Source: Gammaproteobacteria bacterium
Lineage (GTDB): Bacteria; Pseudomonadota; Gammaproteobacteria; Nitrosococcales; Methylophagaceae
Length of the DNA: 64,000 nt
Direction of reading: 5' to 3'
Assembly (NCBI GenBank): GCA_029248745.1
Contig: JAQWIT010000003.1
Location: forward strand, 1-64,000
The notes beneath the pieces are model-generated. The model did not search any database and was not told where the DNA came from. It saw nothing but the letters and a program-made list of their open reading frames with translations. The position numbers were made by a program, and so were the translations under genes. Of this stretch, positions 1 through 64,000 are shown piece after piece (the first letter of the stretch is position 1; each line of letters begins with the position of its first letter).

Positions 1-26
1 ACCCGGCTTATCGGCCATCTCATTAT
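1..26 (+). ncRNA. rnpB: 3' end of RNase P RNA (partial)
   Basis: The first bases, ACCCGGCTTATCGG, match what I recall of the conserved 3' terminal segment of bacterial type A RNase P RNA; the following GCCATCTC would be the 3' strand of helix P1. The rest of the RNA lies left of the window. rnpB just upstream of mraZ is a known gammaproteobacterial arrangement (for example Pseudomonas). The exact mature end is a guess. A 24-codon open frame ends at base 75, but the RNA match explains this stretch better. Confidence 0.7.
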
Positions 27-86
27 TAGCTTAGTGTTTTACGGGGCTATCATAAATATGCCGTTTAGTACTTAATACCTCGAATC

Positions 87-112
87 AAGCCACCTTTTTA
101 GGTGGCTTTTTT
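87..112 (+). terminator. Rho-independent terminator after rnpB
   Basis: An 8-bp perfect stem (AAGCCACC / GGTGGCTT) with a 6-base loop runs into six T residues. It lies about 60 bases past the inferred rnpB 3' end and separates that transcript from the mraZ promoter. Confidence 0.85.
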
Positions 113-149
113 GAATCTAAAAACAATAAAAATAAATTCCCGCAGAGAT

Positions 150-163
150 GACTAAATTTAGTC
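150..163. promoter_or_regulatory. 14-bp perfect palindrome, unknown operator
   Basis: GACTAAATTTAGTC is a perfect 14-bp palindrome in the rnpB-mraZ gap, six bases left of a CRP-like site. Its length and symmetry fit a dimeric regulator site, but no specific protein can be named. Confidence 0.3.
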
Positions 164-169
164 TAAATG

Positions 170-185
170 TGTGAACAGCTTCACA
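170..185. promoter_or_regulatory. CRP-like binding site
   Basis: TGTGA-N6-TCACA is present with both half-sites perfect (spacer ACAGCT), flanked by AAA and TAA, matching the CRP/Vfr consensus. Its centre is about 225 bases upstream of the predicted mraZ transcription start, far for a class I site. It could serve a weaker upstream promoter, or be coincidental. Confidence 0.4.
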
Positions 186-368
186 TAAACACGCTTCCTA
201 TTTAAGCTTGATTATCTTATCTTAATGCTAAGAAGTTACTTTAACTTCGAATCGCAGCACAATGATAAGAAAGTAGTCATGGGCCCTCACTAGAAATAAC
301 ACTTCACAGCTATAACTTCAGTTGGCTAAGTCATTGTCCACAAAAGAGGATTTTGTGCATTTTGATGC

Positions 369-397
369 TTGACACACCTTACCCTCACTCCTATAGT
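369..397 (+). promoter_or_regulatory. Sigma-70 promoter of the dcw cluster (PmraZ)
   Basis: TTGACA (369-374) and TATAGT (392-397) are separated by exactly 17 bases. The -35 is consensus and the -10 is one base off. The predicted start is near base 404, just at the first MraZ repeat, so a bound repressor would block initiation or clearance. Confidence 0.85.
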
Positions 398-402
398 GTC
401 AA

Positions 403-429
403 AAAGTGGGTAAAAGTGGAACAAAGTGG
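403..429 (+). promoter_or_regulatory. MraZ operator: three 10-bp-phased repeats
   Basis: AAAGTGG occurs three times at 403-409, 413-419 and 423-429, each exactly 10 bp apart and followed by G or A. This is the direct TGGGN-type array bound by MraZ on one DNA face in E. coli. It spans the predicted transcription start and lies 36 bp before mraZ, so autoregulation of the operon by its first product is expected. Confidence 0.85.
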
Positions 430-464
430 ATCAGCTTAATTTTTCTGACTAAGGCAAGCACTGA

Positions 465-917
465 ATGTTTCGAGGCGTAGCAAAATTTAATTTAGATGCA
501 AAGGGACGGATGGCTGTACCAGCCAAGTTCCGTAAGCTTCTGGACGTCTGTTGCGACGGTCGAATCGTTATCACAATCGATCATGCTGAGCATTGTTTAC
601 AGATGTATCCCCTAGGCGAGTGGGAAATTGTCGAAGATAAATTAGTCAGTCTACCAAGTTTAGATCCGAAAGTCCGCCAACTAAAAAGAATGTTATTGGG
701 TAATGCTACGGAGTGTGAACTTGACAGTCATGGCCGAGTATTACTCCCACCAAAGTTACGTGAGTTTGCAGATTTAGAAAAAGAATCTGTGATGTCGGGT
801 CAAGGCAACAAATTTGAAATCTGGAATGAGGGTGCGTGGAATAGCTTAATGGATGAATCAGTAGAACTGGGTTTTGAGGGTGACTTGCCTTCCACCTTAG
901 AAAATTTATCTATTTAG
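465..917 (+). CDS. mraZ: Transcriptional regulator MraZ
   Basis: The 150-residue protein has two tandem SpoVT/AbrB-like domains, with the paired motifs DAKGRMAVPAKFR (about residues 11-23) and DSHGRVLLPPKLR (about 87-99). MraZ forms a ring-shaped oligomer that binds promoter repeats and represses the dcw operon; those repeats sit just upstream at 403-429. It is the first gene of the cluster, seven bases before rsmH. Length is normal for the family. The ATG follows a weak AAGG about 10 bases upstream. Confidence 0.97.
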   Translation: MFRGVAKFNLDAKGRMAVPAKFRKLLDVCCDGRIVITIDHAEHCLQMYPLGEWEIVEDKLVSLPSLDPKVRQLKRMLLGNATECELDSHGRVLLPPKLREFADLEKESVMSGQGNKFEIWNEGAWNSLMDESVELGFEGDLPSTLENLSI

Positions 918-924
918 CGTCGCG

Positions 925-1863
925 ATGACTGAAAAGGGTTTAGAACATATCCCTGTCTTACTCAATGAGACAGTGGAAGGATTGGCGATCAAATCAAACG
1001 GCTGTTATATCGACGGCACGTTTGGTCGCGGCGGCCATGCAAAAGCAATATTGGCTAGCTTATCGCAAAAGGGAAAGTTATTGGGGTTGGATAAAGATCC
1101 CGAGGCGATAAAAGCAGGGCAATCGTTAGCGAGACAAGATGGACGGTTTGATATCGAAGAATGCTCATTTGCAACATTGAGTCAGGTAGTTAATGCAAGA
1201 TTGTGGCAGGGGAAGGTCGATGGGATTTTATTGGATATTGGTGTGTCATCACCACAACTCGATATGGCCGAGCGCGGCTTTAGCTTTCAAAAAGATGGCC
1301 CACTAGATATGCGTATGAACCCCAATGTCGGCATCAGTGCAGCGGAATGGATTGCAACAGCTGAGATGACTGAGATTGAGCGGATATTAAAAACATTGGG
1401 TGAAGAACGGTTTGGTAAACGTATTGCGCGCGCTATTGTCGAAACACGTGATGAATCGCCATTGATGACCACAAAACAATTGGCGGCTTTAGTTGATAAA
1501 GCTAGTCCAGTTCGTGAAAAAAACAAGCACCCAGCGACCAGGACGTTTCAAGCCATTCGTATTCATATTAATAATGAGTTGGATGACTTAACTGAAGTAT
1601 TACAACAAGCAGTAGATGCATTAGCATCAGGTGGGCGCTTAGCCGTCATCAGTTTTCATTCACTAGAAGATCGTATTGTAAAACGGTTTTTTCGTGATCA
1701 AGCTAAGGGAGATGATTTACCTTCATATTTTCCTGTGACTGCCGATCAGTTAAACCCAACAATTAAATTAGTAAGTAAAGCGATTAAGGCAGGCGAACAA
1801 GAATTATCTGTTAACCCAAGAGCACGCAGTGCAGTACTTCGTATTGTGGAGAAAGTCACATGA
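925..1863 (+). CDS. rsmH: 16S rRNA (cytosine1402-N4)-methyltransferase RsmH
   Basis: The 312-residue protein is the SAM-dependent enzyme that N4-methylates C1402 in the ribosomal P site (formerly MraW). Visible signatures are the N-terminal HIPVLLNE, the SAM-binding GTFGRGGH near residue 33, DIGVSSPQLD near 104 and the C-terminal NPRARSAVLR. It abuts mraZ and overlaps ftsL by four bases (ATGA), so the two are translationally coupled. Length is typical. Confidence 0.97.
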   Translation: MTEKGLEHIPVLLNETVEGLAIKSNGCYIDGTFGRGGHAKAILASLSQKGKLLGLDKDPEAIKAGQSLARQDGRFDIEECSFATLSQVVNARLWQGKVDGILLDIGVSSPQLDMAERGFSFQKDGPLDMRMNPNVGISAAEWIATAEMTEIERILKTLGEERFGKRIARAIVETRDESPLMTTKQLAALVDKASPVREKNKHPATRTFQAIRIHINNELDDLTEVLQQAVDALASGGRLAVISFHSLEDRIVKRFFRDQAKGDDLPSYFPVTADQLNPTIKLVSKAIKAGEQELSVNPRARSAVLRIVEKVT

Positions 1864-2153
1864 GCTTTGGACGGTTGATTGCCCTCATAAGTGAAAACTT
1901 AGCCTTGGTGTTAATGGTACTAGCAGTCGTCACATCAGCAATTTCTGTCGTGTACAGCAAACATCAAAGTCGTGTCGAATTTGTTGCGCTACAAAAACTA
2001 GAACAACATCGCGACCATCTGAACGAAGAGTGGGGAAGGTTACTACTCGAACAAAGCACTTATGCTGGGCCAGGACGAATCGAAAGCCAAGCTAAATTAA
2101 AACTCAAAATGACGGTACCAGTGGCACAACAAACATTGGTGATAAAGCCATGA
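1860..2153 (+). CDS. ftsL: Cell division protein FtsL
   Basis: This is a 97-residue bitopic membrane protein: a short cytoplasmic tail, one hydrophobic segment at about residues 10-32, then a periplasmic heptad-like coiled coil (residues about 36-80). FtsL forms the FtsQLB complex that recruits and activates FtsW-FtsI at the septum. Sequence is poorly conserved in this family, so position between rsmH and ftsI, length and topology carry the call. It overlaps both neighbours by four bases. Confidence 0.92.
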   Translation: MSFGRLIALISENLALVLMVLAVVTSAISVVYSKHQSRVEFVALQKLEQHRDHLNEEWGRLLLEQSTYAGPGRIESQAKLKLKMTVPVAQQTLVIKP

Positions 2154-3859
2154 GCGGTCGGAATACGATTCATCACGTTGCAGCTTGGCGGATCAACTTA
2201 TTGAGGTTGGTCTTTGTCACATTGGTGATTGGTCTAGGATGGCGGTTAGCCGATATTCAAGTATTGAACCCGGATTTCTTGCGAAATCAAGGCGATGCAA
2301 GACATGTCCGACAAGTTCCTGTTGCAGCGCATCGAGGCATGATTCTCGATCGTCATGGTGAACCTTTAGCGATCAGCACACCTGTCCATTCTATATGGAT
2401 AAACCCACAAGAATTTGATGCCGACAAAAAACAACTAGCATCATTAGCGAAAATAGTGGGGTTAAAAGCCACTAAAGTGAAGAAAAAGGTCAAACAAAAT
2501 AGTCATCGAGAGTTTGTTTACCTTAAGCGCCGTGTCACACCAGAAATTGCGGGCAAAGTGACCGACCTAAAATTGGCCGGTGTGGCATTACAACGGGAAT
2601 ACAAACGTTATTATCCAACTGCAGAAGTGACATCCCATCTCGTTGGTTTTACCAATGTAGATGATAATGGCCAAGAAGGCCTTGAGTTAATGCACGATGA
2701 TGTTCTGACAGGCGTACCAGGTTTGAAGCGCATGGTACGAGATAGTCGTGGTAATTATGTTGAAGGTGGCGAACAACTGAAAGCCACTAAAGATGGTCAA
2801 AATATTCAGTTAAGTATTGATTTGCGCTTACAATATTTAACCTATCAGGCATTAAAAGAAACAGTGTCTCAACATAGGGCGCGATCGGGATCAGCTGTTG
2901 TATTAGACATTCATACTGGCGAAGTCTTAGCGATGGTTAACCAACCTTCATTTAATCCGAATAACCGCCGTGGTTTAAAAAGCAGTGACTACCGTAATCG
3001 TGCTGTGACAGATGTATTCGAACCAGGCTCAACTGTTAAACCCTTTACCATGGCAAGCGGTTTAAAATCAGGAATAATCAAACCGACATCGGTCATTGAT
3101 ACGAGACCAGGTACATTGAGAGTATCAGGTCATACCATTAAAGATTTTCGTGATTATGGCCAAATTAATTTGGCGAAATTGATCCAGAAATCGAGCAATG
3201 TCGGTGTAAGTAAAATAGCCCTAGCAATGAAACCAACCCAATTGTGGCAGGACTTTTCTGCGTTCGGGCTGTCTGAAGCAACAGGGGCTTATTTCCCTGG
3301 CGAAGCGATGGGAAGCATGCCAGACCCACAAAAATGGCGTGAACTTGATAGGGCGACTTTGTCATACGGCTATGGTTTAGCATCGACTGCATTACAACTT
3401 GCACGTGGTTACATGGTACTAGCCAACGGTGGCATTTTACAGCCAGTGAGTTTTATCAAGACAATAGAAAAGCCGCGTGGACGTCGGGTTTATTCAACAG
3501 ATGTGATGAAGCAAGTAGTGAGCATGATGGAAGGGGTCGTTACAGCACAAGGAACAGCAAAGCTGGCGGCTGTAGATAACTACCGCGTTGCAGGCAAAAC
3601 AGGGACAGTAAAAAAAGCTAACAGAGGCGGCTATACCGAAGACCGCTATTTATCGTTATTTGCTGGCATTGTACCTGCCAGCAAACCCCGTCTCGCCATG
3701 GTGGTGATGGTCGATGACCCAAAAGGTGAAGATTATTATGGTGGTTTGATTGCGGCACCAGTTTTTTCTGAAGTGATGACTGGTGCAATGCGTTTACTCA
3801 ATATTGCTCCAGATGATTTGCCAAGTCCGCAACTTATTGTAGCTGGTAAGCAGTCATGA
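2150..3859 (+). CDS. ftsI: Septal peptidoglycan transpeptidase FtsI (PBP3)
   Basis: A 569-residue class B penicillin-binding protein with an N-terminal membrane anchor (about 17-37), a pedestal domain and a C-terminal transpeptidase domain. The catalytic motifs are all present: STVK with nucleophile Ser294, SSN at 348-350 and KTGT at 483-486. It cross-links septal peptidoglycan with FtsW. Overlaps with ftsL and murE are four bases each. Confidence 0.97.
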   Translation: MSGRNTIHHVAAWRINLLRLVFVTLVIGLGWRLADIQVLNPDFLRNQGDARHVRQVPVAAHRGMILDRHGEPLAISTPVHSIWINPQEFDADKKQLASLAKIVGLKATKVKKKVKQNSHREFVYLKRRVTPEIAGKVTDLKLAGVALQREYKRYYPTAEVTSHLVGFTNVDDNGQEGLELMHDDVLTGVPGLKRMVRDSRGNYVEGGEQLKATKDGQNIQLSIDLRLQYLTYQALKETVSQHRARSGSAVVLDIHTGEVLAMVNQPSFNPNNRRGLKSSDYRNRAVTDVFEPGSTVKPFTMASGLKSGIIKPTSVIDTRPGTLRVSGHTIKDFRDYGQINLAKLIQKSSNVGVSKIALAMKPTQLWQDFSAFGLSEATGAYFPGEAMGSMPDPQKWRELDRATLSYGYGLASTALQLARGYMVLANGGILQPVSFIKTIEKPRGRRVYSTDVMKQVVSMMEGVVTAQGTAKLAAVDNYRVAGKTGTVKKANRGGYTEDRYLSLFAGIVPASKPRLAMVVMVDDPKGEDYYGGLIAAPVFSEVMTGAMRLLNIAPDDLPSPQLIVAGKQS

Positions 3860-5379
3860 CCAGTCACCAAGATAAAATGTTATCAAGCTTATTAGTGGGC
3901 ATGGTTGGAGATCCCAGTTTAATAGCAGACATGGCGATTAGTAGTGTCTCAATGGATAGTCGTGAAATAGAATCAGGTGCGTTATTTATTGCTACAGCAA
4001 AAGAGGCAGAGCAGCGTCAAAGTCATATACGACAGGCGATAGAGTCTGGAGCAAAGGCAGTATTAATTGATGACATCAGTAGTACAGCGCTAACACAGCA
4101 AGCAGTACAAGTAATTACTGTGAATGCATTAGAGTCCAAAATCAGTGACATCGCCGCTCGTTTTTATGGTCACCCATCGCTGGCTCAAACAGTGATTGCT
4201 GTCACAGGCACTAATGGTAAAACATCGGTTACGCAATTTATTGCCCAATGTCTTGAAGCTTCAGGCCAAGCTTGTGGTGTTATAGGGACTCTAGGTTGTG
4301 GTCGTATTGAGACTTTGATTGAGACAGGGATGACAACACCTAATCCAGTAGCGATGCAAGCCATGCTAGCTGATTTCTTTGAACAGTCCATTAACATAGT
4401 GGTAATAGAAGCCTCATCCCACGCTTTAGAGCAAGGTCGTTTGAATAGTGTGGCAATCGATGTGGCTGTTTTGACGAATTTAAGCAGAGATCATCTCGAT
4501 TATCATCATGATATGGCGAGTTATGCCAATGCAAAAAAACGCCTGTTCCAATTTGATAGCGTGAAAACAGCTGTAATCAACGCACAAGATAATTTTGGCC
4601 AGAGTTTAATTGAAGAATTTGAATTCGAAGACACTATCCATGTGATGACTTATGGCCAAGACAGTAAGACAGATATTGCAGCTAATGATGCCAACATGAC
4701 AAAGCAAGGTGTCAGCTTTAATTTAGTTAAAGAGGCGCTATCCGCCCAAATTAATAGCAGCCTATTAGGGTTATTTAATATTGATAATTTATTAGCGGCA
4801 GCCTGTAGTTTAGTTGCGATTGGCCTTTCATTTGAGCAGGTGGCAAAAAGCTTAGCACAATGCCAAGCAGCAAAAGGTCGAATGGAAATTGTTGGTGGTG
4901 ATAAGCAAGCGACGGTTGTTGTCGATTTTGCACATACCCCTGATGCCTTATCAAAAGCATTACTCACCTTACAAGATCATAAATCAGCACAAGCTCAATT
5001 GTGGTGTGTATTTGGTTGTGGTGGCGATCGTGATACGGGCAAGCGAGCAGAAATGGGCGCTACTGCAGAGAAATATGCCAATAAGATGATTATCACAGCC
5101 GATAATCCGCGAAGTGAAAGTAATGAAGCCATAGTGGAAGCCATTTTAAGTGGTCTAGAAAACCCACAAACTGTTTATATAGAGCATGACCGTCAACAGG
5201 CTATTTATCACGCAATCGAGCATGCAAAAAAAGACGACTTGATACTGGTAGCAGGTAAAGGCCATGAGCAATATCAAGAAATTGCCGGTGTTAAAAAGCC
5301 CTATAGTGATATTGAAACTGTGACTACTGCATTGAAAGCAGCGAATGATGCCAAGACTGCCATAGAGAGAGTACGTTAA
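3856..5379 (+). CDS. murE: UDP-MurNAc-tripeptide synthetase MurE
   Basis: This 507-residue cytoplasmic ligase adds the third residue of the stem peptide. The ATP-binding VTGTNGKTS is at about 116-124. The DNPR motif at 416-419 is the signature of meso-diaminopimelate-adding enzymes, as expected for a Gram-negative. Mur ligase N, middle and C domains are complete. It overlaps ftsI by four bases and its stop touches murF. Confidence 0.97.
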   Translation: MTSHQDKMLSSLLVGMVGDPSLIADMAISSVSMDSREIESGALFIATAKEAEQRQSHIRQAIESGAKAVLIDDISSTALTQQAVQVITVNALESKISDIAARFYGHPSLAQTVIAVTGTNGKTSVTQFIAQCLEASGQACGVIGTLGCGRIETLIETGMTTPNPVAMQAMLADFFEQSINIVVIEASSHALEQGRLNSVAIDVAVLTNLSRDHLDYHHDMASYANAKKRLFQFDSVKTAVINAQDNFGQSLIEEFEFEDTIHVMTYGQDSKTDIAANDANMTKQGVSFNLVKEALSAQINSSLLGLFNIDNLLAAACSLVAIGLSFEQVAKSLAQCQAAKGRMEIVGGDKQATVVVDFAHTPDALSKALLTLQDHKSAQAQLWCVFGCGGDRDTGKRAEMGATAEKYANKMIITADNPRSESNEAIVEAILSGLENPQTVYIEHDRQQAIYHAIEHAKKDDLILVAGKGHEQYQEIAGVKKPYSDIETVTTALKAANDAKTAIERVR

Positions 5380-6728
5380 TGACATTTACATTAGCGACAG
5401 CTGCTGAATGTCTCAATTGCAGGGAACCAGATGGTTCGGCATTGATTACAGGTGCCGCGATCGATAGTCGTCAAATCAAACCCGGTGATGTTTTTGTTGC
5501 TATTGCTGGGGAACAGGTCGATGGCCATGATTATATTGCAGCGGCACGAGAAGCGGGTGCGGTTGCTGCACTGGTGTCACGACAACAAGATGATGTTTTA
5601 CCTCAATTAGTCGTTGAGGATGTGATCTCAGCATTTGGCACATTAGCCGCTCATTGGCGTGACCAAAGTACATGTAAAGTGGTTGCAGTGACAGGGAGTA
5701 ACGGTAAAACAACCGTGAAAGAAATGCTCGCAGCAATTTTGTCACAAAGCCATCGAGTGATCGCAACAGCAGGTAACTTAAACAATAACCTAGGTGTGCC
5801 GCTGACCTTATTCCGCTTACAAGTCGATACAGAATATGCCGTGATAGAAATGGGGGCTAATCATCTTGGTGAAATTGCCGAATTAGTGACGTTAGCTAAA
5901 CCAATTGTCTCTTTGGTCAATAATGTCAGTGCGGCACATATTGAAGGGTTTGGCAGTTTAGAAGGTGTTGCTATTGCCAAAGGAGAAATCTTCTCATATT
6001 TACCTGAAAAGGGTATTGGCATCGTGAATGCTGATATGCCCTATGTGGCTCAATGGCAGCAGTCTCTCAGCGATCACAAAATGATGACTTTTGCGTTAGA
6101 AGCAGAAGCAGATATAAAAGCGACAGATTGCCAATCATATGTGATTGGCAGCCATTTTATGGTCAAATGCGAAGAGACTTTCCACTATGTCGATTTACCA
6201 TTACCGGGCAAACACAATATTGCGAATGCTCTAGCCGCGTTCACAGCTTGTAAAGCCTTATCAATTTCAATTGAAGACATGATTAATGGTTTAGCACAAA
6301 TGAAAGGTGTGCCACACCGTTTACAATTACGCCAAGGGTTTGGAAATGCGACTTTAATTGACGATACCTACAATGCGAATCCAGGTTCATACCAACAAGC
6401 AATTGCAACATTGCGAACATTCCCAGGACAGCATTGGTTAGTCCTAGGAGACTTTGGCGAATTAGGCGAAGCCAGCGCAAAAATTCATAACGATTTAGGT
6501 CAACAGGCTAAAGCAGCCGGAGTGACGCGTTTGTTGACTGTAGGCCAGCACAGCGAATTAGCCAGCCAAGCTTTTGGTGAAGGTGCACAGCATTTTAGCG
6601 ATATTGTTGATTTGCAAAAACAGTTAGAAACGACACTAGCAGAAGATGTGACCTGTTTAATCAAAGGCTCACGTTTTATGCAACTCGATAAATTAGCAGA
6701 TGGACTTGCTGTGGAAGGGAAGAACTAA
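5379..6728 (+). CDS. murF: UDP-MurNAc-tripeptide:D-Ala-D-Ala ligase MurF
   Basis: The 449-residue ligase joins D-Ala-D-Ala to the UDP-MurNAc-tripeptide, the last cytoplasmic step of the nucleotide precursor. The P-loop VTGSNGKTT is at about 104-112, and DDTYNANP, typical of MurF, lies in the C-terminal half. Start and stop overlap murE and mraY by one base (TAATG). Confidence 0.97.
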
Positions 6729-7810
6729 TGCTGCTTTATCTAGCAGAGTATTTAAGCCAATTCGATACTGGTTTTTCGGTATTCCAGTACCTAACATTAC
6801 GTTCAATACTTGGAGTAATAACGGCTTTAGGCATTGCCTTAATTGTCGGGCCAAGCATGATTCGCAAATTGAGCTTTAAACAAATTGGTCAAGTGGTTAG
6901 AGATGATGGTCCACAATCGCATTTAAGTAAATCAGGCACACCGACAATGGGTGGAGCACTGATTTTAGTAGCGATCGCTATCAGCACTTTTTTATGGGCC
7001 GATTTATCAAGCCGTTATGTGTGGGTGGTTTTAGTGGTGACGTTGGCTTTTGGCATCATTGGCTTTGTTGATGATTACATCAAACTAGTACGCCAAGATC
7101 CAAAAGGCCTGCTGAGCCGTTACAAATATTTTTGGCAATCGATTGTCGGTGCTGGTGCGGCTATTTTCCTTTATTACACAGCAGTGGTACCCGCAGAAAC
7201 AGAATTGATTATTCCTTTCTTTAAGGATGTCATCATCCCATTAGGTGCTTGGTATATGTTACTGGCTTACTTAGTCATCGTGGGCAGTAGCAACGCCGTT
7301 AATTTGACTGATGGTTTAGATGGTCTAGCCATTTTACCTACCGTCATGGTCGCTGGTGCATTGGGTTTATTTAGTTATTTAACAGGACATTCAGAGTTTG
7401 CACGTTATTTAGCGATACCTTATATCCCGGGTGTTGGCGAACTCACGGTTTTTTGTGCTGCAATGGTCGGAGCAGGCTTAGGGTTTCTCTGGTTCAACAC
7501 CTATCCAGCACAAGTCTTCATGGGTGATATCGGTGCATTGGCATTGGGTGCAGCGTTGGGCTGTGTCGCGGTATTAGTCAGGCAAGAATTGGTACTACTC
7601 ATTATGGGTGGCGTATTTGTTATCGAAACCTTATCTGTAGTTGTACAAGTTGCTTCATATAAATTACGTGGAAAACGTGTGTTTCTAATGGCACCTATTC
7701 ACCATCACTATGAGCTTAAAGGCTGGCCTGAACCGCGTATCATCGTGCGGTTTTGGATAATAACTGTGTTCCTAGTGTTAGTTGGCATAGCGACGTTAAA
7801 AATCAGATGA
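6728..7810 (+). CDS. mraY: Phospho-MurNAc-pentapeptide transferase MraY
   Basis: A 360-residue polytopic inner membrane protein (about ten hydrophobic segments). It transfers phospho-MurNAc-pentapeptide to undecaprenyl phosphate, making lipid I. Family signatures include the acidic FVDDYIKL near residue 116, [13 protein letters not shown] near 190, and the C-terminal PIHHHYE loop. Its TGA overlaps the murD ATG. Length equals that of the E. coli enzyme. Confidence 0.97.
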
Positions 7811-9165
7811 CGATGATGGCAAATAAACAAGCGCAAGCAAATACATTCTTGATCATTGGTTTAGGCCAAACAGGATTGTCTTGTGCTCGTTTTCTTGTTG
7901 AGCATGGCCATATTGTTGCGGTAATGGATACCCGTGACAACCCACCTGCTTTAGCAACATTACAAACAGAATTACCAGAAGTATTGGTCCAAACGGGTGG
8001 TTTAGCGAATGATTGGATGCTACGAAGCGATACCATTGTGTTGAGTCCAGGCATTGATCCACGTTTGCCTGAAATCAAAAAAGCACGAGAACAGGGTATT
8101 GAAATCATCGGTGATATCGAATTATTCATCCGTTATGTCAATGAGCCAGTCATTGCGATCACTGGGTCAAATGGTAAAAGTACAGTCACAACAATGGTTG
8201 CAGAAATGGCCGTTGTTGCAGGTAAAAAAGTACAAGTAGGTGGCAACTTAGGTGTGCCAGCACTTGAGTTAATTACAGAACCAGCACCTGACTTTTATAT
8301 TTTAGAATTATCGAGCTTTCAATTAGAAACAGTGTCGTCATTAGATGCACAGGCAGCTGTTGTATTGAATATTAGTCCAGATCATCTCGATCGCTACGAC
8401 AGCGAACAGGAATATCAAAAAACCAAGGCCAAAATTTATGTAGGCTCTGGCACGATGGTGATTAACCGTGATGATCCATTGGTCAACAGCTGGTCAAAAG
8501 AAAACCGTCGCCAAATTGGTTTCACGTTAAATACCCCTGCTGATAATGAATTCGGATTAGTAATAGGAGACGACAAAACCTATTTAGCACAAGGTCAGCA
8601 AAAACTGATTGATATCGAACAGTTACAAATTACTGGTCAACACAATATGGCTAATGCACTAGCTGCTTTAGCTTTGGGGCAAGCAATGGCTTTACCCATC
8701 ACAGCGATGTTGGAATCAATGAGTGAATATCGTGGCTTACCTCACCGTTGCCAATTAGTGGCAAAACAACAAGGCGTACGTTGGGTTAATGATTCAAAAG
8801 CGACGAATGTGGGTGCATGTATTGCGGCAATTGAAGGGTTAGCAAAAAATAAAAACATTATCCTTATCGCGGGTGGTGTTGCCAAAGAGCAGGCATTTTC
8901 AGATTTAACACCGGTACTCGAACAATACGTCAAAGCGATTGCCTTACTAGGACAAGATGCAGCCGTAATCGCTGAGAACGTACCAAAAACTACTCAGAAA
9001 AATCATGTAACGGATATGGCTGATGCAATACGCTATGCCAAATCGAAAGCCGATGACGGAGATATTGTCTTACTATCTCCAGCTTGTGCAAGTTTTGATA
9101 TGTATAGTAGTTATGTTGAGCGTGGTGAATCCTTTATCCAAGCAGTTGAGGATGCGCTGACATGA
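7807..9165 (+). CDS. murD: UDP-MurNAc-L-Ala:D-Glu ligase MurD
   Basis: A 452-residue ligase adding D-glutamate to UDP-MurNAc-L-alanine. The N-terminal Rossmann-type motif [12 protein letters not shown] and the P-loop ITGSNGKST (from residue 118) are clear. A longer frame opens at 7753, but that start lies deep inside mraY. The ATG at 7807 makes an ATGA overlap with the mraY stop and gives a family-like length; ATGs at 7813 and 7816 are alternatives. Confidence 0.95.
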
Positions 9166-10307
9166 GTAAGAAAAATGTCCAGTACGATTTTGATAATGCT
9201 TTGATCTTTGTGACAGGTGCACTGCTGATTATTGGTTTAGTGATGGTGGGTTCGGCCTCAATCTCTATTGCTGATGGCAAGCTTGGTCAACCGTTATTTT
9301 ATTTCAACCGTCAGCTTATCTTTGCAGTTACTGGCCTTGTGTTAGGGACATTAGTAGTCTCAGTTCGATTAGAAGTGTGGCGACAGCTAGCGCCATTACT
9401 ATTAATTATCGGCGTTGGCTTATTAGTGTTAGTGCTGATACCTGGCATTGGCCGAGAGGTGAACGGAAGTCGACGCTGGTTACCGCTGGGCCCAGTCAAT
9501 ATTCAAGTGGCTGAAATCATCAAGTTATTCTCTATTATTTATGTGGCCGATTATTTACATCGTCATCATGGTCAATTACACGGTTCGTTCTTCAAAGTGT
9601 TTGGTCCATTAGTGTTACTCGGGGTTGCTGCTTTATTACTGCTTGTGCAACCCGATATGGGTTCAGTAGTGGTTATTTTATCGACCGTACTAGCGATGAT
9701 GTTCCTCGGCGGTGCGAGGCTTGATGTGTTTGCTGCACTGATGACTATTTTTGCTGGTTTGTTTGCGGTACTGATTTGGTTAGCACCATATCGTTTGCAA
9801 CGTTTACAAACATTTATGGACCCTTGGCAAGACCCTTTTGGTAGTGGTTTCCAATTGACCCAAGCTTTAATTGCATTCGGACGAGGTGACTGGTTAGGCG
9901 TTGGCTTAGGTAGCAGCATGCAGAAACTATTTTATTTGCCTGAAGCACATACTGATTTCCTCTATTCAATTTTGGCAGAAGAATTAGGCTTGATAGGAGC
10001 ATTGAGCATACTTGTCTTGTTTTCTGTTTTTATTTGGCGTGCATTAGCTATTGGCAGAGCGGCAGAATTGGCTGGCCAAGTTTTTGGGGCTCAAATCGCA
10101 TACGGTATCGGTATTTGGATAGGGCTTCAAGCCTGTGTGAACATGGGCGTGAATATGGGCGTTCTGCCAACCAAAGGACTGACTCTGCCATTGATGAGTT
10201 ATGGCGGCAGTAGCTTGTTATTAACGTGTTTGGCGATTGCCTTACTCTTCCGCGTTGATTTGGAAACGCGTTTCCCAGAGCAAGCCTCTGCAAGGGTGAA
10301 ACGCTAA
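9162..10307 (+). CDS. ftsW: Septal peptidoglycan glycosyltransferase FtsW
   Basis: The 381-residue SEDS-family membrane protein has about ten transmembrane segments. Characteristic SEDS sequences include NGSRRWLPLGP in the first half, QPDMGSV, and the C-terminal PLMSYGGSS. FtsW polymerises lipid II at the septum together with FtsI. It overlaps murD by four bases and murG by one. Confidence 0.97.
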   Translation: MSKKNVQYDFDNALIFVTGALLIIGLVMVGSASISIADGKLGQPLFYFNRQLIFAVTGLVLGTLVVSVRLEVWRQLAPLLLIIGVGLLVLVLIPGIGREVNGSRRWLPLGPVNIQVAEIIKLFSIIYVADYLHRHHGQLHGSFFKVFGPLVLLGVAALLLLVQPDMGSVVVILSTVLAMMFLGGARLDVFAALMTIFAGLFAVLIWLAPYRLQRLQTFMDPWQDPFGSGFQLTQALIAFGRGDWLGVGLGSSMQKLFYLPEAHTDFLYSILAEELGLIGALSILVLFSVFIWRALAIGRAAELAGQVFGAQIAYGIGIWIGLQACVNMGVNMGVLPTKGLTLPLMSYGGSSLLLTCLAIALLFRVDLETRFPEQASARVKR

Positions 10308-11368
10308 TGACTAATATCATGATTATGGCAGGCGGAACGGGTGGACACGTATTCCCTGCATTGGCTGTCGCTGAAGTATTAAAACAACGTGGCGCCAATG
10401 TTGAATGGATGGGCACGGCGAAAGGCATCGAAGCTCGCTTAGTTCCCGAAGCGGGCTATCCTCTGAACTTCATCAGCGTTCAAGGGTTAAGAGGCAATGG
10501 TTTGATAGGCTGGTTAATGGCACCTTTTAAATTAATCAAAGCCGTATCAGAAGCGATGGTGGCATTGAAACGTCACCAAGCCGATATGGTTTTAGGTTTA
10601 GGAGGCTTTGCTTCAGGCCCGGGTGGTGTTGCTGCATGGTTGTTAAGAAAGCCGGTCATTATTCATGAACAAAATGCGGTTCCAGGGTTAACCAATAAAT
10701 TGTTAGCGAAATTGGCCAAGCACGTCTTGCAAGGATTCCCGAATAGTTTTGCTCAGGCGGATTGGGTGGGTAATCCAGTCAGGGAAAGCATTGCTGCGCT
10801 ACCAGAACCAACAGAAAAAGCAAATACCCAACAGATTAATTTATTAGTGCTTGGGGGCAGCTTGGGGGCAAAAGCACTCAATACACATTTACCTCAAGCA
10901 TTGAAGATATGGTCAACAGAGCAATCTATTACAGTGAAACATCAATGCGGACAAAAACATTTAGCAGATTGCCAACAACAATATCAGCAGGCCGGTGCCG
11001 ATGCTGAGATAGTCACCTTCATTGATGATATGGCGGCAGCGTATCAATGGGCGGATATCGTAGTATGTCGCGCAGGCGCGCTAACAGTGGCTGAGTTGTC
11101 AGCAGCAGGTGCGGCCTCGATTCTTGTGCCCTATCCTTATGCGGTTGACGATCATCAAACGCAGAATGCAGAAAGTTTATCAAAAGTGGGGGCAGCAGTT
11201 TTGTTACCTGAAGCTAAGTTAACAGCACAAGCTTTGGCTGAAGAATTAATGTCACTAACGAAAGAGTCAGCAACCTTGTACAAAATGGCGACGGCTGCAA
11301 GAATACAAGCCAAACCAGAAGCAGCACAGGCTATTGCAAACAAATGTATGGCGGTGTGTCATGGATAA
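10307..11368 (+). CDS. murG: Lipid II synthase MurG (GlcNAc transferase)
   Basis: A 353-residue peripheral membrane GT28 glycosyltransferase converting lipid I to lipid II. The N-terminal AGGTGGHVFPA (residues 8-18) and GLGGFASGPG are donor/acceptor loop signatures. In the C-terminal domain CRAGALTVAEL is the UDP-GlcNAc-binding region. It ends eight bases inside murC. Confidence 0.97.
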   Translation: MTNIMIMAGGTGGHVFPALAVAEVLKQRGANVEWMGTAKGIEARLVPEAGYPLNFISVQGLRGNGLIGWLMAPFKLIKAVSEAMVALKRHQADMVLGLGGFASGPGGVAAWLLRKPVIIHEQNAVPGLTNKLLAKLAKHVLQGFPNSFAQADWVGNPVRESIAALPEPTEKANTQQINLLVLGGSLGAKALNTHLPQALKIWSTEQSITVKHQCGQKHLADCQQQYQQAGADAEIVTFIDDMAAAYQWADIVVCRAGALTVAELSAAGAASILVPYPYAVDDHQTQNAESLSKVGAAVLLPEAKLTAQALAEELMSLTKESATLYKMATAARIQAKPEAAQAIANKCMAVCHG

Positions 11369-12782
11369 GTTGATTTCAGCCATGCAAAGTCGAATTAAAC
11401 ACATTCATCTTATTGGTGTCGGTGGTGTCGGCATGAGTGGTATTGCGGAAGTGCTACTCAATTTAGGCTATCAAGTATCTGGTACGGATTTACGTGAAAA
11501 CGCATTAATTCGCCATTTACGCCGCCTAGGGGCAACCATACAAATCGGACACGATGCTAGTCATTTAGAGGGCGCCGATGTCATTGTTGTATCTACGGCA
11601 ATTGATCAAGAAAATCCTGAATTAATCGCAGCAAGAGAACAACGTATTCCAATAGTACCACGGGCTGAAATGCTGGCTGAATTAATGCGATTTAGTTACG
11701 GTATTGCTGTTGCAGGAACGCACGGTAAAACAACTACGACTAGCTTGATTGCAGCGTTACTAAGCGAAGGCGAACTTGATCCAACATTTGTGATTGGCGG
11801 GCGTTTGAACAGTTCAGGCACCAATGCCAAATTAGGCTCAGGTCGTTACTTGGTGGCTGAAGCTGATGAAAGCGACGCGTCATTCCTATATTTACAACCA
11901 GTTATGGCTGTGGTCACCAATATTGATGAAGATCATATGGCGACCTACGATGGTGACTTTAATAAGCTTAAATCGACTTTTTTAGAGTTTCTACATCATT
12001 TACCTTTCTATGGCTTGGCCGTAATGTGTATTGATGATCCGGTTGTTAGAGACATTTTGCAGGAAGTCACGCGTCCAGTTGTGACATATGGTTTATCCGA
12101 TGAAGCTGATTTCCAAATTACAGATTTAGAGCAAACTGGAGGTCAAAGCCATTTCACGATCACCAATATGGCAACAGGGCAAGGGTCATCATTAACGCTC
12201 AATATGCCTGGTTTACATAATGCGCTCAATGCAACGGCAGCTTATGTGATAGCAAGACAGTTAGATGTTTCGGTTGCAGCCTGTCAAAAAGGCTTAAATA
12301 ATTTTGCAGGAATAGCACGACGCTCCGATTTATTAGGTGATATAAGGACGGAAGATGGTCAAGCATTATTAATTGATGATTATGGCCATCATCCAACAGA
12401 ATTAGCAGCAGCCATAGCGGCAACCAGAGCGAGTTGGCCCGACCGCCGTATAGTCTTGTTATTCCAGCCACACCGTTATAGTCGTACCCGTGATTTGTTT
12501 GATGACTTTGCACAAGTACTCTCAAACGTAGATGTATTGTTAATGCAAGAAGTCTATCCAGCTGGCGAGAAATTGATTACGGGTGCAGATAGCAAGAGTT
12601 TATGTCGAGCTGTTAGGGCAAGAGGGCAAGTTGATCCAATTTTTGTCGAAGATAATGGAGCTGTATTCGATTTGCTGCCAGGGTTGTTACTAGGCGGCGA
12701 TATTTTAATGACGATGGGTGCAGGTGATATTGGCGCGACGGCACAAGAGATTGTCCAAAAGTTTGGAGTTCAGAAAGTATGA
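11361..12782 (+). CDS. murC: UDP-MurNAc:L-Ala ligase MurC
   Basis: A 473-residue ligase adding L-alanine to UDP-MurNAc, the first stem-peptide step. HLIGVGGVGMSG near the N terminus and the P-loop AGTHGKTTT from residue 118 identify it. An upstream in-frame start exists at 11334, but the ATG at 11361 (MDKLISAMQ) gives the usual N-terminal length and only an 8-bp overlap with murG. It overlaps murB by four bases. Confidence 0.96.
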   Translation: MDKLISAMQSRIKHIHLIGVGGVGMSGIAEVLLNLGYQVSGTDLRENALIRHLRRLGATIQIGHDASHLEGADVIVVSTAIDQENPELIAAREQRIPIVPRAEMLAELMRFSYGIAVAGTHGKTTTTSLIAALLSEGELDPTFVIGGRLNSSGTNAKLGSGRYLVAEADESDASFLYLQPVMAVVTNIDEDHMATYDGDFNKLKSTFLEFLHHLPFYGLAVMCIDDPVVRDILQEVTRPVVTYGLSDEADFQITDLEQTGGQSHFTITNMATGQGSSLTLNMPGLHNALNATAAYVIARQLDVSVAACQKGLNNFAGIARRSDLLGDIRTEDGQALLIDDYGHHPTELAAAIAATRASWPDRRIVLLFQPHRYSRTRDLFDDFAQVLSNVDVLLMQEVYPAGEKLITGADSKSLCRAVRARGQVDPIFVEDNGAVFDLLPGLLLGGDILMTMGAGDIGATAQEIVQKFGVQKV

Positions 12783-13666
12783 CCGACTTCCTAAATTGCC
12801 ACGGCGAATTATTTTTGAATGAATCACTAGCTAAGCACACCTCATGGCGTGTTGGAGGGAATGCTCGCCAATTATACAAACCAACGGATAAAGCTGACTT
12901 AGGCCAGTTTTTGAGTCAATTACCAGTAGAAGAGCCTGTTTTATGGCTAGGGTTAGGGAGTAATTTACTTGTCAGAGATGGTGGGTTTCTAGGCACGGTG
13001 ATTTCAACTGCCGGTATTCTGCAAGACTTTACCGTTAACGATGATTCAATCGAAGCAGAAGTGGGAGTCTATTGTAGTAAGTTGGCCAAACAAGCAGCGA
13101 AAGCCAGTTTAAGCGGTGGGGCCTTTTTTGCAGGCATTCCAGGTACATTTGGCGGTGCATTGGCGATGAATGCAGGTGCACATGGAACTGAAACATGGTC
13201 ATTGGTCTCGCAAGTCACCACTGTGGATCGTAGAGGTCAATTTCACATTAGAACACCAGATGAGTTTGACGTGAGTTATCGACAAGTGATTGGACCAAAA
13301 GAAGAATGGTTTATTGCGGGTAAAGTCGATTTTGAACAAGGCGATCAAGCCCATGAAACCGCTGAGATTAAATCGTTACTAAAAAGACGTAATGAAACGC
13401 AACCGACTAATCAACCTTGTGCAGGGTCGGTATTTAGAAATCCTGAGAATGATTTTGCGGGTCGTTTAATCGAAACATTAGGGCTGAAAGGCTTGACTGT
13501 TGGTGGTGCAGCTGTATCAGAAAAACATGCCAATTTCATTGTAAATACAGGCGATGCAAAGGCAGCAGATATTGAATCATTGATTTCGCTAGTACAACAA
13601 AAAGTCGCACAAGCGCATGGCGTGAACTTGCAAACAGAAGTTCATATTGTCGGGGAGGTGGCCTAA
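12779..13666 (+). CDS. murB: UDP-N-acetylenolpyruvoylglucosamine reductase MurB
   Basis: A 295-residue FAD/NADPH-dependent reductase forming UDP-MurNAc. It starts with a typical HTSWRVGG segment; AGIPGTFGGALAMNAGAHG is the flavin-binding core, and AGSVFRNP contains the catalytic serine region of type II (short) MurB. murB inside the cluster between murC and ddl differs from E. coli but is common in other proteobacteria. ddl follows without a gap. Confidence 0.96.
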   Translation: MTDFLNCHGELFLNESLAKHTSWRVGGNARQLYKPTDKADLGQFLSQLPVEEPVLWLGLGSNLLVRDGGFLGTVISTAGILQDFTVNDDSIEAEVGVYCSKLAKQAAKASLSGGAFFAGIPGTFGGALAMNAGAHGTETWSLVSQVTTVDRRGQFHIRTPDEFDVSYRQVIGPKEEWFIAGKVDFEQGDQAHETAEIKSLLKRRNETQPTNQPCAGSVFRNPENDFAGRLIETLGLKGLTVGGAAVSEKHANFIVNTGDAKAADIESLISLVQQKVAQAHGVNLQTEVHIVGEVA

Positions 13667-14593
13667 ATGTCGACAATTAACTTTGGCAAAGTGGCAGTGT
13701 TGATGGGAGGCCAATCAGCTGAGCGCGTGATATCACTCCGCAGTGGTGAAGCAGTGCTAACGGCATTATTAACCCAAGGCATTGATGCGCATAAAGTGGA
13801 TGTTGCCAACGATGCAGCAGCACAATTAGCAACAGGTCAATTTGATCGTGCCATCATTATGTTACACGGCCGAGGTGGTGAAGATGGCCAAATACAAGGC
13901 GTATTAGAAAGTCTTGCAATCTCTTATACAGGATCTGATATCACAGGCGCGGTATTGTCGATGAATAAAGCCTTGAGCAAAGACATTTGGCAGCAAACTG
14001 GCTTACCAACGGCGAGCTTCGCCCATGTTGATAGCGAAACCGATCCAGAAAGTGTCATCGATGAATTAGGTCTACCGCTATTCGTGAAGCCTGTTAATGA
14101 AGGTTCAAGTATCGGTTTGACGAAAGTGACACGATCGTTGGAACTACCAAAAGCCATTAACGACGCATTGGCTTATGACCGAGAAGTCATTGCAGAACGG
14201 TGGGTTGATGGCGATGAGTATACCGTTGGCATATTGGCTGGCCAGGCTCTACCCGTTATTAAACTTAAAACACCAAATGATTTCTACGACTTTGATGCCA
14301 AGTATGAAGCGAATACAACCGAATATATCTGTCCTGCGGGTTTGAGTGAAGACGTTGAAAAGGAATGTCAAAACATTGCGATGGCAGCATTCAAAGCCTT
14401 AAGGATGCATGGTTGGGGCAGAATTGATTTGATGCGGGATACTCATGGACAATTTTATTTACTCGAAGCAAATAGCATTCCCGGCATGACGGATCATAGT
14501 TTGGTGCCCATGGCGGCCAAACACGCAGGACTAGATTTTGAACAATTAGCAATAGAGATTCTCAAAACGAGCATCGATAAGGAGGCGAAATAA
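13667..14593 (+). CDS. ddl: D-alanine--D-alanine ligase
   Basis: The 308-residue ATP-grasp enzyme makes D-Ala-D-Ala for MurF. Visible are GGQSAERVISLRSG at the N terminus, LHGRGGEDG, the ATP-grasp FVKPVNEGSSIG, and the C-terminal LLEANSIPGMT with metal ligands. Length matches DdlB. A ribosome site GGGGAGG precedes the start, and ftsQ overlaps the stop by one base. Confidence 0.97.
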   Translation: MSTINFGKVAVLMGGQSAERVISLRSGEAVLTALLTQGIDAHKVDVANDAAAQLATGQFDRAIIMLHGRGGEDGQIQGVLESLAISYTGSDITGAVLSMNKALSKDIWQQTGLPTASFAHVDSETDPESVIDELGLPLFVKPVNEGSSIGLTKVTRSLELPKAINDALAYDREVIAERWVDGDEYTVGILAGQALPVIKLKTPNDFYDFDAKYEANTTEYICPAGLSEDVEKECQNIAMAAFKALRMHGWGRIDLMRDTHGQFYLLEANSIPGMTDHSLVPMAAKHAGLDFEQLAIEILKTSIDKEAK

Positions 14594-15372
14594 TGGCAAG
14601 ACAAGTCAAACGTGGCGCCACCCGCAAACCAGTTCGCAAAGAAAAGCAAGTGATCGCATGGCATTACATTGCACGCCAGGGGATTGTAATACTTGCTTTT
14701 GTGGCTGTTGCATCAAGCATTTTATATGCAAGACAAAGTCATATTTTGCCGATCTTACATGTCACTGTTGAAGGTGAATTCAATCATGTAGAAAAGGCCG
14801 TTTTGGTGGATGCAGTTAAGCCGTTTACAAGAGGCAGTTTCTTGGGTATTGATGTCGATAAAATCAGCGAAGCAGGCGAAGCTTTAGCATGGATTAAACA
14901 AGTGCGTGTGCAACGTGTCTGGCCCGAGAGTTTACATTTGATTGTTGAAGAACAAGTCCCCGTAGCGCGCTGGAAGAAAACGGCTTATGTCAATAATGAC
15001 GGTGAGTTATTCCCTGAATCTAAAAAGCCATTTTCTGACGTCTTAGCAGTGTTAACTGGGCCAGAGGACAGCCAGTTATTAATGACAAAACGTTATTTGA
15101 GTATGAATGAGCAACTACAGCGCCATGACCTTGAGGTAAAAGAACTCATTATGGACAAGCGGCGGGCTTGGAATGTGATATTAAACAATGGCGTCAAAGT
15201 CGTATTAGGTAGAGCAGAAAGCCAACAACGCTTCGAACGGTTTTTACGCGTTTATCAGGGTGGGTTACAGCGTTATCAACCACAGATTAATGAAATGGAT
15301 ATGAGATATCCAAATGGTTTATCTGTGATTTGGAAACCAGGGCAAAAGCCTGATTTTAACGGAACAATATGA
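14593..15372 (+). CDS. ftsQ: Cell division protein FtsQ
   Basis: A 259-residue bitopic division protein: basic cytoplasmic tail, one membrane segment at about 27-45, then a periplasmic POTRA domain (about 52-120) and beta domain. It links early and late divisome proteins through FtsB/FtsL. Its position between ddl and ftsA and a 4-base overlap with ftsA fit the standard order. Confidence 0.95.
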   Translation: MARQVKRGATRKPVRKEKQVIAWHYIARQGIVILAFVAVASSILYARQSHILPILHVTVEGEFNHVEKAVLVDAVKPFTRGSFLGIDVDKISEAGEALAWIKQVRVQRVWPESLHLIVEEQVPVARWKKTAYVNNDGELFPESKKPFSDVLAVLTGPEDSQLLMTKRYLSMNEQLQRHDLEVKELIMDKRRAWNVILNNGVKVVLGRAESQQRFERFLRVYQGGLQRYQPQINEMDMRYPNGLSVIWKPGQKPDFNGTI

Positions 15373-16622
15373 TGACAAAGAAAAGTGATAAAGATTTGAT
15401 TGTAGGGCTAGATATTGGTACTTCTAAGGTTGTGGCAATTGTGGCTGCTCCAGTAATAGATGCCGGACCAAGTGATAACGCACTTGAGATCATAGGCATC
15501 GGCACACATCCTGCCCGCGGCATGAAAAAAGGGGTTGTCGTTAATATTGAGTCGACCGTGCAATCCATTCAACGTGCTGTCGAAGAAGCAGAGTTAATGG
15601 CGGGTTGCCAAATTCATTCTGTCTACGCAGGTATCGCGGGAAGTCATATTCGAAGTCTAAATTCACATGGCACTGTTGCTATCAGAGATAAAGAAGTCAC
15701 CCAAGGTGATGTTGAACGGGTTTTAGATGCAGCTAAAGCGGTTCATTTTCCTGGTGATCAACAGCTCTTACACGTGATGCCACAAGAGTACATCATTGAT
15801 AATCAAGAAGGTATTCGTGAGCCTATTGGCATGTCAGGTGTACGTTTAGAGGCCAAAGTTCACTTAATCACAGGGGCAGTCAGTGCGGCGCAAAACATAA
15901 GCAAATGTATCGAGCGTTGTGGTTTATCTGTTGATGGCATCATTCTCGAGCAAATGGCCTCTAGTTACTCTGTCTTAGAGCAAGATGAAAAAGAATTAGG
16001 GGTTTGTCTTGTCGATATTGGTGGTGGGACGACAGATATAGCGGTTTATGTTGATGGCGCTATTCGTCACACAGCCGTGATTCCAATTGCAGGGGATCAA
16101 GTCACAAATGATATTGCTGTTGCACTCAGAACACCGACGCAATATGCAGAAGAAATCAAAATGAAATATGCCTGTGCTTTGACTCAATTGGCACGCGAAG
16201 ATGAAACAATTGAAGTACCAAGCGTGGGTGATCGTCCACCACGCCAATTAGCACGTCAAACATTGGCAGAAGTGGTCGAACCACGTTATGAAGAATTACT
16301 AGTCTTGGTACAAGCCGAATTACGTCGCAGTGGGTTTGAAGAACTCTTAGCGGCCGGTGTTGTGCTGACAGGTGGAAGCTCGAAAATGGAAGGGGTGATT
16401 GAATTGGCTGAAGAAGTCTTTCATTTACCGGTTCGTTTGGGTTTACCGCAGCATGTTGGTGGTTTGGTAGAAGCAGTAAGGAACCCAATACATGCAACGG
16501 GCGTGGGACTTTTATTGTTTGGTAATCAGAGCGAAACAACAGGAAAAACAGAAGCTAAATCAGGAAGTGGTTTTAGAGACATGTTGGAACGAATGAAAAG
16601 CTGGTTTCAGGGCAATTTTTAA
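15369..16622 (+). CDS. ftsA: Cell division protein FtsA
   Basis: The 417-residue actin-like ATPase tethers FtsZ to the membrane. Nucleotide-binding motifs VGLDIGTSKV, CLVDIGGGTTDIAVY and VLTGGSSKMEG are present. The C terminus (MLERMKSWFQGNF) is the amphipathic membrane-targeting helix. Two adjacent ATGs (15369, 15372) are possible starts. Confidence 0.97.
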   Translation: MMTKKSDKDLIVGLDIGTSKVVAIVAAPVIDAGPSDNALEIIGIGTHPARGMKKGVVVNIESTVQSIQRAVEEAELMAGCQIHSVYAGIAGSHIRSLNSHGTVAIRDKEVTQGDVERVLDAAKAVHFPGDQQLLHVMPQEYIIDNQEGIREPIGMSGVRLEAKVHLITGAVSAAQNISKCIERCGLSVDGIILEQMASSYSVLEQDEKELGVCLVDIGGGTTDIAVYVDGAIRHTAVIPIAGDQVTNDIAVALRTPTQYAEEIKMKYACALTQLAREDETIEVPSVGDRPPRQLARQTLAEVVEPRYEELLVLVQAELRRSGFEELLAAGVVLTGGSSKMEGVIELAEEVFHLPVRLGLPQHVGGLVEAVRNPIHATGVGLLLFGNQSETTGKTEAKSGSGFRDMLERMKSWFQGNF

Positions 16623-16672
16623 ACAAATTATACGAAAATATTTATTACATATTTAACTCTGGGGAGAGAAAA

Positions 16673-17830
16673 ATGACATTTGAACTGATTGATACATATG
16701 CACAAAATGCGGTCATCAAAGTGATCGGCGTTGGTGGCGGTGGCGGTAATGCCCTAGAACATATGGTGTCAAACCAAATCGAAGGCGTCGACTTCATTTG
16801 CGCGAATACTGATGCGCAAGCATTACGTAATAGCTCGGCAACGACGCAATTACAATTGGGAACAGATATCACAAAAGGGCTGGGAGCTGGTGCAAACCCA
16901 GATATTGGTCGTCAAGCCGCACTAGAGGATAGAGAGCGTATCACCGAAGTAATTTCTGACGCCGATATGATTTTCATCACGGCCGGCATGGGAGGTGGTA
17001 CGGGAACAGGTGCAGCACCTATCGTTGCCCAAGTGGCGAAAGAAATGGGCATTTTGACAGTCGCGGTCGTTACCAAACCCTTCCCATTTGAAGGTGGAAA
17101 ACGTCTTAATGTGGCAAACGCAGGTCTAGACGAACTAAGTCAACATGTTGATTCATTAATCACAATTCCAAATGAGAAGTTACTTGCCGTATTGGGTAAA
17201 GAAATGAGTTTGCTTAATGCATTCAAAGCAGCCAATGATGTCTTATTAGGCGCTGTGCAGGGTATTGCTGAATTGATCACACGTGAAGGTATGATTAATG
17301 TGGATTTCGCGGACGTCAGAACAGTGATGTCTGAAATGGGTATGGCAATGATGGGTACTGGTCAAGCTGCAGGCTCTAATCGTGCTATCGAAGCGGCTGA
17401 GCATGCTGTTTCAAGTCCATTGTTAGAAGATGTCGACTTAGCAGGTGCACGTGGTGTGCTAGTGAACATTACTGCGGGTCTTGATATGACGATTGGTGAG
17501 TTCGAAGATGTGGGTAATACGGTTAAGGAATTTGCCTCTGATAATGCAACAGTCGTCGTTGGAACGGTTATAGATCCTGATATGACTGAAGAACTTCGAG
17601 TCACCGTTGTTGCAACAGGCTTAGGTGCAGAACAAGCAGCACACGTTGATTTGCCGACAGAAATTGAAGCACCACAAATGGAAATCGTGAAAAAGCCAGT
17701 GGATATTGATTACGATAAACCTACTGTCTTACGTAAAGAAGAGGCAGAGCATCAAAAGCAAGTAGCTAATGGTGATATCAATATGGACTATCTGGATATT
17801 CCTGCATTTCTACGTCGTCAGGCAGATTAG
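16673..17830 (+). CDS. ftsZ: Cell division GTPase FtsZ
   Basis: The 385-residue tubulin homologue forms the Z ring. It carries GVGGGGGNA at the N terminus, the tubulin signature GGGTGTGA at 107-114 and the T7 loop NVDFADVRTVM. After a variable linker comes the conserved C-terminal tail DYLDIPAFLRRQ that binds FtsA and ZipA. A strong GGGGAGAG site lies 6-13 bases upstream. It is preceded by the first real gap of the cluster (50 bp). Confidence 0.98.
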   Translation: MTFELIDTYAQNAVIKVIGVGGGGGNALEHMVSNQIEGVDFICANTDAQALRNSSATTQLQLGTDITKGLGAGANPDIGRQAALEDRERITEVISDADMIFITAGMGGGTGTGAAPIVAQVAKEMGILTVAVVTKPFPFEGGKRLNVANAGLDELSQHVDSLITIPNEKLLAVLGKEMSLLNAFKAANDVLLGAVQGIAELITREGMINVDFADVRTVMSEMGMAMMGTGQAAGSNRAIEAAEHAVSSPLLEDVDLAGARGVLVNITAGLDMTIGEFEDVGNTVKEFASDNATVVVGTVIDPDMTEELRVTVVATGLGAEQAAHVDLPTEIEAPQMEIVKKPVDIDYDKPTVLRKEEAEHQKQVANGDINMDYLDIPAFLRRQAD

Positions 17831-17912
17831 TGATAGCGTAAGTATCAGTAGGTGGTAAACATGACAGTTATGTTACAATCTGGGTCAATTTGGGTTTTGG
17901 GAGGTTTGCAGC

Positions 17913-18830
17913 GTGATAAAGCAACGGACATTGAAAAATGTGATTCGTGCGACCGGTGTCGGTTTACACAGTGGTGACACTGTTTATTTGACCCTGCGCC
18001 CTGCTGCACCTAATACGGGTATTATCTTCAGACGTGTCGACTTAGACCCGGTTGTTGAGATCAGTGCTAAAGCCTGTAATGTCGGGGAAACAGCACTATC
18101 AACGACATTGGTTGAAAATGGCCAAAAAGTTTCAACGGTCGAACATTTGCTATCTGCTTTTGCTGGGCTTGGTATTGATAATGCCTACATTGATTTGAAT
18201 GCTGCCGAAGTACCGATCATGGATGGTAGTGCAGGTCCTTTTGTCTTCCTAGTACAATCTGCAGGCATTGAAGAACAAGCTGCAGCGAAGCAATTTATTC
18301 GCATTAAAAAGCCTGTTATCCTAGAAGATGGCGATAAGTGGGCGAAATTTGAACCCTTTGAAGGGTTCAAAGTTAGTTTTACGATAGATTTCCAACACCC
18401 AGTATTTACCGGCCGACCACAAGAAGTAGAAGTCGATTTCTCCTCAACGTCTTTTGTTCGTGAGATTAGCCGTGCCCGTACTTTTGGGTTTATGAAAGAC
18501 ATCGAAAAATTACGCGAAAACAATTTAGCACTCGGTGGCAGTATGGATAATGCCATCGTCGTAGATGATTACCGTGTCGTAAATGAAGATGGCTTACGTT
18601 ATGAAGATGAGTTTGTACGCCACAAAGTGCTAGATGCAATTGGTGACTTATACCTACTAGGACACAGTCTGATTGGTGCTTTCAGTGGCCATAAATCAGG
18701 CCATGAAGTTAATAATATGCTGCTACGCAAATTATTGGTTCAAGAAGACGCTTGGGAATTAGTGACATTTGAAGATGATGAAACTGCGCCGATAGTCTTT
18801 AGTCGACCAGCAGCATCGATCGTAAGCTAA
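17913..18830 (+). CDS. lpxC: UDP-3-O-acyl-GlcNAc deacetylase LpxC
   Basis: This 305-residue zinc amidase catalyses the committed step of lipid A synthesis. [12 protein letters not shown] carries the first zinc histidine; [14 protein letters not shown] and [10 protein letters not shown] supply further metal and catalytic residues. The start is GTG after GGGAGG. It lies 82 bp after ftsZ as in E. coli and converges with the DUF721 gene, overlapping by four bases. Confidence 0.98.
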
Positions 18831-19267
18831 GATTCTTTACGTAGAGCCAAACGCTCAAGTGCGGCCTTTAAAGGCCCATCTTCCATTGTATCTGCAGTCT
18901 GTTTTAAAGCAGTTGAAGCTGATGCAGGTAGAGCGATAGAATTTGAGGACTGGTTCTCAAAAAGGGGTTGGTTAGGTCTAACCTTGACCTCAATAGTGTT
19001 AATATCTAATGACAAATCTTGTGACAGTTTTTTACATAGCACAGGAGCTTGAAAGCGTATTAAACTGCTGTAGGCAGCATTGTCTGTGTGAAGAATCAGG
19101 GTTGTGCCACTGATGTTAGCCAGTTTACAGTGAGCTGAAAATTGCGCAGGTAGACTTTGTTGGAAAGCATGGTTCAAACGCTCAAGTAACTGCGCATGCT
19201 GCGTTATTTTTTTTAACGTCGGGTGCTTATGACAAACGTCGTTAATATGTGTGGGTTCTTTGGCCAT
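18827..19267 (-). CDS. DUF721 (DciA-like) family protein
   Basis: A 146-residue protein of the DUF721 type: an N-terminal basic helix region, then a KH-like segment ([17 protein letters not shown]) typical of the family. Proteins with this domain include DciA, the helicase loader of bacteria lacking DnaC, so a replication role is possible but not shown here. I chose the ATG at 19267 (MAKEPTHIN) instead of the upstream start at 19348, which would run into the divergent peptidase gene. The pair DUF721/M23 between lpxC and secA is conserved in Pseudomonas-type genomes. Confidence 0.8.
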
Positions 19268-19297
19268 AACGTTTAATTGAAAAGGGTAAATGTAAGT

Positions 19298-20200
19298 ATG
19301 CAGGTTATCATTATTTCGCCGAACAATACGACACACCGACACTGGCACTTATCACCTACGATGCTACGCATTGCGATAGCTTCAGCATTAGTTATCCTAC
19401 TCTCTCTTTCTTATACAGCATACCAACTATTTTTCGACACCCCTAAAAAGCCAGCATTCTCAGTGTTTGAGGAAACACATGAGACGCAACAAGAACAAAC
19501 AGTTGTTAGTCAGGAAAAACAAGAGCAAGTACATGATTACTACGCTAAGCGGCTAGGATCGTTGCAAGCTGAAGCATTTCGGTTGAAAGCATTAACTGAT
19601 AAATTAGCAGAATTAAGCGGATTAGATATTGAGGCAGAAGGTTTAAATAAACCTATGGGACAAGGTGGTCTATCACGGACAGCGAAACTACTAACACAGA
19701 AGGAATTTGACTCTTTCTCCTCGCAGATTGAAGATAGTTTTGATAGGCAAGCTGCGGGGCTAGATCAGTTGCAAGACTATCTGATTACTGAAGATAATAT
19801 TAAGTCAGCTATTCCAACGGGCAGACCGATCAAAAAAGGTTGGGTCTCATCGTACTATGGCTACCGAGCTGACCCTTTCACAGGTCGTAAAGTGTTTCAT
19901 CATGGTTTAGACTTTGCTGGAAAAGCGGGTAGCGAAGTTGTCGCTGTGGCAGATGGCATTGTCAGCTGGCAGGGCTCTCGTGGCGGTTATGGTGAAATGA
20001 TTGAAATAGATCATGGCAATGGTTATCAAACACGTTATGCTCATAATAAAGAATTGGTTGTTAAGTTGGGCGAGAGAATCGAAAAAGGCCAAGCCATTGC
20101 ATTGATGGGATCAACAGGTCGTTCGACTGGCCCGCATGTTCATTTCGAAATTTTGCGAGATGGTAAAACAGTTAATCCTTCTAACTTTATCAAACGTTAG
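19298..20200 (+). CDS. M23 family metallopeptidase (LytM domain)
   Basis: The 300-residue protein has one N-terminal membrane segment (about 24-42), a coiled-coil stretch, and a C-terminal M23 domain. Zinc-site motifs are HHGLDFAG, the central HGNGY segment and GPHVHFE, so it looks catalytically competent. It would cleave peptidoglycan cross-bridges or activate amidases at the envelope. A TTG at 19277 is possible, but the ATG at 19298 has an AAAAGGG site and a better N terminus. Confidence 0.9.
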   Translation: MQVIIISPNNTTHRHWHLSPTMLRIAIASALVILLSLSYTAYQLFFDTPKKPAFSVFEETHETQQEQTVVSQEKQEQVHDYYAKRLGSLQAEAFRLKALTDKLAELSGLDIEAEGLNKPMGQGGLSRTAKLLTQKEFDSFSSQIEDSFDRQAAGLDQLQDYLITEDNIKSAIPTGRPIKKGWVSSYYGYRADPFTGRKVFHHGLDFAGKAGSEVVAVADGIVSWQGSRGGYGEMIEIDHGNGYQTRYAHNKELVVKLGERIEKGQAIALMGSTGRSTGPHVHFEILRDGKTVNPSNFIKR

Positions 20201-20241
20201 ACCTTGTATTCTTAGATCACCGTCGCCATATTAAAGTCACC

Positions 20242-20271
20242 TTAGACCTCACAAGGACTACGCGCTATAAT
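20242..20271 (+). promoter_or_regulatory. Putative secA promoter
   Basis: TTAGAC (20242-20247) and a perfect TATAAT (20266-20271) are 18 bp apart, with the -10 embedded in CGCGC-TATAATT-GCGCGC. The predicted start would leave a leader of about 60 bases before secA. Confidence 0.6.
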
Positions 20272-20337
20272 TGCGCGCTTAAACATCAACTCTATCCCCG
20301 ATAGTGATTTCGGCTTAGCACAAGGTAGTAAAACGGT

Positions 20338-23064
20338 ATGGTAAGTAAGTTTTTCGGTAAAGTCTTCGGCAGTCGAAATGATCGTGTTCTTAAAAAACTC
20401 CGAAAAGTGGTTAAAAAAATTAACGACTTTGAACCGACTATCGAAAAAATTAGCGATGCTGAATTACAGGCTAAAACTACGGAATTTCGCCAACAATTAG
20501 CTGATGGGCAAACCCTCGACGATATTTTACCGGAAGCATTTTCAGTCGTAAGAGAAGCAGGTAAGCGCGTTTTGAATATGCGCCATTTCGATGTTCAAAT
20601 GATCGGTGGTTATGTCTTGAATGAGGGCAAAATTGCTGAGATGCGGACGGGTGAGGGTAAAACCCTTGTCGCGACATTAGCTGTGTACCTGAATGCACTT
20701 GAAGGCGAAGGTGTGCACGTTGTTACGGTTAATGATTATTTAGCACGGCGTGACTCGGCTTGGATGAGCCAGCTCTATAGTTTCTTAGGCTTGACTACAG
20801 GTGTTATCGTCGCTGGTTTATCACCGGATGAACGCCGTAAAGCATACAACTCAGATATTACTTACGGCACCAACAACGAATTTGGTTTCGATTATCTACG
20901 CGATAATATGGTGTTTAGTATTGACGAAAAAGTACAGCGAAACCTGCATTTTGCGGTCGTCGATGAGGTTGACTCAATTTTAATTGATGAAGCCCGTACA
21001 CCGCTGATTATTTCCGGCCCAGCCGAAGACAGTTCTGAACTATATCAAAGTATCAATAAACTGATCCCCAGCCTTGAGCAACAAACAGGTGAAGGTGAAG
21101 AAGTTGAAACACCGGGTGATTACACTGTCGATGAAAAAGCAAAGCAAATTCATTTTACGGAAGATGGCCATGAAAAAATTGAAGGTTTGTTAACAGACGC
21201 TGGTATTTTGGATGCTGATGCTAGTCTTTATGATGCAGCTAACATTGGCCTAATGCACCATGTCTCTGCTGCTTTACGTGCACATGTTTTATTCCAACGT
21301 GATGTCGATTACATCGTACAAGATAATGAGATTGTTATTGTCGATGAGTTCACGGGTCGCACAATGCCTGGGCGTCGTTGGTCTGAAGGTCTACACCAAG
21401 CTGTAGAAGCCAAAGAAAACGTCAAAATCCAGAATGAAAATCAGACACTGGCCTCGATTACATTCCAAAACTTTTTCCGTTTGTACGATAAGTTATCCGG
21501 TATGACGGGTACAGCGGATACTGAAGCCTTTGAGTTACAGTCGATCTACGGGCTTGAAGTGATTGTTATTCCGACTCATCGTGAGATGAAACGGATTGAT
21601 TCGGCAGATCAGATTTATTTAACGACACAAGAAAAATACCAAGCGATTGCCGAAGCGGTTAAAGAATGTGCCGAAAAACAACAACCTGTCTTGGTCGGTA
21701 CCTCATCGATTGAAAGCTCTGAATATTTGCATGGCTTATTGAAGAAAGCCGGTATTGCACATGAAGTGCTCAATGCTAAATTCCATGAAAAAGAAGCGTT
21801 TATCATTGCTCAAGCAGGTCGCCCAAGTGCCGTAACAATCGCTACTAATATGGCCGGCCGTGGTACTGATATCGTATTAGGTGGTAGCTTGGAAGCAGAA
21901 CTAGTGGAGCTAGGTGAAGAAGCCAGCGAAGCTGACAAAGTCGCTATCGAGCAGGCATGGCAACAGCGTCATGATCAAGTTCTAGCTGCCGGTGGCTTAC
22001 ATATTATTGGTTCTGAACGTCATGAATCTCGTCGTGTTGATAATCAATTACGTGGTCGTTCTGGACGTCAAGGTGATGCCGGTTCGAGCCGTTTTTATCT
22101 ATCGCTGGAAGATAACTTGATGCGTATATTTGCATCAGAAAAAATGTCAGGTTTGATGCAGAAGCTTGGTATGGAAGAAGGCGAAGCCATCGAACATCCT
22201 TGGGTGTCGCGTGCGATCGAAAATGCCCAGAAAAAAGTAGAAGGTCACAACTTTGATATTCGTAAGCAAGTTTTAGAATATGATGATGTGGCGAATGACC
22301 AGCGAAGAGTGGTTTACGAGCAACGCAATGAATTAATGGCAACAGAAGATGTGTCAGCCACAATTACATCAATGCGAGAAACCGTTGTAAACGGTGTTAT
22401 CGATCAATACATTGCGCCGAACAGCATAGATGAACAATGGGAGTTAGAAGGCCTCAATCTAGCGTTTCGTGATGAGTTTGGCCTAGAAATCGATGTTGCC
22501 CAATGGCTACAAGACGATGATGAATTACACGAAGAAACCTTGCGTGAAAAGATCATCATAGAAGTTCAAAATCAATCTGATAGTAAAGAAGCATTAACAG
22601 GCTCAGAAGTGATGCGTCATTTTGAAAAAGCGATCACGTTACAAACATTGGATTCACAGTGGAAAGAACATTTGGCGCAAATGGACTACCTCCGCCAAGG
22701 TATTAATTTACGTAGTTATGCCCAAAAAGATCCAAAACAAGAATACAAGCGTGAAGCCTTTGAAATGTTCACTACTATGCTCGATCGTATTAAGCATGAT
22801 GTCGTTTCGCTTATTTCAAGAGTTGAATTGCATGCCCAAGAAGACGTTGAAGCCATTGAAGAACAACGTCGCCAATCAGGTGGCGATATGGAAATGCAGC
22901 ATGACCAGGTTGATGGCATGACGGGCGAGACCGAACAAGCCAATCCGGATATTGAGCAACAAGCGAAACCGATCACACGTGAAGGCAAGAAAGTGGGACG
23001 AAATGAACCTTGTCCTTGTGGTTCAGGTAAGAAATATAAACAATGTTGTGGGGCCTTGTCTTAA
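20338..23064 (+). CDS. secA: Preprotein translocase ATPase SecA
   Basis: The 908-residue motor drives Sec-dependent protein export. Walker A TGEGKT is at about 104-109; [15 protein letters not shown] is the DEAD-type Walker B; helicase motifs ([20 protein letters not shown]) follow. The C-terminal zinc site binding SecB is intact: Cys892, Cys894, Cys903, Cys904. It overlaps argJ by one base. Confidence 0.98.
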
Positions 23065-24290
23065 TGGCAGTAAATTTGCCTGCGATCCAAGCAGAACAAT
23101 TATTGGCCGTTGACGGTATACGGTTAGCGACAGCCAGTGCTGGGATTAAAGTTAATGGCCAAACCGATTTAGTTTTGATCGAAATGGCACAAGGTAGTCG
23201 TGTGGCCGCCGTCTACACCCAGAATGCCTTTTGTGCTTCACCAGTCACCATAGCAAAACAACATCAACAAACGACAGCCCCGCGTTATTGCTTAATTAAT
23301 TCAGGCAATGCGAATGCTGGCACTGGACAACAAGGTGATGAAGCAGCAATACGCTGTTGTGAATTATTGGCACAACAGGTTAACGGTAAAACGGAAAGCG
23401 TCCTGCCTTTTTCTACCGGTGTGATTGGTCAGCCATTACCCGTCGAGAAAATTCAAGCGGCACTGCCTGATCTGGCTTCTGGACTAAGTGCCGATAATTG
23501 GTTTGATGCTGCCCATGGCATTATGACAACAGATACGCTAGCTAAGGCTGTATCAAAACAAGTCACAATTGAGGGCAAACAAGTCACGATTACCGGCATG
23601 TCAAAAGGCTCAGGGATGATTAGACCGGATATGGCGACTATGCTGGGTTATATCGCAACCGATGCCAAGGTTTCTCAACCAGTTTTAGATAAAATGCTCA
23701 AGCAAGCGGTTGAACAATCATTCAACCGTATTACCGTAGATGGTGATACGTCGACCAATGATGCTTGTATTTTGATCGCAACTGCTAAAGCAGATAATGC
23801 TGAGATAACGGCATTTGATAAGGCATCAGCCCAAACTTTATATCAAGCAATTGCTGAAATCAGCCGACAATTGGCTCACGCTATTATTCGTGATGGTGAA
23901 GGCGCAACCAAGTTTGTTGAAATCACGGTTGAACAAGGACAAAACATGGTTGAATGTCGGCAGGTGGCTTACACCGTTGCTCATTCTCCGTTAATCAAAA
24001 CGGCCCTGTTTGCATCTGATCCGAACTGGGGACGTATTCTTGCCGCCGTCGGGCGCAGTGGCCTGCAAGATTTTGATTTGAGTAAGGTGACGATTTATCT
24101 AGATAATGTTTGTATCATCAAAGGTGGACAGCCTGCGTCAGGCTATACAGAAGCACAAGGGCAATCGGTGATGGATAACAGTGAAATCACGATTAAAGTC
24201 GTATTAGAACGTGGCCAAGCAAATGATACTGTCTGGACTTGTGATTTTTCCTACGATTACGTCAAAATCAACGCCGAATACCGTAGCTAG
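23064..24290 (+). CDS. argJ: Bifunctional ornithine acetyltransferase / N-acetylglutamate synthase ArgJ
   Basis: A 408-residue self-cleaving arginine-biosynthesis enzyme. The cleavage sequence MATMLGY places the nucleophile at Thr192. Other landmarks are GSGMIRP and the C-terminal DPNWGRILAA. The ATG at 23064 overlaps the secA stop (TAATG); an earlier in-frame start at 23043 lies within secA. argJ directly after secA also occurs in Pseudomonas. Confidence 0.96.
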   Translation: MAVNLPAIQAEQLLAVDGIRLATASAGIKVNGQTDLVLIEMAQGSRVAAVYTQNAFCASPVTIAKQHQQTTAPRYCLINSGNANAGTGQQGDEAAIRCCELLAQQVNGKTESVLPFSTGVIGQPLPVEKIQAALPDLASGLSADNWFDAAHGIMTTDTLAKAVSKQVTIEGKQVTITGMSKGSGMIRPDMATMLGYIATDAKVSQPVLDKMLKQAVEQSFNRITVDGDTSTNDACILIATAKADNAEITAFDKASAQTLYQAIAEISRQLAHAIIRDGEGATKFVEITVEQGQNMVECRQVAYTVAHSPLIKTALFASDPNWGRILAAVGRSGLQDFDLSKVTIYLDNVCIIKGGQPASGYTEAQGQSVMDNSEITIKVVLERGQANDTVWTCDFSYDYVKINAEYRS

Positions 24291-24296
24291 ATCATT

Positions 24297-25358
24297 ATGG
24301 CAAAGCCTCAGATCACGACATTAAGTGAGTTTTTGCAGCATAGTGGTGCACGCTATCGTGTTTTTGATATGGCACGACGAGTTGCTAAAATCAGCAATGA
24401 AGATTTTGCAAGTATTGAACAAACGACTCAGCCTTATCCTTACCCATTGCAAAAAACAGCCCATTTCGCAGTATTATTTTGGAATCAACATCTAGCTGAA
24501 AAGCACTATATTTGGTTTCTTAAGTTCCCATTGGATGAACAAGGTCTATTGATTCAGGCCGCTCGGGATGAGTTTTTAGTCATGCTACTCGATCGCGTTG
24601 GCGAATGTATGTTGGCTGCCAATGAGGGCGATCGAATTGAAGGCGCATTAAAAGACAGTCCATACACTTTCAAGCCGCGCGAAGATAAAATGGCCGCTTT
24701 TAATGCTAAGGCCAGTGATAGTTTGGCGATCAAAGCGTCTCAATATTATGAGCCAGCATTAGCTTATTTTATGGGGCAAACGCCAGTAGAAGACTGGCAA
24801 GGCCTTGCCATGCAGGGTGTAGCAGATGTTGCAACCCGTTTATCGGAGAAGCAGACTATTGCCACCGTTGCGAATCATTTAGGCGATATCCCCCCCGAAC
24901 CTTTTGTTAGTTTCTGCACATTTTTAGAACATTCAGAACCAACGGTCACACTGGTCGAGCAATTTGCCAATAAGTTGAATGGTCTATTAGCAGCGGAAAA
25001 AGTTGAAACAGGCCATGTTGCAGCTTGCTTACGAGCAGTCTCAAATAGTCCAGCAACAGGCTTAGTCGATGATATGGTTGAGCTCGTATTAAAACACCCT
25101 GTTAGTCAAGACATTGAGCTACTCGCCACAATTTCAGGACGTGTATGGCGAATTATTGAACAACCTAAATTATGCCAATGTTTTGTAGAACGTTTAGCTG
25201 AAAACGGTGCGGGTTACCCCGGTTTTAGCCAAGTGCTAGCAGATGCCATGTATTTACCGGGCTGCCGTGAGCCCATTATGTCAGCCTTGCGTTCACCAGA
25301 ACGTTCACAAACTCTGTCTTTGAGAGTGGGTGAAATGTTTAGTCAATCCTCGACTTGA
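24297..25358 (+). CDS. DUF3549 family protein
   Basis: A 353-residue soluble protein without signal or membrane segment. The N-terminal pattern LSEFLQHSGARYRVFDMARR and PYPYPLQKTAHFAVLFWN matches what I know of DUF3549, a family of unknown function in gammaproteobacteria. The central and C-terminal parts look like helical repeats. It starts six bases after argJ, so co-transcription is likely, and converges with def. Confidence 0.75.
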   Translation: MAKPQITTLSEFLQHSGARYRVFDMARRVAKISNEDFASIEQTTQPYPYPLQKTAHFAVLFWNQHLAEKHYIWFLKFPLDEQGLLIQAARDEFLVMLLDRVGECMLAANEGDRIEGALKDSPYTFKPREDKMAAFNAKASDSLAIKASQYYEPALAYFMGQTPVEDWQGLAMQGVADVATRLSEKQTIATVANHLGDIPPEPFVSFCTFLEHSEPTVTLVEQFANKLNGLLAAEKVETGHVAACLRAVSNSPATGLVDDMVELVLKHPVSQDIELLATISGRVWRIIEQPKLCQCFVERLAENGAGYPGFSQVLADAMYLPGCREPIMSALRSPERSQTLSLRVGEMFSQSST

Positions 25359-25888
25359 GTGTGTGAATCAGCGCTTAGCATTCGCTGCCATTCCTGCTCT
25401 GCCATCAGGTCTATATTGTTTTCCACCCGGTCGGTAAATAATGTGCCCCGTAAGTGATCAAGTTCATGCTGGAAAATGCGGGCAATGAAACCGTCGTAAT
25501 CTCTTTCTATGGTGTCTCCCTCGCAGGTTAAATAACGCACTTTAATATGCGTTGCCCGTGGTACTAATCCGCGGATACCCGGCACACTTAAACAGCCTTC
25601 CCAGCCTATATCCTGCTCAGTTGTACTGGCAATGATTTCTGGGTTAATCACGACAGTTTGTGGCATAACGGGTGCTTGAGGGTAACGAGCGTTAGGTTTG
25701 GAAGCCATAATAAAAAGCTGCAACGACACATCTATTTGCGGTGCAGCGATACCCATTCCTCCGACCTCTTCAACAAACTGTAATAGGTCACCTATCAACT
25801 CTTGAATGTCAGGGTCATGGACATTAACAATAGGCTTTGCTTGAAGTCGTAAATGTGGGTGGCCTAGCTGCAATAATTCAAATGACAT
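25343..25888 (-). CDS. def: Peptide deformylase
   Basis: The 181-residue metalloenzyme removes formyl groups from nascent proteins. All three family motifs are present: GMGIAAPQ (motif 1), EGCLS with the metal cysteine (motif 2) and QHELDH with the two metal histidines and catalytic glutamate (motif 3). It is not in the usual def-fmt arrangement, so it may be a second copy. It overlaps the DUF3549 3' end by 16 bases. Confidence 0.95.
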   Translation of the reverse strand: MSFELLQLGHPHLRLQAKPIVNVHDPDIQELIGDLLQFVEEVGGMGIAAPQIDVSLQLFIMASKPNARYPQAPVMPQTVVINPEIIASTTEQDIGWEGCLSVPGIRGLVPRATHIKVRYLTCEGDTIERDYDGFIARIFQHELDHLRGTLFTDRVENNIDLMAEQEWQRMLSADSHTQVED

Positions 25889-25897
25889 AATTGAATC

Positions 25898-26500
25898 CTA
25901 CACGACTTTATCAGTTCGGAACCAACCGGCGATACTATAGCGATCTCGCTTTGCCGGCAGCACTTCATGTGGAAACTGTTCGCTTAAAAATAACACCGTG
26001 TTACCAAAGCGAGGTTGCACGATTTGTAATGGCTTATCGCTAGTAAAATCATATAAGACCAATTGTCCCTCATCTTGTTCAGACCAGTCTGGATTTAAAT
26101 AAAACAAACTTGAAACAACACGGTTAGATTGACCACGAAAAGCATCGACGTGGCGCCGATAAAAATGGCCAGGCGGATAATGAGCAAAATGAGCTTCAAA
26201 ATCATGTAGGCCAAGGAAAAGGTGCCGATTTAACTGTATTTTAAGTGCATCCAAGGCATCTAGATAGGTTTGCTCGATGGGATGAGTTTCAGACAGCCAA
26301 ACCGTCCTATCATTACGCACCGTTTCAAGTTGTTGTACAGATTGTTGCCGTCCGACTTTAGCTGTATTAAAAACAGTTTCGGGTAATGCCGTAACGTGTT
26401 TATATAGTTGCTGTGTCAAATCAGCATCAATAAAGTCAGTTAAAACGATATACCCGTGCTTAGATAAAGCATCACAGATTAACGAATAGTCCGTTGTCAT
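25898..26500 (-). CDS. 2-oxoglutarate/Fe(II)-dependent oxygenase family protein
   Basis: A 200-residue protein with the double-stranded beta-helix signature of 2OG-Fe(II) oxygenases: an HYPPGHFYRRHVD segment with the HxD iron ligands, a distal histidine in FPHEV, and a following RYSIAGWF with the co-substrate arginine. The substrate is unknown; prolyl-hydroxylase-like proteins are the nearest pattern. It lies 9 bp upstream of def and 3 bp after the next gene, suggesting one operon. Confidence 0.8.
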   Translation of the reverse strand: MTTDYSLICDALSKHGYIVLTDFIDADLTQQLYKHVTALPETVFNTAKVGRQQSVQQLETVRNDRTVWLSETHPIEQTYLDALDALKIQLNRHLFLGLHDFEAHFAHYPPGHFYRRHVDAFRGQSNRVVSSLFYLNPDWSEQDEGQLVLYDFTSDKPLQIVQPRFGNTVLFLSEQFPHEVLPAKRDRYSIAGWFRTDKVV

Positions 26501-26503
26501 AGT

Positions 26504-27733
26504 TTAAGCAAAGAACCAATAGGCGACAGCAATGGCAGCCGTAATACCGGCAAAATCAGCTGCCAAACCACAGGCAGCCGCATGGCGAATTTTCTTAATG
26601 CCAACTGAGCCGAAATACACCGCTAAGACATAAAATGTCGTTTCGGTGCTGCCCTGAACAATAGAAGACAAACGGCCAGCAAAAGAATCAGCACCATGGA
26701 CTTGCATGGTATCGATCATCATGGCACGGGCGCCGCTGCCACTAAAGGGTTTCATTAATGCGGTTGGCAGGCTATCAATAAAGCGATCATCGAAGCCGAA
26801 CGCTAAAATAACACCGCGTAAGGAATCGGCTATTAAATCCAATGCCCCACTGGCTCTAAATACCCCAATAGCAACCAGCATGGCTACCAGATAGGGAATA
26901 ATCGTAATGGCCGTTTCAAAGCCTTCTTTAGCACCTTCAATAAATGCTTCATAGGCATTCACTTTTTGAATAACAGCACCAGAAATGAATAGCATCACTA
27001 ATGAGAATAATACTACATTACTGATTAAAGCTGATTGCTCTAGCATCACCGCCTGTGAAAGACTGGCGAAATAACTTAACAGCCCAAACACTAGGGCTGA
27101 AAACCCACCTAAATAGGCCAAAATGACTTTATCAAAAAGATTGATCTTCTGAACGGTAGCCACCGTTAATAAGCCAATTAATGTTGAAGCATACGTTGCA
27201 ATCAAAATAGGAATAAACACATCGGTCGGATTCGCTGCACCCATTTGAGAACGGTAAGTAAAAATGGTGACTGGGAATAAGGTGACAGCAGAAGTGTTAA
27301 TGACCAAAAATAAAATCTGAGCGTTACTGGCAGTATCTTTAAACGGGTTGAGTTTTTGCAACTCTTTCATCGCCTTAATACCCAGCGGTGTTGCGGCATT
27401 ATCTAACCCTAAGACATTGGCGGACATATTCATCACCATTGCTCCTAGAGCAGGATGGTTTTTGGGGACCTCCGGCATTAAACGAACAAATAAAGGGCTA
27501 AGCCAAGTGGTTAGTACACGGATAAAACCACTGCGTTCGCCAATTTTCATAATACCGAGCCATAGAGCCAGTATGCCGGTTAAGCCAAGGGCAATTTCAA
27601 ACGCCGTTTTTGACAAGCTGAACATCGCGGTCATTAACTGCCCGAATATCTGGGTATCACCAAAAGCAAATAGCTTAATCAGTGCGACTATAAAAGCAGC
27701 GACAAAAAAGAAAATCCAGATGATGTTGAGCAT
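26504..27733 (-). CDS. SpmA/SpmB-type nucleoside-recognition (Gate) membrane protein
   Basis: A 409-residue polytopic membrane protein made of two Gate (nucleoside recognition) domains, resembling SpmA fused to SpmB. MNMSANVLGLDNAATPLG and SGSGARAMMIDT are the paired re-entrant loop motifs. In spore formers these proteins act in core maturation; in proteobacteria the role is not established. It is the first gene of a probable operon with the oxygenase and def. Confidence 0.8.
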   Translation of the reverse strand: MLNIIWIFFFVAAFIVALIKLFAFGDTQIFGQLMTAMFSLSKTAFEIALGLTGILALWLGIMKIGERSGFIRVLTTWLSPLFVRLMPEVPKNHPALGAMVMNMSANVLGLDNAATPLGIKAMKELQKLNPFKDTASNAQILFLVINTSAVTLFPVTIFTYRSQMGAANPTDVFIPILIATYASTLIGLLTVATVQKINLFDKVILAYLGGFSALVFGLLSYFASLSQAVMLEQSALISNVVLFSLVMLFISGAVIQKVNAYEAFIEGAKEGFETAITIIPYLVAMLVAIGVFRASGALDLIADSLRGVILAFGFDDRFIDSLPTALMKPFSGSGARAMMIDTMQVHGADSFAGRLSSIVQGSTETTFYVLAVYFGSVGIKKIRHAAACGLAADFAGITAAIAVAYWFFA

Positions 27734-27810
27734 AGAGCCATTTTACATTGTCACGTTTGAATATAAACAGATTTAGAGAAATGGGGGAGTGTATTTAAAT
27801 TCGGAAAGGC

Positions 27811-27843
27811 AAAAAATAAGGGCCAGACGCTTCTATCTGACCC
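27811..27843 (-). terminator. Rho-independent terminator of the YHS locus
   Basis: On the minus strand GGGTCAGA pairs with TCTGGCCC (one G-T pair) across an 8-base loop and is followed by TTATTTTTT. It lies 45 bases past the ancestral stop of the YHS-domain pseudogene. Confidence 0.8.
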
Positions 27844-27887
27844 ATATACAAGTGTAAATCACAAATGAGGCAAATCAAATAAGTGAC

Positions 27888-28344
27888 CTACAATGGACTT
27901 GCGGGCGTATTTTTTATGTCCTCCCAGATATCATTTGCGGCTTTGATTCTCCCAGGAACATCTTAAAACCACTCATCTTGGATATTGGCATCTAAGTTTA
28001 TATAGAGCGTGCCGTCAGTGACGCGCCACACCTCTGGATCACCAATAAACTTTTTGCCAACAGAAACCCCATAGGCACAAAAGCCGCTATGTGCAGGGGC
28101 ATATTTTTCAGGATCGCTATTAAAGCTTTGTAAATTAGCCTGATTTGCAAAAATATAAACAGCGCCCTCATGGTGGGCTGTGAAGTGGCCATTACCTTTA
28201 ATCGGGCGTTTGCCTGTTTGGTAAGATACGACATCATAACCTTGGGCTGCAGGTACACTGTTAGCATGTGTATTTGCATAGACTTGTGTCGTGAATGCGA
28301 ATAAGGCTAAAAGGCCAATAAAATTGTATTATATTCATTGTCAT
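27888..28344 (-). pseudogene. YHS-domain protein, disrupted
   Basis: Read across the lesions, this encodes a signal peptide (FIGLLALFAFTTQVYA), then a YHS domain (AQGYDVVSYQTGKRPIKG, FCAYGVSVGKKF) and a tail ending DVPGRIKAANDIWEDIKN. YHS proteins are small periplasmic proteins, some linked to metals. Two lesions are visible: the ATG at 28342-28344 is out of frame with the signal peptide (indel near 28325-28332), and a TAA at 27963-27965 replaces a residue between DEWF and DVPG. The terminator behind it is still intact. Confidence 0.75.
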
Positions 28345-28380
28345 ACTCCAACTTTAACTTTATTAATGATGCGTTTAATG

Positions 28381-28400
28381 AAGAAAGCGTGAGCTTTCTT
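28381..28400. promoter_or_regulatory. Perfect 8-bp hairpin with GTGA loop between divergent pseudogenes
   Basis: AAGAAAGC-GTGA-GCTTTCTT forms a perfect 8-bp stem. No T-run follows on either strand, so it is not an obvious terminator. It lies in the shared upstream region of the YHS and AraC loci and may have been an operator or leader structure. Confidence 0.35.
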
Positions 28401-28468
28401 AGGTACTATAATTACAAATAAAATTGATATGACAAATAATCAAAAAGCCATATTTAATACTAAATCGT

Positions 28469-28482
28469 ATCAATATTTTGAT
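28469..28482. promoter_or_regulatory. Palindrome upstream of the AraC pseudogene
   Basis: ATCAA-TATT-TTGAT ends 30 bases before the AraC start codon. Half-sites resemble FNR boxes but in reversed order, so FNR is unlikely; it may be an operator of the AraC protein itself. Confidence 0.25.
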
Positions 28483-28512
28483 ATATAGAATTATTGCGAT
28501 AGGAAGAGTCCG

Positions 28513-29463
28513 ATGGATGCACTGACAAGAATTCTCAACACACTCAAATTATCAAGTACCTTTTATTACCGTACTGAACTGACAGCGCCATGGGGGATGA
28601 CAGTGCCAGCAGAGGATAATGTCGCCCGGTTTCATATCGTGACACGTGGTCAGTGCTACCTTCAGCTTGAAGGAGAAGAAGATGGAACATTTCTATCCAA
28701 TGGTGATTTAGTCGTTATTCCTTATGGTGCTTCACATAGCCTAACTGATTCAGCCAGCACACCTGCCAAAGCTGTCAGTAAGGTTTTGGATGAAGTCAAC
28801 TATTCTGGTGAAGGGCCTTTAGTGTATGGTGGCGATGGTGCTACATGTTGTTTAGTGTGTGAGGAGTTTGGTTTCGATGAGTTGGGAACACACCTGCTGT
28901 TAGATAACCTACCTGAACTACTATATGTTTCAGTAGACAATAGTCATAACACATAGTGGCTTGAGAGTACGTTGAGCTTTATTAATCATGAAGCGTTGAG
29001 CAATGCATCAGGCAGCCATGCCATCATTAATCGTTTGTCAGAAGTCATGTTGATTCAGGTTATTCGGGCAACGATTGTATCATCAAGTGACAAGCTACCT
29101 TTTTTATCCGCCTTTGCAGATCCTAGAATCGATACAGTGATGTCTGCCATTCATACCAATCCGACCGAGGATTGGACAGTAGAAAAGCTAGGTTGATTGG
29201 CAACCATGTCTAGATCATCGTTTTCTAATCTGTATACACAGTTAGTCGAAATGACACCGATGAAGTACATTATTTTTGTCAGGCTTCAAATGGCGAGTCG
29301 ATTACTAATAGAAGCAACAATGTCTATTTCACGCATTGCGCAACAGGTTAGTTATCAGTCTGAAGCAGCATTTAGCCAAGCTTTTAAGAAACAGTTTGAT
29401 CATAGGACTAGTGAATTTCATCGGGTATACAATCAGCAAAAAAGCTCTAACGCTATTACCTGA
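28513..29463 (+). pseudogene. AraC-family regulator with cupin domain, two in-frame stops
   Basis: One continuous frame encodes an N-terminal cupin-type sensor (residues about 10-145, e.g. GDLVVIPYGASH) and a C-terminal AraC HTH domain (ATMSRSSFSNLYTQLV, then QQVSYQSEAAFSQAFKK). The frame is never lost, but it is cut by TAG at 28954-28956 and TGA at 29194-29196. The first stop separates the sensor from the linker; the second falls inside the first HTH helix region. CAG and CGA ancestors, each one C-to-T change away, are plausible. The 5' part alone could still make a 147-residue sensor fragment. Confidence 0.85.
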
Positions 29464-29494
29464 ACTAGTCGGTGCTTTTTAGGCAGGGTGGATA

Positions 29495-29528
29495 TAAAAA
29501 AACCCGAATCTCCAAGAGAATATTCGGG
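29495..29528 (-). terminator. Terminator of the truncated haemoglobin gene
   Basis: On the minus strand CCCGAAT pairs with ATTCGGG, followed by a run of seven T residues. It lies about 26 bases past the haemoglobin stop and also sits after the AraC pseudogene, so it may act on both strands. Confidence 0.85.
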
Positions 29529-29554
29529 CTTTCCTTTTTGATTAGAAATGAAGG

Positions 29555-29917
29555 TTAGACGTGTGCAATTTCACCTTTCATTGAATATAAAATGACAAGT
29601 ACTTCGTCTCTTTCTTGTTTACCGACATTGTTTTTATCTAGTGCTTTTAGAACATCATCAGTAACAGCATTGAATTCTTGATCACTGATATTCATACCGG
29701 AATGAGCCGTTAACATATCATCACCTGAATATGCTTGAGGTCCACCGGTACCAGCACAGAAAAATTCCCAGACCACTTGCTGTACATGCTCTCCGTCACT
29801 TTTTGCATAACGGTTCTGAATCAGTGGATTACTAATGTGGTTAGCCCAGATATCAGCTACGATTTCCCGAATCTTGTCGCCGCCACCAAGACGATCATAT
29901 AAACTTGCTTCGCTCAT
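29555..29917 (-). CDS. Group 1 truncated haemoglobin
   Basis: A 120-residue protein with the group I truncated haemoglobin pattern: SLYDRLGGGDKI at the N terminus, a central NRY/FFCAGTGGPQAYSGDDM region and AHSGMNISDQEF carrying the probable proximal histidine. Such proteins bind O2 or NO and often detoxify NO. The ATG at 29917 has an AGGGAG site eight bases upstream; a longer frame to 29944 is unlikely. An nsrR-like gene lies 4 kb away, which fits an NO response, though no NsrR site was recognised here. Confidence 0.9.
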   Translation of the reverse strand: MSEASLYDRLGGGDKIREIVADIWANHISNPLIQNRYAKSDGEHVQQVVWEFFCAGTGGPQAYSGDDMLTAHSGMNISDQEFNAVTDDVLKALDKNNVGKQERDEVLVILYSMKGEIAHV

Positions 29918-29986
29918 TAAAAATCTCCCTAAAGTTATAGCCAATTATGTTTTGAAGCCGATAAGATACTGTCGGACAACAAGTAA

Positions 29987-30004
29987 TCAATATAGTCAAT
30001 ATAG
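29987..30004. repeat. Two tandem copies of TCAATATAG
   Basis: The 9-mer TCAATATAG is repeated exactly at 29987-29995 and 29996-30004, running directly into a palindrome. It lies upstream of both the haemoglobin (-) and the small membrane protein (+). Confidence 0.5.
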
Positions 30005-30015
30005 ACCAGCTGGTC
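30004..30015. promoter_or_regulatory. 12-bp palindrome, TetR-type operator candidate
   Basis: GACCAGCTGGTC is a perfect palindrome, in the context TAGACCAGCTGGTCAA. The TAGACC...GGTC pattern resembles operators of TetR-family repressors such as NemR. No TetR gene is in the window. It lies 87 bases upstream of the divergent haemoglobin start and 93 bases before the next + gene. Confidence 0.4.
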
Positions 30016-30107
30016 AATAACGATATGATTACACTGTACTTGCTAAATAGTTGCCAAGCGGTAACATGATAAGAATAGTGACTTATGTATCAACAAATAG
30101 AACAATT

Positions 30108-30446
30108 ATGGCCAGTAAAATTCTTGTCGGTTTCTCAGCAGTAGTCGTAATCATTGTATTGTTTATGGCTGGCTTTGGCGGAAATTACATCGCCAACCCA
30201 AAATTTACGATTGTGAATGAATCTACTTCACCGGTTGTGTTGACTGTGGGCTGGGATGGGAAAGGCCAACCGTTTGGCAATATTCCGCCGGGGAAAAGGA
30301 TAAAATTCAGTGTCAATGCCAAAGCAGAAATGACACTATTAGCAAAGTTTCCTAACGGTAATACCGTGGTCAGCCCATCGATGTATTTGTCGTCTGGTAC
30401 GATTACGAAGGCTAAGATATTTGAGACCCATATTGAATTTGAGTAA
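30108..30446 (+). CDS. Hypothetical protein with N-terminal membrane anchor
   Basis: Not a family I recognise. The 112-residue product begins with a hydrophobic segment (about residues 5-24), followed by a beta-rich, probably periplasmic, domain (FTIVNESTSPVVLTVGW ... IPPGKRIKFSVNA). The frame is intact. I chose the ATG at 30108 because the hydrophobic anchor follows directly; ATG 30066 or TTG 30051 would add 14-19 residues. Ribosome site is weak for all. Confidence 0.6.
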   Translation: MASKILVGFSAVVVIIVLFMAGFGGNYIANPKFTIVNESTSPVVLTVGWDGKGQPFGNIPPGKRIKFSVNAKAEMTLLAKFPNGNTVVSPSMYLSSGTITKAKIFETHIEFE

Positions 30447-30545
30447 ACATTTTTTGTGTAGTACAAGACAGGTATTATTAATATCCTGACAGGTCATCGA
30501 ATGATTCCGATATTAATAAGATGACACTGTGTAGAGGAGTTTGTC

Positions 30546-31512
30546 GTGAAACGGTTCAAAAATATACTCTGCGTAGTGGAGCATGGAAATGACAGTACTG
30601 CTGTAGTGGAACAGGCTACTCGCCTCTCGGAAAATAATCAGGCTAGGTTAACAATAATGTCAGTGCTTCCAGCACTAGCTAGCCATAATGGTCTGCTAGA
30701 AGATTATGCTATGGTGAATGAGCAAGAAGCCCTGTCTCTGAAAGCACAACAGCAAACACTAGAAAAGTTAATGGAGAGCTACCGTCAACTGGTTAAAATT
30801 GATGTTGAAGTGTCGACAGGAAGGACTTCTATAGAAGTTATTCGGTGATGATCATGATCTTGTTATCAAATGCCCAGATGTAACAAATGGCTCCAGCCAC
30901 GCTTTTTCTGGAGAAGATAAACAGCTATTGCGTATGTTTCCATGTCCTGTCTGGATGACTAGATTACAAAAAGGAGAAACTTACCACCGTATTTTAGCAG
31001 CAGTCGATGTGGATGATAACCATGCACCAGCGGTATTAAAAGTACGCCAAGCGTTGAATGAATCGGTCATGATATTAGCTGGTTCGTTGGTAGTTTCTGA
31101 ATTTTCTGAACTGAGTATAGTGAATGCTTAGGAAACAACGGCCGAAAGTGTGATTCGTTTTGCACCTTTTATTCAACTTCCTCAAAGTGAAGTGGATACA
31201 TATGTGGAGAAAGCGCGCCAACATCATGCTGATCTGTTAAATGCACAGCTTGAGCAACTCAATACTGAGTTGGGACAAGAAGCCATGAATTACATTAAGC
31301 CAGAGCTACACGGTCCAAAATGGCCTGCTAGGGAGAATGTTTCGGAATTAGCTAAGGAACTGCAAGCGGATTGTATTGTGATGGGTACAATAGGTAGAGT
31401 GGGTGTTCCAGGGTTGATTATTGGTAATACAACGGAGAGTTTTCTGGATCAACTGACTTGTTCGATACTGGCGATTAATCCCAAAGGGTTCGCCACGCCA
31501 GTGACATTATAA
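30546..31512 (+). pseudogene. Tandem universal stress protein (UspE-like), disrupted
   Basis: The locus encodes two Usp domains. Domain 1 begins FKNILCVVEHGND, domain 2 begins HRILAAVDVDD and ends with the nucleotide-binding type motif GTIGRVGVPGLIIGNTTE. The first frame (GTG start, GAGGAG site) ends at a TGA near 30847 and coding continues one frame over as DDHDLVIKCPD, so an indel lies near 30840. A second lesion, TAG at 31129-31131, stands where a tryptophan (TGG) would suit the family. Confidence 0.85.
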
Positions 31513-31522
31513 TAATAGACAA

Positions 31523-31930
31523 CTATTTATCCCATGCTTCGCGGGGTTTTGTTCTGTCTATTTCTATCTGAAGTGATTGTCCAGACTTGAGGATTTCAAC
31601 CATAGAAATCAGCAGCGAAAAGACAATCGCACCAAGACTCAAAATAAAGCAAATTTCCCCTAATTTTTGCTGTTGCCAAAACAGTGAGAGCATGGCGAAA
31701 ACACAAAACAAAAAGGAAAGTACCCCAAAGGCCTGCATGTATTTGATCAGATTGACACGTAAGTGCAAGTTTTCAATTTGCTCGATTTTATTCTTCTGGT
31801 CTTGTTTTTTGAGATCCTTATTTAATGTTCGAATGACATTGGCTAATGCTAAATAACGATTGGTATAAGCAAGGAACAGTAGAGAGATACCAGGAAACAT
31901 GATGGCCGGATCAGTAATATTTAAAGTCAT
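31523..31930 (-). CDS. DUF2721 family membrane protein
   Basis: A 135-residue protein with the DUF2721 pattern: a first hydrophobic helix with PGISLLFLAYTNRYLALANVIR, a charged coiled-coil loop (KKQDQKNKIEQIENLH), and two further membrane helices at about 67-88 and 93-112. Function of the family is unknown. The frame is intact between two damaged loci. Its 3' end faces the Usp pseudogene at a distance of 10 bp. Confidence 0.75.
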   Translation of the reverse strand: MTLNITDPAIMFPGISLLFLAYTNRYLALANVIRTLNKDLKKQDQKNKIEQIENLHLRVNLIKYMQAFGVLSFLFCVFAMLSLFWQQQKLGEICFILSLGAIVFSLLISMVEILKSGQSLQIEIDRTKPREAWDK

Positions 31931-32093
31931 TTGGTTTACCGAAAGAAATATTGAATGTGGACAGTTTAACGAATATCAAAGCCAAAGCGACTGTCTGCTA
32001 TTAAATAAAAATATCAAATAAAGTGATGGCATTACTTCTTATAAAGTTTAACGTATATTGACGAATGTTTATTGACCAAATTCCAGCCAAAGT

Positions 32094-33230
32094 ATGACAC
32101 GTGTTTTTGAAGTTTTCTATCAATTTTTAATTCTCGGCTGTATCAGCTTTGGCGGCCCTGCAGCACACATAGGCTATTTTCAGACCACATTCGTTCAAAA
32201 ACTGAGTTGGTTAGATCAACAAGCTTACGTGAAGTTAGTTGCACTGAGCCAGTTTTTACCTGGTCCAGGATCCAGCCAAGTCGGGTTTGCTATAGGCTTA
32301 AGACGAGCAGGTTTGGCAGGTGGACTTGCGGCTTTTATAGGATTCACACTGCCGTCATTTTTTTTACTCTATTTACTTGCGATATTCGCGTTGGATAGCC
32401 GTGATAGCATCATGATAAATGGTGTGATACAGGGTTTGAAACAGCTTGCGGTCATTGTGGTTGCTGATGCAAGTCTGAGCATGTTTAAGTCCTTTTGTAA
32501 GGACAAACTGTCTATTACTTTGATGGTAATATCAACACTTTGTTTCCTTGTTTTTCCTAGTTTATGGATCCAAATGGCCGTGTTAGCCTTGGCTGCACTC
32601 GCAGGGATATTATTGTCTAGATCATCAGATAAATCGCAGTCGACATTGACGATGTTAGGAATAAAACGATTTCCATTAATTGCTTTCAGTGTTTTATTTG
32701 TGGGACTGCCTTTTATCAATGCAGAACTGTTCGCTAGTTTTTATCAAGCGGGTAGCTTGGTGTTTGGCGGCGGTCATGTGGTGTTGCCGTTATTACAACA
32801 GACTGTAGGTGAACAGATTAGTAATGACCAGTTTCTGACGGGCTATGCGGCAGCACAAGCTGTGCCGGGACCGATGTTCACATTGGCGACATACTTAGGG
32901 GCAACATTATTGCCAGCAGAGCCTTTAACAGGGGCATTGCTTGCGACCTTTGGTATTTTTCTACCAGGGTTCTTATTAATCTATGGTTTGCAAAATACTT
33001 GGGAGACACTCACACAAAATCCGAAAGTAGCTGGTGGTGCAGCAGCCATTAATGCAGCGGTGGTGGGGCTGTTGGTTTCAGCTTTATATAACCCCGTGTT
33101 TGTTAGTGCTGTGACTCAACCCTTGGATTTGATAATAGTTGTGTTCGGTTTTTTAGCGTTGAGAATAAAGAAATTACCGATGACTGCCTTGGTAGTCGTC
33201 ATGTCTGCTATCGGGGTTCTTTTATACTAG
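32094..33230 (+). CDS. Chromate transporter family protein (ChrA, two CHR domains)
   Basis: A 378-residue polytopic protein built from two homologous CHR halves. The N-terminal FGGPAAHIGYFQ and LPGPGSSQVGFAIG are matched by FGGGHVVLPLL and VPGPMFTLATYLG in the second half, as in long ChrA proteins. These are proposed proton-linked chromate exporters; the true substrate here is unproven. The frame is intact. Confidence 0.85.
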   Translation: MTRVFEVFYQFLILGCISFGGPAAHIGYFQTTFVQKLSWLDQQAYVKLVALSQFLPGPGSSQVGFAIGLRRAGLAGGLAAFIGFTLPSFFLLYLLAIFALDSRDSIMINGVIQGLKQLAVIVVADASLSMFKSFCKDKLSITLMVISTLCFLVFPSLWIQMAVLALAALAGILLSRSSDKSQSTLTMLGIKRFPLIAFSVLFVGLPFINAELFASFYQAGSLVFGGGHVVLPLLQQTVGEQISNDQFLTGYAAAQAVPGPMFTLATYLGATLLPAEPLTGALLATFGIFLPGFLLIYGLQNTWETLTQNPKVAGGAAAINAAVVGLLVSALYNPVFVSAVTQPLDLIIVVFGFLALRIKKLPMTALVVVMSAIGVLLY

Positions 33231-33232
33231 AA

Positions 33233-33484
33233 TTATTTAGCGTTAGATTCACGAATACTTTTAGCCCCCATACCCAAGATAAAAAAGCTGATAAAAGCAG
33301 AAACAACGGAAATAAGTAGGGCGAGATGCGGTTTTTGGCAACGGATGTGATCATGAAACAACGAAAACTCGCCTTGACAAAATTCCTGTGCGATATGAGC
33401 CGCAGAGAAATACCAAGCAAGTCCCCATAAAGCAGCTGGGAAGAGGATCATCGACAGGATGACCAATGTGAAACCTTTTTTCAT
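33233..33484 (-). CDS. Hypothetical small membrane protein
   Basis: An 83-residue protein with two hydrophobic segments (about 5-25 and 54-74) joined by a loop with two cysteines and several histidines (EFCQGEF, HDHIRCQKPH). An AGGA site lies eight bases before the ATG. No family recognised. It converges with the chrA-like gene with a 2-bp gap. Confidence 0.5.
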   Translation of the reverse strand: MKKGFTLVILSMILFPAALWGLAWYFSAAHIAQEFCQGEFSLFHDHIRCQKPHLALLISVVSAFISFFILGMGAKSIRESNAK

Positions 33485-33707
33485 ATTTAATCCTAAAATT
33501 TTTGACTAGTTTAGATCGTCTTATTATTTAATCAAGGTTTAGAAGAAAAATGAGGTGGATAGTTCATAGCAATGTAAAAAAAATATGAGGAATTGGAGTT
33601 TTTTATGGCGGGTAATGCCATACGATGGACAGTTACTATTTCATCTCCTCGGTGTTACATAGGTGCTGTCATTAGAAGTAAAGCGTAAATTTTTTTCTAT
33701 GACTTGA

Positions 33708-33736
33708 AAAGTCTCGTTAACTGGGGCTTTTTTATA
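33708..33736 (+). terminator. Terminator-like hairpin before a chemoreceptor remnant
   Basis: AAGTCTC pairs with GGGGCTT (with G-T pairs) across an 8-base loop and runs into TTTTTT. No intact + strand gene lies just upstream of it within 470 bp, so it may be left over from a deleted gene or leader. Confidence 0.45.
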
Positions 33737-33824
33737 TGCGAAAATGAATATCCATTACCCTCAATAGTCTTTCAAGTTAGTATCGTACTTACTGAACCAA
33801 TTCAAATAATTAATATCGTTCGTA

Positions 33825-33952
33825 TTAATGAAATGGCAGTTCAAACAGCTGAAGGGGTGAATCAAACGCCCGAGGCTAGTAATGACTTAACACGGTTATC
33901 GACAGATTTGAGAACGCTAGTACAGCGGTTTCAAGTTTTAAAAATAAAGTGA
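33825..33952 (+). pseudogene. C-terminal remnant of a methyl-accepting chemotaxis protein
   Basis: About 42 codons (NEMAVQTAEGVNQTPEASNDLTRLSTDLRTLVQRFQV) look like the extreme C-terminal end of a chemoreceptor signalling domain, where the EGxNQTxEASNDL pattern is common. The sensor, membrane segments and hairpin tip are all missing; upstream DNA to 33484 does not encode them. Most of the gene has been deleted or eroded. Confidence 0.55.
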
Positions 33953-33979
33953 AAACTGTTTGGAAACAGGCACGGCCAA

Positions 33980-34387
33980 TCATTTTGGTCGTGCTTTTTG
34001 GATCAAATCAGCGACAGTATATTGACCAATATGTTCCATATATTGTTTTTGCCCGGTAAACAAAATACTTTTCAGTGTACAACCAGGGTTCAGTCGACAC
34101 GGTTGGCTGGTACAGTCGACAGGCTTTAATGTTGCTTCCATTAATTCAACAATATCACGTAGATTAATGTCTTTAGTGGGCTTGCCCAGTTTAATACCAC
34201 CTTGTTTACCTCTGATAGAAAGCACAAAACTGGCATTAGCTAATTTTTGTACAATTTTCATCATATGGCTGCGTGAAATATCAAAGAATTCGGATATTTC
34301 CTTAATAGTAGCCAGTTCTTCATCATCTTTCATCGCTAAGAAGATCAGGACTCGAAAGGCATAATCTGTGTGTTTGGTTAATTGCAT
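33980..34387 (-). CDS. nsrR: Rrf2-family iron-sulfur regulator, NsrR-like
   Basis: A 135-residue Rrf2 winged-helix regulator. The N terminus MQLTKHTDYAFRVLIFLA and recognition region ISRSHMMKIVQKLA are family-typical. Three cysteines in DCTSQPCRLNPGC match the cluster ligands of NsrR, the NO-sensing repressor, more than IscR. A possible half-site (ATGTATTTAAGAT) lies about 17 bases upstream of the gene, which may indicate autoregulation. The truncated haemoglobin at 29.6 kb is a plausible target. Confidence 0.75.
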   Translation of the reverse strand: MQLTKHTDYAFRVLIFLAMKDDEELATIKEISEFFDISRSHMMKIVQKLANASFVLSIRGKQGGIKLGKPTKDINLRDIVELMEATLKPVDCTSQPCRLNPGCTLKSILFTGQKQYMEHIGQYTVADLIQKARPK

Positions 34388-34705
34388 GGCAACCTACGTT
34401 ATTCATGTATTTAAGATCCCATTTTATCAGCTTTTATAGCAGATCAAGTCATCCCTATAGATATTAGTAGTCTATTTTTTTATTGAGTTTGTTTGTGCAA
34501 CTAGTGTCATTGAGGTGCTCTCTGATATGAGAGTAAAAGTCAGCTTAATTGAATTTGAAGTATTCATTTATTTAATTAACTAGTGGTGCTTTTTTTGAGC
34601 CAAGTGTTTTTATGGCCCACTTTTGAAAGCTCGTAATAAAGTAAAATAGAAATAGAATTTGTTGTCGATATTAGGCTTTTCCGGTAGTCTAAATGCACTA
34701 TTTTA
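34388..34705. other. Intergenic region, mostly featureless
   Basis: This AT-rich gap between divergent nsrR and the DUF2970 gene holds a small hairpin (CTCTC-TGATAT-GAGAG near 34519-34536) and a possible NsrR half-site next to nsrR. No open frame or RNA gene was recognised. Confidence 0.4.
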
Positions 34706-34723
34706 GTGAGTGAAAAAGAGAAA

Positions 34724-34960
34724 ATGACTGAACAAAAAGAAGTAAAAGAACAAAAAGATCCAACGATGTCGCAGATTGTATGGAGCGTACTTTGCTCCTT
34801 TTTTGGCGTGTCAAATAAAACAAATTATGACCGTGATCGAGTCTATCTTGAGAAAGCCGGGTTTAAGCCTTATCTCTATGCCGCAATTATTTTGACTATT
34901 TTGTTTATGCTTTCTGTTTGGACTGTTGTCAATATCGTTTTAAACAACTCTGGGCTTTAG
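34724..34960 (+). CDS. DUF2970 family small membrane protein
   Basis: A 78-residue protein with a charged N terminus, the pattern SVLCSFFGVSNKTNYDRD and a single C-terminal hydrophobic helix (about 51-72), as in DUF2970. Function unknown. The ATG at 34724 has a close AAGAG site; a GTG at 34706 would add six residues. A strong terminator follows 16 bases downstream. Confidence 0.75.
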   Translation: MTEQKEVKEQKDPTMSQIVWSVLCSFFGVSNKTNYDRDRVYLEKAGFKPYLYAAIILTILFMLSVWTVVNIVLNNSGL

Positions 34961-34975
34961 AACAAAAGATATTGT

Positions 34976-35004
34976 AAAAAAAGCCCCTTTTCAGGGGCTT
35001 TTTT
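34976..35004. terminator. Bidirectional terminator between DUF2970 gene and deaD
   Basis: AAAAAAGCCCC and GGGGCTTTTTT form a near-perfect inverted repeat around a short loop, with A-run and T-run on the two sides. It serves the convergent genes on both strands. Confidence 0.92.
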
Positions 35005-35008
35005 ATGG

Positions 35009-36826
35009 TTAACCCTTTTTAGCTTCACGGCGCTGACTTGGGCGTCTTGCCTTATCACGAGGGCGTGTACGAGGCTTACCAGAACGTTTCGCTTTACGAG
35101 GACGTTCGCTGTTATCACCTTCACGTGCTTGCGGAACATTAGAGCTCATCAAACTGATTTCTAATTGTTTATTGCATACCCAAACTTTACGAAGTTGTTG
35201 GAATAAATCTTTTGGCATCCCTTGCGGTAAGTCAATCGTACTGTAATTATCTTGTAAGCTAATACGACCAATATCCTTACTATCAATACCGGCTTCATTG
35301 GCAATCGCACCCACTAAGTTTTTAACTTCAGCACCATGTTCACGACCCACTTCAACACGGTAAGTTTGCATGCCCGCTTCTGCTTCACGGATGGCTGAAC
35401 CGAGCGTACGACGAGGAGATTTACCATCACGTCTTGCACTGCGAACACTACTACCTCGTTCCTCTCGGTCACGACGAGCTGGGCGTGCTTCAACATGTTT
35501 GACAGGTTTGAGTGGTCTACTTTTTTGAACTAAATAAGCTAAAGCAGCGGCGACTTCTATCGGGTCAGCTTCATGTTCTTGCTGATAATCATTAATCACA
35601 TTTTGGAAGAAGGCCAGATCCTGAGATTCAATCGTTTCACTAAGTTGCTGGTTAAATTGCATTACACGACGGTCAGCAATATCTTCCGAGCTCGGTAATT
35701 GCATTTTAGTAATGGTTTGTTTCGTTGCCTTTTCAATCGCAAACAACATGCGTTTCTCACGTGGAGAAATAAATAAGATGGCTTCGCCTTTGCGACCGGC
35801 ACGGCCAGTACGACCAATACGGTGTACATAGGATTCAGTGTCATAAGGGACATCGTAGTTCACAACATGGCTCATGCGGTCAATATCCAAACCTCGGGCT
35901 GCCACATCAGTGGCAATCAAAATATCGAGCTTGCTCTTTTTCATACGGTCGACAGTTTTCTCACGCAAAGCTTGGTTCATATCACCATTTAAGGGTGAGC
36001 TTGAGTAACCACGCGCTTCAAGTTTTTCTGCTAGTTCAACGGTGGCATTTTTAGTACGTACGAAGATGATCATGCCATCAAAATCTTCGACTTCTAAAAT
36101 ACGGGTCAAGGCATCTAATTTATGGGTACCCGTCACCTGCCAATAACGCTGATTGATAGTATCAACAGTCGATGTTTTAGATTTAATACGGATCTCGACC
36201 GGATCTTTAAGATAACGTGTAGCAACACGATGAATAGGTCCTGGCATCGTGGCAGAAAATAAGGCCACCTGACGTTTTTCAGGCGTTTCTTTTAGAATAG
36301 TTTCTACATCATCGATAAAACCCATACGTAACATTTCATCAGCTTCATCTAACACTAAGGATTGCAATTCACCTAATTTTAATGTGCCGCGACGAATATG
36401 ATCTAAAACACGACCCGGCGTACCAACAATCACTTGAGGGTGTCGTTGTAATTGACGTAGTTGAATGCCCATGCTTTGACCACCATAAATAGGCAACACA
36501 TGTAAACCTTTAAGGTAACGAGCATAAGTTTGAATGGCTTCAGAAACTTGAATCGCTAATTCACGCGTTGGCGCTAGCACCAACATTTGAGGTGACTTGG
36601 CTTTGACATTAATCAGGCTAAGGAGAGGTAAAGAAAAGGCGGCTGTTTTACCTGTACCCGTTTGTGCCTGACCTAATAAATCACGGCCTGTTAATAAGGG
36701 CGCAATACTTTGTGCCTGGATAGGGGAAGGGGTTTCATAACCGGCTTCGTGTACAGCTTTGAGGATCGGTGCTGCTAGCCCTAATTCTGAAAATAGGGGC
36801 ATCGATGGTGCTTGTTCTGTTGACAT
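35009..36826 (-). CDS. deaD: DEAD-box RNA helicase DeaD/CsdA
   Basis: A 605-residue ATP-dependent RNA helicase. Motifs in order: Q motif near residue 35, AQTGTGKT (motif I), PTRELA, TPGRVLDH, DEAD, SAT, and HRIGRTGRAGR (motif VI). A DbpA-type RNA-binding domain lies at about 480-555, then a basic Arg/Lys-rich tail. In E. coli it aids ribosome assembly in the cold. The upstream leader holds an 8-bp hairpin. Confidence 0.95.
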   Translation of the reverse strand: MSTEQAPSMPLFSELGLAAPILKAVHEAGYETPSPIQAQSIAPLLTGRDLLGQAQTGTGKTAAFSLPLLSLINVKAKSPQMLVLAPTRELAIQVSEAIQTYARYLKGLHVLPIYGGQSMGIQLRQLQRHPQVIVGTPGRVLDHIRRGTLKLGELQSLVLDEADEMLRMGFIDDVETILKETPEKRQVALFSATMPGPIHRVATRYLKDPVEIRIKSKTSTVDTINQRYWQVTGTHKLDALTRILEVEDFDGMIIFVRTKNATVELAEKLEARGYSSSPLNGDMNQALREKTVDRMKKSKLDILIATDVAARGLDIDRMSHVVNYDVPYDTESYVHRIGRTGRAGRKGEAILFISPREKRMLFAIEKATKQTITKMQLPSSEDIADRRVMQFNQQLSETIESQDLAFFQNVINDYQQEHEADPIEVAAALAYLVQKSRPLKPVKHVEARPARRDREERGSSVRSARRDGKSPRRTLGSAIREAEAGMQTYRVEVGREHGAEVKNLVGAIANEAGIDSKDIGRISLQDNYSTIDLPQGMPKDLFQQLRKVWVCNKQLEISLMSSNVPQAREGDNSERPRKAKRSGKPRTRPRDKARRPSQRREAKKG

Positions 36827-36845
36827 GGTTAAACCTGTGAAAGTC

Positions 36846-36867
36846 AGTTTTAAAAGAATAAAACTGT
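36846..36867 (-). promoter_or_regulatory. Hairpin in the deaD leader
   Basis: CAGTTTTA and TAAAACTG form a perfect 8-bp stem with a 6-base loop, 20 bases upstream of the deaD start. Such AT-rich leader hairpins could affect translation with temperature; this is only a suggestion. Confidence 0.3.
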
Positions 36868-37017
36868 TAGAGGGGGAAATTAATCGGCAGAGTATACGCG
36901 ATTATCACTATAAAATACAGTTAAATCAGACTGTTAAATATTCATAACACATGTTGATGTCCAAAACGACTTAATTCGGGCAGAATAAAGAGAATTGAAC
37001 TGCAGAGAGGAATGACC

Positions 37018-37849
37018 ATGGATAATTTCTCAGTTGATGCATAGACACCTAAAGAAATTGCGGCGAGGATTGAAAAGGTCGGAATCAGCAAAAGTACCAA
37101 TGATCCTATTCGGATACTTGCACTGGCTATTTTGGCCGGTGCCTTCATTGCATCAGGCGCAGTATTTTAGACAATGGCCACTTTTAATAGTGCGGGAATT
37201 CCTGCCGGCTTAATGCGTTTGCAAGGGGGACTCGTTTTTACCCTTGGCCATATTTTAGTGGTAGTTGCTGGTGCAGAGCTGTTCACCGGTAACAACTTAA
37301 TCGTCATAGCTTATGTCGATGGTTAAGTGAGTTTTTATCAGTTGATAAAAAATTGGTTACTTGTCTACATTGGCAATTTTATCGGTGCTTTAGGCGTTTT
37401 ATTACTTATTTACTTAAGTAATCATTGGTCGACAGAAGTTGGGGCGCTTGGGGCTAAAGCTATTCTTATTGCCAATTCGAAAGTGAATTTAACGTGGATG
37501 GAAGATTTCAGCAGATGGGTACAATGTAATATCTTAGTCTGCATGCTGTTTGGCTTTGTTTTGCGGGACGGAGTGTTACCAATAAAGTTATGGCAATTAT
37601 CTTTCCATTACAGCATTTGTAGCAATGGAGTTCGAACATTCTGTAGCCAATATGTATTTTATCCCTGCTGGAATAATGGCGATGCAACAAGCGGATTTAG
37701 TCACTTTGATAGGTGAGAGTCTTGATTTAACGAATATGACTTTATCTAGTTTTTTCGTCACAAATTTATTACCCGTGACATTAGGTAATATTTTAGGGGG
37801 GAGTGTTTTTGTCGCACTGTTTTATTGGTTTATTTATTTACAACATTAA
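37018..37849 (+). pseudogene. Formate/nitrite transporter (FocA/NirC family), disrupted
   Basis: The conceptual product is a full FNT channel: MDNFSVDA, TPKEIAARIEKVG, ILAGAFIASGAVF, LTLGH-type and [10 protein letters not shown] helices, IGNFIGALGVL, and FEHSVANMYFIPAG near the end. It is broken by TAG at 37042-37044, TAG at 37168-37170 and TAA at 37324-37326, all in frame, and by a frameshift near 37570 (after LRDG the family sequence VTNKVMAIIFPI continues in the next frame). A GAGAGGAA ribosome site still precedes the ATG. Confidence 0.9.
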
Positions 37850-37861
37850 AAGGGAAAAACG

Positions 37862-38059
37862 ATGGAACATACTTATAAACATATTGAATTAACGGGGAGT
37901 TCAACTGAGGGCTTTGATCAGTCTTTAGAACATGCTATTGCAAAAGCATAACAAACAGTCAAAAACCTACATTGGTTTCAAGTGATTGAAACGCGGGGTT
38001 ACATTGAAGAGGGTAGTGTTAAATATTGGCAAGTGCCGATTAAAGTTGATTTAGGATAG
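37862..38059 (+). pseudogene. Dodecin with internal stop
   Basis: A 65-codon frame closely matches dodecin, a flavin-binding dodecamer: YKHIELTGSSTEGFDQS, then KNLHWFQVIETRGYIEEG and YWQVPIKV. A TAA at 37949-37951 stands where the family has a serine (TCA to TAA is one change). No frameshift. It follows the FNT pseudogene by 12 bp with its own AGGG site, so both were probably one operon. Confidence 0.85.
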
Positions 38060-38167
38060 AGGATTAGCATTTAAGCTTCACATCTAGTCAAAAAAAAGGG
38101 TTTTCGAGCCATTCTCTATATTTGAGTGAGAAGAGCAAGCGTTTTCAGGTCTTCTATTCTGACACGG

Positions 38168-38731
38168 CTATTTCGTGATACGAGTAAACTTTGAGCCTTC
38201 GAGTGTTAAATTAACCATCAAGCCCTTGTTACTAAAAACAAAGCCAACGATAGGGTCATGAATATTAATCGTATTTATATCTTCAGCAGCACCCCACTCA
38301 ACAAAGGCGACAGAACCGTCAACACCGACTTTCCAGCCTTCAAATTGCTGGAATTTAGTTAAGGCTTCCTCACTAAGAAAAACTAATATAATAGACTTTG
38401 ATTGCGCGCCTGCCTGTAGACCAATTGAAGCAGAGGCAGTATTGTAATAAGCCCGTGTTTGGTCATTGATGACAAGTGCTCCTTCACCATATTCACCACC
38501 AATAAAGAAACCGGCTTTTAAGACTTTTGGAAAGACCAAAACGCCTTTAGCACGTTTTAAAAACTCGTCACCGCCGGGGACATCCTGACGATACTGCTTC
38601 AGTGTTTCATTGACACCAATATTGATTTCAGTTGATGAGGCAGCGAAGCTAGTGGAGGGTAAAGAAGCAAGAACAAAGGCGAGCAGGCCAAAAAAGATGA
38701 TGAAATAGGGACGCCGGCGTTGATTAGGCAT
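38168..38731 (-). CDS. YSC84/SYLF-domain lipid-binding protein
   Basis: A 187-residue exported protein: a signal peptide ending near SFAA (residue about 31) and a SYLF domain with AKGVLVFPKVLKAGFFIGGEYGEGALV and the typical later GWKVGVDGSVAFVEWG. SYLF proteins bind phosphoinositides or other lipids; the bacterial role is unclear. The frame is intact. Confidence 0.85.
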   Translation of the reverse strand: MPNQRRRPYFIIFFGLLAFVLASLPSTSFAASSTEINIGVNETLKQYRQDVPGGDEFLKRAKGVLVFPKVLKAGFFIGGEYGEGALVINDQTRAYYNTASASIGLQAGAQSKSIILVFLSEEALTKFQQFEGWKVGVDGSVAFVEWGAAEDINTINIHDPIVGFVFSNKGLMVNLTLEGSKFTRITK

Positions 38732-38846
38732 GTTTCAAACTACCTGCTTCAGTAAAGGTAGGTCTTAAAGTAGCATGTAATTAAGGTGGAATAAAGCCCC
38801 TACGCCTACAAAAAAATAGTCATTGGGGTGTTTTAATTGAGGTAAT

Positions 38847-40442
38847 TTAGCCGATGCCCTGACTAGAAAGATATTCTTCATAGCTACCTCTAAAGTCAAC
38901 AATGCCTGATTCAGTCATATCAAAAACACGCGTAGCAAGAGAAGATACAAACTCACGATCATGACTTACGAAGAATAAAGTACCATCATATTGGCTTAAC
39001 GCCATATTAAGTGATTCAATCGATTCCATATCCATATGGTTAGTTGGTTCATCCATAATGAGAATATTCGGTTTTTGCAGCAATAATTTACCGAACATCA
39101 TGCGGCCTTTTTCACCTCCAGATAACACGCTGGCTTTTTTATCTATCATTGAGCCTGAGAATAACAGTCGACCGAGTGTGCCACGAATCACTTGTTCATC
39201 ATCGGAAGGTTTACCCCATTGTTGCATCCATTCAAATAGCGTTAAATCATCTTCAAAAAAGCGTTCATGATCTTGAGCATAATAACCAATATTAGCATTT
39301 TCAGACCACTTCACTTCACCAGATTTAGGTGGCATTTCATTGGCTAAGGTTTTAGTTAATGTTGATTTACCAATCCCATTTGGACCAATAATAGCAATAC
39401 GCTCACCGACTTCAACCATGAATTTAAAGCCTTCGAATAATGCTGGTTCATCATCATAGCCTTGGCCTACGTTGTTCACTTCAAGGGCATTTCTGAATAA
39501 TTTCTTGTCCTGTTCAAAACGAATGAAAGGATTCACCCGGCTCGAAGGTTTAATATCATCTAATTGGATCTTATCAATCTGTTTCGCACGAGAGGTCGCT
39601 TGTTTAGCCTTGGAAGCATTAGCAGAGAAACGGCGAACAAAATCTTGTAGCTCTGTAATTTGTGCTTTCTTTTTCGCATTATCAGCGATTTGTCGTGCTC
39701 TTGCTTGGGTCGAAGCCAACATATATTCATCGTAGTTACCCGGATAAATACGGAGTTCACCAAAGTCCATGTCTGCCATATGCGTACAAACACTGTTCAA
39801 GAAGTGACGGTCATGCGAGATGATGAGCATCGTGCCATTACGTTGATTAATAATGTCTTCTAGCCAACGAATCGTATTAATGTCCAAGTGGTTAGTAGGT
39901 TCATCAAGTAGGAAAATGTCAGGCTCTGCAAATAACACTTGAGTCAATAAAATACGCAGTTTCCAACCGGGTGCTATTTCACTCATAGGGCCGTAATGTT
40001 GTTCTGTTGGAATACCTACACCGAGTAATAATTCACCAGCACGTGATTCAGCAGTATAGCCATCCATTTCAGCATATAGTCCTTCAAGCTCAGCGACTTT
40101 TAGACCATCTTCTTCTGACATCTCAGGCAAATTATAGATGCGATCACGTTCCTGGTGGACTTCCCATAGCTCGGGATTTCCCATAATAACGACATCGATA
40201 ACACGCTGATCTTCATAAGCGAACTGATCTTGTTTTAGCACAGAAAAAGTTTCGTTAACATCGAGACTAACATTACCGGAGGTGGGTTCTAATTGACCTG
40301 ATAGAATTTTCATAAAGGTCGATTTACCACAGCCGTTGGCACCAATAAGGCCATAGCGGTTGCCCTCACCAAACTTAACTGAAACGTTTTCAAACAAGGG
40401 CTTAGCACCAAATTGCATGGTGATATTTGCAGTAGTTAACAA
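38847..40442 (-). CDS. ybiT: ABC-F ATPase, YbiT type
   Basis: A 531-residue protein with two ABC nucleotide-binding domains and no membrane segment. Walker [10 protein letters not shown] and GPNGIGKST, and [10 protein letters not shown] / [10 protein letters not shown] are complete. The N terminus [19 protein letters not shown] and overall length fit YbiT. ABC-F proteins act on the ribosome E site. The start is TTG at 40442, aligned with YbiT and preceded by AGGA. Confidence 0.92.
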
Positions 40443-40505
40443 GGCGGTGTTCCTGTGGTTGTGATGCTTAACGCAATCTAGAAAAACGCGCCATTATACA
40501 TGGTC

Positions 40506-40769
40506 TTACTGTTGTTCGATAAGGCTTATTTTGGCTTTTCGGGGTAGTTTCTTTATGGTAGCTTCACGTTTTGAAGCACTGCTACGATCCAAGTGCGGTT
40601 CAGTAAATACTATTTGTTTTGCTGGGCTGGTATTAAAGAAACGTGCACCGGCCCGTTTGGATTGATGCTCAGAAAAACGGCGTACTAAATCAGTTGTAAT
40701 ACCCGTATAAAAGTGGCCATTCTCGGCCTCAACAATATAAACAAACCATGTGCTTTTTGAATTGGTCAT
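40506..40769 (-). CDS. GIY-YIG domain protein
   Basis: An 87-residue single-domain protein of the UvrC-like GIY-YIG superfamily (YhbQ-type). FVYIVEAENGHFYTGITTDLVRRFSEH carries a YIV...YTG variant of the motif and the catalytic arginine; a later SKREATIKK has the conserved glutamate. It overlaps msrB by one base, so they are co-transcribed. Confidence 0.88.
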   Translation of the reverse strand: MTNSKSTWFVYIVEAENGHFYTGITTDLVRRFSEHQSKRAGARFFNTSPAKQIVFTEPHLDRSSASKREATIKKLPRKAKISLIEQQ

Positions 40770-41164
40770 TAAGCCTCTTTGTCAAAGTCAATCGACACAG
40801 AATTAATACAATAACGTAAGCCTGTTGGGCCAGGCCCATCATTAAAGACATGGCCTAAATGAGCATCACATTCGGGGCAACGGACTTCGACACGACGCAT
40901 GCCATGACTATCGTCAAAGACTTCGGTGATGCTATTGGCAATCAGCTGATCTGAAAAGCTTGGCCAGCCGCAGCCAGAATCAAATTTTGAATCGGAAGAA
41001 AACAAAGTATGCTGGCAACAAATACAACGATAAGTGCCTGTTTCATGATGGTCGACATAAATGCCAGAGAAGGGAGGTTCAGTGCCTGCTTGACGGGTGA
41101 CGCGGTATTGTTCGTCAGAGAGTTGTTCGCGCCATTGCGCATCGGTTTTTTTGATGGAAGCCAT
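40769..41164 (-). CDS. msrB: Peptide-methionine (R)-S-oxide reductase MsrB
   Basis: A 131-residue enzyme that repairs R-methionine sulfoxide. Two zinc CxxC pairs (CICC and CPEC) and the catalytic cysteine in LRYCINS are present, together with GCGWPSF and HLGHVF. Length is standard. It is cytosolic and shares a transcript with the GIY-YIG gene. Confidence 0.96.
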
Positions 41165-41211
41165 AATGCAAAACCAAAATAAAATCAGGAATGCTTATGG
41201 TAACTGATTTT

Positions 41212-41246
41212 CTTCTGGAGTGGCGTTAATGCCACTCCAAAAGAAG
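41212..41246. terminator. Strong hairpin between chemoreceptor pseudogene and msrB
   Basis: TGGAGTGGC and GCCACTCCA form a perfect 9-bp stem with a 6-base loop, extended by imperfect CTTC/GAAG flanks. It lies 21 bases past the chemoreceptor stop on the minus strand. There is no proper T-run, so termination is likely but not certain. Confidence 0.5.
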
Positions 41247-41266
41247 TTCAGTTGTTGGTGGAGAGC

Positions 41267-42780
41267 TTAAGCCGTTCCGGGTTTAAACTGCGCCAATAAT
41301 GAGCGTGAGCTATCAATCGCATTATTGATTTCATCAGCAACACTAAGGGCCTGATTAACCGTTTCGGTTGTACTGTCTGCAAAGGTTGTGACATTAGTAA
41401 TTTTCTTACCAATTTCATCAGTCACTACTGACTGTTGTTCAGTAGCAGAAGCAGAGTTTAAGGTGCGGTTTAATGCATCACCCGCTTGAGCAGCATGTTG
41501 AACACTTTCTTCAGTCTGCTGATTACTTTCGTTGATCGCAGTGACAGCTTCTTGTGTTTGGCCTTGTAAACGTTCAACAATGCTACGAATTTGTTCCGTT
41601 GATTGTTGAGTACGTTGTGCCAAAGTACGCACTTCATCAGCTGCAACAGCAAACCCAAAACCTTGTTCACCAGCACGTGCTGCTTCAATCGCTACATTGA
41701 GTGCTAATAAGTTAGTTTGCTCAGCGATGCCTGTGATAACTTCAAGGACTTGCCCAACTTCTTGGCTATCTGCATCAAGCCTCTTAATGACGTTTGATGC
41801 ATTATTAATACGGCTAGACATCGATTCATTACTCTCAATAGCTTGTGTCACAATCTCGCTACCATTTTCGGCTTCTTTGTTGGCCTTATCAGCTGCTTCA
41901 GCGGCTTGAAGGGTATTTTGAGCAACCATTTTTAATGTTGCTGTCATTTCATGCATCGCTGTGGCAACCATGCCAACAGCAGTATGTTGTTCGTAAACAC
42001 TAGCAGTTGTATATTTTAATGAGTCTAATACTTTAGATGCTTTGGCGCTAATGGTTTCACTTGCCGCTTGAATACCCACAACTAAATCATTAACAAGGCG
42101 GAAGAACACATCGATGTTTTCTGCATCTTGCTTATCTTCAGCACGACAATAGTCGCGGTATCAAGTTGGACATCGAAATTTTTAGTTTCAACAGCAGCAG
42201 CAACATTCGTCTTAAAGCGTGCACTCGTTGAGAATTGTTCTTGCATAGTGGCACCAAAGAATATCAAAGCGGCAACTTCGATACCGGCAAAAGAAAAGTG
42301 AATAATGAATGTCACTCAGTTACAGTTTTCAGCGAATAACTGTAGAGGGACACCCATAAATTCAACGCCAGTCAATTGGAAATACATGAAAATGAAATGA
42401 CGAACACCAATTAAACCGGTTGCGGTAACTAGGGGACGCCAATCACGGTAAATCAACATTAACGTAAAGACGACAAATACATGGAAATGCATTTCTATTC
42501 GGCCAAGCTGTTGCGTAACGAAAATAGTGGCAAACACCATCAAACACATTGATAAAATAATACGTGAGGCCAAAGTCCTTTTGATAGTCGTATAAGTGAA
42601 AAAAGCAGCAGCAGCAACGAGTAAGGCAGGAATATCACCTTATAGGTGTATATATCATAACCCTTGGGCACGATAAGCCATGCAAATGGCAAGTGGGCTA
42701 ATAGAATATAGGATATAAAGAGACGAGTGCTCGTAATCGAGCCTTAACTTCTCGGCTACGGTTTGGTCAATCTCATTCAC
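41267..42780 (-). pseudogene. Methyl-accepting chemotaxis protein, multiply disrupted
   Basis: The conceptual protein has an N-terminal multi-helix membrane sensor (e.g. VFATIFVTQQLGRIEMHFHVF) and a full cytoplasmic signalling domain with the hairpin tip [23 protein letters not shown]. From the GTG at 42780 it meets TGA at 42655-42657, TAA at 42640-42642 and TGA at 42316-42318 in frame, then shifts frame near 42155. The last 280 codons (41267-42109) are open and contain the whole signalling domain. Confidence 0.85.
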
Positions 42781-42822
42781 TTAGTGTATCTCCAAGTGTT
42801 TGTCATCCATGACTTATAATAA

Positions 42823-43383
42823 TTAAAGTGTTTGTGTCATTTCTTGCAAATCTAAATAGTCTTTTAGTACAGCTTTTTCATTTAAATTTAAATAAGGATA
42901 GGTTTTCACCCACCGTCCGTTTTTATCAATTAATTGGATCGATGAATCGTGTTCAAGTTCATCACGTGCCTTGACTCTGACGTATGTATTGAACTGCTCG
43001 GCAAATTGTTGCAAAGCTGCTTGGTCAATATTAGCGAGATAACTTTTTAAATGTTCAATGTTGTCACGTTCGTTATCAACAGAAACAAAAATTAAGCGCG
43101 TATTTTCAGGCAGGACAGATTTGAGCTTGATAAATTGAGAAAGGGTAAAAGGGTAATTATCCGCGCAATGACTAAAGCCGGAGGTGAGCTAAGTGGTATA
43201 GCCTTTTAGAACTTCGATGGAAAAAACACCCTCAACTGTACTAGCAATGATGGGTGTCGTAATTACTCTATCTCTTCTGAGCCCATAGCCATTGTCTAAC
43301 AAGTTACTGCCAAAAACAGTCCAAGCGAGAGCTAGTAAGAGCAGTAATGATGGAATTAGAATGTTTATTGTTTTTTTACGCAT
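42823..43383 (-). pseudogene. SCO1/SenC-like protein, in-frame stop and lost copper ligand
   Basis: One frame encodes an N-terminal membrane anchor (about residues 7-26) and a thioredoxin-like SCO domain (FTLSQFIKLKSVLPENTRLIFVSVD, then the C-terminal SIQLIDKNGRWVKTYPY). TAG at 43189-43191 cuts it after GYTT. The copper site CxxxC normally reads like CPDVCP; here it is CADNYP, so the second cysteine is gone (a Cys-to-Tyr change). Both point to lost function in cytochrome oxidase copper delivery. Confidence 0.75.
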
Positions 43384-43547
43384 AGCGTGTTTAATGTTTG
43401 TCTCAATATTAAAAGTTAGACCGACACATTTATCTAAAGATAATTAGGTATCGGCACAATGCTAGAAGAATTTAAGAAAGTGATTTAACGCTGTGATTAT
43501 CATCATAAAATAGACAAATGGTAATCTGTCTTTATTAAACACATGTC

Positions 43548-43606
43548 AAAAACGACTCAACATCACGTTGGACGACATAGTAGAACAGTGAACAAAGTCG
43601 TTTTTT
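43548..43606 (+). promoter_or_regulatory. Possible leader hairpin before pxpA
   Basis: AAAACGAC (43549-43556) can pair with GTCGTTTT (43597-43604), enclosing about 40 bases and ending in a T-run, 32 bases before the pxpA start. It could be an attenuator-like structure, but the loop is long. The rest of the 43384-43637 gap shows nothing clear. Confidence 0.25.
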
Positions 43607-43637
43607 AGACTAAATCACATTTACAAAAAGAATTTAT

Positions 43638-44342
43638 ATGAAAAAGACGAGAAAGTTAATTAATTGTGACCTAGGCGAATGTTTAGTCCTTAACCCTGAT
43701 GGTCAAATCATGCCATGGATTGATCAAGCAAGCATCGCATGTGGGGGGCACGCTGGTAATGATGACAGTATGGCTAAGACAATTAAGCTCGCGAAGCAAT
43801 ATCAGGTTAGTATTGGAGCACACCCCAGTTATCCTGATAAGAAGCACTTTGGCAGGCGCAGTATAGCGATGTCATTAAATCAGTTATTTGACAGTCTTGT
43901 AATGCAAGTCACTACGTTAAATAAACACTGTCGAGATCAAAAGGTGACGATGGATTACCTTAAACCGCATGGTGCTTTATATCATGACATAATGCATCAA
44001 GCACCGATTGCAGAAGTGATATGTGATGTGATTAAAGCGACTAAGCAGGAGCTCAAATTAGTTGTACAGGCTGGTGTGAATACAGAACAGATTATGGCCT
44101 CAGCAGCAAAAAAAAATGTGCAACTTCAATTCGAAGCATTTGCTGATAGAGTGTATCAAGGGGTTCAATTAAGGCTCAGGACTGAGGAAGGGGCCGTATT
44201 AGCAACGCCAGAAGAAATTGAAAACCAGTATTATCAATTATCAGCCTCAAATGCTTTTCAAATAGATACTATTTGTTTTCATTCAGATCATCCACCCTCT
44301 GTTAAAGCATTACAGCATCTTCAGGTGACGACTACGTGCTAG
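43638..44342 (+). CDS. pxpA: 5-oxoprolinase subunit A (LamB/YcsF family)
   Basis: The 234-residue subunit belongs to the LamB/YcsF family. INCDLGECL at the N terminus, ACGGHAGND, GAHPSYPDKKHFGRR and YLKPHGALYHD are diagnostic. With PxpB and PxpC it hydrolyses 5-oxoproline to glutamate using ATP, a repair of a damaged-glutamine product. It overlaps pxpB by seven bases. Confidence 0.95.
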   Translation: MKKTRKLINCDLGECLVLNPDGQIMPWIDQASIACGGHAGNDDSMAKTIKLAKQYQVSIGAHPSYPDKKHFGRRSIAMSLNQLFDSLVMQVTTLNKHCRDQKVTMDYLKPHGALYHDIMHQAPIAEVICDVIKATKQELKLVVQAGVNTEQIMASAAKKNVQLQFEAFADRVYQGVQLRLRTEEGAVLATPEEIENQYYQLSASNAFQIDTICFHSDHPPSVKALQHLQVTTTC

Positions 44343-45019
44343 ATATTAAAGTGGCTGGCGAAAATGCCATCATTATTTATTTAGGAAACCAGATAGCAGA
44401 AAAGGTGGTCGAGGACATCACGTTTTTCACCGCCTTATTAAAACAAGAGTTAGGCAATGTCATCATAGATATTGTGCCTTCTTACACCAGTATAATGTTG
44501 TCCTATCGCCTAGATAAAATCGACCATAAAAGCTTGTGCGAACAAATAACAATGCTGATTGAAAACAACACTTTGATGATTAAAATGAATCAGGATGTGT
44601 TGTTAGAAATTCCTGTTTTATATGATGCTGATGTGGGATTAGACCTCGCTGATTATCTACATGAAAAAAGCCTGAATTTAGACACCTTAATCAAGTTACA
44701 CACTGAGCGTGACTATCTGGTCTATGGGGTTGGTTTTAGTCCCGCCTTCGCTTACCTAGGAACAGTAGAACTCAGGTTAGAAACGGCGAGGCTAGAAACA
44801 CCAAGGGTTAAAATACCAGCAGGTAGCGTGGGTATTGCCGATAATCAAACGGCCGTTTATCCCATTAGCTCGTCAGGCGGTTGGAAAATTATAGGTCGAA
44901 CGCCTTTAGATTTATCATTGGCCAATCCAGATAACATTAACTTATTCAAGGTCGGTGGTAAGGTACGTTTCCGTCCAATTCAATTGGCTGAGTTCTTAGC
45001 ACTGGGCGGCGAAATATGA
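44336..45019 (+). CDS. pxpB: 5-oxoprolinase subunit B (KipI-like)
   Basis: A 227-residue subunit related to KipI and the N-terminal carboxyltransferase half of urea amidolyase. IPVLYDADVGLDL, HTERDYLVYGVGFSPAFAYLG and PAGSVGIADNQTAVYP are the family landmarks. The start is GTG at 44336. It overlaps pxpC by four bases. Confidence 0.93.
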   Translation: MLDIKVAGENAIIIYLGNQIAEKVVEDITFFTALLKQELGNVIIDIVPSYTSIMLSYRLDKIDHKSLCEQITMLIENNTLMIKMNQDVLLEIPVLYDADVGLDLADYLHEKSLNLDTLIKLHTERDYLVYGVGFSPAFAYLGTVELRLETARLETPRVKIPAGSVGIADNQTAVYPISSSGGWKIIGRTPLDLSLANPDNINLFKVGGKVRFRPIQLAEFLALGGEI

Positions 45020-45936
45020 GCTTTCGTATTATCAAACCCGGGTTTCTAGCGACTATACAAGATACCGGAAGGGCGGGTTATGCTGAACAAGGCCTCAGTC
45101 AGTCGGGGGTTGCCGACGAACAAGCCTACCATTGGACGAATTATTTGTTAGGTAATCACTTTAATGATGCAGCAGTTGAGCTCACGATAGGCAACGTCGA
45201 ATGGCAAGCTTTAGATGATATGGAAATGGTGATATGCGGTGCCGATATGGGATTCACCATCGACGAAAACCCCATTGCGATGTGGCAAACAGCATTAATC
45301 AAAGAGGGTGAAGTCTTGCGCTGCCAAACATCCAAGAAAAATGCAGGGTTGAGAGCAATAATAGCAGTCAAGGGAGGCTTTCAGAGCCAACCTGCTTTTG
45401 GCTCTAGATCAGTCAACTTACGTGAGCAAATCGGACAAGTAATTAAAGCCGATGAGACCTTGCTGACATCATCCTTGGTGATACAAAAAACAATCACACG
45501 CCAGATACCAGATTATTTTAAACCTGATTACACCCAACCATTGGTATTAAGGCTGATACCGGGCTATCAATACGATGACTTTACTGAGCAGCAGATCGAG
45601 ATCTTATTAAATCAGCACTATTTATTAAACGCGACTTCAGATAGAACAGGATGCAGATTACATGGTCAGGCTATCCATAACGTCCCAGAAAAAATGATTT
45701 CTGAAGGCGTGACCTATGGCAGTGTTGAAATTACGACAGATGGTCAGCCAATTATCTTACTCAAGGACAGACCAACGATTGGGGGCTATCCCAAAATAGG
45801 CACAGTGATGTCACTTGATTTATCGCAACTAGCGCAAAGGCAAGCCGGCACACAGATAAAATTTGAATTAATGACCTTAGAACAAGCACAGCAACAGCGC
45901 AGAGAATTTAACCTTTTCTTTGGCTTATATAACTAA
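45016..45936 (+). CDS. pxpC: 5-oxoprolinase subunit C (KipA-like, biotin-dependent carboxyltransferase family)
   Basis: The 306-residue subunit has the KipA signatures: IIKPGFLATIQDTGRAGYAEQGLSQSG at the N terminus (shown only as landmark positions 4-28), then SDRTGCRLHG and the substrate-loop type EGVTYGSVEITTDGQPI. It completes an intact pxpABC operon. Its end overlaps the convergent MATE gene by four bases. Confidence 0.93.
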   Translation: MSFRIIKPGFLATIQDTGRAGYAEQGLSQSGVADEQAYHWTNYLLGNHFNDAAVELTIGNVEWQALDDMEMVICGADMGFTIDENPIAMWQTALIKEGEVLRCQTSKKNAGLRAIIAVKGGFQSQPAFGSRSVNLREQIGQVIKADETLLTSSLVIQKTITRQIPDYFKPDYTQPLVLRLIPGYQYDDFTEQQIEILLNQHYLLNATSDRTGCRLHGQAIHNVPEKMISEGVTYGSVEITTDGQPIILLKDRPTIGGYPKIGTVMSLDLSQLAQRQAGTQIKFELMTLEQAQQQRREFNLFFGLYN

Positions 45937-47258
45937 ATCAGTACTTCTTGTTTAACTTTACTACGCATATGGACAAATTGTAGGCTAACCGTTAACCAAC
46001 TGGCTAAGGCAATAGACCACCAAATACCAAAGATATTGGTTTCTAATACGAACAAGGCAATGACGATAAATAGTGATGGTAATATTAATTGACGAGCAAG
46101 GTTAAAATACATCGGCACAGCTGCTTGCTTCATTCCTTGTAGGACTGCACCTGAAATAAAGGAGAGCACGTAGGCAGGGAGAATAATGGCTTCAACACGT
46201 AGATAGCCAACACCAATTTCAATGACATTGGGATCATCAGTAAACAGTGAAATTAATGTGCTAGCAAAGATGAACACTAAAATACCACCAAGGACCATCA
46301 TCGCTGTGCCGATTTTGATTGAGTCGAGGGCAACTTTCTCCATTCTCTGAAATTGCCGGGCACCATAATTAACACTGACTAGGGACAGCACAGCAATATT
46401 AATTCCGACTGTAGGTAGCAATACTAACTGTTCTACACGTAACGCAATTCCTAAGCCAGCCACAGCACCTTCACCAAATTGGGCAACGGCCGCCGTGACG
46501 ATGATTGAGCCTAATGCAATTAGAAACATATTGGTGCTGGCAGGCAAGGATTGATTAAACAGGGCACGATAATACGACCAATTAGGAATCAAGTGTTGCC
46601 ACCGTAAACAATAGCCTAATGCACTCTGTTTTACTTTCCAAGACAAGTAAAGTGCACTACCTAATTGCGTGAGTGCTGTAGCAGCAGCTAAACCGTAAAC
46701 ACCCCAGCCAAAGCCAAACATAAGCAACGGATCTAATATGATATTGGCTAAAAAAGCCACGATAAGACTGTTTCGAAAACTAGTGGTATCACCCAAGGAA
46801 TTTAAAATACCATTGGCCGCCATCACATGAGCTGAGAAAGCCAATGTCGGTAAGATAATGGATAAATACTTTAAAGCATCATTTAGATAAGCACCTTCAG
46901 CACCCATAAGATGAAAAAGGTCAGAAGCGAAGATCAAGACAGTTAAACCAATGACGATGGCAGATAGCCATGAAAAAGAAAGTGCTTGTCCCGCAATTTC
47001 CTCAGCTAAATCATGCCTTCCTTCACCACGGGCATTCCCAACGAGGGTATTGGTACCTTGGCCGACACCAATAGCAACAGCGATACCCAAAAAATAAATC
47101 GGTGCTGCCAGAGAAAGTCCCGCTAGGGCGGTTGATGACAACATGCCGGCATAATAATTATCGACAATGTAGTACATCGTATTGAAAAACATACCAATAC
47201 TTGCGGGTACAGCGATTTTTTTAAGTAAATGCGGTATGGGGTCTTTGGTCAGATCCAA
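45933..47258 (-). CDS. MATE family efflux transporter
   Basis: A 441-residue membrane protein with about twelve hydrophobic segments in two bundles. The start TKDPIPHLLKKIAVPASIGMFFNTMYYIVDNYYAG is typical of the DinF/NorM superfamily (landmark only). MATE proteins export cationic drugs by Na+ or H+ exchange; the substrate here is unknown. The start is TTG at 47258 with an AGGA site. The frame is intact. Confidence 0.88.
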   Translation of the reverse strand: MDLTKDPIPHLLKKIAVPASIGMFFNTMYYIVDNYYAGMLSSTALAGLSLAAPIYFLGIAVAIGVGQGTNTLVGNARGEGRHDLAEEIAGQALSFSWLSAIVIGLTVLIFASDLFHLMGAEGAYLNDALKYLSIILPTLAFSAHVMAANGILNSLGDTTSFRNSLIVAFLANIILDPLLMFGFGWGVYGLAAATALTQLGSALYLSWKVKQSALGYCLRWQHLIPNWSYYRALFNQSLPASTNMFLIALGSIIVTAAVAQFGEGAVAGLGIALRVEQLVLLPTVGINIAVLSLVSVNYGARQFQRMEKVALDSIKIGTAMMVLGGILVFIFASTLISLFTDDPNVIEIGVGYLRVEAIILPAYVLSFISGAVLQGMKQAAVPMYFNLARQLILPSLFIVIALFVLETNIFGIWWSIALASWLTVSLQFVHMRSKVKQEVLI

Positions 47259-47424
47259 GTGCGTTCCTAAGTAACGAAATACAGAAAAATCACAGCGAAT
47301 AATGAAGTGCTCTTAGCCGTGAGCCAGGAGCAAAATTATAGCTTGTCTTGGATAAATCTGTTGGTTTAAAACGCTAGCCACCGAAGTCACGAGGGCTTGG
47401 GTGGCTAATCATGTTGATGGTTGA

Positions 47425-48090
47425 TTAAATTCTAATCGTACCGCCATAATACGATGGCGCCCTCATAGAAAAGTTTTCACAGTAGGTCAATTTCTGCTCT
47501 TCAAGAATACCAACGGCAATTTTTTCACCCATACGTAACGATTCGATATAGTCGGTGAAGTAACGCACACCGGCCCAATCACGTCCAATCGCAATATTAG
47601 ATGCCAGTTTATTTAATTCACCTTCAACGGTTAGTGATCCATCAGTGACAGGTGCTGTCTCCAATTTTGAACTGTCTGGCGTCGGGACAAAAGCCGTTGT
47701 GTCATTGCCCGCTAAATTCAGCGGATGTTTATGATCAAAAAAGGCTTTCACAATCCCTAAATCATTGCCACATGGCCAAATAAGCGGAATAACGAGTATT
47801 TCATTCTTCTGCTTCGTATCACATAACTTTTGAAACTCATCCGCTGCACGAACACAGTTTCAGGTTATTTAGAAAAGCCTCGCATATAAATAAGAATTTG
47901 CTTGTAATCGCAGGCTTTCAGTTGCTTAAGAAAAGAGACACTACCAATTTCTGTATGTTTTTCATCTTCACCATACTCACAGAAAAAAAACAGAATTACT
48001 CGCAGCATTATTATCAAGATCAAAACTGAAATTGCGCCCAACACGGGTCAGGATACTTTGTTTGGAGAAACGGTTCGTAGTAAATAACAT
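47425..48090 (-). pseudogene. Deletion fusion: alpha/beta-hydrolase-like 5' part joined to haloperoxidase-like 3' part
   Basis: The 5' part (48090 to about 47757) starts with a strong AGGAGGGAG site and encodes VGRNFSFDLDNNAASNSV, ILIYMRGFS (hydrolase-like HG loop, His now Arg) and LVIPLIWPCGNDLG. It is broken by an eight-base T-run (47983-47990, one T too many), a TAA after GFSK and another shift. The 3' part (47425-47750) encodes KAFFDHKHPLN, NIAIGRDWAGVRYFTDY and GILEEQKLTY, the C-terminal end of a vanadium haloperoxidase-like PAP2 protein. The join near 47742-47756 lies at IVKA, where both parents may share similar sequence. Confidence 0.65.
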
Positions 48091-48205
48091 GTAGACTCCC
48101 TCCTAAGATGTCAATAAAAATAGAACATCTTCATTCTAAATCCAATAAAGGCAGTAAAGCAATAACCGAATTGAGTTGATTAAATAACGGGATTTAATGG
48201 GGTTG

Positions 48206-48832
48206 TTACAGCTGGCTGATAGGGATCAATACCTCATTCCGTCGTAAAAACCATGGCGTGAAAGGGGCGTTATATCGCGCCCAAATAGCTTGGCCATTTA
48301 TTCGATAACCTGATTGTTTAATCCAGGTCTCGAGCTCAGCTTTATGCTCTAAATAATTAGACTCACTCCAAAAACCTGAATAGTGAATAGCCGCTATCGT
48401 CTGGCTAGGTACTTGTCTTAGAACAACACGGTCATCTTCAGGTACCGGTAGGGTCTCAATTGTGTATGTATTAGGCATCATAAAACTAATAGCCCAACCG
48501 TCACCTACTTGCTGCTGGCCTGCGGGTGCCGTCAAGGCGATTTCTTTATTTGATTGTTGTTGACTAACAGGGGCAGTCATAGCGATATCAGTTTGCGATC
48601 TATTACTGCCTGTTATGTAGCCGAACAGCCGCTGAAAAGCCGCATTACCCGCTTTTTCGATATCTTCATAAACAACAGTTTCGGCCACAATGTGTGGTGA
48701 ATAGAGACGCACTTCAATATCACCGTGTTCTGAAACGAGGTCGTACTCTGCTTCTTCTATCGCCATAGCGGGCTTAATTGAAAAAAGAACAAGGAAGAGC
48801 GGGGGAAGGAGGAAGCTTTTTAACAATGTCAT
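48206..48832 (-). CDS. SOUL family haem-binding protein
   Basis: The 208-residue protein has a signal peptide (residues 1 to about 24, ending AMA) and a SOUL domain: EAEYDLVSEHGDIEVRLY, the paired IAMTAPV / IALTAPA segments, and a C-terminal ARYNAPFTPWFLRRNEV typical of the family. SOUL proteins bind haem; this one is probably periplasmic. The frame is intact and divergent from ung. Confidence 0.9.
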   Translation of the reverse strand: MTLLKSFLLPPLFLVLFSIKPAMAIEEAEYDLVSEHGDIEVRLYSPHIVAETVVYEDIEKAGNAAFQRLFGYITGSNRSQTDIAMTAPVSQQQSNKEIALTAPAGQQQVGDGWAISFMMPNTYTIETLPVPEDDRVVLRQVPSQTIAAIHYSGFWSESNYLEHKAELETWIKQSGYRINGQAIWARYNAPFTPWFLRRNEVLIPISQL

Positions 48833-49013
48833 AAAATACGCACTGGAGATTATTGATACAGTATTGTGTCAGGTTTAGACCGTAACAGCACAGCTAAGTT
48901 TACGAAGTATTAAAATTTTCCAATATTAGCAATAGAGATTATGTCTGAAAGTCGATATTCAGAGAAGAGACATTGTTTGTTATGATTTTAAATATGAAGA
49001 AAAGGACCTTAAA

Positions 49014-49691
49014 ATGTTTCTAGATAAAGCGCCCACATGGCAAGCAAGTCTGTCTGCTGAAATTGAACAGCCTTACATGCATGGTTTAAAGACATTTTTA
49101 CGGGTAGAAAAAGATCAAAAAAAGATTATTTTCCCCCACTCATCTAACTGGTTTCATGCATTAGAAACGACACCACTAGATGAGGTCAAAGTTGTCATCC
49201 TTGGCCAAGACCCTTATCACCAACCCGGTCAAGCCCATGGTTTATGCTTTTCAGTGCAACCGGGTGTTAAAGTCCCCCCATCACTCGTTAATATTTACAA
49301 AGAATTAGAAACTGACTTAGGCATCGCGATCCCAGACCATGGTTATCTTGAAAACTGGGCTAAGCAAGGTGTGTTATTACTCAATGCTGTATTAACGGTA
49401 GAAGACTCAAATGCCAATGCCCACCAAGGAAAAGGCTGGGAACAATTCACCGATAAAATCATCAGCACGGTCAATGAGCAATGTGATCACGTTGTCTTTA
49501 TGCTCTGGGGCAGTTATGCCCAGAAAAAAGGCAAGATGATTGATGATCAAAAACATCTGGTATTAAAGGCACCGCACCCGTCACCGCTTTCAGCTTACCG
49601 TGGTTTTTTTGGCTGCAAGCATTTTAGTCAAGCGAATAGTTATCTGGTAGATAAGGGCAAAGACATTGTTGATTGGAATGTACCAGGATAA
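49014..49691 (+). CDS. ung: Uracil-DNA glycosylase
   Basis: A 225-residue family 1 UDG that excises uracil from DNA. The catalytic GQDPYH lies at 64-69 (Asp66), and the leucine-loop motif [14 protein letters not shown] starts at His188. An AAAGGA site lies about ten bases upstream of the ATG. Complete and of normal length. Confidence 0.97.
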
Positions 49692-49798
49692 AAATCAAAC
49701 TGGCTGACCCCTTGCTTGTTCATCACAGAGAAAATATTTCTTAGTCCCACACGATTTTTTCTAAGTTATAGCTCAACATGTTTTCTATTCATAAGGCC

Positions 49799-50355
49799 CT
49801 AGGCAGTGGCGTGCGTTAGCACATCCTGCTGGCTTAGCTTGTTAATTGCCTTTATGGTCAAGCAACTCAATAAAGATTGAAAAATCATCTTTTTTACTCC
49901 TTTGTATGGTAACGCATCGATATGTGGTTTCATTTCTTTCGGCATGTAAACCGGATTATTTATGTAAAACCACATCATAAGAAATCGATGCGGCCAAAAT
50001 TGTGTATTGTTTGTTTTTTCAAATAATTCTGATGCCAATAATGGTATCAACCATGCCGTATCTGAAAAGAATTTCACCATTTTATCTGGTTCTTTGTCTA
50101 CATGATGAAAGAAGTTCCTGGGCTCTCTAAATGCATATAAGAATTCCTTTTTAATATTGAACTACTCAAGCATGGGATTATCCTCAAGATTTCTCTCATG
50201 CGATTTTGCTTTGCAAATATCTGAGAGTATTTCATACGAAGACCATGCCGTTGTATAGACAGTTATTGGGTCTTCCTCTTCAAAGAATAAACGAATAGAA
50301 GACTCAGCTGCCTTTCTGCAACTTCAAGCTTCCCTGATTCAATTAATTTTCCCAT
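49799..50355 (-). pseudogene. Conserved hypothetical protein, disrupted
   Basis: A family I cannot name. Read across lesions it gives MGKLIESGKLEVAERQL, then FFEEEDPITVYTTAWSSYEILSD, EFLYAFREPRNFFHH and FMMWFYINNP. The first frame is lost within about 20 codons (indel near 50300), and a TAG interrupts the second frame after NPMLE near 50165. The last 93 codons (49799-50080) remain open. No membrane segments are evident. Confidence 0.55.
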
Positions 50356-50564
50356 ACTGAGTTTGATAGATTTGATAAATCTCTAACCTGTGAATGCTTC
50401 TCTACAGCCAATACTTGAGTAGGAGAAGCCTTCGCTATACCTGCCAACCTGAAAGCTGCAATAGCTGTAAACAGTCCACCGAGCGCACCAATAAGGCTCG
50501 CAACTGCGGTTAAGGCAGAAACTGTGTTTTGATCTATCGCGATTTTAAACTCTTCTAAGCACAT
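50343..50564 (-). CDS. Hypothetical small membrane protein
   Basis: A 73-residue frame with one or two hydrophobic stretches (TAVASLIGALGGLFTAIAAF, about residues 18-37). Its end overlaps the start of the preceding disrupted gene by 13 bases, which looks like an operon join and argues for a real gene. No family recognised and no strong ribosome site. Confidence 0.35.
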   Translation of the reverse strand: MCLEEFKIAIDQNTVSALTAVASLIGALGGLFTAIAAFRLAGIAKASPTQVLAVEKHSQVRDLSNLSNSVWEN

Positions 50565-50577
50565 AACAGCCTGTTAA

Positions 50578-50835
50578 TTAGGAATGAGTCCTCATTAACA
50601 ATATTAACGGGAATCCCTTATAGTTGTTTTGATGCCGGAATGAGGTTTTTATAAGGCTATGTTTTCCCTGTATTTCTACCTTGAACCCATTTTGTTCGCT
50701 TTTATTAAAGAGGCAAGATACTCCTTTAATATTGTCTGAACATAACGAGAAACGATACATTGCTATTGAATGAGAATCAGAGTCAATGATCTTAACAAAT
50801 ATCGAACAGCTGAAAAGAACGATGATCGCGTACAA
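50578..50835 (-). CDS. Doubtful small open frame
   Basis: An 85-residue frame with a hydrophobic N terminus (YAIIVLFSCSIFV) that could be a signal peptide, followed by an unrecognised polar region. It fills the gap before yheS and points away from it. It may be a real small exported protein or chance. Confidence 0.25.
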   Translation of the reverse strand: MYAIIVLFSCSIFVKIIDSDSHSIAMYRFSLCSDNIKGVSCLFNKSEQNGFKVEIQGKHSLIKTSFRHQNNYKGFPLILLMRTHS

Positions 50836-50843
50836 TACCCGTC

Positions 50844-52748
50844 ATGATAAAGCTACAAAACCTTTCTATCCGTCGTGGCACACGATTATTATTTGAATCT
50901 GTTAATTTAACGATTAATCCCGGTAAAAAAGTCGGTTTGACCGGTGCTAATGGCACAGGAAAATCGAGCTTATTCGCCTTATTGCAAGATAAATTGCATG
51001 CCGATCATGGGCAAGTGACCTTTCCACCGCATTGGGTAACAGCCCATGTTGCCCAAGAAACCCCCGCAGTTGATGACTCGGCATTGGACTATGCCTTACT
51101 GGGTGATACTGAATATATTACCTTACAAACAGCATTAGCCGTAGCCGAAGCAGAACATGACGGTGCAAAACAAAGTGAATTGCACGATCAACTAGCGGCG
51201 ATTGATGGTTATACGGCGAAGAGTCGTGCCGGCAAGTTATTACATGGCTTGGGTTTTACAACAGAACAGGAAACACATCCTGTCACTAGTTTTTCTGGTG
51301 GCTGGCGGATGCGTTTAAATTTAGCCCAAGCGTTAATGTGTCGCTCTGATTTATTATTGCTTGATGAACCTACAAATCACCTTGATTTAGAGGCGGTGTA
51401 CTGGCTAGAAGAATGGCTACGCAATTATCTGGGCACATTAATCTTAATTTCTCATGATCGTGACTTTTTAGATCGTGTTGTCACTCAAGTATGTCATATC
51501 GAACAGCAGGGAATTAAAAGCTACACCGGTAATTATTCTGATTTTGAATTGGCGCGTGCAGAACATCTAGCGAACCAACAAGCGGCACACCAAAAACAGC
51601 AGCGTGAAATAGCCCATATTCGCATTTATGTCACACGTTTTAAAGCCCAAGCCACCAAGGCGAGACAAGCTCAAAGTCGGATAAAAGCGCTAGAACGCAT
51701 GGAGCTGATTGCTCCGGCACATGTTGACTCGCCGTTTCATTTTAAATTTTTCCCACCAACACGACTAATAGCACCGTTATTGAGCTTGGACAAAATTGCA
51801 GTGGGATATGGAGAAACGCCCTTATTGTCTGGCATTAAATTGTCATTAGCGCCGGGTGACCGAATTGGCCTGTTAGGACCTAATGGTGCAGGTAAATCGA
51901 CGTTGATCAAATTGATAGCAGGGGTGTTGCCACCGCTACAGGGAAAACGCAAAGAAGCGAAAGATATTCGCATTGCTTATTTTGCTCAACATCAATTAGA
52001 ACAACTATATCCTGAAGACAGCCCGGTTAAACATATCTTACGGCTCGATCCTAAAGCATCGGAAGCTGAGTGCCGTAATTTTGTCGGTGGGTTCGGTTTC
52101 CACGGCGATGATGCATTAGCCCCAGTACGTCCCTTTTCAGGGGGAGAAAAAGCCCGCCTGGTGTTGGCCTTGTTGGTGTATCAAAAACCGGCTGTTTTAT
52201 TATTAGATGAACCGACCAATCACTTAGATCTTGAAATGCGTTTAGCCCTAACGATGGCTTTACAAGATTTTGAAGGTGCCTTGGTTGTCGTTTCACATGA
52301 CCGCCATTTATTACGCACGGTGGCAGATGACTTATGGTTAGTCTCAGATGGCCAAGCAAAACCCTTTGACGGCGATTTAGATGATTACCGACAATGGTTA
52401 TTGATTAAGGATAAAACAGCAAAGGATAACTCGACCAAAACCGAATCGCCAACTGCCATGGCCAACACAAAGAAAGACGATAGAAGGATAGCAGCAGAAG
52501 CCAGACAACGATTAGAACCCTTACGAAATAAAGTTAAAAAAGCAGAGAAAGAGATGACGTCATTACAGCAAGTAATCAATGACGTCGAAGAAAAGTTAGC
52601 CGACAATAGTATGTATGAAGCATGTAACAAAGATGATTTAAAACAATTATTATTAGAGCAAGCAGCTGCAAAATCACAATTAGAATTGGTTGAAACGGCT
52701 TGGCTAGAAGCCAGTGAAGCCATTGAATCAGCAACACAACAAGCTTAG
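50844..52748 (+). CDS. yheS: ABC-F ATPase, YheS type
   Basis: The 634-residue soluble ATPase carries two ABC domains: Walker A GANGTGKSS and GPNGAGKST, signatures FSGGWRMRLNL and FSGGEKARLVL, and two [10 protein letters not shown] boxes. The C terminus is a charged coiled coil (about 545-620). Length and start (IKLQNLSIRRGTRLLFE) fit YheS. A MITE-like element begins at its stop codon. Confidence 0.93.
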   Translation: MIKLQNLSIRRGTRLLFESVNLTINPGKKVGLTGANGTGKSSLFALLQDKLHADHGQVTFPPHWVTAHVAQETPAVDDSALDYALLGDTEYITLQTALAVAEAEHDGAKQSELHDQLAAIDGYTAKSRAGKLLHGLGFTTEQETHPVTSFSGGWRMRLNLAQALMCRSDLLLLDEPTNHLDLEAVYWLEEWLRNYLGTLILISHDRDFLDRVVTQVCHIEQQGIKSYTGNYSDFELARAEHLANQQAAHQKQQREIAHIRIYVTRFKAQATKARQAQSRIKALERMELIAPAHVDSPFHFKFFPPTRLIAPLLSLDKIAVGYGETPLLSGIKLSLAPGDRIGLLGPNGAGKSTLIKLIAGVLPPLQGKRKEAKDIRIAYFAQHQLEQLYPEDSPVKHILRLDPKASEAECRNFVGGFGFHGDDALAPVRPFSGGEKARLVLALLVYQKPAVLLLDEPTNHLDLEMRLALTMALQDFEGALVVVSHDRHLLRTVADDLWLVSDGQAKPFDGDLDDYRQWLLIKDKTAKDNSTKTESPTAMANTKKDDRRIAAEARQRLEPLRNKVKKAEKEMTSLQQVINDVEEKLADNSMYEACNKDDLKQLLLEQAAAKSQLELVETAWLEASEAIESATQQA

Positions 52749-52907
52749 GGAAACCCTGATTAAGTGATGAACTCGTATCTTGTGCCTAAACTGCAAGCTC
52801 TCTTTGTTGTCAATCTTCGCAATAGCATGCTGTTACGTGCGACTGACGCCTTGACAGTGAACAGTTTGAATCACAATCTACAACATTCAGACTTAACCAG
52901 AGCTTCC
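52748..52907. mobile_element. MITE-like element, about 160 bp
   Basis: The ends are imperfect inverted repeats: left GGGAAACCCTGATTAAGT, right (reverse complement) GGAAGCTCTGGTTAAGT, agreeing at about 14 of 17 positions. Both ends are flanked by TTA (52745-52747 and 52908-52910), which looks like a 3-bp target duplication of the kind made by some IS5-family elements. The interior has no recognisable transposase. It fills the yheS-uup gap almost completely and overlaps the yheS stop codon. Confidence 0.55.
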
Positions 52908-52933
52908 TTAATCGCAGAAATGAAGGAAAGAAT

Positions 52934-54823
52934 GTGGAGTTATTGTCATTAAAACAAGTGACCGTCAGTTATGGCGGACCAAATTTATTAGATAAGGTTG
53001 ATTTTCGACTTGACCGTGGTGAACGCGTTTGCTTAGTTGGCCGAAACGGGGCTGGCAAATCAACCCTAATGAAATTGATTGCTGGTGAAATCACAGCCGA
53101 TGGTGGTGAGATTATAGGACAAGGTTTAAAAATAGCGCGTTTAGAACAGGAAGTATCAGGCAGTACAGAAGGGACTATCTTTGATGTCGTAGCTCGAGGC
53201 TTAGGTGAAGTCGCGCCATTACTCATTGAATACCACCATGTATTACATCAATTAGAAACAGATACTTCAGATGCTGTGATGACTGCTTTAGAAAAGGCAC
53301 AGAGTAAATTAGAAGCGGCAGATGGTTGGAGTGTTGAACAGCGCGTTGAAAGTGTCATTTCACGTTTATCATTGGATGCTGATAGTGAATTTTCAGCTTT
53401 ATCAGGTGGAATGAAACGCCGGGTATTATTAGCACAAGCCTTGGTGAAAGAACCTGATGTCTTGTTACTTGATGAACCGACAAACCATTTGGATATTAAC
53501 TCAATCACGTGGTTAGAAGAGTTTCTAAAAGGCTATGCCGGCACAGTTTTATTTATTACCCATGACCGAACTTTCCTACAAGCCTTAGCCACGCGTATAG
53601 TGCAATTGGATCGCGGTCAATTGGTCAGTTTCCCTGGCGATTATCAAAGTTATTTAGAACGTCGTGAAGCATTACTTGCTGAAGAAGAAAAGCAAAATGC
53701 GTTATTTGATAAAAAGTTAGCACAAGAAGAAGTCTGGATCCGTCAGGGGATTAAAGCTCGAAGAACACGTAATGAAGGCCGTGTTAGAGCACTGCAACAA
53801 TTGCGTAGGGAACGGAGTCAACGCCGTGAAAAGCAGGGCAATGTCAAAATGGAGTTGCAAGAGGCTCAGCGTAGCGGAAAATTGGTGATAGAAGCCGAAG
53901 ACTTAATGCAAAGCTATGATGGTAAAACCTTGTTTTCCGACTTTACGACATTGATCCAGCGTGGTGATCGTATCGGCGTGATTGGGCCCAATGGCTGTGG
54001 TAAAAGTACCTTATTATCGATTCTATTAGGTCGAAACAAGCCCGAACTGGGCGAAGTGACCTTAGGTACAAATTTAGAAGTGGCTTATTTCGATCAATTA
54101 CGCAGTCAATTGGATGAAGAAGTCAGCGTGGTAGATAATGTAGGACAGGGCAGTGACTTTGTTGAAATAGGCGACTCGCGTAAACACATTATGGGTTATT
54201 TACAGGACTTCCTATTTACACCTCAGAGGGCAAGAACACCTGTTAAAGCTTTATCAGGAGGGGAACGAAACCGTCTATTACTGGCAAAACTGTTCACTCA
54301 ACCAGCCAATCTATTGGTGATGGATGAGCCAACCAATGATTTAGATGCCGAGACTTTAGATTTATTAGAAGATCTTTTAATGAATTACCACGGGACTTTA
54401 TTGTTAGTCAGCCATGACAGGGCCTTTCTTAATAATGTGGCGACTAGTACGATTGTTTTCGATGATGATAATCAAGTACGCGAATACGTCGGTGGTTATG
54501 ATGACTGGGTACAGCAGCGTCAATTGAGTAAAACAAGGACGACAGCGAAAGAAAAAACAGCGCCTAAGCCTGTAAAAATATCAGGGAAAAAATCCACCCT
54601 TACCTATCAGGAACAAATCGATTTAGATGCTTTACCCAAACAAATTGAGTCGATGGAATTAAAACAAACGGAGCTACATAGTAAGGTTAGCCACCCGGAT
54701 TTTTATCAACAGGCGCTGGATAAAGTGACAGCAGTGCAAGATCAGCTGACACAACTCGAAGAGGAACTTGAATTGGCTTATGACCGTTGGCAACAATTAG
54801 AGGCCAAGCAGGAAAACGCTTAA
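52934..54823 (+). CDS. uup: ABC-F ATPase Uup
   Basis: A 629-residue ABC-F protein. Walker A GRNGAGKST and GPNGCGKST, signature LSGGMKRRVLL and LSGGERNRLLL, and DEPTNHLD / DEPTNDLD are intact; a C-terminal coiled coil (about 560-625) is the DNA-binding tail known in Uup. Loss of uup in E. coli raises precise transposon excision. The start is GTG at 52934 with GGAAAG upstream. Its stop overlaps the next (broken) gene. Confidence 0.93.
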   Translation: MELLSLKQVTVSYGGPNLLDKVDFRLDRGERVCLVGRNGAGKSTLMKLIAGEITADGGEIIGQGLKIARLEQEVSGSTEGTIFDVVARGLGEVAPLLIEYHHVLHQLETDTSDAVMTALEKAQSKLEAADGWSVEQRVESVISRLSLDADSEFSALSGGMKRRVLLAQALVKEPDVLLLDEPTNHLDINSITWLEEFLKGYAGTVLFITHDRTFLQALATRIVQLDRGQLVSFPGDYQSYLERREALLAEEEKQNALFDKKLAQEEVWIRQGIKARRTRNEGRVRALQQLRRERSQRREKQGNVKMELQEAQRSGKLVIEAEDLMQSYDGKTLFSDFTTLIQRGDRIGVIGPNGCGKSTLLSILLGRNKPELGEVTLGTNLEVAYFDQLRSQLDEEVSVVDNVGQGSDFVEIGDSRKHIMGYLQDFLFTPQRARTPVKALSGGERNRLLLAKLFTQPANLLVMDEPTNDLDAETLDLLEDLLMNYHGTLLLVSHDRAFLNNVATSTIVFDDDNQVREYVGGYDDWVQQRQLSKTRTTAKEKTAPKPVKISGKKSTLTYQEQIDLDALPKQIESMELKQTELHSKVSHPDFYQQALDKVTAVQDQLTQLEEELELAYDRWQQLEAKQENA

Positions 54824-55592
54824 TGGCAGAAGCTGAATTACTTTACGCAACGGAAGAAGATGGCAGGCTGATTAAGGTTTAGCAACAATCGGGCTTAGTT
54901 GGCTAGAATTCGGCGATGGATTGATTCAAACTGAAATTGACTTAGCAAGGCCAGACTATTTACCAGAATCTTTCAATCGAGCCATCTTATCAGGGGCCTT
55001 ATTCACTGGCCAAGTGCCTGACAAAGTGCTACTCGCGGGAACAGGCGGTGGTTCGACAGCACGTTATTTTGGCAATCGTTTTCCTGATGTTGTGGGTGAT
55101 GCAGTTGATTTGTCGCCCATAGTACTCGATATAGCACAACGGTTTTTTGAATGCCTCAACGGGGAATACTGGCAATTGATCGAAGCAGATATCAGAGAGT
55201 ATGTAAAAAATTGCCCAACACGCTATGACCTGATTGTGATGGATATTGCGGTTGGTCAAGCTTCGCCTGATTGGATCACAGGCCCACTTTTCTTAAACGG
55301 CTGCTGACGCTTACTGACTGATGCTGGTCATATCGCAATTAATCTTATTGTCGAAAATAAGCAGAATTTTCTGACTCAACTGGCCGCTATTAGAAAAGCA
55401 TTTGATCGCCAAACAGTCTGTGTGTTCTTAAGTGAACACCGTAATGTCATTATTTTAGCGTTTAACCAGCTTAACCATCTTGAGCATAAACCTAGCCAGT
55501 TCAGCCAGTTGGAAAACCAATGGCAAATTGAGTTTGGTCAGTTTTATCAACAAATACTAAAAGATAACCCAAAAGGCAGCGGCTTTATTTAG
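54823..55592 (+). pseudogene. Spermidine synthase-like methyltransferase-fold protein, disrupted
   Basis: The conceptual product resembles polyamine aminopropyltransferases: LLYATEEDGRL, WLEFGDGLIQTEIDL, VLLAGTGGGSTARYFGNRFPD, IEADIREYV and YDLIVMDIAVGQ. Lesions: TAG at 54880-54882, a one-base loss near 54897 that shifts frame, and TGA at 55305-55307 after FLNGC, where coding continues in frame as RLLTDAGHIAINL. The ATG overlaps the uup stop by one base. Confidence 0.85.
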
Positions 55593-55662
55593 GCTTGTTG
55601 ACGAAAGAGCAATAGGCCCTATGCATCGTGTAAGATAGCCAAAATAACAAGAGGACACACTG

Positions 55663-57036
55663 ATGGATATATTGGTAACCCTGACAGAATGGACTAAAGC
55701 CCTAAATGGCATTGTCTGGGGCCCAGCGATGTTGGTGCTGATTTTGGGTACGGGTCTATTTCTGATGTTTGGTCTTCGGTTTATGCCAATACTGAAGCTG
55801 GGCTATGGCGGTAAAATGCTCTGGCATGGCCGTGAATCAGGCCCAAAGTCTGAACAAGGTGACATATCCGCCTTTAATGCACTTATGACCTCCTTGTCAG
55901 CGACCATTGGTACAGGGAACATCGCGGGTGTTGCAACTGCAATATTCCTAGGCGGCCCAGGTGCGCTATTTTGGATGTGGATGACGGCCTTGGTGGGCAT
56001 TGCAACCAAATATGCCGAAGCCGTGCTAGCTGTACATTACCGGGAAACCGATGCAAATGGGAATAAGAGCGGTGGGCCGATGTATTACATCAAAAATGGC
56101 CTGAGAAGTAGCTTTGCATGGCTGGGTACGACCTTCGCTATTTTTGGCGCAATGGCAGGGTTCGGTATTGGTAACACCATTCAAGCTAATTCTGTAGCTG
56201 ATGCGTTAAATAGTAAGTTCGACATTCCTTACGAATGGACAGGTATTACCATTGCCGTTTTAGTGGCATTAGTCTTATTAGGCGGCATTAAGCGTATCGC
56301 CCATGTTGCAGGAAAGTTGGTACCGTTTATGGCTGTCAGTTATGTATTGGCCGCAACGGTCATTTTATTAATACATGCCGAACAAGTCCCTGCGGCATTT
56401 GATCTGATTTTCACCTATGCATTCACACCGATTGCTGCGACAGGTGGTTTCACGGGTGCCGCAGTTTGGGCAGCTATCCGTTTTGGTGTGGCACGTGGTA
56501 TTTTCTCAAATGAAGCCGGGCTTGGTAGTGCACCAATTGCACATGCTTCAGCTATGACCAATAATCCTGTTCGCCAGGGCACTATCGCAATGATGGGTAC
56601 CTTCATCGATACGATTATTATTTGTTCAATGACAGGCTTAGTTATCATTGTGTCAGGGGCCTGGACCAGCGGTGAAACAGGAGCTACTTTATCGTCATTG
56701 GCGTTCGAATCAGCGATGCCTGGTATCGGTTCTTATGTGGTGACATTGGGGTTGAGCGTCTTTGCCTTCACAACTATTTTAGGTTGGAGTATCTATAGTG
56801 AAAAATGTGTCACTTATTTGCTTGGTATTAAGGCGGTTATCCCATTTCGAGTTTTATGGATTTTGGCAATACCGGTAGGCGCTGTAAGTGATTTAGAATT
56901 TATATGGCTGGTAGCCGATACTTTAAATGCTTTGATGGCATTACCAAACTTGGTGGCCTTATTACTATTAAGTCCAGTGGTATTTGGTTTAACAACAAGC
57001 TACTTTAAGAATACAAAAAACGGCCTGGTCTCCTGA
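55663..57036 (+). CDS. Sodium:alanine symporter family protein (AGCS)
   Basis: A 457-residue membrane protein with about eleven hydrophobic segments. Family motifs include SATIGTGNIAGVATAI, ATKYAEAVLAVHYR, GFGIGNTIQANSVA and the signature region around SNEAGLGSAPIAHA. AGCS proteins import alanine or glycine with Na+. The frame is intact. A terminator for the opposite gene lies within its last 30 bases. Confidence 0.93.
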   Translation: MDILVTLTEWTKALNGIVWGPAMLVLILGTGLFLMFGLRFMPILKLGYGGKMLWHGRESGPKSEQGDISAFNALMTSLSATIGTGNIAGVATAIFLGGPGALFWMWMTALVGIATKYAEAVLAVHYRETDANGNKSGGPMYYIKNGLRSSFAWLGTTFAIFGAMAGFGIGNTIQANSVADALNSKFDIPYEWTGITIAVLVALVLLGGIKRIAHVAGKLVPFMAVSYVLAATVILLIHAEQVPAAFDLIFTYAFTPIAATGGFTGAAVWAAIRFGVARGIFSNEAGLGSAPIAHASAMTNNPVRQGTIAMMGTFIDTIIICSMTGLVIIVSGAWTSGETGATLSSLAFESAMPGIGSYVVTLGLSVFAFTTILGWSIYSEKCVTYLLGIKAVIPFRVLWILAIPVGAVSDLEFIWLVADTLNALMALPNLVALLLLSPVVFGLTTSYFKNTKNGLVS

Positions 57037-57049
57037 GAAGACTAAGCCG
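57014..57049 (-). terminator. Terminator of the membrane cytochrome gene, inside the symporter 3' end
   Basis: On the minus strand CGGC..GTCT and AGAC..GCCG pair around a loop and are followed by TTTTTT. It overlaps the last seven codons and stop of the convergent symporter gene. Confidence 0.7.
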
Positions 57050-57081
57050 TAGGAGATAAAAAAGCTAACTTCAGGGGAGGA

Positions 57082-57849
57082 TTATTCATCAAGTAGAGCG
57101 TCACGATCATCTTCACGTATGCGTGGCATGATCCACATCTCGTACATTGAAACGATCCACATGAAAGCAAAAGATAATCCCATGGTGCCACCACCAATAA
57201 TGACGAGCCATGCAAAATGTGGATTAAGCTTGGTTAACCACCATGAAGCTATATCGATCAGTAAGAAGATATAAGGCATCACGATAACAGTCGATTTAAG
57301 GGTCTTTGGAATACCAGAAGCCAAACTGAAAATCAGGCCGACAAACATAAAGATAAAGGCGATACCAAATAAATGAATGTGCGATACGCGAGCTAGCGAA
57401 GAAAAGCTCGCGCCAGTGTCGGTTTCAGAGACATGAGCGATATTTTCAAATTTGGTGAAATCGGGAACAGGCAAACCAGAAGGGGCACTATGACAGGCAA
57501 CACAGCTGTTATCGAAGATTTTGCGGATACCAGTGTCATTGAAGCTTTTTTCATCAGCCCCTTTACGTACCCAATTGATAATTTTTAAGCGATCCGCTTC
57601 TGGTGCCTTCATTTTCATGGAACCGTTTAACTTAGATTCGAGTGTTGAACCAGAGCGTTTTCCGTAATAACTATAGACAATATCGTCTGTCGATAAACCT
57701 AACTCACCATCAGCCATACCGTGAGTAAATTGAATTTGTACGATGGCCATTAAGTAGCCGACAGCGACAACAACTAAATAACCCGTAAAGAGTGATTTCA
57801 GTGCTGTACCTTGACTAGATAGGTTAATGCTATGTTGAGTGGTACTCAT
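57082..57849 (-). CDS. Membrane-anchored c-type cytochrome of unknown role
   Basis: The 255-residue protein has a first membrane helix (about 19-40), a periplasmic domain of about 110 residues with one haem c site CVACH (about 115-119), then three helices (about 158-178, 185-205 and 216-237). KRSGSTLESKLNGSMK and RKIFDNSCVACHSAPSGLP are landmarks. It may pass electrons in respiration, but no oxidase or reductase genes lie beside it. I do not recognise a named family. Confidence 0.7.
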   Translation of the reverse strand: MSTTQHSINLSSQGTALKSLFTGYLVVVAVGYLMAIVQIQFTHGMADGELGLSTDDIVYSYYGKRSGSTLESKLNGSMKMKAPEADRLKIINWVRKGADEKSFNDTGIRKIFDNSCVACHSAPSGLPVPDFTKFENIAHVSETDTGASFSSLARVSHIHLFGIAFIFMFVGLIFSLASGIPKTLKSTVIVMPYIFLLIDIASWWLTKLNPHFAWLVIIGGGTMGLSFAFMWIVSMYEMWIMPRIREDDRDALLDE

Positions 57850-58445
57850 AATATTACTCGCTTATTGTTAGCACAGCGTCTCATAATTTATTAAAAAAAC
57901 GCGTTTTAATAATTCCATTTTTTTATTTCAGGGTTATTTAACCCCGTTTTTCTTCCTAAGCAATAACATCTGTATACCCGTTAAATGTAAGTACTGGAAA
58001 CCCCCGAATTAGTTATAACTAACTAAAAGTGTTACAGCAAGTTATTGCTTTGAATTATTGAAATATCTAGATTCAACTCAATTAATTTATGGTGTTATTG
58101 TAGATATAACAAAGCAAATTAATTGAAGACTAGTTTGAGTTTTGTAACACACGCAAATGTCATTACTAGACTTGTTTCAAATTTTCACGGAATTATTTAT
58201 CGACAACGTTTTAATAGCAATGTTAGGAATTAAAAGGTTGTCATGCAATTAAGAGACAAAAAAATGTCAGTTAAGGTTCAACACTATTGTTCTCTTACCG
58301 TTTCGGGACCAACGGTGACATGCGTTAGGCTGTATGTAATCACAATATGGCTTTGGCGTTCTTGTTTTGTATTTTCATCGACATGAGTTTCACACCAATA
58401 GGACTTTATTGAAAACCCGTTAGTCGATAATAAAAATATTTTAAG
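57850..58445. other. Long intergenic region rich in palindromes
   Basis: About 600 bp without a convincing gene. It contains TTAGTTATAACTAA (58009-58022) and a nested inverted repeat at 58079-58125: CAATTAATTT / AAATTAATTG (10-bp arms) around TGTTAT / ATAACA. It lies upstream of the cytochrome gene, so these may be operators. A 40-codon frame at 58264-58386 resembles nothing known. Confidence 0.45.
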
Positions 58446-58478
58446 CAATAAAAAAGCCGGTTATAAATAACCGGCTTT
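58446..58478 (-). terminator. Terminator of the cold-shock gene
   Basis: AAAGCCGGTTAT pairs with ATAACCGGCTTT almost perfectly; on the minus strand a T-run follows. It lies 27 bases past the cold-shock stop and ends the asmA-mutY-yggX-csp series. Confidence 0.92.
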
Positions 58479-58504
58479 AATAGTCTTCTCAATAAGAAGA
58501 TGAC

Positions 58505-58714
58505 TTAGCCTGGAACAACGTTCTCAGCTTGTGGACCTTTTTGTCCTTGAGTCACTTCCATTGTTACAGATTGGCCTTCTTTCAAAGATTTAAAGCCTTC
58601 TGCTTGAATAGCGGTGTGGTGTACGAATACATCAGGACCATCAGATTGCTCAATGAAGCCGAAGCCCTTTTCGTCGTTAAACCATTTAACGGTGCCTGTT
58701 ACTTGTTCTGCCAT
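58505..58714 (-). CDS. Cold-shock domain protein (CspA family)
   Basis: The 69-residue protein is a single cold-shock OB fold with the RNA-binding motifs KGFGFIE and DVFVHHTAI. It binds single-stranded RNA as a chaperone. An AGAGG site precedes the ATG. Only 41 bases separate it from yggX upstream, so there is no room for the long cspA-type leader unless its promoter lies in yggX. Confidence 0.95.
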
Positions 58715-58755
58715 GTTAACCTCTGTACTAGTGTTAGTGTTGTGTTAATTAAAAT

Positions 58756-59022
58756 TTATTCAGCCACAAACTCTGCAGGTGGAGCTGAACCCTCTCCGAA
58801 GAAAAATTTTTCTAATTCTTCTTTAAGGAATTGTTGTGATTTGGAATCTGCTAATGATAATCGGTATTCGTTGATTAACATGGTTTGCTGGCTTAACCAC
58901 AGTTGCCAGGCATCCCTAGAGACAGAGTCATATATTTTCTTGCCCAAGTCACCGGGGTAAGGAGGAAAATCCATACCTTCGGCTTCTTTTCCTAATTTTA
59001 CGCAGTTGACAAGACGTGCCAT
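58756..59022 (-). CDS. yggX: Fe(2+)-trafficking / oxidative damage protection protein YggX
   Basis: An 88-residue small protein with the family start [23 protein letters not shown] and the conserved cysteine at residue 7; [21 protein letters not shown] follows (landmarks only). YggX limits oxidative damage to Fe-S proteins. It follows mutY by 11 bp, the usual arrangement. Confidence 0.95.
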
Positions 59023-59033
59023 ATGTCGCTCTT

Positions 59034-60080
59034 TTACTCTAATAACTTCAAAAATGCTTTAACTGGCGCAGGCAATCCGAGCCGTAATGCATCATTCTTT
59101 GTATGCCAACCTAAACCTTCAAAGTCAGTTATGGGTTGACTGCAAACAGAAGAGTGTACCAGATAAGGGAAAATGTCCAGCTTGTAGTGTGTAAAGATAT
59201 GGCGAATTGTTTTTTGTTGTATGAAATTATCTTCAATATCACTAAAATTATGCTGATAAAAACGTTTCGCCTCTTCTAAATTGTCGAACTCAGGAAAGCT
59301 CCATAGACCACCCCATATTCCCTTGTTAGGCCTCTTTTCTAATAGTATTAGGTCAGATTCTGATCGAACAATAAGCCAGCTAATTTGACGCTGTGGAATC
59401 ATTTTTTTGGGTTTCGAACTTGGATACTCAATTGGGTTACCGAGGAGATAAGCTTTACAATCCTTGATAAGAGGACATCGCGAACAAAGTGGCTTACTGC
59501 GCGTACAAATCGTTGCTCCTAAGTCCATTTGCGCTTGGATATAGGGAGCAACATGCTGTGTTGGTAATAATTGTTCAGCTAATTGCCAGAGTTTTTGTTC
59601 TATATCTTTTTTGCCAGGCCAACCACTGACGGCAGCATAACGGGCTAGCACTCGTTTCACATTGCCATCTAAAATGGCATGTCGTTCCTGATAACCTAAA
59701 GCCATAATAGCGCCAGCAGTAGAGCGGCCAATACCAGGTAAAGCGACTAATTCATCTATAGTTGAAGGAAGTTGGCCTTGATGCTGTTCGACAATGATCT
59801 GGGCGGCTTTGTGTAGATTGCGTGCTCTGGCGTAATAGCCCAGTCCTGTCCAAAGGGCTAAAACATCATCTAAGTTTGCGGCAGCCAGTGCCTGAACGTT
59901 GTCATAGTGTGAGATAAATCGTTTGTAATAATCGATGACTGTAGTGACTTGCGTTTGCTGCAACATGATCTCAGATAACCAGACATGATAGGGCGTAGTA
60001 TCATGTTGCCAAGGCAAGTCTTTACGGCCATAGTCATCAAACCAGGCGAGCAGACGATCGCTAAAAGAGGAAAGTGCCAA
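59034..60080 (-). CDS. mutY: A/G-specific adenine glycosylase MutY
   Basis: A 348-residue base-excision enzyme that removes A opposite 8-oxoG. The helix-hairpin-helix [14 protein letters not shown] with the following catalytic Asp (ILDGNVKRV), the 4Fe-4S cysteines in [17 protein letters not shown], and the C-terminal NUDIX-like domain are complete. The start is TTG at 60080; the resulting N terminus ([21 protein letters not shown]) aligns with E. coli MutY. Confidence 0.96.
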
Positions 60081-60107
60081 AATTCAGAAATTAAAAAAGT
60101 GAGGGAG

Positions 60108-62327
60108 CTAAAAAAGTCCTTTTAATACTCCACCAATCGCATCTTTTAATTCGTCTTCAGCTGAGCGAGCGGGTGTAGCTTCTTTGTCACCTGAATCTGA
60201 TGCATCATCAGTCGACTTTTTACCACCTAGGAAAGCACCACCAATAATATTGCCAAGCTTATCACCTAATTTGTCTTTGAGTTTATCTTGGATCCTATCC
60301 TTGGCTTTTTGTGTTGCGTTATCTCGTAATAGTGTTGCTAAGTCGACGGTTGGTTTAGGTTCATTAAAACTACCGGTAATTTTGACGGGAATGGTTAAGC
60401 CTTTCAATTCAGCTAAATCTTTACCTTGTTGACCTTCGACAGAACCGACAATAGCGACCTCTAAATCATAATCAATGGCTTCCTGATTTAAATCAGCATT
60501 GCCTGCACCTTCAATCCGTAATAATGGAGACATAAGCAGCAAATCAGGGTTATTGATACGCCCTTTATTGGCAGTGAACGATCCTTCAAAACTAGAAAAA
60601 TCAGTTTTCACCACGTCTGACGAAGCGGGCATGGACTCACCCTTTAAAACTGCTTTTGCTTTTCGAATACTTTCAGCGATATTAATGCCTTCTAGAGCAC
60701 CATCAGTGAATGAAAATTTGCCATTACCCGATAAAGTTTGCTTGATTTGGGCGACCGTTTTTCCTTGCCCAGAGAGTTTGACATTGGCATTGACGAGACC
60801 AGAGAGCTTATCATCACCATTTAAATCTTTGAGCAAGGGACCTGCTTGAATATTACTCAGGTTTTCATTGATACCTAGCTTAAGACTTTTTCCACGTGCA
60901 TCGAGTTTGATATCGCCTTTGTAGTTACCTTGATACAACTCTGCACTTAACGGCTGAAGCTTAACCACGCCATTTTTAGCATTGATATTAAGCTGGATAT
61001 TCTCGCTATGTGTCCCACTGATTTTTAATTTTCCGATATCGAGACTACCAGCAATATTTAAATTCCGTAGTGTTTCAATGGGTAATTCGTTTGCCGTGGC
61101 AGTACTGGCGGTTCCAAGTGAGCCAGCCGCTGACTTACCAGCGGGTGCAGTATCAGTGTCACTCTCTGAGGCGGGTAAATAGCGATCGGCATCGATGGCA
61201 TCCAATGCCAGTTTGAAAGTAAGCGCTGGTTTAGCAAACTTTTTAATGCCAAATTGCCCACTTAATTGGCTTTGATCAAGCGTTAAGACAAGATCGTTCA
61301 AATTGACATGATCTGTTGAACCAGCGAGCTTACTATCAAGTTTAACGAGTTCTAAAGTAGTGTCATCGGCCATAACCGGAAGCGCGATGGCAAGTTGTTT
61401 GGCTAGCTGTCTCAAATTGAAGGGAGCAATAGTAAGCTGGCCATTGAATTGTGGCTGTTCAGATAGAATCTGCGTAGCCTTTATATTACTTTCAATAACA
61501 TGACCATAAGTGAGGAGACGCAATTGGGAAAGTGTAACAATTTGCTGCTCTAAATCAGCGGTGATATCTGTCGTCAAAGTAAGGTCTATCTCAGGAATAT
61601 CTTGCCCACTCGCTTTGGTCTTAAAAGTAAAATCATTAAGGGTAAATAACTGGTTTTCTATATCTACAGCTGACTGAGAAGTTAAGGCGATATTAGCCGT
61701 TAAACCGGCATCACCATCTAAATCAAAGTTCAGTTCAACAGCAGTTGGCTCCCCCGGTTCCAAAGGATCAGTTTTTAAATTTAAATTTTTGACGGCATAA
61801 TCAGAACCATTAGATTCATTGGACCAGAAAATGTTGGCATTAGTGAGTTCGACGCCGGCAATACTGAGCGCTGCTACCCCAGCTGAAGGTTCATCAGATG
61901 ACGTGTCGTTGGATGTTGGTTCTTCTTTTTGACTAGAATTACCAAAATTATCCCAATTGGTTTTACCGGCTTTATTCTTTTCGAGATTAAGAATGAGACC
62001 ATCTAATACAACTGTATCCATTTCTAATTCTTTTTTGAGCAAAGGCATCAATTTGATTCGAATCTGAGCACCATCAATTTTAGCGAATTGCTCGGCTTGG
62101 AATCCATTAGCATTACTAAGCGATAAAGGACCTAATTCAAGTGCAATCCAGGGAAAAACGGATAGTCCAATGCCGCCTTCCAAATTAAGTGTGCGGCCAG
62201 TCGCTTTTTCGACTTGTTCAGAAATCTGTTGTTTGTAATCATTAGGATCCACAATGAAGGGCAGGGTGATGAGCCCGATGATAATGACAATGATGATAAA
62301 AGCAATGAGTTTGAGCAAAAGGCGCAT
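60108..62327 (-). CDS. AsmA family protein
   Basis: A 739-residue envelope protein: one N-terminal membrane helix (about 4-27), then a long beta-rich periplasmic region with the AsmA N domain (YKQQISEQVEKATGRTLNLEG) and C domain (GLVNANVKLSGQGKT, LSGNGKFSFTDGALEGINI). AsmA-like proteins are thought to move phospholipids to the outer membrane. I chose the ATG at 62327 with AGGGAAA upstream rather than the TTG at 62333. It precedes mutY by 27 bp. Confidence 0.92.
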   Translation of the reverse strand: MRLLLKLIAFIIIVIIIGLITLPFIVDPNDYKQQISEQVEKATGRTLNLEGGIGLSVFPWIALELGPLSLSNANGFQAEQFAKIDGAQIRIKLMPLLKKELEMDTVVLDGLILNLEKNKAGKTNWDNFGNSSQKEEPTSNDTSSDEPSAGVAALSIAGVELTNANIFWSNESNGSDYAVKNLNLKTDPLEPGEPTAVELNFDLDGDAGLTANIALTSQSAVDIENQLFTLNDFTFKTKASGQDIPEIDLTLTTDITADLEQQIVTLSQLRLLTYGHVIESNIKATQILSEQPQFNGQLTIAPFNLRQLAKQLAIALPVMADDTTLELVKLDSKLAGSTDHVNLNDLVLTLDQSQLSGQFGIKKFAKPALTFKLALDAIDADRYLPASESDTDTAPAGKSAAGSLGTASTATANELPIETLRNLNIAGSLDIGKLKISGTHSENIQLNINAKNGVVKLQPLSAELYQGNYKGDIKLDARGKSLKLGINENLSNIQAGPLLKDLNGDDKLSGLVNANVKLSGQGKTVAQIKQTLSGNGKFSFTDGALEGINIAESIRKAKAVLKGESMPASSDVVKTDFSSFEGSFTANKGRINNPDLLLMSPLLRIEGAGNADLNQEAIDYDLEVAIVGSVEGQQGKDLAELKGLTIPVKITGSFNEPKPTVDLATLLRDNATQKAKDRIQDKLKDKLGDKLGNIIGGAFLGGKKSTDDASDSGDKEATPARSAEDELKDAIGGVLKGLF

Positions 62328-62386
62328 AATCAAATTTCCCTAAATCGATTTTTCTAGTGACAAGTGCGGTTGTAGCTTAGTTCTAC

Positions 62387-64000
62387 TTAGTCTTTTTTTA
62401 CTGCGTAATTAAACTGCTCATGAGTGAGTGAATGATTAAGCAGTTTTTGCGTCAATATTGTATAGGTTTTTTCATCATCATTGACATCAAAAGTACGATT
62501 AGGAGAATAATCACTTTTCCCTACAATGATGGTCTGCGCTTGGCGAATCTCTGCGATAGGCGCGAGGTAGAGGCCTTTTGTTTGAGTAGTTTTCTCATGA
62601 GGCGACAGGTAAATCGTGGCTGGGTTACCTGGACGGAGTTGCAGGCCTAGATCTACACTTTCGTTGTTATCAATTTGTAACCAACGAATAGTAACGAGTT
62701 TGGGAGGTAAATCAGCTTCAAAAACACCTAGAAAATCGCCAATACTCTGGTCAGGGAGGTTGATCTTACCCAGCGAGCCATAAGGCCAGTACTACTATGA
62801 TTGCAAACAGACCACTCGGCCGTTTCGCTATCATCATTTTTGGCTAGAGAATGGTGAATTGCTTCAAAGCCATTGGCCAATCTTACTAGACGTTCTTTAG
62901 AACCAGACTGCCGTTGAAAATTAGCATTGAATTAAGGAATAACTCTCTTTGATAAACGAATATCAAGGTTATAACGACCTAGTGTACTGGTATTAGCAGC
63001 AGCATCAAAAATTTGTTCGATAGCAAACAACACACCTTGCGGATTTAATAGTCTCACATAAGTTTGTTAACGCTATTCTATATTGATGTGGTGAAGTGGT
63101 ATCGACATGCGGTCACTATTACCTTCTAGACAGGAATTACCTACTAAGGCCGTGGTATTTTCAGTTGCCTTCTGGTGATAGGTGAGTGGCGTGATGTTAC
63201 CCTATCAGCCATTTCGGCCATTAAATTAAAAAGCCGAAAGACATCATACTGATCTAGGCTGTGAGGCTCAGCAATACCCGTTAACATAATTCGGCTATAG
63301 TAATGAATAAAAGTTTTTTTGGTACTGGAAAATTTCAAGGAAGCTTACTTGTCAAGTACCTCATCAGCCTCACAATAAAGATAGAGTTGATGTAATTCAT
63401 GCACGGCCCCTTTTGGCGAGCTCAGATAGTGCCGAAAACTATGAATCATTAACAATCTGATAGATTCAGTTGCTCGAATAATGGCAAATAAAAACGGTGT
63501 GTTTAAGCGAGGTCGAAGGCCTTACTGGTAATATTGCATAATGCCTAGTCTATAGCCCAAGGCTAACTCTTCTTTATAAGTATTGAGTTGTTTGACCTTC
63601 GCTTTAAAGACCGCGGGATCTGACATCTCCAACTTAACGGCTTCGATGTCACGGTTAAAAACAAAATGATTAATCGGTTCACGATAGAGTTCCAGCAGGG
63701 CTAGACGGTTTGTGGCCGCCATTGCTACCCGGTTAGGAGAGATCAGTTTTCTAGCAGGGCATCTATAGTGGCTTTATCATCATCCTTAGGTAAAGTCCTG
63801 ATCCATTTAGCTAAGGCCTTAGCTTCACTAATAATTGTTAATTTTGTATCTGATTCAGGTGCAACATAGAGTGCTAGCGCGGGCAGGTCATAAACGGGCG
63901 ATTTATGTCGTGATAGGTGCTTGTAAACAGGGCCTAAGAATGACGTTTTTTTTGCAGGCTTATGAATCGTCTCGTCAACAGTTTTTGTTTTAGGTTTAGC
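62387..64000 (-). pseudogene. Large conserved hypothetical gene, multiply disrupted, partial at right edge
   Basis: Conceptual translation gives a long protein that continues beyond the window: FLGPVYKHLSRHKSPVYDLP, ATNRLALLELYREPINH, FHHYxxSSPKGA-type and HYYSRIMLTGIAEPH segments, ending with FLGVFEADLPPKLVTIRW, LGLQLRPGNPATIYLSP and FDVNDDEKTYTIL. The end resembles PilZ-like domains of unnamed gammaproteobacterial proteins. Lesions include a one-base loss near 63742, in-frame TAA at 63522-63524 and near 63348, and several more between 62760 and 63140. Confidence 0.6.

Follow-up and report, generated by a model that had tools for sequence, protein, structure and literature searches.

Background

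Spontaneous deletions with microhomology at the junction are described for Salmonella in PMC3411829, which cites Albertini et al. 1982. For Haloquadratum walsbyi, PMC3119063 reports indels flanked by repeats that range from 4-mers (6 cases) to 10-19 bp (16 cases); repeats that vary slightly in sequence are also noted there.

We report a locus of a gammaproteobacterium in which a deletion of about 2.3 kb very probably fused two neighbouring genes, for a DUF900 alpha/beta hydrolase and for a vanadium bromoperoxidase (VHPO), into a dead in-frame chimera. It lies on the minus strand of the window, i.e., of the whole analysed stretch of 64,000 nucleotides. An earlier note, made from the sequence alone, had proposed a fusion of two unrelated genes by deletion; its particular claims are considered below together with the results that bear on them.

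Results

The chimera and its parents

The chimera consists of codons 1-115 of the hydrolase gene followed by codons 488-594 of the VHPO gene (Table 1). The parents were recognised in G012, a genome of the same genus. Its hydrolase protein matched the genome of the window at 47725-48090 (52% amino acid identity, E 2e-31) and its VHPO protein at 47428-47763 (80%, E 2e-55); the same two queries retrieved no second copy of either gene from the window genome. The earlier note had described a hydrolase-like 5' half that continues, at GIVK/AFFDH, as the C-terminal end of a vanadium haloperoxidase-like protein. These matches bear this out, as does the in-frame join: the hydrolase frame through GIVK continues into AFFDHKHPL and so on. 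The strong ribosome site suggested before the 5' half is also present, as an AGGAGG upstream of the ATG. The frame opened by this ATG ends after 37 codons; the same frame, regained later, reaches the VHPO stop at 47425. The listed open reading frame of 108 codons at 47425-47751 is the VHPO tail with one start codon added.

Table 1. Features of the chimeric locus and its flanks (positions in the window; codons in G012 numbering)
Feature	Position	Strand	Basis
DUF900 alpha/beta hydrolase remnant, codons 1-115 of 324, ending at the AAA of the join	47746..48090	-	comparison with G012 and G016
VHPO remnant, codons 488-594 and stop, open frame	47425..47748	-	comparison with G012
Join, AAAG common to the two parents, at the left end of 24 bases with 16/24 identity	47745..47748	-	alignment with parents
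Run of 8 T, frame change relative to G012 and G016	47983..47990	-	alignment
TAA stop at hydrolase codon 75; Leu in 17/17 compared hydrolase loci	47865..47867	-	alignment
Second frame change, opposite in sign to the first; exact place alignment-dependent	47844..47845	-	alignment
AGGAGG, probable ribosome-binding site of the remnant hydrolase gene	48104..48099	-	read from sequence
ATG start of the hydrolase remnant	48090..48088	-	read from sequence
MATE transporter gene, intact, synteny anchor	45933..47258	-	
SOUL haem-binding protein gene, intact, synteny anchor	48206..48832	-	
Uracil-DNA glycosylase (UDG) gene, synteny anchor	49014..49691	+	presumed identity

G012 holds the two parents as complete, adjacent genes on one strand (VHPO of 594 aa, hydrolase of 324 aa), so the fusion is more than a chance juxtaposition. 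The gene order there is MATE, VHPO, DUF900 hydrolase, a 136-aa gene and SOUL, followed on the other strand by a gene which we take, in both genomes, to be UDG. This order recurs in the window, except that the chimera stands where VHPO and the hydrolase would be and that the 136-aa gene is missing. At the DNA level, positions 20879-21203 of G012 contig C10 correspond to window positions 47424-47748 (78%), and positions 23502-23924 to 47718-48140 (74%). The parents thus occur in a relative as separate neighbours, hydrolase then VHPO, on the same strand and between the same flanking genes, which the earlier note had proposed as a check. The locus tree (MATE and UDG proteins) joins the window genome to G012 (ultrafast bootstrap 89%), and support for the next nodes is weak (36% and 45%). 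The tree contains 17 genomes of the 23 loci fetched, the remainder having too little of these two proteins.

The family assignments come from the intact genes. Pfam DUF900 (PF05990) matched the hydrolase orthologues of G012 and G016, and the hydrolase had no PDB sequence match at E 0.1. The G012 VHPO matched the vanadium-dependent bromoperoxidase 5lpc_A (E 4e-206) and the haloperoxidase 1qhb_A (E 2e-169), presumably the Acaryochloris and Corallina enzymes; no Pfam match was obtained for the intact VHPO. In the Pfam/NCBIfam search with the remnant pieces, the 5' half gave only a sub-threshold DUF900 match (E 0.037) and the VHPO half gave none. No RNA element was found in 47200-48300 at the Rfam gathering level.

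The join

The window follows the hydrolases of G012 and G016 through ATT GTG AAA and the G012 VHPO from AAA GC onward, so that the DNA alignment across the join places the switch of parents within AAAG, the exact word common to the G012 parents. In G012, the two AAA are separated by 2330 bases (633 of the hydrolase, 236 intergenic and 1461 of VHPO); in these terms 2330 bp are absent, which agrees with the earlier statement that the middle of both genes is gone.

The word AAAG alone is weak evidence for homology at the join, because 1.9% of the hydrolase/VHPO position pairs share at least 4 bases (2.7% in codon phase). Counted from the join onward, with the word included, the parents agree at 16 of 24 bases, which 84 of the 1,578,375 pairs attain, and at 18 of 30 (219 pairs); both lengths were chosen after the alignment had been seen, so these small fractions overstate the case. 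Across the join, the parents are identical at 12 of 24 bases when 12 are taken on each side (15,256 pairs, 1.0%) and at 24 of 60 when 30 are taken (19,998 pairs, 1.3%). The proposal of microhomology at IVKA is therefore sustained in part: there is similarity at the join, i.e., the imperfect match of 16/24, but the exact segment comprises 4 bases (the Lys codon and one more) and not IVKA. This is most naturally read as a deletion directed by a short homology with some mismatches, the machinery of which would most likely be replication slippage or another short-homology joining.

No fused hydrolase-VHPO gene was found in a second genome among the matches from the species collection, from which records very near this genome were possibly omitted, so the junction is without independent confirmation. 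This would suit an assembly chimera, to which we nevertheless give very little credence: the join lies about 47 kb inside a contig of 390,930 bases, key residues are changed in both halves, and the search of the genome gave no second copy of either gene from which such a chimera could be built.

Decay of the hydrolase half

The earlier note had reported a frameshift at a run of 8 T and a stop in the 5' half. Both are present, but there are two frame changes and not one; they are of opposite sign and cancel, hence the join is still in the hydrolase frame. Twenty-four columns are invariant in 17 other hydrolase loci, including L183, which itself has a stop. The window departs at 4 of them (His70 of the HGF motif, Asn74, the stop at 75 and Asp108). 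When the 17 loci are left out one at a time, each shows 0 or 1 departures, except L183 with 4. His70, which is His in 17/17 loci, is Arg in the window. Ser164, present in 17/17 loci and presumably the nucleophile within HSMG, lies beyond codon 115, hence within the deleted part. The chimera lacks both the nucleophile serine and the intact frame that a DUF900 hydrolase requires.

State of the VHPO half

The VHPO tail is an open frame, 82.6% identical to G012, with 73 differences distributed over codon positions 1/2/3 as 13/7/53. It departs at none of 14 invariant columns and at 1 of the 39 columns with at least 90% conservation; one or more departures at such conserved columns occur in 39 of 77 relatives. 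The departures of the tail are no more than in many relatives; therefore, by this count, it does not look decayed. Since the differences are mostly at third positions and the conserved columns are kept, the tail was under selection for most of its branch.

At the sole changed column, His549, the window has Arg, and 81 of the 82 rows of relatives have His (the window and G012 rows left out, genome G055 counted twice). From its spacing to Arg543, we take His549 to be the axial histidine that binds the metal (vanadate), and the catalytic set to be Lys400, Arg408, His476 (acid-base), Arg543 and the axial His549 in G012 numbering. Lys400, Arg408 and His476 all precede codon 488 and are deleted; Arg543 is kept, and the complete set is not present in the chimera. 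Judging by the residues retained, neither enzyme activity can be expected to remain. At another locus, L011, the VHPO C terminus has Asp at the position of His549 and many departures at conserved columns; that VHPO may itself be broken or badly sequenced.

The slight decay of the tail counts against a dead chimera: either the break is recent, or the tail is still selected. One might suppose that the in-frame join gave an expressed chimera and that the VHPO C-terminal piece is still translated and selected as a small non-catalytic protein. The open frame, the identity to G012 and the predominance of third-position differences speak for such a function, present or past, of the tail or of the young chimera. 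We hold it to be very improbable that the tail, or the young chimera, serves or served as a small protein, and the selected, still translated non-catalytic product is hardly to be expected either: the active site is incomplete (three residues deleted, Arg at 549), the frame from the ribosome site closes early, and a recent break would mean that the conservation largely dates from before it.

Order of events

At codon positions 1 and 2, the hydrolase half has 23 changes on the window branch versus 12 on the G012 branch; for the VHPO half, the corresponding counts are 12/5 (with L004), 12/4 (L002), 11/6 (L003) and 12/4 (with G055 as the outgroup). All changes in the hydrolase half number 48 versus 28 (p = 0.03), and the locus-tree branch of the window genome is longer than that of G012 (0.127 versus 0.047). 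The halves do not differ in their excess, with which a recent loss of both together is compatible. Comparison of the substitution patterns of the two halves on the window and G012 branches gave no signal for the order of the frame changes and the deletion. With a single genome carrying the fusion, the later gain of the frameshift that the earlier note had stated is one possible order among others.

It is possible, although rather doubtful, that the locus was lost in several steps, i.e., that the hydrolase was already frame-broken and smaller deletions had occurred inside the lost 2.3 kb before the final join. The 5' half carries two frame changes and a stop while the frame of the 3' half is unbroken, any earlier deletions within the missing stretch would have gone unrecorded, and genome G003 (see below) shows another way of losing the locus. 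However, the excess at positions 1 and 2 is similar in both halves, so an earlier loss of the hydrolase is not demonstrated, and one event is the simpler account. We therefore retain the single deletion as the more economical reading.

Distribution in relatives

Within the genus, the hydrolase was found in 4 of 29 genomes (intact in G012 and G016, as the chimera here, and as codons 300-324 only in G003) and VHPO in 2 of 29 (G012 and the tail here). No further copies of either gene were found in 63 genomes of the order at E 1e-20; among the 62 other genomes of the order, only G012 had VHPO at this threshold. Across the class, the hydrolase occurs in 16 of 369 genomes, counting that of the window, with up to 79% identity; in the 15 others no VHPO was present within the flanks covered, up to 1.5 kb on each side. 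A conserved hydrolase-VHPO operon was considered and is unsupported, since the pair is not seen in these flanks.

The open reading frame 47425-47751 had 88 matching stretches in the species collection. Eighty of these were retained, and in 67 of the 80 a single alignment covers VHPO from codon 20 or earlier to codon 576 or later. An intact orthologue with the same fused order, which the earlier note named as evidence against its reading, was sought and not seen: the hydrolase was not found around the 80 VHPO loci (38 of them with the full 5 kb on each side), and no other fused gene was found in the 63 genomes of the order. Nor did a relative point to a different origin of either half, the other result that the earlier note had named as contrary.

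The patchy presence suggests a horizontal gain at the MATE-SOUL spot with repeated loss. In G003, the last 25 hydrolase codons (C222:20956-21033, L098:8957-9034) lie beside MATE, with other genes before SOUL; this remnant is a different loss at the same locus. In G016 (67% complete), an intact hydrolase lies between MATE and UDG (C12:104948-106202, L090), and the stretch read there has no VHPO or SOUL match.

Neighbouring genes

Other genes near the chimera are also affected. A gene on the minus strand at 42826-43419, presumably SCO1-like (70% to G012), is interrupted by a stop codon near 43189. Another at 41273-42774, also minus and presumably methyl-accepting chemotaxis-like, is split by a frame change and stops; its counterparts in G012 and G016 are open frames of 516 and 517 aa. 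The 871-aa gene beside UDG in G012 and G016, which we assume to be PEP carboxylase, is absent at window positions 49692-50843 and has no match elsewhere in the genome; the search, which did recover it in G012 and G016, gave only distant matches in G003 and G010 and none in G011. A 93-aa open reading frame at 49799-50080 sits in that space. The broken neighbours and the missing 871-aa gene fit a general gene loss in this genome of 1.73 Mb.

Discussion

The following course of events is very probable. The ancestor would have had the DUF900 hydrolase gene between MATE and SOUL with VHPO directly downstream on the same strand, as G012 still has. A deletion of about 2.3 kb would have removed the DNA between hydrolase codon 115 and VHPO codon 488, the intergenic gap included, and the ends would have been joined in frame at the shared AAAG, at the edge of the imperfect 24-base match. 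The product, which lacks catalytic residues of both enzymes, would since have been decaying through frame changes, a stop and the loss of key residues.

The locus shows the marks of a chimeric pseudogene of a known kind: intact separate neighbours in a relative, a single point at which the parents switch, and loss of frame and key residues. It is a case of ordinary gene loss with an unusually clear record. We believe that it provides a clean worked example of the bacterial loss of a pair of enzyme genes, with an intact sister locus and a base-exact junction of unrelated genes, and a third genome, G003, where another kind of remnant occupies this position, adds to the record of the locus being lost. 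It also records the loss of a vanadium haloperoxidase in this genome; no general understanding is changed by it.

Comparison with known systems

The 5' half covers the N-terminal third of a protein of the DUF900 alpha/beta hydrolase family (PF05990); unlike the members of this family, it has the nucleophile region deleted, the HGF histidine replaced and the frame broken. The 3' half represents the last 107 residues of a protein in the family of the vanadium bromoperoxidases 5lpc_A and 1qhb_A, from which the chimera differs in lacking residues 1-487 and in having another residue in place of the axial histidine.

As to the junction, joining at short identical segments is common to the chimera and the Salmonella deletions, and rearrangements of up to 5 kb are classed there as deletions; the cut-off deduced there for true deletions is at least 8 bp, whereas the exact match here is 4 bp (PMC3411829). 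As in Haloquadratum walsbyi, one copy of the short shared word stays at the join; unlike here, the comparison there concerns an archaeon, is made between strains and has single-base resolution (PMC3119063). For the chimera, the parental sequences come from a relative whose DNA differs by 22-26%, and the 4-base word may accordingly differ in length from the repeat at the time of the event.
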